Source: a bacterium (GTDB taxonomy: Bacteria; UBP14; UBA6098; JAFGQG01). From it: a stretch of 17,739 nucleotides of DNA. A program made the position numbers and the translations under genes. A model generated the notes under the pieces. That model did no database searches, was not told where the DNA came from, and was given only the letters and a program-made list of their open reading frames with translations. The stretch lies in NCBI GenBank assembly GCA_016930435.1, contig JAFGGQ010000169.1:1-17739 (forward strand), written 5' to 3'. Positions 1-17,739 of this stretch are shown here, piece after piece (position 1 is the stretch's first letter; every line of letters starts with the position of its first letter).

Positions 1-344
1 AATATAAGAATATAAACTTCGGAATAAAATTTGCATTTTTTTGTACAATTTGTAATACTCATAAATACATGTTCATCAAATATTTAACTTATATTCAACA
101 TTATCAACTGCATTTTACGGGTTGAAAGCACGCTTGATATTTTTTCCACTATGGAAATTCTCTTCATTTCAGTTAATGTTCTAAAAAAGTCGCACTATCC
201 TTTGCCAATTATTAATTACTAATAATAATCACAGGAAAGGAAAAAATCAATCGAAAATTAGCAAGTATTGATGGTATTTCATGGAAAACCAATACCCTGT
301 CCGTTATCATGGCATTGTGGAGAGGGTTCAGTCCCATGATTTTC
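1..344. other. AT-rich intergenic stretch
   Basis: No convincing gene is seen here. Short reading frames on both strands lack a ribosome binding site, and their amino-acid composition looks random. A 10-base palindrome (AGCCCGGGCT, 347-356) sits at the very end of the neighbouring beta-barrel gene but has no T-tract that would make it a terminator. No clear terminator for the minus-strand operon was found, so its transcript may run on into this stretch. Confidence 0.6.
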
Positions 345-1067
345 TCAGCCCGGGCTATTTTTGCCCACGATGCGAAAGGATAGATTAAGCACGAACATGT
401 GAACATAATTTCGCAGTTTTACCTGATCGAAGCCCTGGCCCGTGGGCATTGTAATATCAACCAGGCCCATGGAATAGGTGTAGTCGAAACTCAGGGCAAT
501 AAACCGGTAAACATAAGATATTTCCCAGCTATAAAGAAACCCGATGTCGCTCTTTCTGACATCTTCAAGAATATCATTCTCGAATGTCCCTAAAAAGTCG
601 TTCTGAAAATGATAATTGGCATAGGTAAGGTACGCCCAGTAACCCCCGAAAGCGCTGACGAGCATGAAATTGCGGTATTGATATAGCTTTGATTTAATGC
701 TTAATGGTACCTCGATATAATCGAATGTATAGGTGGCGTTCATATCCCCCCATACCATCCCGGGGTGATTGATGGTGTGGCATGCTCCTTTGTTCACGAA
801 ATAGACCTCGGTCTGTAAAGAAAATATTTTCCATAGATGTATATTGGTATATGCTCCATAACCCCAGCCGGTTTTAGATGCAGTCGTAACCGAATAATCC
901 TGGGGTCTGGGTTGTGTATTCCAGTGCGCTGAAATCAATGGGAAAGCCTTTAATCCCAGAGATAAGCTTATAGCCTGGCTATCGGCAGCGAACAGCAACA
1001 TCAGCAAAACAGAAAAATGTAAACAGGCTCGGCAGGCTTTATTAATTTTTAATATATCCGGTCTCAT
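345..1067 (-). CDS. Outer-membrane beta-barrel protein, PorT-like
   Basis: Predicted 240-residue integral outer-membrane barrel. The N-terminus has a basic stretch, a hydrophobic core (about residues 17-28) and an AxA-like cleavage region 'ADSQA'. The rest alternates short hydrophobic/aromatic strands with polar turns. Passages such as 'FDYIEVPLSIKSKLY', 'KSDIGFLY' and 'YSMGLVDI' match the usual pattern of the outer_membrane_b-barrel (PorT) family of FCB bacteria. The protein ends in a strand with an aromatic residue plus a short tail. I chose the ATG at 1067; a GTG at 1097 in the same frame would add ten residues before the signal peptide. Either start overlaps the 3' end of uvsE, by 26 or 56 bases, and neither has a good Shine-Dalgarno, so translation is probably coupled to uvsE. 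Specific function unknown. Confidence 0.8.
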   Translation of the reverse strand: MRPDILKINKACRACLHFSVLLMLLFAADSQAISLSLGLKAFPLISAHWNTQPRPQDYSVTTASKTGWGYGAYTNIHLWKIFSLQTEVYFVNKGACHTINHPGMVWGDMNATYTFDYIEVPLSIKSKLYQYRNFMLVSAFGGYWAYLTYANYHFQNDFLGTFENDILEDVRKSDIGFLYSWEISYVYRFIALSFDYTYSMGLVDITMPTGQGFDQVKLRNYVHMFVLNLSFRIVGKNSPG

Positions 1068-1938
1068 TTCGTAATAGTTTAAGGGCTTTGAGAGCACTCT
1101 TTTCTTTATCCTTGATCTCGAGCATCAGATCGAGGTCACGCTTCGGGTTTAAGGCTAAGAAATTCCGGAAATCGTGGGGGTCCAGCGTTTGGGCATGTTT
1201 ACCTCTGATCTTCCCGGGTTCCTGAGAGCTGTAATCCACCATTGGTGTACCGTCTTCTGAACGCCAGGTCCGGGCCGCAGCCTTCAGGCCGTCCGGAAGG
1301 GACTCCCCGCTGTTCAGCACCTGGTGATGAAACCAATCGAATAGAACCGGAATTCCGGTAGCCTGGTGTATCCGGAGGCAATCCTCCAGTTGATAACTAC
1401 GGTCATCATTTTCGATTACTAACCGTCTTTGAATAACAGGTTCCAAATGCTTATAGCGGTCTATAAACCTTTTTATACTTGTATCCCTGTCACCATAGAC
1501 CCCTCCCACATGCAATTGTATCTTGGCGGTGGTATCTAATTCCATTAGATCCAGCAACTGCGAATGATAGCGAAGTTCCAGCAGGCTGCTTTCCAACACC
1601 GCATCCCGGGGGGTGTTGAGAACGATGAACTGATCGGGATGCATGGATATCCGGATATCATGTTGCCGTATAAGATCGCCCAATTCATTTAAACTGGTAC
1701 TGAAGTGACCCTGCCAGTCAAATTTGCAAACGGGATGAGATGCAAAGGGCACCAGATCGGAAGAGATGCGGAAGAAGAGTATATTGTGCCTGATGTTATA
1801 TTTTAGTACTTTCTGCAGGCAGGCCAGATTGTTCTGAACGGTTTCTGTCAGTCGCTGGTCGGAATAGGATCTCAGGCGAAAGGTCTTATTCCCGTTACAT
1901 TTTACGGTCCGGTTGATGCATGGATATCCAATTTTCAT
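1042..1938 (-). CDS. uvsE: UV damage endonuclease UvsE/UvdE
   Basis: A 298-residue TIM-barrel, metal-dependent endonuclease of the UVDE family. Members nick DNA 5' of UV photoproducts and some abasic lesions, starting an alternative excision repair in the cytoplasm. Family motifs appear in order: N-terminal 'IGYPCIN' (3-9), 'FRISSDLVPF' (56-65), 'ISMHPDQF' (97-104) with a metal-ligand His100, 'LHVGG' (142-146), 'IENDDR' (175-180), 'LFDWFHH' (199-205), 'GKHAQ' (246-250) and 'DLMLEIKDKE' (270-279). Length is normal for bacterial members. Where the Thermus thermophilus enzyme has a Lys-x-His pair (recalled as a carboxylated Lys229 and His231), this protein reads Met-Val-Asp ('PMVDYSS', 232-238), a possible metal-site difference. 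The start codon follows the upstream PDZ gene by 47 bases without a clear Shine-Dalgarno, so the two are probably one operon. Confidence 0.95.
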   Translation of the reverse strand: MKIGYPCINRTVKCNGNKTFRLRSYSDQRLTETVQNNLACLQKVLKYNIRHNILFFRISSDLVPFASHPVCKFDWQGHFSTSLNELGDLIRQHDIRISMHPDQFIVLNTPRDAVLESSLLELRYHSQLLDLMELDTTAKIQLHVGGVYGDRDTSIKRFIDRYKHLEPVIQRRLVIENDDRSYQLEDCLRIHQATGIPVLFDWFHHQVLNSGESLPDGLKAAARTWRSEDGTPMVDYSSQEPGKIRGKHAQTLDPHDFRNFLALNPKRDLDLMLEIKDKEKSALKALKLLRNETGYIKN

Positions 1939-1985
1939 ATTGATTGAGAGGGAAAAGTATAACTTACAGCAGGGTATCGGCCCAT

Positions 1986-3347
1986 TTATTTCATTTTACT
2001 ATTAGGAGACATCCCTTTCGGGTTCACTATTTTAGCAAGTATATCCCGGGCAGAACGCGCCCTCTTCAATGCCTCTTCAAGAAGAACGGATTGCATTTCC
2101 CTCATTTCGTCACTCCAATCAGACCGACTTTTCAGTGTCCAGGGGTACGGAGCTACGGTTTTTTCCTTATTCAAAATGGCAATCTCTTCCCGATAAACCT
2201 TAGCCAGTTTTAGCAAATCCGGGCTCAGATCGCCCATCTCCGGCGCAATATTCTCCAGATACCGGGCAGCATAATTTCGGTCTTCCTTGAGGCGTTCATA
2301 GATCCAGGCGTTAGCCAGGCAGTCCTCAAAATATTTGGCGCTATCCAGCTTGGTGGGATTGAAGGTTTCCAGGTGGCGAATCCACTCCTCGTAAGCCTTT
2401 ATACCCGAAAAATACTTATCATATTTCCCGGTAGTATATAGTTCATAGGCGATTTTCAAGGAACGCCGGTAATTATCCTTGTCGTTTCGCTCCTGTAGTT
2501 TATCCCCCAGTACTACTATTAACCATGGGAATTTCCGGGAAAGATTATATCCCTCGGTTTTATCGTAATAAGTCCGGCATAACAGTTCTTTGCCCCCATC
2601 CTGATAACCTGTGATAACACCCCATTCCGGAACATCGATGAGTTCGATTGCGATCACCGGCATACCATTGTCTATACTGGTCTTAATGATATTCAGAAGT
2701 TCTGTTTCGGAGAGATATATTGGGGCGTTTTCCTCTTCTTCCGATGGCTCTGCAATCCCTGCTTTCATATAGTATGTGGCTTTGTAACCCATAGCTTTTA
2801 TGGCTTCCATTCCGCAATCATAACCGCAGGTAGGATCGGGCGAGCTGGGGCACCAACCATCAAAAAAGTGGAGCCGAAAGGCTGCCCCGGAAACACCCAT
2901 AAGATAAGTGTAATCAACCTTTTCACCCATATAATTAAGTACCCTCAGCAGGGAACCATGAAAGGAATTGGACATCATTAAATCCCAGCCCAATGGCTCT
3001 ATCCCATCTAAAACAACAGCGTCATCCTTTAATTCAATCTCGGGCTCTACCTCAGCCAGCATAACCCCCAGCTTGCCGGCAGGAATTTGCATTGTAAGCT
3101 CCTTGTCCCCACGTAGAACTGTAATGTCCACCTTCTTATTCGGGGTTTTATCCATAATCCCCTTTAAACTCAGGATATTGTTAACCGATATACCGTCATA
3201 CCTTATTATTAAGTCCCCGGCTTTAATACCCGCGTTCTCAGCGTTGGAACCTTTGGTTACCTCGGTTACCTTAATGTAACCCTCCTGAGCTTGCAGATTG
3301 AACAGAGCAAGCAGTATAAAAACCAATAATAAGATTTTTTTGAACAT
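1986..3347 (-). CDS. Secreted PDZ-domain protein with papain-fold-like (BtrH/C39-like) domain
   Basis: A 453-residue exported protein. Residues 1-20 form a signal peptide (KK, hydrophobic core, 'LQA'). Residues about 22-95 are a PDZ domain of the protease/secretion type: 'VTKGSNAENAGIKAGDLI' is the classical carboxylate-loop and helix region. Residues about 120-285 resemble the papain-fold BtrH_N/C39-like group, with 'NSFHGSLLRVLNYMG' (127-141) then 'LMGVSGAAFRLHF' (149-161). However, the position where such enzymes carry the nucleophilic Cys near the N-terminal helix is Ser/Phe/His here, so catalysis is doubtful. Cys166, Cys174 and Cys178 form a small cluster. The remainder is mostly helical and acidic. 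The start is supported by GAGGT six to seven bases upstream of ATG 3347. It is first gene of the uvsE/beta-barrel operon. Function unknown; it may bind peptides or ligands in the periplasm. Confidence 0.8.
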   Translation of the reverse strand: MFKKILLLVFILLALFNLQAQEGYIKVTEVTKGSNAENAGIKAGDLIIRYDGISVNNILSLKGIMDKTPNKKVDITVLRGDKELTMQIPAGKLGVMLAEVEPEIELKDDAVVLDGIEPLGWDLMMSNSFHGSLLRVLNYMGEKVDYTYLMGVSGAAFRLHFFDGWCPSSPDPTCGYDCGMEAIKAMGYKATYYMKAGIAEPSEEEENAPIYLSETELLNIIKTSIDNGMPVIAIELIDVPEWGVITGYQDGGKELLCRTYYDKTEGYNLSRKFPWLIVVLGDKLQERNDKDNYRRSLKIAYELYTTGKYDKYFSGIKAYEEWIRHLETFNPTKLDSAKYFEDCLANAWIYERLKEDRNYAARYLENIAPEMGDLSPDLLKLAKVYREEIAILNKEKTVAPYPWTLKSRSDWSDEMREMQSVLLEEALKRARSARDILAKIVNPKGMSPNSKMK

Positions 3348-3386
3348 TTTTTTACCTCAAAGTTAAAGTTGATAATTACTTTGCTT

Positions 3387-3414
3387 AATATATAGTACTC
3401 CAGGTTCATTTCAA
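3387..3414 (-). promoter_or_regulatory. Sigma70-type promoter for the PDZ-uvsE-barrel operon
   Basis: On the minus strand TTGAAA (3414-3409) and TATATT (3392-3387) are separated by 16 bases, each 5/6 to consensus. The expected transcript start near 3380 leaves a leader of about 32 bases with GAGGT in front of the PDZ gene. The terminator at 3517-3557 lies just upstream and separates this unit from the small-gene unit. Confidence 0.5.
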
Positions 3415-3516
3415 ACGATATAAAAGTTTTGGAGTTCTTAAGTATTTGAAGTTAATAATAGAGGTTATTTAGGGAAATGGCAACAATTTTTTTAACAGGG
3501 TCTGGCATCTTCAGAT

Positions 3517-3557
3517 AAAAAAAACCCCCCTTGTTTCCCGGTAAAGAAACAAGGGGG
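3517..3557 (-). terminator. Intrinsic terminator after the 26-codon gene
   Basis: A perfect 12-bp stem, CCCCCTTGTTTC (3526-3537) with GAAACAAGGGGG (3546-3557), closes an 8-base loop. Reading the minus strand, the stem is followed by eight uridines (A-tract 3517-3524). Stem, loop and tract have the geometry of a strong rho-independent terminator that works only for minus-strand transcription, 26 bases after the stop codon of the small gene. Confidence 0.92.
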
Positions 3558-3582
3558 TAAGTCAAAACCAAAGGATTAACTG

Positions 3583-3663
3583 CTACTTCTTTTTGGGTTT
3601 GGCTTTAGCCGGAGCTGCGGCTTTCTTGGGCGCAGCTTTCTTGGGAGCAGCTTTCTTGGCCAT
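3583..3663 (-). CDS. 26-residue Lys/Ala/Pro-rich basic peptide (histone-tail-like)
   Basis: A very short gene: ATG at 3663, TAG at 3585-3583, 26 residues. After the initiator Met the product contains only Lys, Ala and Pro: 12 Lys, 10 Ala, 3 Pro, with no acidic, aromatic or other residues. It begins 'MAKKAAPKKAAPKKAAAP' and ends 'KPKKK'. The composition and the 'KKAAP' repeat resemble the disordered C-terminal tails of histone H1, Hc1/AlgP-type bacterial proteins and some HU proteins, which bind DNA or RNA non-specifically; here there is no globular domain. It is judged real because AAAGGAG lies eight bases upstream of the ATG, a good promoter lies about 100 bases upstream, and a perfect intrinsic terminator lies 26 bases downstream. 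A nucleic-acid-binding role is inference from charge. A leader peptide is an alternative, but the terminator lies outside the ORF and the next gene has its own promoter. Confidence 0.8.
   Translation of the reverse strand: MAKKAAPKKAAPKKAAAPAKAKPKKK
3610..3657 (-). repeat. Tandem 15-base repeat inside the basic-peptide gene
   Basis: Codons 3-7 (AAGAAAGCTGCTCCC) and 8-12 (AAGAAAGCTGCGCCC) differ at one base. A third copy (codons 13-18) has diverged and gained one alanine codon. Each unit encodes Lys-Lys-Ala-Ala-Pro, which suggests growth by slippage or unequal duplication. Confidence 0.8.
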
Positions 3664-3695
3664 GTTTTTTTCTCCTTTAATAGGGTTACTGGTTT

Positions 3696-3728
3696 TAATC
3701 CAATTTTAGCTTTAAGCAGATTGGATTA
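3696..3728 (-). promoter_or_regulatory. Leader hairpin or operator upstream of the basic-peptide gene
   Basis: A perfect 9-bp inverted repeat, TAATCCAAT (3696-3704) and ATTGGATTA (3720-3728), encloses 15 bases. It lies inside the predicted leader, between the promoter and the Shine-Dalgarno of the 26-codon gene. It could be an RNA stem-loop that shapes translation or stability, or a dyad bound by a regulator. No known riboswitch class is recognised. Confidence 0.5.
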
Positions 3729-3767
3729 GTTTACCCACAAACCTATATCTTATCTTTACTTGACTTA

Positions 3768-3795
3768 ATATTATTGTAAATTGAAAATTTGTCAA
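3768..3795 (-). promoter_or_regulatory. Sigma70-type promoter for the basic-peptide gene
   Basis: Minus strand: a consensus -35 TTGACA (3795-3790), a 16-base spacer and TAATAT (3773-3768) as -10. The predicted start near 3760 gives a leader of about 97 bases containing the 9-bp inverted repeat and ending in a strong Shine-Dalgarno. It is one of the best promoter matches in the window. Confidence 0.55.
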
Positions 3796-3864
3796 TAAAA
3801 AATGTTCAAATTTTAACATTCAGTAACTACTTACATATCAATCAGTTATATAATATTTTCGATA

Positions 3865-3891
3865 TTTTTTTACATTTATTTTGTAAAAAAA
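3865..3891. repeat. A/T-only-rich perfect inverted repeat
   Basis: TTTTTTTACA (3865-3874) pairs perfectly with TGTAAAAAAA (3882-3891) around a 7-base T-rich loop. It lies in the 307-base gap between the membrane-protein gene and the small basic-peptide gene. The stem is almost entirely A:T, so it would be a weak terminator for the upstream gene; it could also be a protein-binding dyad. Nothing else gene-like was seen in 3796-3970. Confidence 0.4.
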
Positions 3892-3970
3892 TAATTCATT
3901 TTATTCATAAAAACCACTTTTGACAATAATAATGGGGTTGTTTTTTTTCCGGATAATTGAGTTCCCAATA

Positions 3971-4762
3971 TCACCCTGGGGCAAGTTTCCGGCGTGTCAA
4001 GCCAAGATATAAACCCAGATATAATCCTGCTGCAATAAATGAGGCTAATGTCCCCCAGAAAATACCCCAGTTCACGTAAGCCCAGGAAACGGTCAAGGAA
4101 TAGAATACCAGGGAACCCATACCCGGAGGGATATTTTTGATCAGGGCATGTACCTCCGTCTTCCCGTAGCTGAAATGAATGATCAATACCAGCGGGAAAG
4201 CTGTCAGGGGGAAGGAAGAGAATAATCCCGCCCAGCGAGCGTCCACCATTCTGGCAACTCCGGTGATCAGCAGGATTACTGCTGCAGAAAACAGTGCTCT
4301 TATAAACAAGGTAAATACTCCAAGCCTTATTGGTCTGGAGATTTTTACCTCGGAAATATTTCGGAATAGAAAGGAATAAAGAAAAATTCCGGCAATGGAG
4401 ACTAAAAGTGCGGTGCAGCGGTTCATTTTAAAAAAATGCAGGATGAAGATGACGATAAACCAACCGGTGATAGCGAATACGGATAGGAGCAGGATGTTAT
4501 TTTTTTTCAATTTCATGCTTACCAGGTAATAAATAAAGAAGAGTGTTTGCATGGCCAGTAAACCGGTGAGGTTATAGACTGCGCTTTGGGCAGCGAACCT
4601 GGGGCCAAGTTCCAGGCCATAGAAGAACAGGGTCAGTGCGCTCCCCGTTGGAAAGCCCGATAGAAGCCCTGCCAATCGTGGGCTTACACGCTCCGCGATG
4701 AGTGATAGCAGCAGTACTACCGCTAAGGCTAAACCGAACTTAAGAAGCCATAATAAAGCCAT
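3971..4762 (-). CDS. Polytopic membrane protein with duplicated GlpM-like unit
   Basis: A 263-residue inner-membrane protein with about eight or nine hydrophobic segments (roughly residues 3-23, 29-53, 63-83, 90-111, 116-133, 148-170, 177-200, 214-232 and 236-256). The motif 'RLAGLLSGFPTGSALTLFF' (29-47) recurs in diverged form as 'RWAGLFSSFPLTAFPLVLI' in the second half, so the protein appears to be an internal duplication. Each half has the 'aGLlssFP' signature I associate with GlpM/DUF3147-like membrane proteins, which are usually about half this length. No transport or catalytic motif is recognised, so substrate and role are unknown. It starts 52 bases after the upstream lipoprotein gene, probably co-transcribed, with only a weak ribosome binding site. 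The start gives a typical first transmembrane helix. Confidence 0.8.
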   Translation of the reverse strand: MALLWLLKFGLALAVVLLLSLIAERVSPRLAGLLSGFPTGSALTLFFYGLELGPRFAAQSAVYNLTGLLAMQTLFFIYYLVSMKLKKNNILLLSVFAITGWFIVIFILHFFKMNRCTALLVSIAGIFLYSFLFRNISEVKISRPIRLGVFTLFIRALFSAAVILLITGVARMVDARWAGLFSSFPLTAFPLVLIIHFSYGKTEVHALIKNIPPGMGSLVFYSLTVSWAYVNWGIFWGTLASFIAAGLYLGLYLGLTRRKLAPG

Positions 4763-4814
4763 TTTATCAGATATTAGTCAATATTTTATCATCCACATAT
4801 TCAGAAAAACCATA

Positions 4815-5951
4815 TTATTCCATCCATGCCAGAAAGCGGATGTCCCCGGGTAAACTGCATTCTATCCACTGACCTTGCCAATTTAAAAAGGCATAGCTGT
4901 ATTCCAATTCATTAAGGGGATCACCTTGAATACGGCATAATAAAAGGACTCTGCCTTCAGGGCTCAGGGAGATAGGCAGATAAACGCTTTTTCCTGACTC
5001 TGTTTTACGTTTATGAATACTTGCAGACCAACTTTCCCCATCCCTGCTATATACCCGGAAAATATGGTAAAACCCCCTGAATATACCCCTATATTCATAA
5101 TCCAACATCACAAAAGCCCTCTGCATTTTATAGTTCAAAAATACCTCCGTGGATTGAGAATAGGGATACCAACCCTTCAGCCTTTTACCGCGCACCTCAA
5201 AATTTTCGCTGAGGGGTTCGGCCCATGGGAGGAAAAACACTTCTTCAAACGCATCCCAGTCTTCTCCTCCTTTATCAGGGGAATCAGATGATTCATCATC
5301 AAGAGTATCATAATGGATCATTCTTATCATCAGTGTGTCTTCGGTCCACCAATCTACACGGTAATCGACCTCATATCTTAATTTCTGTTTGTGGAGGTCG
5401 AGTTCGGTCACATCCCCTGAATCGACGGGGATAACGAACCATTTTCCTGAGGGCAGCGTTTTTCGAAGGTACCACCTTCCCGAAGGGGATAGAGAGGGCA
5501 CAAAATCCCCTCCGAGATATTTCAAGTAACCAGTGCTGTCCGCAAGGTAAGAGGCGACTCCCTGATCCGCATTTCGTTTTATACCCAGCAGAGCGCAACC
5601 GCCCGACTTGCAGAACCGGGCATAATCCGAACTAAGTGCGTTCACATCCAATAAGAGCCGGGCATTCTTTGAGCTCCAATCCACCCAGAAAAACCGTGCT
5701 ATGTTACCCGAATCCAAAGAGGTTAACAAAAGACTTTTCCCATCCGGGGAAATATCCTTAATAGTCCCATATTCTGAAGCATAGAGGGTATCTAACTGTT
5801 TAGAAGCAGGCATCCATCGTAAAAGAATGCCTCCGGATGCGAAATAGATGCTTCCCGGTAATGGATAGGACTCCGGCTTGCTGCAGCTCAATCCGCAACT
5901 ACCGATCAATACAGCAAGTAAGAGGATAATTATGGATCTGAGATCGGCCAT
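4815..5951 (-). CDS. Lipoprotein with WD40/TolB-like beta-propeller repeats
   Basis: A 378-residue exported protein. The N-terminus has Arg5, a hydrophobic core (7-16) and a lipobox 'IGSC', giving lipid-modified Cys19; a second Cys at 23 is near. The body contains several 'sPdG/sPsGr' turns of TolB-like propeller blades: 'IKDISPDGKSLLLTS' (64-78), 'FVPSLSPSGRWYLR' (about 150) and 'PISLSPEGRVLLLCRI' (about 335), each followed by hydrophobic strands. Such propellers usually serve as binding scaffolds in the periplasm or on the cell surface. An acidic linker rich in Asp, Glu and Ser lies near residues 217-232. The start is supported by CGGAG seven bases before the ATG. It is first gene of a two-gene unit with the downstream membrane protein. 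The binding partner is unknown. Confidence 0.8.
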   Translation of the reverse strand: MADLRSIIILLLAVLIGSCGLSCSKPESYPLPGSIYFASGGILLRWMPASKQLDTLYASEYGTIKDISPDGKSLLLTSLDSGNIARFFWVDWSSKNARLLLDVNALSSDYARFCKSGGCALLGIKRNADQGVASYLADSTGYLKYLGGDFVPSLSPSGRWYLRKTLPSGKWFVIPVDSGDVTELDLHKQKLRYEVDYRVDWWTEDTLMIRMIHYDTLDDESSDSPDKGGEDWDAFEEVFFLPWAEPLSENFEVRGKRLKGWYPYSQSTEVFLNYKMQRAFVMLDYEYRGIFRGFYHIFRVYSRDGESWSASIHKRKTESGKSVYLPISLSPEGRVLLLCRIQGDPLNELEYSYAFLNWQGQWIECSLPGDIRFLAWME

Positions 5952-6270
5952 ACAACAACTCCGTTATATAATAATTAGTGTTACATTAAATATATAAGTT
6001 TTTCAGATATTCATACAATTTTTTTTATAAAACCTGGTATTCCCTGAAAGAATTTCTGAGTTCCCTATTTAAATATAGAAAGAAAATATTGGAAAACGGT
6101 AATTCTTTGGCATTTCGAGGAGTTATTACGAAACGGAGTCTTCACTATATAGAACACCCAAATGAGCTGGGTTTGGGAACATACAGAGTGAAATGCATTA
6201 GGCCATAGGAATCGTTGTTATCAGGGAACTTAATAAAAAGGGAAAAATGTATTATTTTCTTAGAATTATC

Positions 6271-6299
6271 TTGTCCATAAAAGTATACTCTATTATTAT
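6271..6299 (+). promoter_or_regulatory. Candidate promoter of the secreted-protein operon
   Basis: TTGTCC (6271-6276), a 17-base spacer and TATTAT (6294-6299) match sigma70 elements at 4/6 and 5/6. The predicted leader would be about 125 bases and would include the dyad at 6386-6413. The same arrangement (TTGCCC, 17 bases, TATTAT) occurs at 17358-17386. Confidence 0.4.
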
Positions 6300-6385
6300 A
6301 TTTTTACGATTAAGGTCACAATATATTTATGCAATAGAATATTAGTATTAAAAAAAGTCCACCATACATCCGAAAAACTAAAAAC

Positions 6386-6413
6386 TGTTCATTATAAAAA
6401 CATATAGTGAACA
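6386..6413 (+). promoter_or_regulatory. Imperfect 11-bp dyad just upstream of the secreted-protein operon
   Basis: TGTTCATTATA (6386-6396) and TATAGTGAACA (6403-6413) pair at 10 of 11 positions (the exception is a T:G wobble) around a 6-base loop. The dyad ends seven bases before the AGGAG Shine-Dalgarno (6421-6425). It could be a repressor operator (TGTTCA/TGAACA half-sites) or an RNA hairpin that controls access to the ribosome binding site. Confidence 0.5.
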
Positions 6414-6431
6414 TTACACCAGGAGATCAAA

Positions 6432-9400
6432 GTGAAATCAAAGGTTTGTTTTGTATTAATGGTTATTTCAATCCTTTCTTCAAGTATAATCGCGCAAATT
6501 CCCAAACTTATAAGTTACCAAGGTTATTTGACAGATGATACCGAAGAACGGTTACCTGTTCCAGATGGTCGATATAGTATCACTTTTTACATCTTTAACT
6601 CAGCGCATGAAGGCGCCAATTTATGGACTGAAACCCAGAACCTCGATATTGCAAAAGGGGTTTACAATGCTTATCTAGGGTCTATTACACCATTAAACCT
6701 GCCATTTGATGAACCTTACTGGTTGGAAATTGAATTCAATAGCACAGTTTTATCCCCACGTTACCAACTTGGAACTTCTCCTTACGCTTTTATCGCAGTG
6801 TATGCTGAATCATCTGCATACTCAACAGAAGCCAGCTTTGCTGAAAACGCGGGAAGGGCAACTGAAACAGTATATGCAGATAGTGCTAATTTTGCTTATA
6901 TAGCTTCTTATTCGGATTCTTCTTATTTTGCCCTGGACGCTGACAATGCATCATTTGCAGATAGTGCAGGAGCTACAGGTGTAGCTTATTCCATTAACTG
7001 GGAAAATATTTTAGGGATACCCGATGGCTTTGCCGATGGTATTGACGATGTTGCCGAAGAATCCAGTATCTATTATGCCGGTGAAGGAATAGAAATTGTT
7101 TTTGATACTATACGGGTAGCTGATTATGGAATAAATACAGAGAAGCTCCAATCGGGTGCCGTTACCGGAACTAAGATCAACGATATGGGAGCCCTTGATG
7201 GGTATATACTAAAATGGAACTCCTCTACTAATGAATGGTATTCTGCTTCTGATAGCGGTGGAGTTGGCTTTGATGGCAACGATATGGTCAAAGCTGATAT
7301 TTTTGACCCTATACCCGGATTCCTTAGTGACAAGGTGGACGACCTTACTATTGGAGTCAATACAGTTACTCATAAAATTCAACTGCTGGAGGGGGGGATT
7401 GACGATGATTTTCTGAATTTATCCAGTATAACCCTTGCTGATTTTGTAAACGATGCACATTTTATTACCTTGGATCATCTTGGTGCTCATCTAGATGATC
7501 ATTTATTTGATAACGATTCGACCAATGAATTGATTTCCCGATTCAGTTGGACACAGAGTACCGGACAACTTCAGATCACTGAGGGTGGAATTGATTGGGA
7601 GGTGATCATAGATGATTGGCCCATTGACCTTTCTGTTCATCAGTTAAACGAGCTTGAGGACGTCGAGGCTATTACTTCTTTTGAAGCTGGGCCTATTCTT
7701 CAGTGGAATGGTTCACAATGGGTTACGGGTACTTATGGCTCCGGTGAAACCAACAAACTGGCTTATTGGACTGAGGCTGGTACCCTTACCTCAGATCCCG
7801 GTTTACACTGGGACAATATGAATTTGCGTTTGGGTATTGGTACCAGCAGTCCGATTTGTAAAGTCCAAGTAGCAGGAAATGTAGAAGCTGAGGGTTTCAC
7901 AATTGGGGGAGTTCCTTTGGGTGCCTCAACCGATACCTATTGGTCAGCGGGGGAAGGTGGCACTATATTTTACAATTCTGGAAAAGTGGGAATAGGAACC
8001 AGTATTCCAAATGCTACAATAGCTGTTATGGGTGGTGATACTACTTCCTGGGAAAATTGCGCTATTGAGGGAGTGAATATAAGCTCCCCCAGATATGGTG
8101 GGGCTTCAGGGGTTTGTGGAGAGTATCAAGGAACTACCAGTGGTTTAGGGTGGTGGCCCTGGGCAGTCAATTGCGGGGTTAAAGGAAATGTAGCAGGAGG
8201 CGGTCACGGATTCGGTGGCAGTTATGCTGCTGGTGTAGCTGGTTACATCAATCCTTCTAGCTACTGGAGTTCTCCGCAGGCAGGTGTTATTGGATTTTCC
8301 GATTATTATGGAGCTATGGGAGCATTGTGTTATTTCGTAAATGATACCTTTTATGGTGTATATGGACAGAAAGATGAATATGCATATTATCCATCCTTTG
8401 CTGGATACTTCGATGGCGATGTATTGATCACCGGTGAACTGATTATGGAAGGCGGAATCGAAGTCAGGGATAACGATTGGGAATACTTTGAAGGAAGCGG
8501 ATTAACGGGAACCATTTATCATAACGGACCAGTTGGAATTGGGACATCAGACCCATATTCTCATTTTGAGGTACTTGTACCTTATGGTTATTTTAGAGTT
8601 GGGGAAAATTACGGCGATATTGTTAACGCTCATTTTGAGGGAGGTGGTACGGGGCAAGCATTTAAAGCTACCTGTTCTTCTGGACCAACCTATGCATATC
8701 TTGGTCACGAATCGCCTGAAGGAAATTTTGCTGGATATTTCGGAGGAACTGTATATGTAAGAGACCATCTGGGCATAGGAATCGCAAATCCAGAAGGAAT
8801 GCTAAATGCCATTTCTGGTGATATGGATGGGGGAATGTGTTATAGTTATTCGATGGGAGATTTCCCTCTCATATTCCCTATTGTACATAATTCAGTTTAT
8901 GGCAAACACAATGCAGCAGTTGGTATTCTGGGTCAATATACTTATTATGGCCCTGCCCATATGCTCAACAGTATGAAAGGGGTTTATGGGTACGGTGTAG
9001 GGGCGACAAGAAATTATGGTGTTTATGGTAGCGCATCAGGCGGGGATTATGCATATGGTATCTATGGTGAGGCAACCGGAGCTACAAAGAATTGGGCAGG
9101 ATATTTTAGTGACGGATTAGTATATATAAAAGACAAATTAGGCATTGGAATATCTAATCCTTCTGCCAGATTAGAAATTAATGGAGATGGGGATAATCTT
9201 AAACTCTCCCGAGATGGAATGGCTTCATGGCAGTTCGGTCCCGGATTTAATGATGGACCTCCTTCACTGATAATTGATTCTGAGGGTTCTGAATATTTCC
9301 GGATAACGGAATCAGGAAATGTTGGCATCGGAGTTATCGATCCGGATGCAAAATTGCATGTTAATGGAAGTGTTAAGATCAATTATTCCAATGATACTAG

Positions 9401-9950
9401 ATCCTATACCTCATTCAGTGGATTTAGTCGGAATGCTTCTATGATAATAAGAGACACACTAGGTGTTGCTACCATTAAGCTTTATTCATCAAATGGTCGT
9501 GGTATTGTAAAGGAACTGGAAATAACAGGGGGTTCTGACCTTTCCGAGCAATTTGAGGTAAATTCATCTGATATCCTTGAGCCCGGGATGCTTGTTTCTA
9601 TTGACCCTGAAAATTCTGGGAAGTTGATACTGAGTAACATAGCCTACGATAAAAAAGTAGCTGGAATTTTAAGTGGAGCCGGAGAAATAAAGACCGGATT
9701 ATTGATGGGTCAGTCGGAATCTGTCGCTGATGGCCAATATCCCGTCGCGCTATCAGGGAGAGTATATTGCTGGGCAACAACAGAAAATGGCCCTATAGAA
9801 CCAGGTGACCTACTGACATCATCAACTCAACCCGGATTTGCTATGAAGGTTACTGATTATAACAATGCAAATGGTGCTATAATTGGCAAAGCGATGGATT
9901 CATTGAAGAATGGCACAAGACTGGTTCTGGTTCTTGTCTCTCTTCAATAA
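6432..9950 (+). CDS. Giant modular secreted surface protein with GIGTxxP repeats
   Basis: A 1172-residue exported protein; GTG start, AGGAG six bases upstream. Residues 1-22 are a signal peptide. Residues about 24-123 form the domain found at the N-terminus of many large FCB and candidate-phylum proteins ('ISYQGYLTD', 'VPDGRYSITFYIFNSA', 'LWTETQ', 'LSPRYQLGTSPYAF'). Residues about 124-180 are an Ala/Ser/Asp/Tyr-rich repeat (ES, DS and DNAS units). Six '[LV]GIGxxxP' motifs start at residues 467, 519, 701, 780, 903 and 964, each followed by a beta-strand like those in tail-fibre-like stalks. Between them are Gly/Tyr-rich 'YGVYGSASG' and 'GYF.G.VYI' repeats. Residues about 1034-1172 are a conserved-looking end domain ('GRVYCWATTENGPIEPGDLL', 'IIGKAM', 'VLVLVSLQ'). 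It probably forms an elongated, possibly trimeric surface fibre; that is inference. First gene of the operon with the C10 protease. No anchoring motif was seen. Confidence 0.85.
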   Translation: MKSKVCFVLMVISILSSSIIAQIPKLISYQGYLTDDTEERLPVPDGRYSITFYIFNSAHEGANLWTETQNLDIAKGVYNAYLGSITPLNLPFDEPYWLEIEFNSTVLSPRYQLGTSPYAFIAVYAESSAYSTEASFAENAGRATETVYADSANFAYIASYSDSSYFALDADNASFADSAGATGVAYSINWENILGIPDGFADGIDDVAEESSIYYAGEGIEIVFDTIRVADYGINTEKLQSGAVTGTKINDMGALDGYILKWNSSTNEWYSASDSGGVGFDGNDMVKADIFDPIPGFLSDKVDDLTIGVNTVTHKIQLLEGGIDDDFLNLSSITLADFVNDAHFITLDHLGAHLDDHLFDNDSTNELISRFSWTQSTGQLQITEGGIDWEVIIDDWPIDLSVHQLNELEDVEAITSFEAGPILQWNGSQWVTGTYGSGETNKLAYWTEAGTLTSDPGLHWDNMNLRLGIGTSSPICKVQVAGNVEAEGFTIGGVPLGASTDTYWSAGEGGTIFYNSGKVGIGTSIPNATIAVMGGDTTSWENCAIEGVNISSPRYGGASGVCGEYQGTTSGLGWWPWAVNCGVKGNVAGGGHGFGGSYAAGVAGYINPSSYWSSPQAGVIGFSDYYGAMGALCYFVNDTFYGVYGQKDEYAYYPSFAGYFDGDVLITGELIMEGGIEVRDNDWEYFEGSGLTGTIYHNGPVGIGTSDPYSHFEVLVPYGYFRVGENYGDIVNAHFEGGGTGQAFKATCSSGPTYAYLGHESPEGNFAGYFGGTVYVRDHLGIGIANPEGMLNAISGDMDGGMCYSYSMGDFPLIFPIVHNSVYGKHNAAVGILGQYTYYGPAHMLNSMKGVYGYGVGATRNYGVYGSASGGDYAYGIYGEATGATKNWAGYFSDGLVYIKDKLGIGISNPSARLEINGDGDNLKLSRDGMASWQFGPGFNDGPPSLIIDSEGSEYFRITESGNVGIGVIDPDAKLHVNGSVKINYSNDTRSYTSFSGFSRNASMIIRDTLGVATIKLYSSNGRGIVKELEITGGSDLSEQFEVNSSDILEPGMLVSIDPENSGKLILSNIAYDKKVAGILSGAGEIKTGLLMGQSESVADGQYPVALSGRVYCWATTENGPIEPGDLLTSSTQPGFAMKVTDYNNANGAIIGKAMDSLKNGTRLVLVLVSLQ

Positions 9951-9980
9951 TTTCATGTGCAAAATATTGGAGGACTCAAG

Positions 9981-11603
9981 ATGGTAAATAGAATCTTTCG
10001 ACCAAAATTTACAATTGAAATTCTACTATTGCTTTTACTTATAACATGGCTGAGGTCCGAACCTTTAAGCACAGGTGAAATAGAAACTGCAGTCACAACC
10101 TGGATTCGTCTGGTTACTCCCAATCCCAAACCTGAGGCAGTAATTGAATTAATGGAGCCTTACCTGGATCAAGGGGACACTCTCGCTTATATTGCTCATA
10201 TAAAGGGAGGGGGATTTTGTTTGTGTGGAACCGACAACATGGTGATGCCAGTCTATCTTTATATATCGGATAGTGAATATAATCCCGAGGTTTACGAACT
10301 GGATTATTTCTTGAATGAAATAGTTGAAAGAACGAAATATATGAGAGCTTGCTCGCAAGATAGCCCGAATGTTATGAACCATTACGCCATTGTGCTTGAA
10401 AAGCGCGAAGAACTTTGGGAGGACCTCTTAGCCAGTAGAGTTCCACGAAGATTATTGGAACGAAGTGCCACGACTGAAGAGCCCGATAGTATGCGTCTTA
10501 AACTAACTACATGTTGGGGGCAACATTCAGTATTCAACGATTCGTGTCCTCCCCAGCCCGTATTTGATCCATCGCCTAAAGAAGAGTGCCCGGCAGGATG
10601 CGTTGCTATTGCACTTGCACAAATTATGAATTACTGGAAATGGCCCCCACGAGGCGTTGGTAGTGGTTCAGTGGACTATGACTTCAGTTTTACTAACGAT
10701 TCAGCTTCCTGGCCCCTTTCATACGATCCAAGTATACCTTGGGGCTGGAAAAACAGTATAAGGTGGCATTCTCCAAATCTATATTTATATAATTATTGGG
10801 ATTCAGCAAAGCTGGAAATAGTATTGGAGGATTCCACCATTTGTTGTGACACATGCGATGCCTGCCGGGAGGCAATTGAACAAGCTTATAATTTGCTGAC
10901 ACCTATAACCATGACTAGCAGTGCAAATTTTAGATCGACCACTTATAGGTGGGACTTATTACGAGATCAAGATAGTCTATATACTACATCTGCAGAAAGT
11001 AGCGCTATTGCTACATTATGCCACCATGCAGGTGTTGCAGCTGAAATGAATTATGGGACTGATGGCTCCGGCACTTCTGACGATGACGCCCGTGATGCCC
11101 TGGTCAATCACTTCAGATATCATAGTGATGCCACAACAAGCCCGGTAATCCTTCCGTATGAGATCCAGATGCAGAGACCTCTCTATTTCAGCGGACAAAA
11201 AACTGAAGGGGGAGGCCATGCATGGGTGATTTATGGATATGATTTACGAACTGAACCAGATATTTTGTACCTGATGAATTTTGGATGGTCCTGTGGTAGC
11301 GATGGTTGGTACACCAGAGATACAATTGATTATTGTGACGACCAAGGTGCCATCGGCACAATTGCTCCCCGAAGAGGATCTAGGTTTGTGGTTGATGAAG
11401 ATATTTATGGCACAGATAATAATGGCTCACCCATTCACCCATATTGGGGAATTGAATCTATCATTGAAGATTCAGATGATATTCTGGCAGGAACCACATT
11501 AATATTCAAAACCAGTAAAACTTTCTCTTTTTCGTCAAGAAGTGCAGTGATTGATTTCCCTGTATTCTTAAAAGGGAGGAATGTTCTTATAAAACATGAA
11601 TAA
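9981..11603 (+). CDS. Secreted C10-family (streptopain-like) cysteine protease
   Basis: A 540-residue exported protease. The start chosen is ATG 9981, with GGAGG seven bases upstream; an in-frame GTG at 9957 would add eight residues and lacks such a site. Residues 1-26 are a signal peptide; about 28-165 look like an inhibitory prodomain. The peptidase domain begins at 'TTCWGQ' (177-181, oxyanion Gln181) and has the nucleophile in 'AGCVAIALAQIMNYWKWP' (Cys207), the catalytic His in 'GGHAWVIYGYD' (His413) and the Trp motif 'MNFGWSCGSDGWY' (432-444). All key residues of family C10 (SpeB, interpain) are present, so it should be active. Cys-rich 'CCDTCDAC' (288-295) may be disulfide-bonded. Residues about 467-538 are a separate module shared with the next gene's product. 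It starts 30 bases after the surface protein; its stop overlaps the next start by eight bases. Confidence 0.9.
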   Translation: MVNRIFRPKFTIEILLLLLLITWLRSEPLSTGEIETAVTTWIRLVTPNPKPEAVIELMEPYLDQGDTLAYIAHIKGGGFCLCGTDNMVMPVYLYISDSEYNPEVYELDYFLNEIVERTKYMRACSQDSPNVMNHYAIVLEKREELWEDLLASRVPRRLLERSATTEEPDSMRLKLTTCWGQHSVFNDSCPPQPVFDPSPKEECPAGCVAIALAQIMNYWKWPPRGVGSGSVDYDFSFTNDSASWPLSYDPSIPWGWKNSIRWHSPNLYLYNYWDSAKLEIVLEDSTICCDTCDACREAIEQAYNLLTPITMTSSANFRSTTYRWDLLRDQDSLYTTSAESSAIATLCHHAGVAAEMNYGTDGSGTSDDDARDALVNHFRYHSDATTSPVILPYEIQMQRPLYFSGQKTEGGGHAWVIYGYDLRTEPDILYLMNFGWSCGSDGWYTRDTIDYCDDQGAIGTIAPRRGSRFVVDEDIYGTDNNGSPIHPYWGIESIIEDSDDILAGTTLIFKTSKTFSFSSRSAVIDFPVFLKGRNVLIKHE

Positions 11604-12831
11604 AACAAATATATTGTATATAGCTTCTTGGTGCGCATTTTCCTTATTTATATTGGGATTACAAGTAGGGTCCGCTATTAGAGCAGATGATTCGGACTTT
11701 GAAAGGTATTTCCTGCATATCAATGACCATCCGCAGCATCAGTCAGTTTCCTGGGGGGAAGAATTGCAGGGCCTTGCTCATTATGGTGATTATTGGTTTA
11801 TTAGCCAAAAACTAGCCTTATGGAAAATTCACATTTCATTTAACCTTGATAGATCAACCTCCGGAGTACTTGCTGATACAGTTTTGAGTATAGGGATAGA
11901 AGAGATTTGGGCTCTCGATTCATTACATATGGATCATTTCGGGGATCTGGATTGTTATGAATATGGAGGTCATAGTTTTCTGTTCGTACCAATTGAAGAT
12001 GAATACCGCTTTTGGGCTATCATTGCTGTATTTCGGACCGAAGATCTTTCATTCGTAGATTATGCCGAGGTATCTTTAGGTCATCGAGAGGATGCGCCTT
12101 GGTGCGCTGTTTATCCTACTCCACCAGATCCATCAGGTAGAATTTATCTATATTCGTCAAGCTTTAATGGGGTTGGATTGATTTATGTTTATGAAATTAA
12201 CTGGGAAGAGTTGATAAACCACGGTATTCTTTTTATGGAATTGCATCATAGGTTTTGCCTTTCTGATGAAGACGGTGATTCCCTGTTTTTTGATCATATA
12301 CAGGGAGGGGCTTTTTCTCCATCCGGCCGCTATATATACCTCGTAAACGGTAATGCTGACGATGATTGCGATTGTGGCATAAAAGTATTTGAAACAGCCA
12401 CAGGAATGTTGGTAAGGGAATCCAGCAATGATCCTAATGAACCTTTCAGATTCGAGTATAATCCAGGTTATTGCACATACGAGGAACCTGAAGGTCTTGA
12501 TATCTGGGATCTGGATGAAGATCCAAGGGCTCCCTTCGTATATGGCCAGCTCCATGTTATCCTCTTGGATAATGATTTCGTGTGGTGCGGTGATGAAGAG
12601 GGCGATGAATTGTTTATCAAGCACCTAACAAACACCATTTATGTGGATCAATCATGGTCGGGTGATGAGGAAGGTACCCCTATCAAACCCTTAAATACTG
12701 TGAGTGAAGCCAATTACTTAGCCTGGAATGGCTCTAAAATTAAGATCCAGGCGGGTTCTTATGATGAAAGAATAATATTCTCAAAGAGATTATTTTTGTA
12801 TTCTGTGGGTGGCTCTGCAGTCATTAAATGA
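11596..12831 (+). CDS. Exported propeller-like protein with the same C-terminal module as the C10 protease
   Basis: A 411-residue exported protein of unknown function. The signal peptide covers about residues 1-30 ('CAFSLFILGLQVGSA'). The body is rich in Trp, Tyr and Asp and has strand-turn patterns of a beta-propeller, for example 'WGEELQGLAHYGDYWFIS' (53-70), 'FDHIQGGAFSPSGRYIYLV' (232-250) and 'EEPEGLDIWDLDED' (296-309), similar in layout to proteins that hold paired HxxG/EGL propeller blades. Residues about 346-411 ('TIYVDQSWSGDEEGTPIKP' to 'GGSAVIK') align with the end of the preceding C10 protease. The start ATG lies inside the protease gene's last codons (ATGAATAA overlap), with AGGGAGG 15 bases upstream, so translational coupling is likely. 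Cys pairs ('DDDCDCG') suit an oxidising compartment. Its role is probably tied to the protease, as substrate, inhibitor or co-exported partner. Confidence 0.8.
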   Translation: MNKTNILYIASWCAFSLFILGLQVGSAIRADDSDFERYFLHINDHPQHQSVSWGEELQGLAHYGDYWFISQKLALWKIHISFNLDRSTSGVLADTVLSIGIEEIWALDSLHMDHFGDLDCYEYGGHSFLFVPIEDEYRFWAIIAVFRTEDLSFVDYAEVSLGHREDAPWCAVYPTPPDPSGRIYLYSSSFNGVGLIYVYEINWEELINHGILFMELHHRFCLSDEDGDSLFFDHIQGGAFSPSGRYIYLVNGNADDDCDCGIKVFETATGMLVRESSNDPNEPFRFEYNPGYCTYEEPEGLDIWDLDEDPRAPFVYGQLHVILLDNDFVWCGDEEGDELFIKHLTNTIYVDQSWSGDEEGTPIKPLNTVSEANYLAWNGSKIKIQAGSYDERIIFSKRLFLYSVGGSAVIK

Positions 12832-12902
12832 TATCATAAAATTTAGTATATTCTATCATGCCATAATCAGATATATAATATCTTCAAAAGAATTTCCAGT
12901 TC

Positions 12903-12928
12903 TTTAGTAAAAAAGCCGAATTACTAAA
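12903..12928. repeat. Inverted repeat in the convergent gap
   Basis: TTTAGTAA (12903-12910) and TTACTAAA (12921-12928) form a perfect 8-bp stem with a 10-base loop. It lies in the 173-base gap between two genes that converge (12831 plus, 13005 minus). It may end both transcripts, but neither side has a convincing T-tract, so the terminator reading is weak. Confidence 0.35.
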
Positions 12929-13004
12929 ATTAATTGGGAAAAAACAGAAAAAATATAATTGAATACAACAACTCCGGATTTAGTTAATAACTTTGCACAT
13001 CTTT

Positions 13005-13433
13005 CTAACGCAGGTCTATATATATATGTGTTCCTTCCATGCGGAGTATCCCTTCTACCGTGATCGTTTCCTGGTGAGGTTCCTGCGGATCCAATCCGGC
13101 GGGAACCGGCCCCACCACGCACATACAGATCACCGAATCGGCAACTGCCCAGACCGGAGCTTCCGTTCTAACCGGGGATAGACAGCCGGCCTCCGATAAC
13201 TGAAAACCCCAGAACCGTCCCTTGAACTCGATCTCACTATCGATCAAATCCGAGAAATCTGAACGGATACGGTTCAAGGAAATCCGCTTATCCGGATCCG
13301 GATGCTGCATTTCAGGGGATATACCCTCCTCGTTAACGGATTCCTGAGGTGCTTCCCGCGGAGAGTCCGCCTTTTTGCAGTTCAACGAGATCACGATAGA
13401 AAGGGAAATCAATAAGGCCAAAGTAGTTTTCAT
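13005..13433 (-). CDS. Small lipoprotein with OB-fold-like domain
   Basis: A 142-residue exported protein. After 'MKTTLALLISLSIVISLNC' comes Cys19 followed by KK. The lipobox ('SLNC') is non-canonical but acceptable in relaxed lipoprotein rules. Residues about 25-45 are a Pro/Glu-rich linker. The rest resembles an OB-fold: 'SEIEFKGRFWGFQ' (66-78), a Cys-bearing loop, 'PVWAVADSVICMCVVGPVP' and 'ETITVEGILRMEGTHIYIDLR'. The pattern 'G.f.Gf....C......W...D....i.v.G...G..v.v.G.v' is common in small envelope OB-fold proteins. AGGAGG lies six bases before the start and overlaps the stop codon of the upstream ORF, so the two are translationally linked. It is last in the yhaO-yhaN unit. No ligand can be assigned. 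Confidence 0.75.
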   Translation of the reverse strand: MKTTLALLISLSIVISLNCKKADSPREAPQESVNEEGISPEMQHPDPDKRISLNRIRSDFSDLIDSEIEFKGRFWGFQLSEAGCLSPVRTEAPVWAVADSVICMCVVGPVPAGLDPQEPHQETITVEGILRMEGTHIYIDLR

Positions 13434-13443
13434 TTAAAACCTC

Positions 13444-13740
13444 CTAAATACATTTTATTATTTGCGGTGTCAATACCCTCACAACCTGACCCCTGATATT
13501 TCGGATAGTTAGCAGACCATCCCGGAGAACCTTGTTTTCTCCCTGTATATCAATATTTATTATTGAATTAAAAGGATTGGGATATGCGTGAACTGAGTAT
13601 TTCCGGGGTATGAACGAAGCTTCGTTCAGTGATAGTGAAAGACAGTCTGACTGAATAATGACTGCTTTGACCATCTCTTGAGCGTTTATGTTGGTCATTG
13701 TTCCCAAAAGAACCAGTATAATTAATAAAATAAACGCCAC
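13444..13740 (-). CDS. Signal peptide plus shortened type-A sorting tail, no passenger
   Basis: A 98-residue ORF with GTG start. Residues 1-20 are a signal peptide ('LLIILVLLGTMTNINA'); residues about 21-50 are a short linker; residues 51-90 match the start of the C-terminal sorting/T9SS type-A domain of FCB bacteria ('YPNPFNSIINIDI', then 'LTIRNIRGQVVRVL'). The usual tail continues about 30-40 residues further ('G.y.v.WdG....G..v.SGvY.y.l'), but this ORF ends at 'TPQIIKCI'. It therefore lacks both a passenger domain and the last part of the tail. The TAG stop lies in the Shine-Dalgarno of the next gene. It lies 25 bases after yhaN; an AAGGGGAT 11 bases upstream may serve as ribosome binding site. 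It is either a decayed remnant of a larger exported protein or a very short real product; I favour a remnant. Confidence 0.5.
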   Translation of the reverse strand: MAFILLIILVLLGTMTNINAQEMVKAVIIQSDCLSLSLNEASFIPRKYSVHAYPNPFNSIINIDIQGENKVLRDGLLTIRNIRGQVVRVLTPQIIKCI

Positions 13741-13765
13741 TCTCGTCTTATCCCCTTTATAACCA

Positions 13766-15925
13766 TTAAACCTTCAATTCGACAACGGGTTCAAACCAGT
13801 CCAGCCATACCCGGTCATGGACGAAGAGAAGAACCTGGTAATCATGGCTAAGCTCTATCAGCAAATCCTTCACCAGTGTTAGCCGGTTACGGTCATAATT
13901 AACAAAGGGATCATCCAGAATAAAGGGCAGTTTGCCACTTCCCGAAAGCAGGGCTGCTATCCCCAGCCGAACTGCAAAATAAAGCTGATCCTGGGCGCCA
14001 CTGCTCACCTGCCCAACGGGGATACACGGCAATCCGGGCAGCCTCAAACATGGTTGATAATCTTCCTCTATAGTAACCCCCTGGTAACGATCATGTGTGA
14101 TACGATTGAATACACGGGAAATATTGGATTCCAGGGGACCCATCGAGTGTTCATGAAATTCCTGGATACATTGAGCCAATACTTCCATGGCCAGATAGAG
14201 GGCTTCCTTTCTCCTGGTCAGAAACTGAATTCTATCCTCATTTTGTTCAAGTTGGTCTTCCAGGCTATCCACGCTTTCCCCCGATTCTAATTGAAGCGCC
14301 CGTAATTTCAAAAGCTGCTCATCCCTCTCGGATTTAACCTGACTTATCCTTCCCGCAAGCTGAGAGAGCTCTGATCTTATCTTCAGCCCGTATTGAAGCG
14401 CTGAATTCAGATCAAAGTTGAGCAGAGAGGGATACTTTTTAGATAATTCCATCAGCCTTCTTTTATTGGTCTCCTTATTCAGAAGGATTTGATTGCGTCT
14501 CTTCTGGAGTTCACCGGGATTTGTCAAGTTATCAAGAAGGGTTTTTATTGTCCCTTCTTCGGCCTTAAGGGACTCCATTTCCTTAAGATCATTAAGGGTG
14601 CGGAGCATTCCGGGAGGACTAAGTTTCTCAAGTTCCTTCACCATGGCCGGATCAAACCGGGAGAGCTTTAGACGAACATCCGCTAACTGCTCACCCAGCA
14701 AGGCTGCTTTACCTTCAAGCTTCCTGGTTTCTGCCTGGGCTTTTGAACGGACATGATAGTAATAATATAAAAAGAGGGCAAGGCAAATGAAAAAACCAAT
14801 TGGAAGGGCCAGAAACAGAACTTTGAATACAAGACCCAGCAGAAGGCTCTGTACCATAATCAGGCCCTGAATAATGCCGATCGACCAGGGGTAGGAGGGG
14901 GACTTAATTCCTTCCAAACGCTTCACCATTTCCGCCTTTTGCTGTTCTAATCCCCGGGATTGCTCCAGTAATTCAGCTGTTTCCCTTATTTTTTCATAAT
15001 CATGAATTACAAACTGAGGGTAGTTCTGGGACAAACTGGATTTTTTTTCACGGATGATATCGATTTTAGCCTGGTTGGTTTTTATCTTATCCATCTCACT
15101 TTCTACACGGTCAAACTGCTCGGTGAGCTCCTTTTCCTCTTTTTTGAGCTGGGAAAACTCAGAGATATCTTCGTTGCCCTTTGATTGGGTTTCAAATTCG
15201 GCTTCTAATTTAGCGAGGGTAGCTTCCAGGTTATTTATTTCGATTTCCAGGACAGCGCTTTGTTTATAATGTTCCCGGGCCACGGCAAGCTTTTCCTTTA
15301 GCGCTGCAGATTCATCACGGGCCAATTCCAGGGGCCGGGGTTTACTCTTATTTTTCCCATCAGGATTAATCTGTGTGATTTTGTAATAATCATCTTCCAG
15401 ACCCTCGTATATCTTGATATAGTCGGATTCGGTAGCACCGGAGATTAGTTCCCGAACCTGAGGGGAAATGCTGGTTTGGACCTGCCGTTGGTCTATATAA
15501 GTCACGCTCTTGAACACGGATTCGCTGGAGATACCCAGTATCTGGTCCAGTACCCTGGTATAATGCTGAACGGATTCCGTATGGGATTGCGGAGTGATCT
15601 TGTCATCAAAAAGAATTTCCTCATCCTTCCCGGAAAGCAAGATTACGCTGGTCTGGTTTGTCGAAAAATCCCGTCTGAACAGAAAATCCTGTTGGTCCTT
15701 TTCGATCAATATTTCAGAGCCGAAGAGGGAATAATCATCCCAGGGTTCCCAGTTCCGCCGCGCCTTAGCCTCCAGCCCAAACAGGGTAGCCCGGAGAGCG
15801 GTCATAAGGGTGGATTTTCCGCTCTCATTATTACCTATAAAAAGATTGAAGCCTGGATTCAAGCCAAGCTCCAAACCCTTGTTGAATTTTCCGAATCCGG
15901 ATATTTTCAAGCGCTTTATATACAT
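13766..15925 (-). CDS. yhaN: YhaN-like SMC/Rad50-type ATPase with membrane-spanning hairpin
   Basis: A 719-residue ABC-type ATPase of the SbcC/Rad50/YhaN group. Walker A is 'GNNESGKST' (31-39) with the Q-loop near Gln146-149 ('YIDQRQVQ'). Coiled-coil arms (about 200-340 and 395-595) are Glu/Lys/Leu-rich. The ABC signature 'SSGAQDQL' (641-648), Walker B 'LPFILDDP' (666-673), D-loop 'VNYD' and switch His703 ('VLLFVHDR') complete the head. The arms meet not in a zinc hook but in two hydrophobic segments (about 346-363 and 366-390). This is the hallmark by which YhaN differs from SbcC and suggests that the coil apex is anchored in the inner membrane. It is shorter than the roughly 960-residue Bacillus protein (from memory). 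The start codon shares one base with the stop of yhaO (TAATG), so the pair is coupled and likely forms a nuclease-ATPase complex on DNA ends. Confidence 0.9.
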   Translation of the reverse strand: MYIKRLKISGFGKFNKGLELGLNPGFNLFIGNNESGKSTLMTALRATLFGLEAKARRNWEPWDDYSLFGSEILIEKDQQDFLFRRDFSTNQTSVILLSGKDEEILFDDKITPQSHTESVQHYTRVLDQILGISSESVFKSVTYIDQRQVQTSISPQVRELISGATESDYIKIYEGLEDDYYKITQINPDGKNKSKPRPLELARDESAALKEKLAVAREHYKQSAVLEIEINNLEATLAKLEAEFETQSKGNEDISEFSQLKKEEKELTEQFDRVESEMDKIKTNQAKIDIIREKKSSLSQNYPQFVIHDYEKIRETAELLEQSRGLEQQKAEMVKRLEGIKSPSYPWSIGIIQGLIMVQSLLLGLVFKVLFLALPIGFFICLALFLYYYYHVRSKAQAETRKLEGKAALLGEQLADVRLKLSRFDPAMVKELEKLSPPGMLRTLNDLKEMESLKAEEGTIKTLLDNLTNPGELQKRRNQILLNKETNKRRLMELSKKYPSLLNFDLNSALQYGLKIRSELSQLAGRISQVKSERDEQLLKLRALQLESGESVDSLEDQLEQNEDRIQFLTRRKEALYLAMEVLAQCIQEFHEHSMGPLESNISRVFNRITHDRYQGVTIEEDYQPCLRLPGLPCIPVGQVSSGAQDQLYFAVRLGIAALLSGSGKLPFILDDPFVNYDRNRLTLVKDLLIELSHDYQVLLFVHDRVWLDWFEPVVELKV

Positions 15926-17049
15926 TATTCTTGTTTGTTTTGAAATTTGATCAGGGTCAGTTTGAGGGCTTCCTGGATGAGTGCACGGGTTTTATCGGAA
16001 GGAGCTACCTGAAAACGCCGGAGCATCTCCCTCACAAAATTACCCCGTATGGTACGTTCCTCCTTCAATGAGTCCAGGAAACTGCTGTCATAGATCTGGC
16101 TTTCATCGATGATTTCAATGTATGAGAAAAGGGCTCTTAAACTGCCAGCGATCTTGTCCAGATCAAACAACTGCCCGGCGACACCTTTCAGGCGTATTCT
16201 CAGGATTTGAGTATTCATGTGCTTATTTTGAATATGATCCACCAGTTGATCCTCGCTTTCAAATGGATATTGCTGGAGATCTAAATTTGCTTCGCCGATG
16301 ATCCTGGCTTTTACCGGGATCTTCTGAACCTGAGGCCTGGAGCCATGAAAATCCACAACGGCCATGTAACGAGGTCCATTCTCCCCGAATTTCATTCCCT
16401 GCAGGGTGCCCGGATAGACCACTTTTACCCCGTTAGCATCATATTCCGCAAAATTGTGGTAATGACCCATGGCAACATAATCCATTCCGGAATCCTTTAA
16501 CCTTTCCAGGCTGATGGGTAGATCCTGCTTGCGGATCTTCCATTCCGGGTTCCCTTCGATCGAGCCATGAAGCAGGGCGATATGGATACCCTCCGCAGAG
16601 CACCTCTTTAATCCTGCGAAAGGATTTCTGGTCCGGACGGAATCATAAGCCATCCCGTAAAAGAAAAGCTGCTGGTCCTGATGATCGATCCGCAGAGGCT
16701 CGGTAAAAGCAGGTTGGGTTATAATATGTATGCCGGGAAGTGATTCCCTTTTATAAACACACCCGGGATAACCGAACCCATCGTGAGTGCCGGGGATAAG
16801 AACTACCAGCCGGCCACTGTCGGTAAGCGATTTCAGGTGAGTACGGGCAAAACCAGCCAGATCCGGTGGAGGGGCATAAGTATGAAAGAGGTCGCCGCAG
16901 ATCAATATTATTTGAACATCATTGGAAGGCTCCAGAGCATATCTGACCGCTTCACCGAAAGCCTTTGTGAAATCGGCCGACTCTAATCTCAGGTTCGGGT
17001 TCGAATAGCCCAGGTGAAGATCTGATAAATGCAGTAATCGAATAGCCAT
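15925..17049 (-). CDS. yhaO: YhaO-like DNA repair exonuclease (SbcD/Mre11-type metallophosphoesterase)
   Basis: A 374-residue cytoplasmic nuclease. Calcineurin-like phosphoesterase motifs appear in order: 'LSDLHLGY' (8-15; Asp10, His12), 'ICGDLFHT' (50-57; Asp53), 'IPGTHDG' (85-91; His89), 'LLHGS' (159-163; His161) and 'MGHYHNF' (194-200; His196, His198). The third motif is GTHD, not the usual GNHD. The C-terminal part (about 240-374) is the capping and ATPase-binding region. I chose ATG 17049 because 'MAIRLLHLSDLHLG' is where family members begin. The longer option at 17100 adds 17 residues with no family match, has no Shine-Dalgarno, and would place the start codon in the candidate promoter's -10. 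First gene of the yhaO-yhaN operon. The partner ATPase follows directly with a one-base overlap. Confidence 0.9.
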   Translation of the reverse strand: MAIRLLHLSDLHLGYSNPNLRLESADFTKAFGEAVRYALEPSNDVQIILICGDLFHTYAPPPDLAGFARTHLKSLTDSGRLVVLIPGTHDGFGYPGCVYKRESLPGIHIITQPAFTEPLRIDHQDQQLFFYGMAYDSVRTRNPFAGLKRCSAEGIHIALLHGSIEGNPEWKIRKQDLPISLERLKDSGMDYVAMGHYHNFAEYDANGVKVVYPGTLQGMKFGENGPRYMAVVDFHGSRPQVQKIPVKARIIGEANLDLQQYPFESEDQLVDHIQNKHMNTQILRIRLKGVAGQLFDLDKIAGSLRALFSYIEIIDESQIYDSSFLDSLKEERTIRGNFVREMLRRFQVAPSDKTRALIQEALKLTLIKFQNKQE

Positions 17050-17095
17050 TTCAAATATTTCCCATTTAAACGGATGTTTTTTGAATGTAGTATTA

Positions 17096-17126
17096 ATCAT
17101 AAAGGGATAATTTCATTAAAAGTCAA
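17096..17126 (-). promoter_or_regulatory. Candidate promoter of yhaO-yhaN
   Basis: Minus strand: TTGACT (17126-17121), then TATGAT (17101-17096) at a longer than ideal 19-base spacing. It would start transcription near 17089, about 40 bases before the chosen ATG at 17049. The spacer begins with the 13-mer CTTTTAATGAAAT, which also follows the -35 of the opposing promoter at 17358. Confidence 0.3.
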
Positions 17127-17357
17127 CAAAAAAATCTTTGGTTTTTTTTCTAACTTTCTATTCTATTAAGCATGAAAATTGTTAAAAAAGGTTTTTAAAA
17201 TCACACAATCTGAGCTTATCATTAAATGGTCTCAATATTTTATTCATGGCAATGCAATCAAGTGGAATGAGAAGTCAGAATTAAGGCAAAAGCCGGTTAT
17301 AAAAGTATTTTGTCTGGGTTTTACTATATAAATTAAAATGTAAATCATAAAAAATAC
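17127..17357. other. AT-rich divergent spacer
   Basis: The gap between yhaO (minus) and the last gene (plus) is about 367 bases. It carries T-tracts and no reading frame with a credible ribosome binding site. Apart from the two candidate promoters at its ends, nothing recognisable is seen. Confidence 0.5.
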
Positions 17358-17386
17358 TTGCCCTTTTAATGAAATATATCTATTAT
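17358..17386 (+). promoter_or_regulatory. Candidate promoter of the last (partial) gene
   Basis: TTGCCC (17358-17363), 17 bases, TATTAT (17381-17386). The expected start near 17393 gives a leader of about 24 bases with a GGGGTGAT Shine-Dalgarno before the ATG at 17417. The elements are nearly the same as those upstream of the 6432 gene. Confidence 0.45.
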
Positions 17387-17416
17387 ATTGAAGTTAATTT
17401 AGAAACGGGGTGATAA

Positions 17417-17739
17417 ATGAATAAGACACTGTTATTGTTCATAGTATTAGTATTAAGTGTTAACCTTGTTGAAGGTGTAGGATTAAGCGTTGCTCCGGGC
17501 ACCATTTTGATCGAGGATTTCCCGGTAGGCGATTTTTATGATTTTCAGGAGGAGCGGAACTACACTATAAGGATCCGCAACGGGGATGATACTCCCCATA
17601 CTTATACATTGAAGGCTGAGCGGCCTTCGGAATCCGAGAGCCGTGCCACCGGGTTTTATGATATTCCATACCCGGAATGGTTCTACCTGGAGGTTGAAAC
17701 GGTGACCGTGGCAGCAGGGGAGGAAGAAAACGTAAGGAT
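17417..17739 (+). CDS. Exported protein, N-terminal part (cut by window end)
   Basis: An open reading frame of at least 107 codons running off the window. ATG 17417 is preceded by GGGGTGAT at suitable spacing. Residues 1-20 are a signal peptide ('LLLFIVLVLSVNLVEG'). The mature part reads like a beta-sandwich of Ig/Fn3 or NEW1-type: 'LSVAPGTILIEDFPVG', 'YTIRIRNGDD', 'YTLKAERP' and 'VTVAAGEEENV', similar in layout to secreted proteins whose first domain starts 'l.v.P..i.l.nv.pG......i.v.N.....' . No enzyme motif is visible in this portion. Transcribed away from yhaO; function unknown. Confidence 0.75.
   Translation, partial: MNKTLLLFIVLVLSVNLVEGVGLSVAPGTILIEDFPVGDFYDFQEERNYTIRIRNGDDTPHTYTLKAERPSESESRATGFYDIPYPEWFYLEVETVTVAAGEEENVR

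What the first reader, a model, noticed from the sequence alone, without database searches (positions are those of the whole stretch)
3517..3795. Complete miniature transcription unit for a 26-residue peptide made only of Lys, Ala and Pro
Seen directly: consensus -35 (TTGACA) and a good -10, a leader with a 9-bp inverted repeat, AAAGGAG at proper spacing, 26 codons encoding Met plus 12 Lys, 10 Ala and 3 Pro, and then a perfect 12-bp terminator with eight U. Genes this short are normally missed by annotation. All signals agree on the same strand, so chance is unlikely. By composition it is a free-standing histone-H1-like tail without any globular domain; a role in nucleoid, RNA or polyanion binding is inference.
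Basis: partly seen in the sequence, partly recalled or inferred. Interest (0 to 1): 0.8.

Follow-up and report, generated by a model that had tools for sequence, protein, structure and literature searches.

The report
Tiny free-standing histone-H1-like tail peptide gene
A bacterium of an uncultured phylum (apparently UBP14) carries a complete little gene for a 26-amino-acid, strongly positive peptide made of lysine, alanine and proline; relatives keep the peptide but not the surrounding DNA, so it is probably a real DNA- or polyanion-binding micro-protein that resembles a histone H1 tail with nothing attached.

Summary
On the minus strand there is a TTGACA/TAATAT promoter-like site, a leader with a 9-bp inverted repeat, AAAGGAG, a 26-codon ORF (MAKKAAPKKAAPKKAAAPAKAKPKKK) and a strong intrinsic terminator. 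The composition is 11 Lys, 10 Ala and 4 Pro, not 12/10/3. The ORF is a gene, not a chance frame in a small RNA. The other held genome of the family has MAKKAAPKKAAPKKAAPKKAAKKKK, with 11 synonymous and 0 amino-acid changes over 16 aligned codons. A third genome of the class (UBA6098, phylum UBP14) has MAKKAAPKKEAAPAKGQKETPKKKG. All three have a Shine-Dalgarno and their own terminator; the terminators are unrelated in sequence and the neighbours differ. Start-anchored tiny KAP peptides turned up in 3 of 17 phylum genomes and 0 of 369 others, so the family is patchy and not a core (e.g. ribosomal) protein. Elsewhere the same segment occurs as longer free proteins (55-113 aa) and fused to HU at either end; the HUs found in the three peptide-bearing genomes have no tail. 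Best explanation: a single-domain, H1-CTD-like peptide binding DNA or another polyanion in trans. Free-standing H1 tails are known (Hc2, BpH1, trypanosome H1); this is an unusually short variant. Its function is untested.

The parts
3767..3795 (-). sigma-70-type promoter-like site: TTGACA (3795-3790), 16-nt spacer, TAATAT (3773-3768); an overlapping reading is a 17-nt spacer with AATATT
   Evidence: consensus match only
3696..3728 (-). leader hairpin, 9-bp inverted repeat TAATCCAAT/ATTGGATTA
   Evidence: no counterpart seen in G004, and the leader lies beyond the contig end in G001, so not shown to be conserved
3672..3678 (-). Shine-Dalgarno AAAGGAG, 8 nt before the start codon, mostly unpaired in the predicted fold
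   Evidence: a GGAG also precedes the ORF in G001 and G004
3583..3663 (-). ORF of 26 codons plus TAG: MAKKAAPKKAAPKKAAAPAKAKPKKK (11 K, 10 A, 4 P), KAP peptide
   Evidence: homologues in G001 and G004; 11 synonymous and 0 non-synonymous changes over 16 codons against G001
3517..3557 (-). intrinsic terminator, 14-bp stem (-23.4 kcal/mol) and 8 U
   Evidence: terminators of unrelated sequence also follow the ORF in G001 and G004

Best explanation
The unit is a genuine single-gene operon for a micro-protein: a 26-residue, intrinsically disordered, (KKAAP)-repeat polycation (calculated charge about +10.5, pI about 11) equivalent to a histone-H1 C-terminal tail without any globular domain. It most likely works by electrostatic, sequence-independent binding to DNA, screening charge and helping to condense or bridge the nucleoid, as the KAP tails fused to HU or AlgP are thought to do. 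In the three peptide-bearing genomes the HU-type proteins found lack such tails, so the peptide may supply the tail function in trans. Shown here: the gene signals, the peptide-level conservation, the free-standing state, the tail-less HUs, and the existence of the same segment fused to HU elsewhere. Inferred: expression, DNA as the ligand rather than RNA or polyphosphate, and the in-trans partnership.
For: Signals complete and non-random. Peptide kept in two other genera of the class with Shine-Dalgarno and terminator; all 11 differences to G001 over 16 codons are synonymous. In 386 genomes the start-anchored pattern SD + MAKKAA found a tiny KAP peptide only in 3 of 17 phylum genomes, and the reversed control pattern found 0 matches in all 386; the other hits are ordinary proteins or chance frames (Fisher p = 7e-5). 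The same MAKKAAPKK segment occurs as longer free KAP proteins (55-113 aa) in other phyla and fused to HU at the C terminus (L028) or N terminus (L033, L036, L052, L030). HUs found in G000, G001 and G004 are tail-less. Literature: (AAKP)n peptides alone bind DNA (Medvedkin 1995, cited in PMC9239181); H1 proteins consisting only of a KAP domain compact chromatin in T. brucei and exist in eubacteria (PMC3486875).
Against: No expression or binding data. Found in only 3 of 17 genomes of the phylum by start-anchored patterns, so dispensable in the lineage. A 26-residue tail with no second binding domain may bind DNA weakly at physiological salt, and no partner was identified. Low-complexity sequences evolve convergently, so common descent of the three copies, beyond the G000/G001 pair, is likely but not proven. 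Neighbouring genes differ in all three and give no functional clue.
Confidence: 0.55

Rival explanations
1. It is a real peptide, but its main ligand is another polyanion: polyphosphate granules, with which AlgP associates and whose spacing needs AlgP's KPAA tail, or mRNA/rRNA, acting as a counter-ion or granule-spacing factor.
For: AlgP, with the same kind of tail, localises to polyP granules and needs the tail for their spacing (PMC9239181). A pure polycation has no built-in preference for DNA.
Against: No recognisable polyP gene lies next to any of the three copies; presence of polyphosphate kinases elsewhere in the genome was not tested.
Confidence: 0.25
2. It is a tiny basic ribosomal protein, like bTHX (26-27 residues), bL37 or bS22.
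For: Same size and charge class; MAKK start; strong single-gene expression signals.
Against: Found in only 3 of 17 genomes of the phylum; no match to Thx PF17070 in any of the 17; no arginines; repetitive with a variable C-terminal half, unlike rRNA-docking peptides; no PDB chain (including ribosomal ones) matched (weak for low-complexity queries).
Confidence: 0.06
3. It is a small RNA or lysine-attenuation leader and the peptide itself does not matter.
For: Short leader with hairpin, Lys-rich ORF and terminator resemble an attenuator or sRNA; the whole RNA folds better than shuffles (z -3.71).
Against: Only synonymous changes across genera; terminator sequences unrelated; in G001 the next gene downstream is convergent, so there is nothing to attenuate; a terminator at the end of any gene lowers the folding energy.
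Confidence: 0.07
4. It is a recently detached or decaying tail of a larger gene with no selected function.
For: The same segment is fused to HU in other bacteria.
Against: Shine-Dalgarno, start and terminator in three genera; purifying selection against G001; no KAP-tailed protein detected elsewhere in G000.
Confidence: 0.07

Closest known systems
Single-domain histone H1-like proteins of eubacteria (Hc2/HctB of Chlamydia, BpH1 of Bordetella)
   Same: Free-standing, built of lysine-rich pentamers, variable repeat number, no globular domain
   Different: About 150-237 residues rather than 26; the Pfam HC2 profile does not recognise the peptide
Kinetoplastid (T. brucei) histone H1
   Same: H1 reduced to a Lys/Ala/Pro-rich domain; residues 6-20 AAPKKAVAKKAAPKK nearly match
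   Different: Eukaryotic, longer (residue numbers reach at least 73), acts on nucleosomal chromatin
KAP/KPAA tails of AlgP, PhaF and tailed HU proteins
   Same: Same composition and repeats; bind DNA in vitro; HU fusions carry the identical MAKKAAPKK segment
   Different: Tails of a folded protein, whereas here the tail is a whole gene product
Tiny basic ribosomal proteins (bTHX, bL37, bS22)
   Same: Size and charge
   Different: Different sequence; Thx absent from the phylum by PF17070; KAP peptide patchy in the phylum

Membership tests
Single-domain histone H1-like (H1-CTD-like) proteins | Composition dominated by Lys, Ala, Pro with short repeats | tested here: met
   25 of 25 residues after Met are K/A/P; KKAAP repeats
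Single-domain histone H1-like (H1-CTD-like) proteins | No globular domain; free-standing gene | tested here: met
   Own promoter-like site, Shine-Dalgarno, stop and terminator; same free-standing state in two relatives
Single-domain histone H1-like (H1-CTD-like) proteins | DNA binding / nucleoid compaction | not testable with these tools
   Inferred from AAKP-peptide literature
Hc2 (Pfam PF07382) | Profile match above cut-off | tested here: not met
   No Pfam family matches P0001 at E <= 0.01; a profile test is weak for a 26-residue low-complexity query
bTHX ribosomal protein (PF17070) | Profile match, and presence throughout the lineage as expected of a core ribosomal protein | tested here: not met
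   0 of 17 genomes match PF17070; the KAP peptide was found in 3 of 17
Transcription-attenuation leader peptide | Regulated gene downstream in the same direction, kept with the leader | tested here: not met
   The next gene in G001 is convergent
HU with KAP tail | Fusion to an HU fold | tested here: not met
   ORF stands alone; HUs found in G000 are separate 90-91 aa proteins without tails

The most novel reading that the evidence does not exclude
A split chromatin protein: bacteria of this lineage have separated the H1-like tail from HU and express it as an independent 25-26-residue peptide, so that nucleoid compaction can be tuned by tail dosage in trans. This would be among the smallest nucleoid-associated proteins known.
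Probability: 0.25. Interest if true: 0.65.

Novelty: new variant of a known kind. Interest (0 to 1): 0.45.

Why it matters
Genes of 26 codons are usually missed by annotation, and low-complexity filters hide polycationic peptides in homology searches, so a class of free-standing H1-like tails may be overlooked across prokaryotes. If this one binds DNA, it shows how little protein is needed for an H1-like function and offers a minimal natural test of what an H1 tail does without a folded domain. It also bears on the proposal that H1 tails are of bacterial origin.

Tried and rejected
(1) RNA family: no Rfam match in the window. (2) Attenuator / leader peptide: rejected by the convergent downstream gene in G001. 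(3) bTHX: not in the phylum by PF17070. (4) Phage origin: viral contigs with MAKKAAPKK encode other proteins of 43-286 aa, none a tiny KAP-only peptide. (5) Synteny: the PDZ-protein orthologue in G001 (52% identity) has a 264-aa ORF, not the peptide, upstream; the 70-aa ORF next to the G004 copy has no relatives in the other six genomes searched. (6) Variant starts M[ASTP]KK[ASTP] and M[ASTP][ASTP]KK[ASTP] after GGAG gave no further tiny KAP peptide in the phylum. (7) The apparent match of the promoter region in G001:C38 lies upstream of a thiE-like ORF in AT-rich DNA and was judged chance. (8) Pfam, NCBIfam and PDB sequence searches with the peptide gave nothing. (9) For the Phycisphaerales and archaeal hits, identity of the first nine residues is by construction of the pattern and was not counted as evidence.

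Full report
WHAT IS THERE. The minus strand carries, in order: TTGACA (3795-3790) and TAATAT (3773-3768), a leader with a 9-bp inverted repeat (3728-3720 / 3704-3696), AAAGGAG (3678-3672), a 26-codon ORF (3663-3583) and a terminator (stem 3557-3526, then 8 T). A Lys/Ala/Pro-only run of 25 codons compares with a maximum of 8 in 200 triplet shuffles, and a terminator this good appears in 0 of 100 Markov-random windows. The promoter alone would not convince, since such matches are frequent in this AT-rich stretch.

WHERE IT LIVES. The window is contig C40 of a 2.85-Mb, 90%-complete assembly. One genome of the same class holds its copy on a 137,707-base contig that equals DIWU01000015.1, bacterium UBP14_UBA6098; the other genome of the family has its copy on a 9,987-base contig that equals JAFGQG010000003.1, from Zod_Metabat.733. 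The organism is therefore taken to belong to candidate phylum UBP14; this rests on matching contig lengths and peptides and on kinship, not on a stated name. UBP14 is reported from Zodletone spring (PMC9040765).

IS IT A GENE. G001 (same family, other genus) encodes MAKKAAPKKAAPKKAAPKKAAKKKK, and G004 (UBA6098) encodes MAKKAAPKKEAAPAKGQKETPKKKG; each has GGAG before the start and a terminator after the stop. Over the 16 aligned codons of G000 and G001 there are 11 synonymous and no non-synonymous differences; if differences fell evenly over the three codon positions this would have a probability of about 2e-7. The G001 copy was first found by DNA similarity, so bias from selecting on protein identity is limited, although the repeats make the alignment partly self-fulfilling. 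The three terminators share no sequence. The neighbours differ: in G001 the next gene downstream is convergent, and the orthologue of the window's PDZ protein sits elsewhere without the peptide. The peptide is what is conserved.

HOW COMMON. A start-anchored pattern (GGAG, spacer, MAKKAA) matched 11 of 386 genomes. Three are the UBP14 micro-proteins; the other eight encode ordinary proteins (uS11, GroES, pyruvate phosphate dikinase and others, recognised by eye, not by a profile search) or chance frames. That is 3 of 17 in the phylum against 0 of 369 outside (p = 7e-5). Looser start patterns found no more in the phylum, so the family is patchy. These patterns need an SD and particular N-termini, so absence is not proven. 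In the collection of 84,980 species genomes, the DNA pattern for MAKKAAPKK occurs in 45 stretches. Among them are further tiny free-standing peptides (Phycisphaerales, 24 aa; a record titled Thermoplasmata archaeon, 26 aa; Lokiarchaeota and Simkania, 37 aa), longer free KAP proteins (55-113 aa), and HU proteins carrying the segment at the N terminus (L030, L033, L036, L052) or C terminus (L028).

HOW IT MOST LIKELY WORKS. A 2.66-kDa polycation with calculated charge about +10.5 and no hydrophobic residue apart from Ala, Pro and Met is not expected to fold on its own and should bind polyanions electrostatically (inference). Literature on this sequence type points to DNA: (AAKP)n peptides bind DNA in vitro (Medvedkin 1995, cited in PMC9239181), AlgP and PhaF have KPAA tails thought to act on the nucleoid and on granules, and trypanosome H1 is nothing but such a domain yet supports higher-order chromatin (PMC3486875). 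The HU proteins found in the three peptide-bearing genomes have no tail, whereas in other bacteria the same segment is part of HU. I therefore favour a tail acting in trans on the nucleoid, with RNA or polyphosphate binding as the main rival. None of this binding was tested.

CLASSIFICATION. By composition and single-domain layout the peptide meets the descriptive definition of single-domain H1-like proteins. It does not match the Pfam HC2 profile, and function is untested, so 'H1-like' is a statement of kind and not of descent. What is new is the extreme shortness, the dedicated single-gene unit and the conservation in a little-studied phylum. A full-text search for KKAAPKK found only four papers, none on a bacterial micro-protein of this kind by title; the library is partial, so this is weak evidence that it is undescribed.

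Noticed in passing
L022 (CP070751.1), minus strand, ORF start near locus position 915: A 26-aa free peptide MAKKAAPKKTTKKTTKPKGKAKGKKK with a strong Shine-Dalgarno in a 5.16-Mb record titled Thermoplasmata archaeon; large for that group and the upstream region has bacterial-looking hexamers, so the taxonomic label deserves a check.
   Followed up: partly
L058:3076-3186: A Lokiarchaeota contig encodes a free 37-aa peptide of KKKAPAKKAGP repeats followed by T-rich stretches: a possible H1-tail-like micro-protein in an Asgard archaeon.
   Followed up: no
L033, L036, L052: Spongiibacteraceae and Litorivivens HU-family proteins carry long N-terminal KAP extensions (Bac_DNA_binding match begins at residue 55-67).
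   Followed up: partly
window 13766-17100: Adjacent, overlapping genes for a Rad50/SbcC-like ATPase (719 aa) and an Mre11/SbcD-like nuclease (391 aa).
   Followed up: no
window 9957-11603: Peptidase C10 (streptopain-type) family protein of 548 aa downstream of a 1172-aa protein without a Pfam match.
   Followed up: no
window 1986-3347: PDZ-domain protein of 453 aa with a 52%-identical orthologue in the related genome G001; only its N-terminal PDZ domain is recognised by Pfam.
   Followed up: partly
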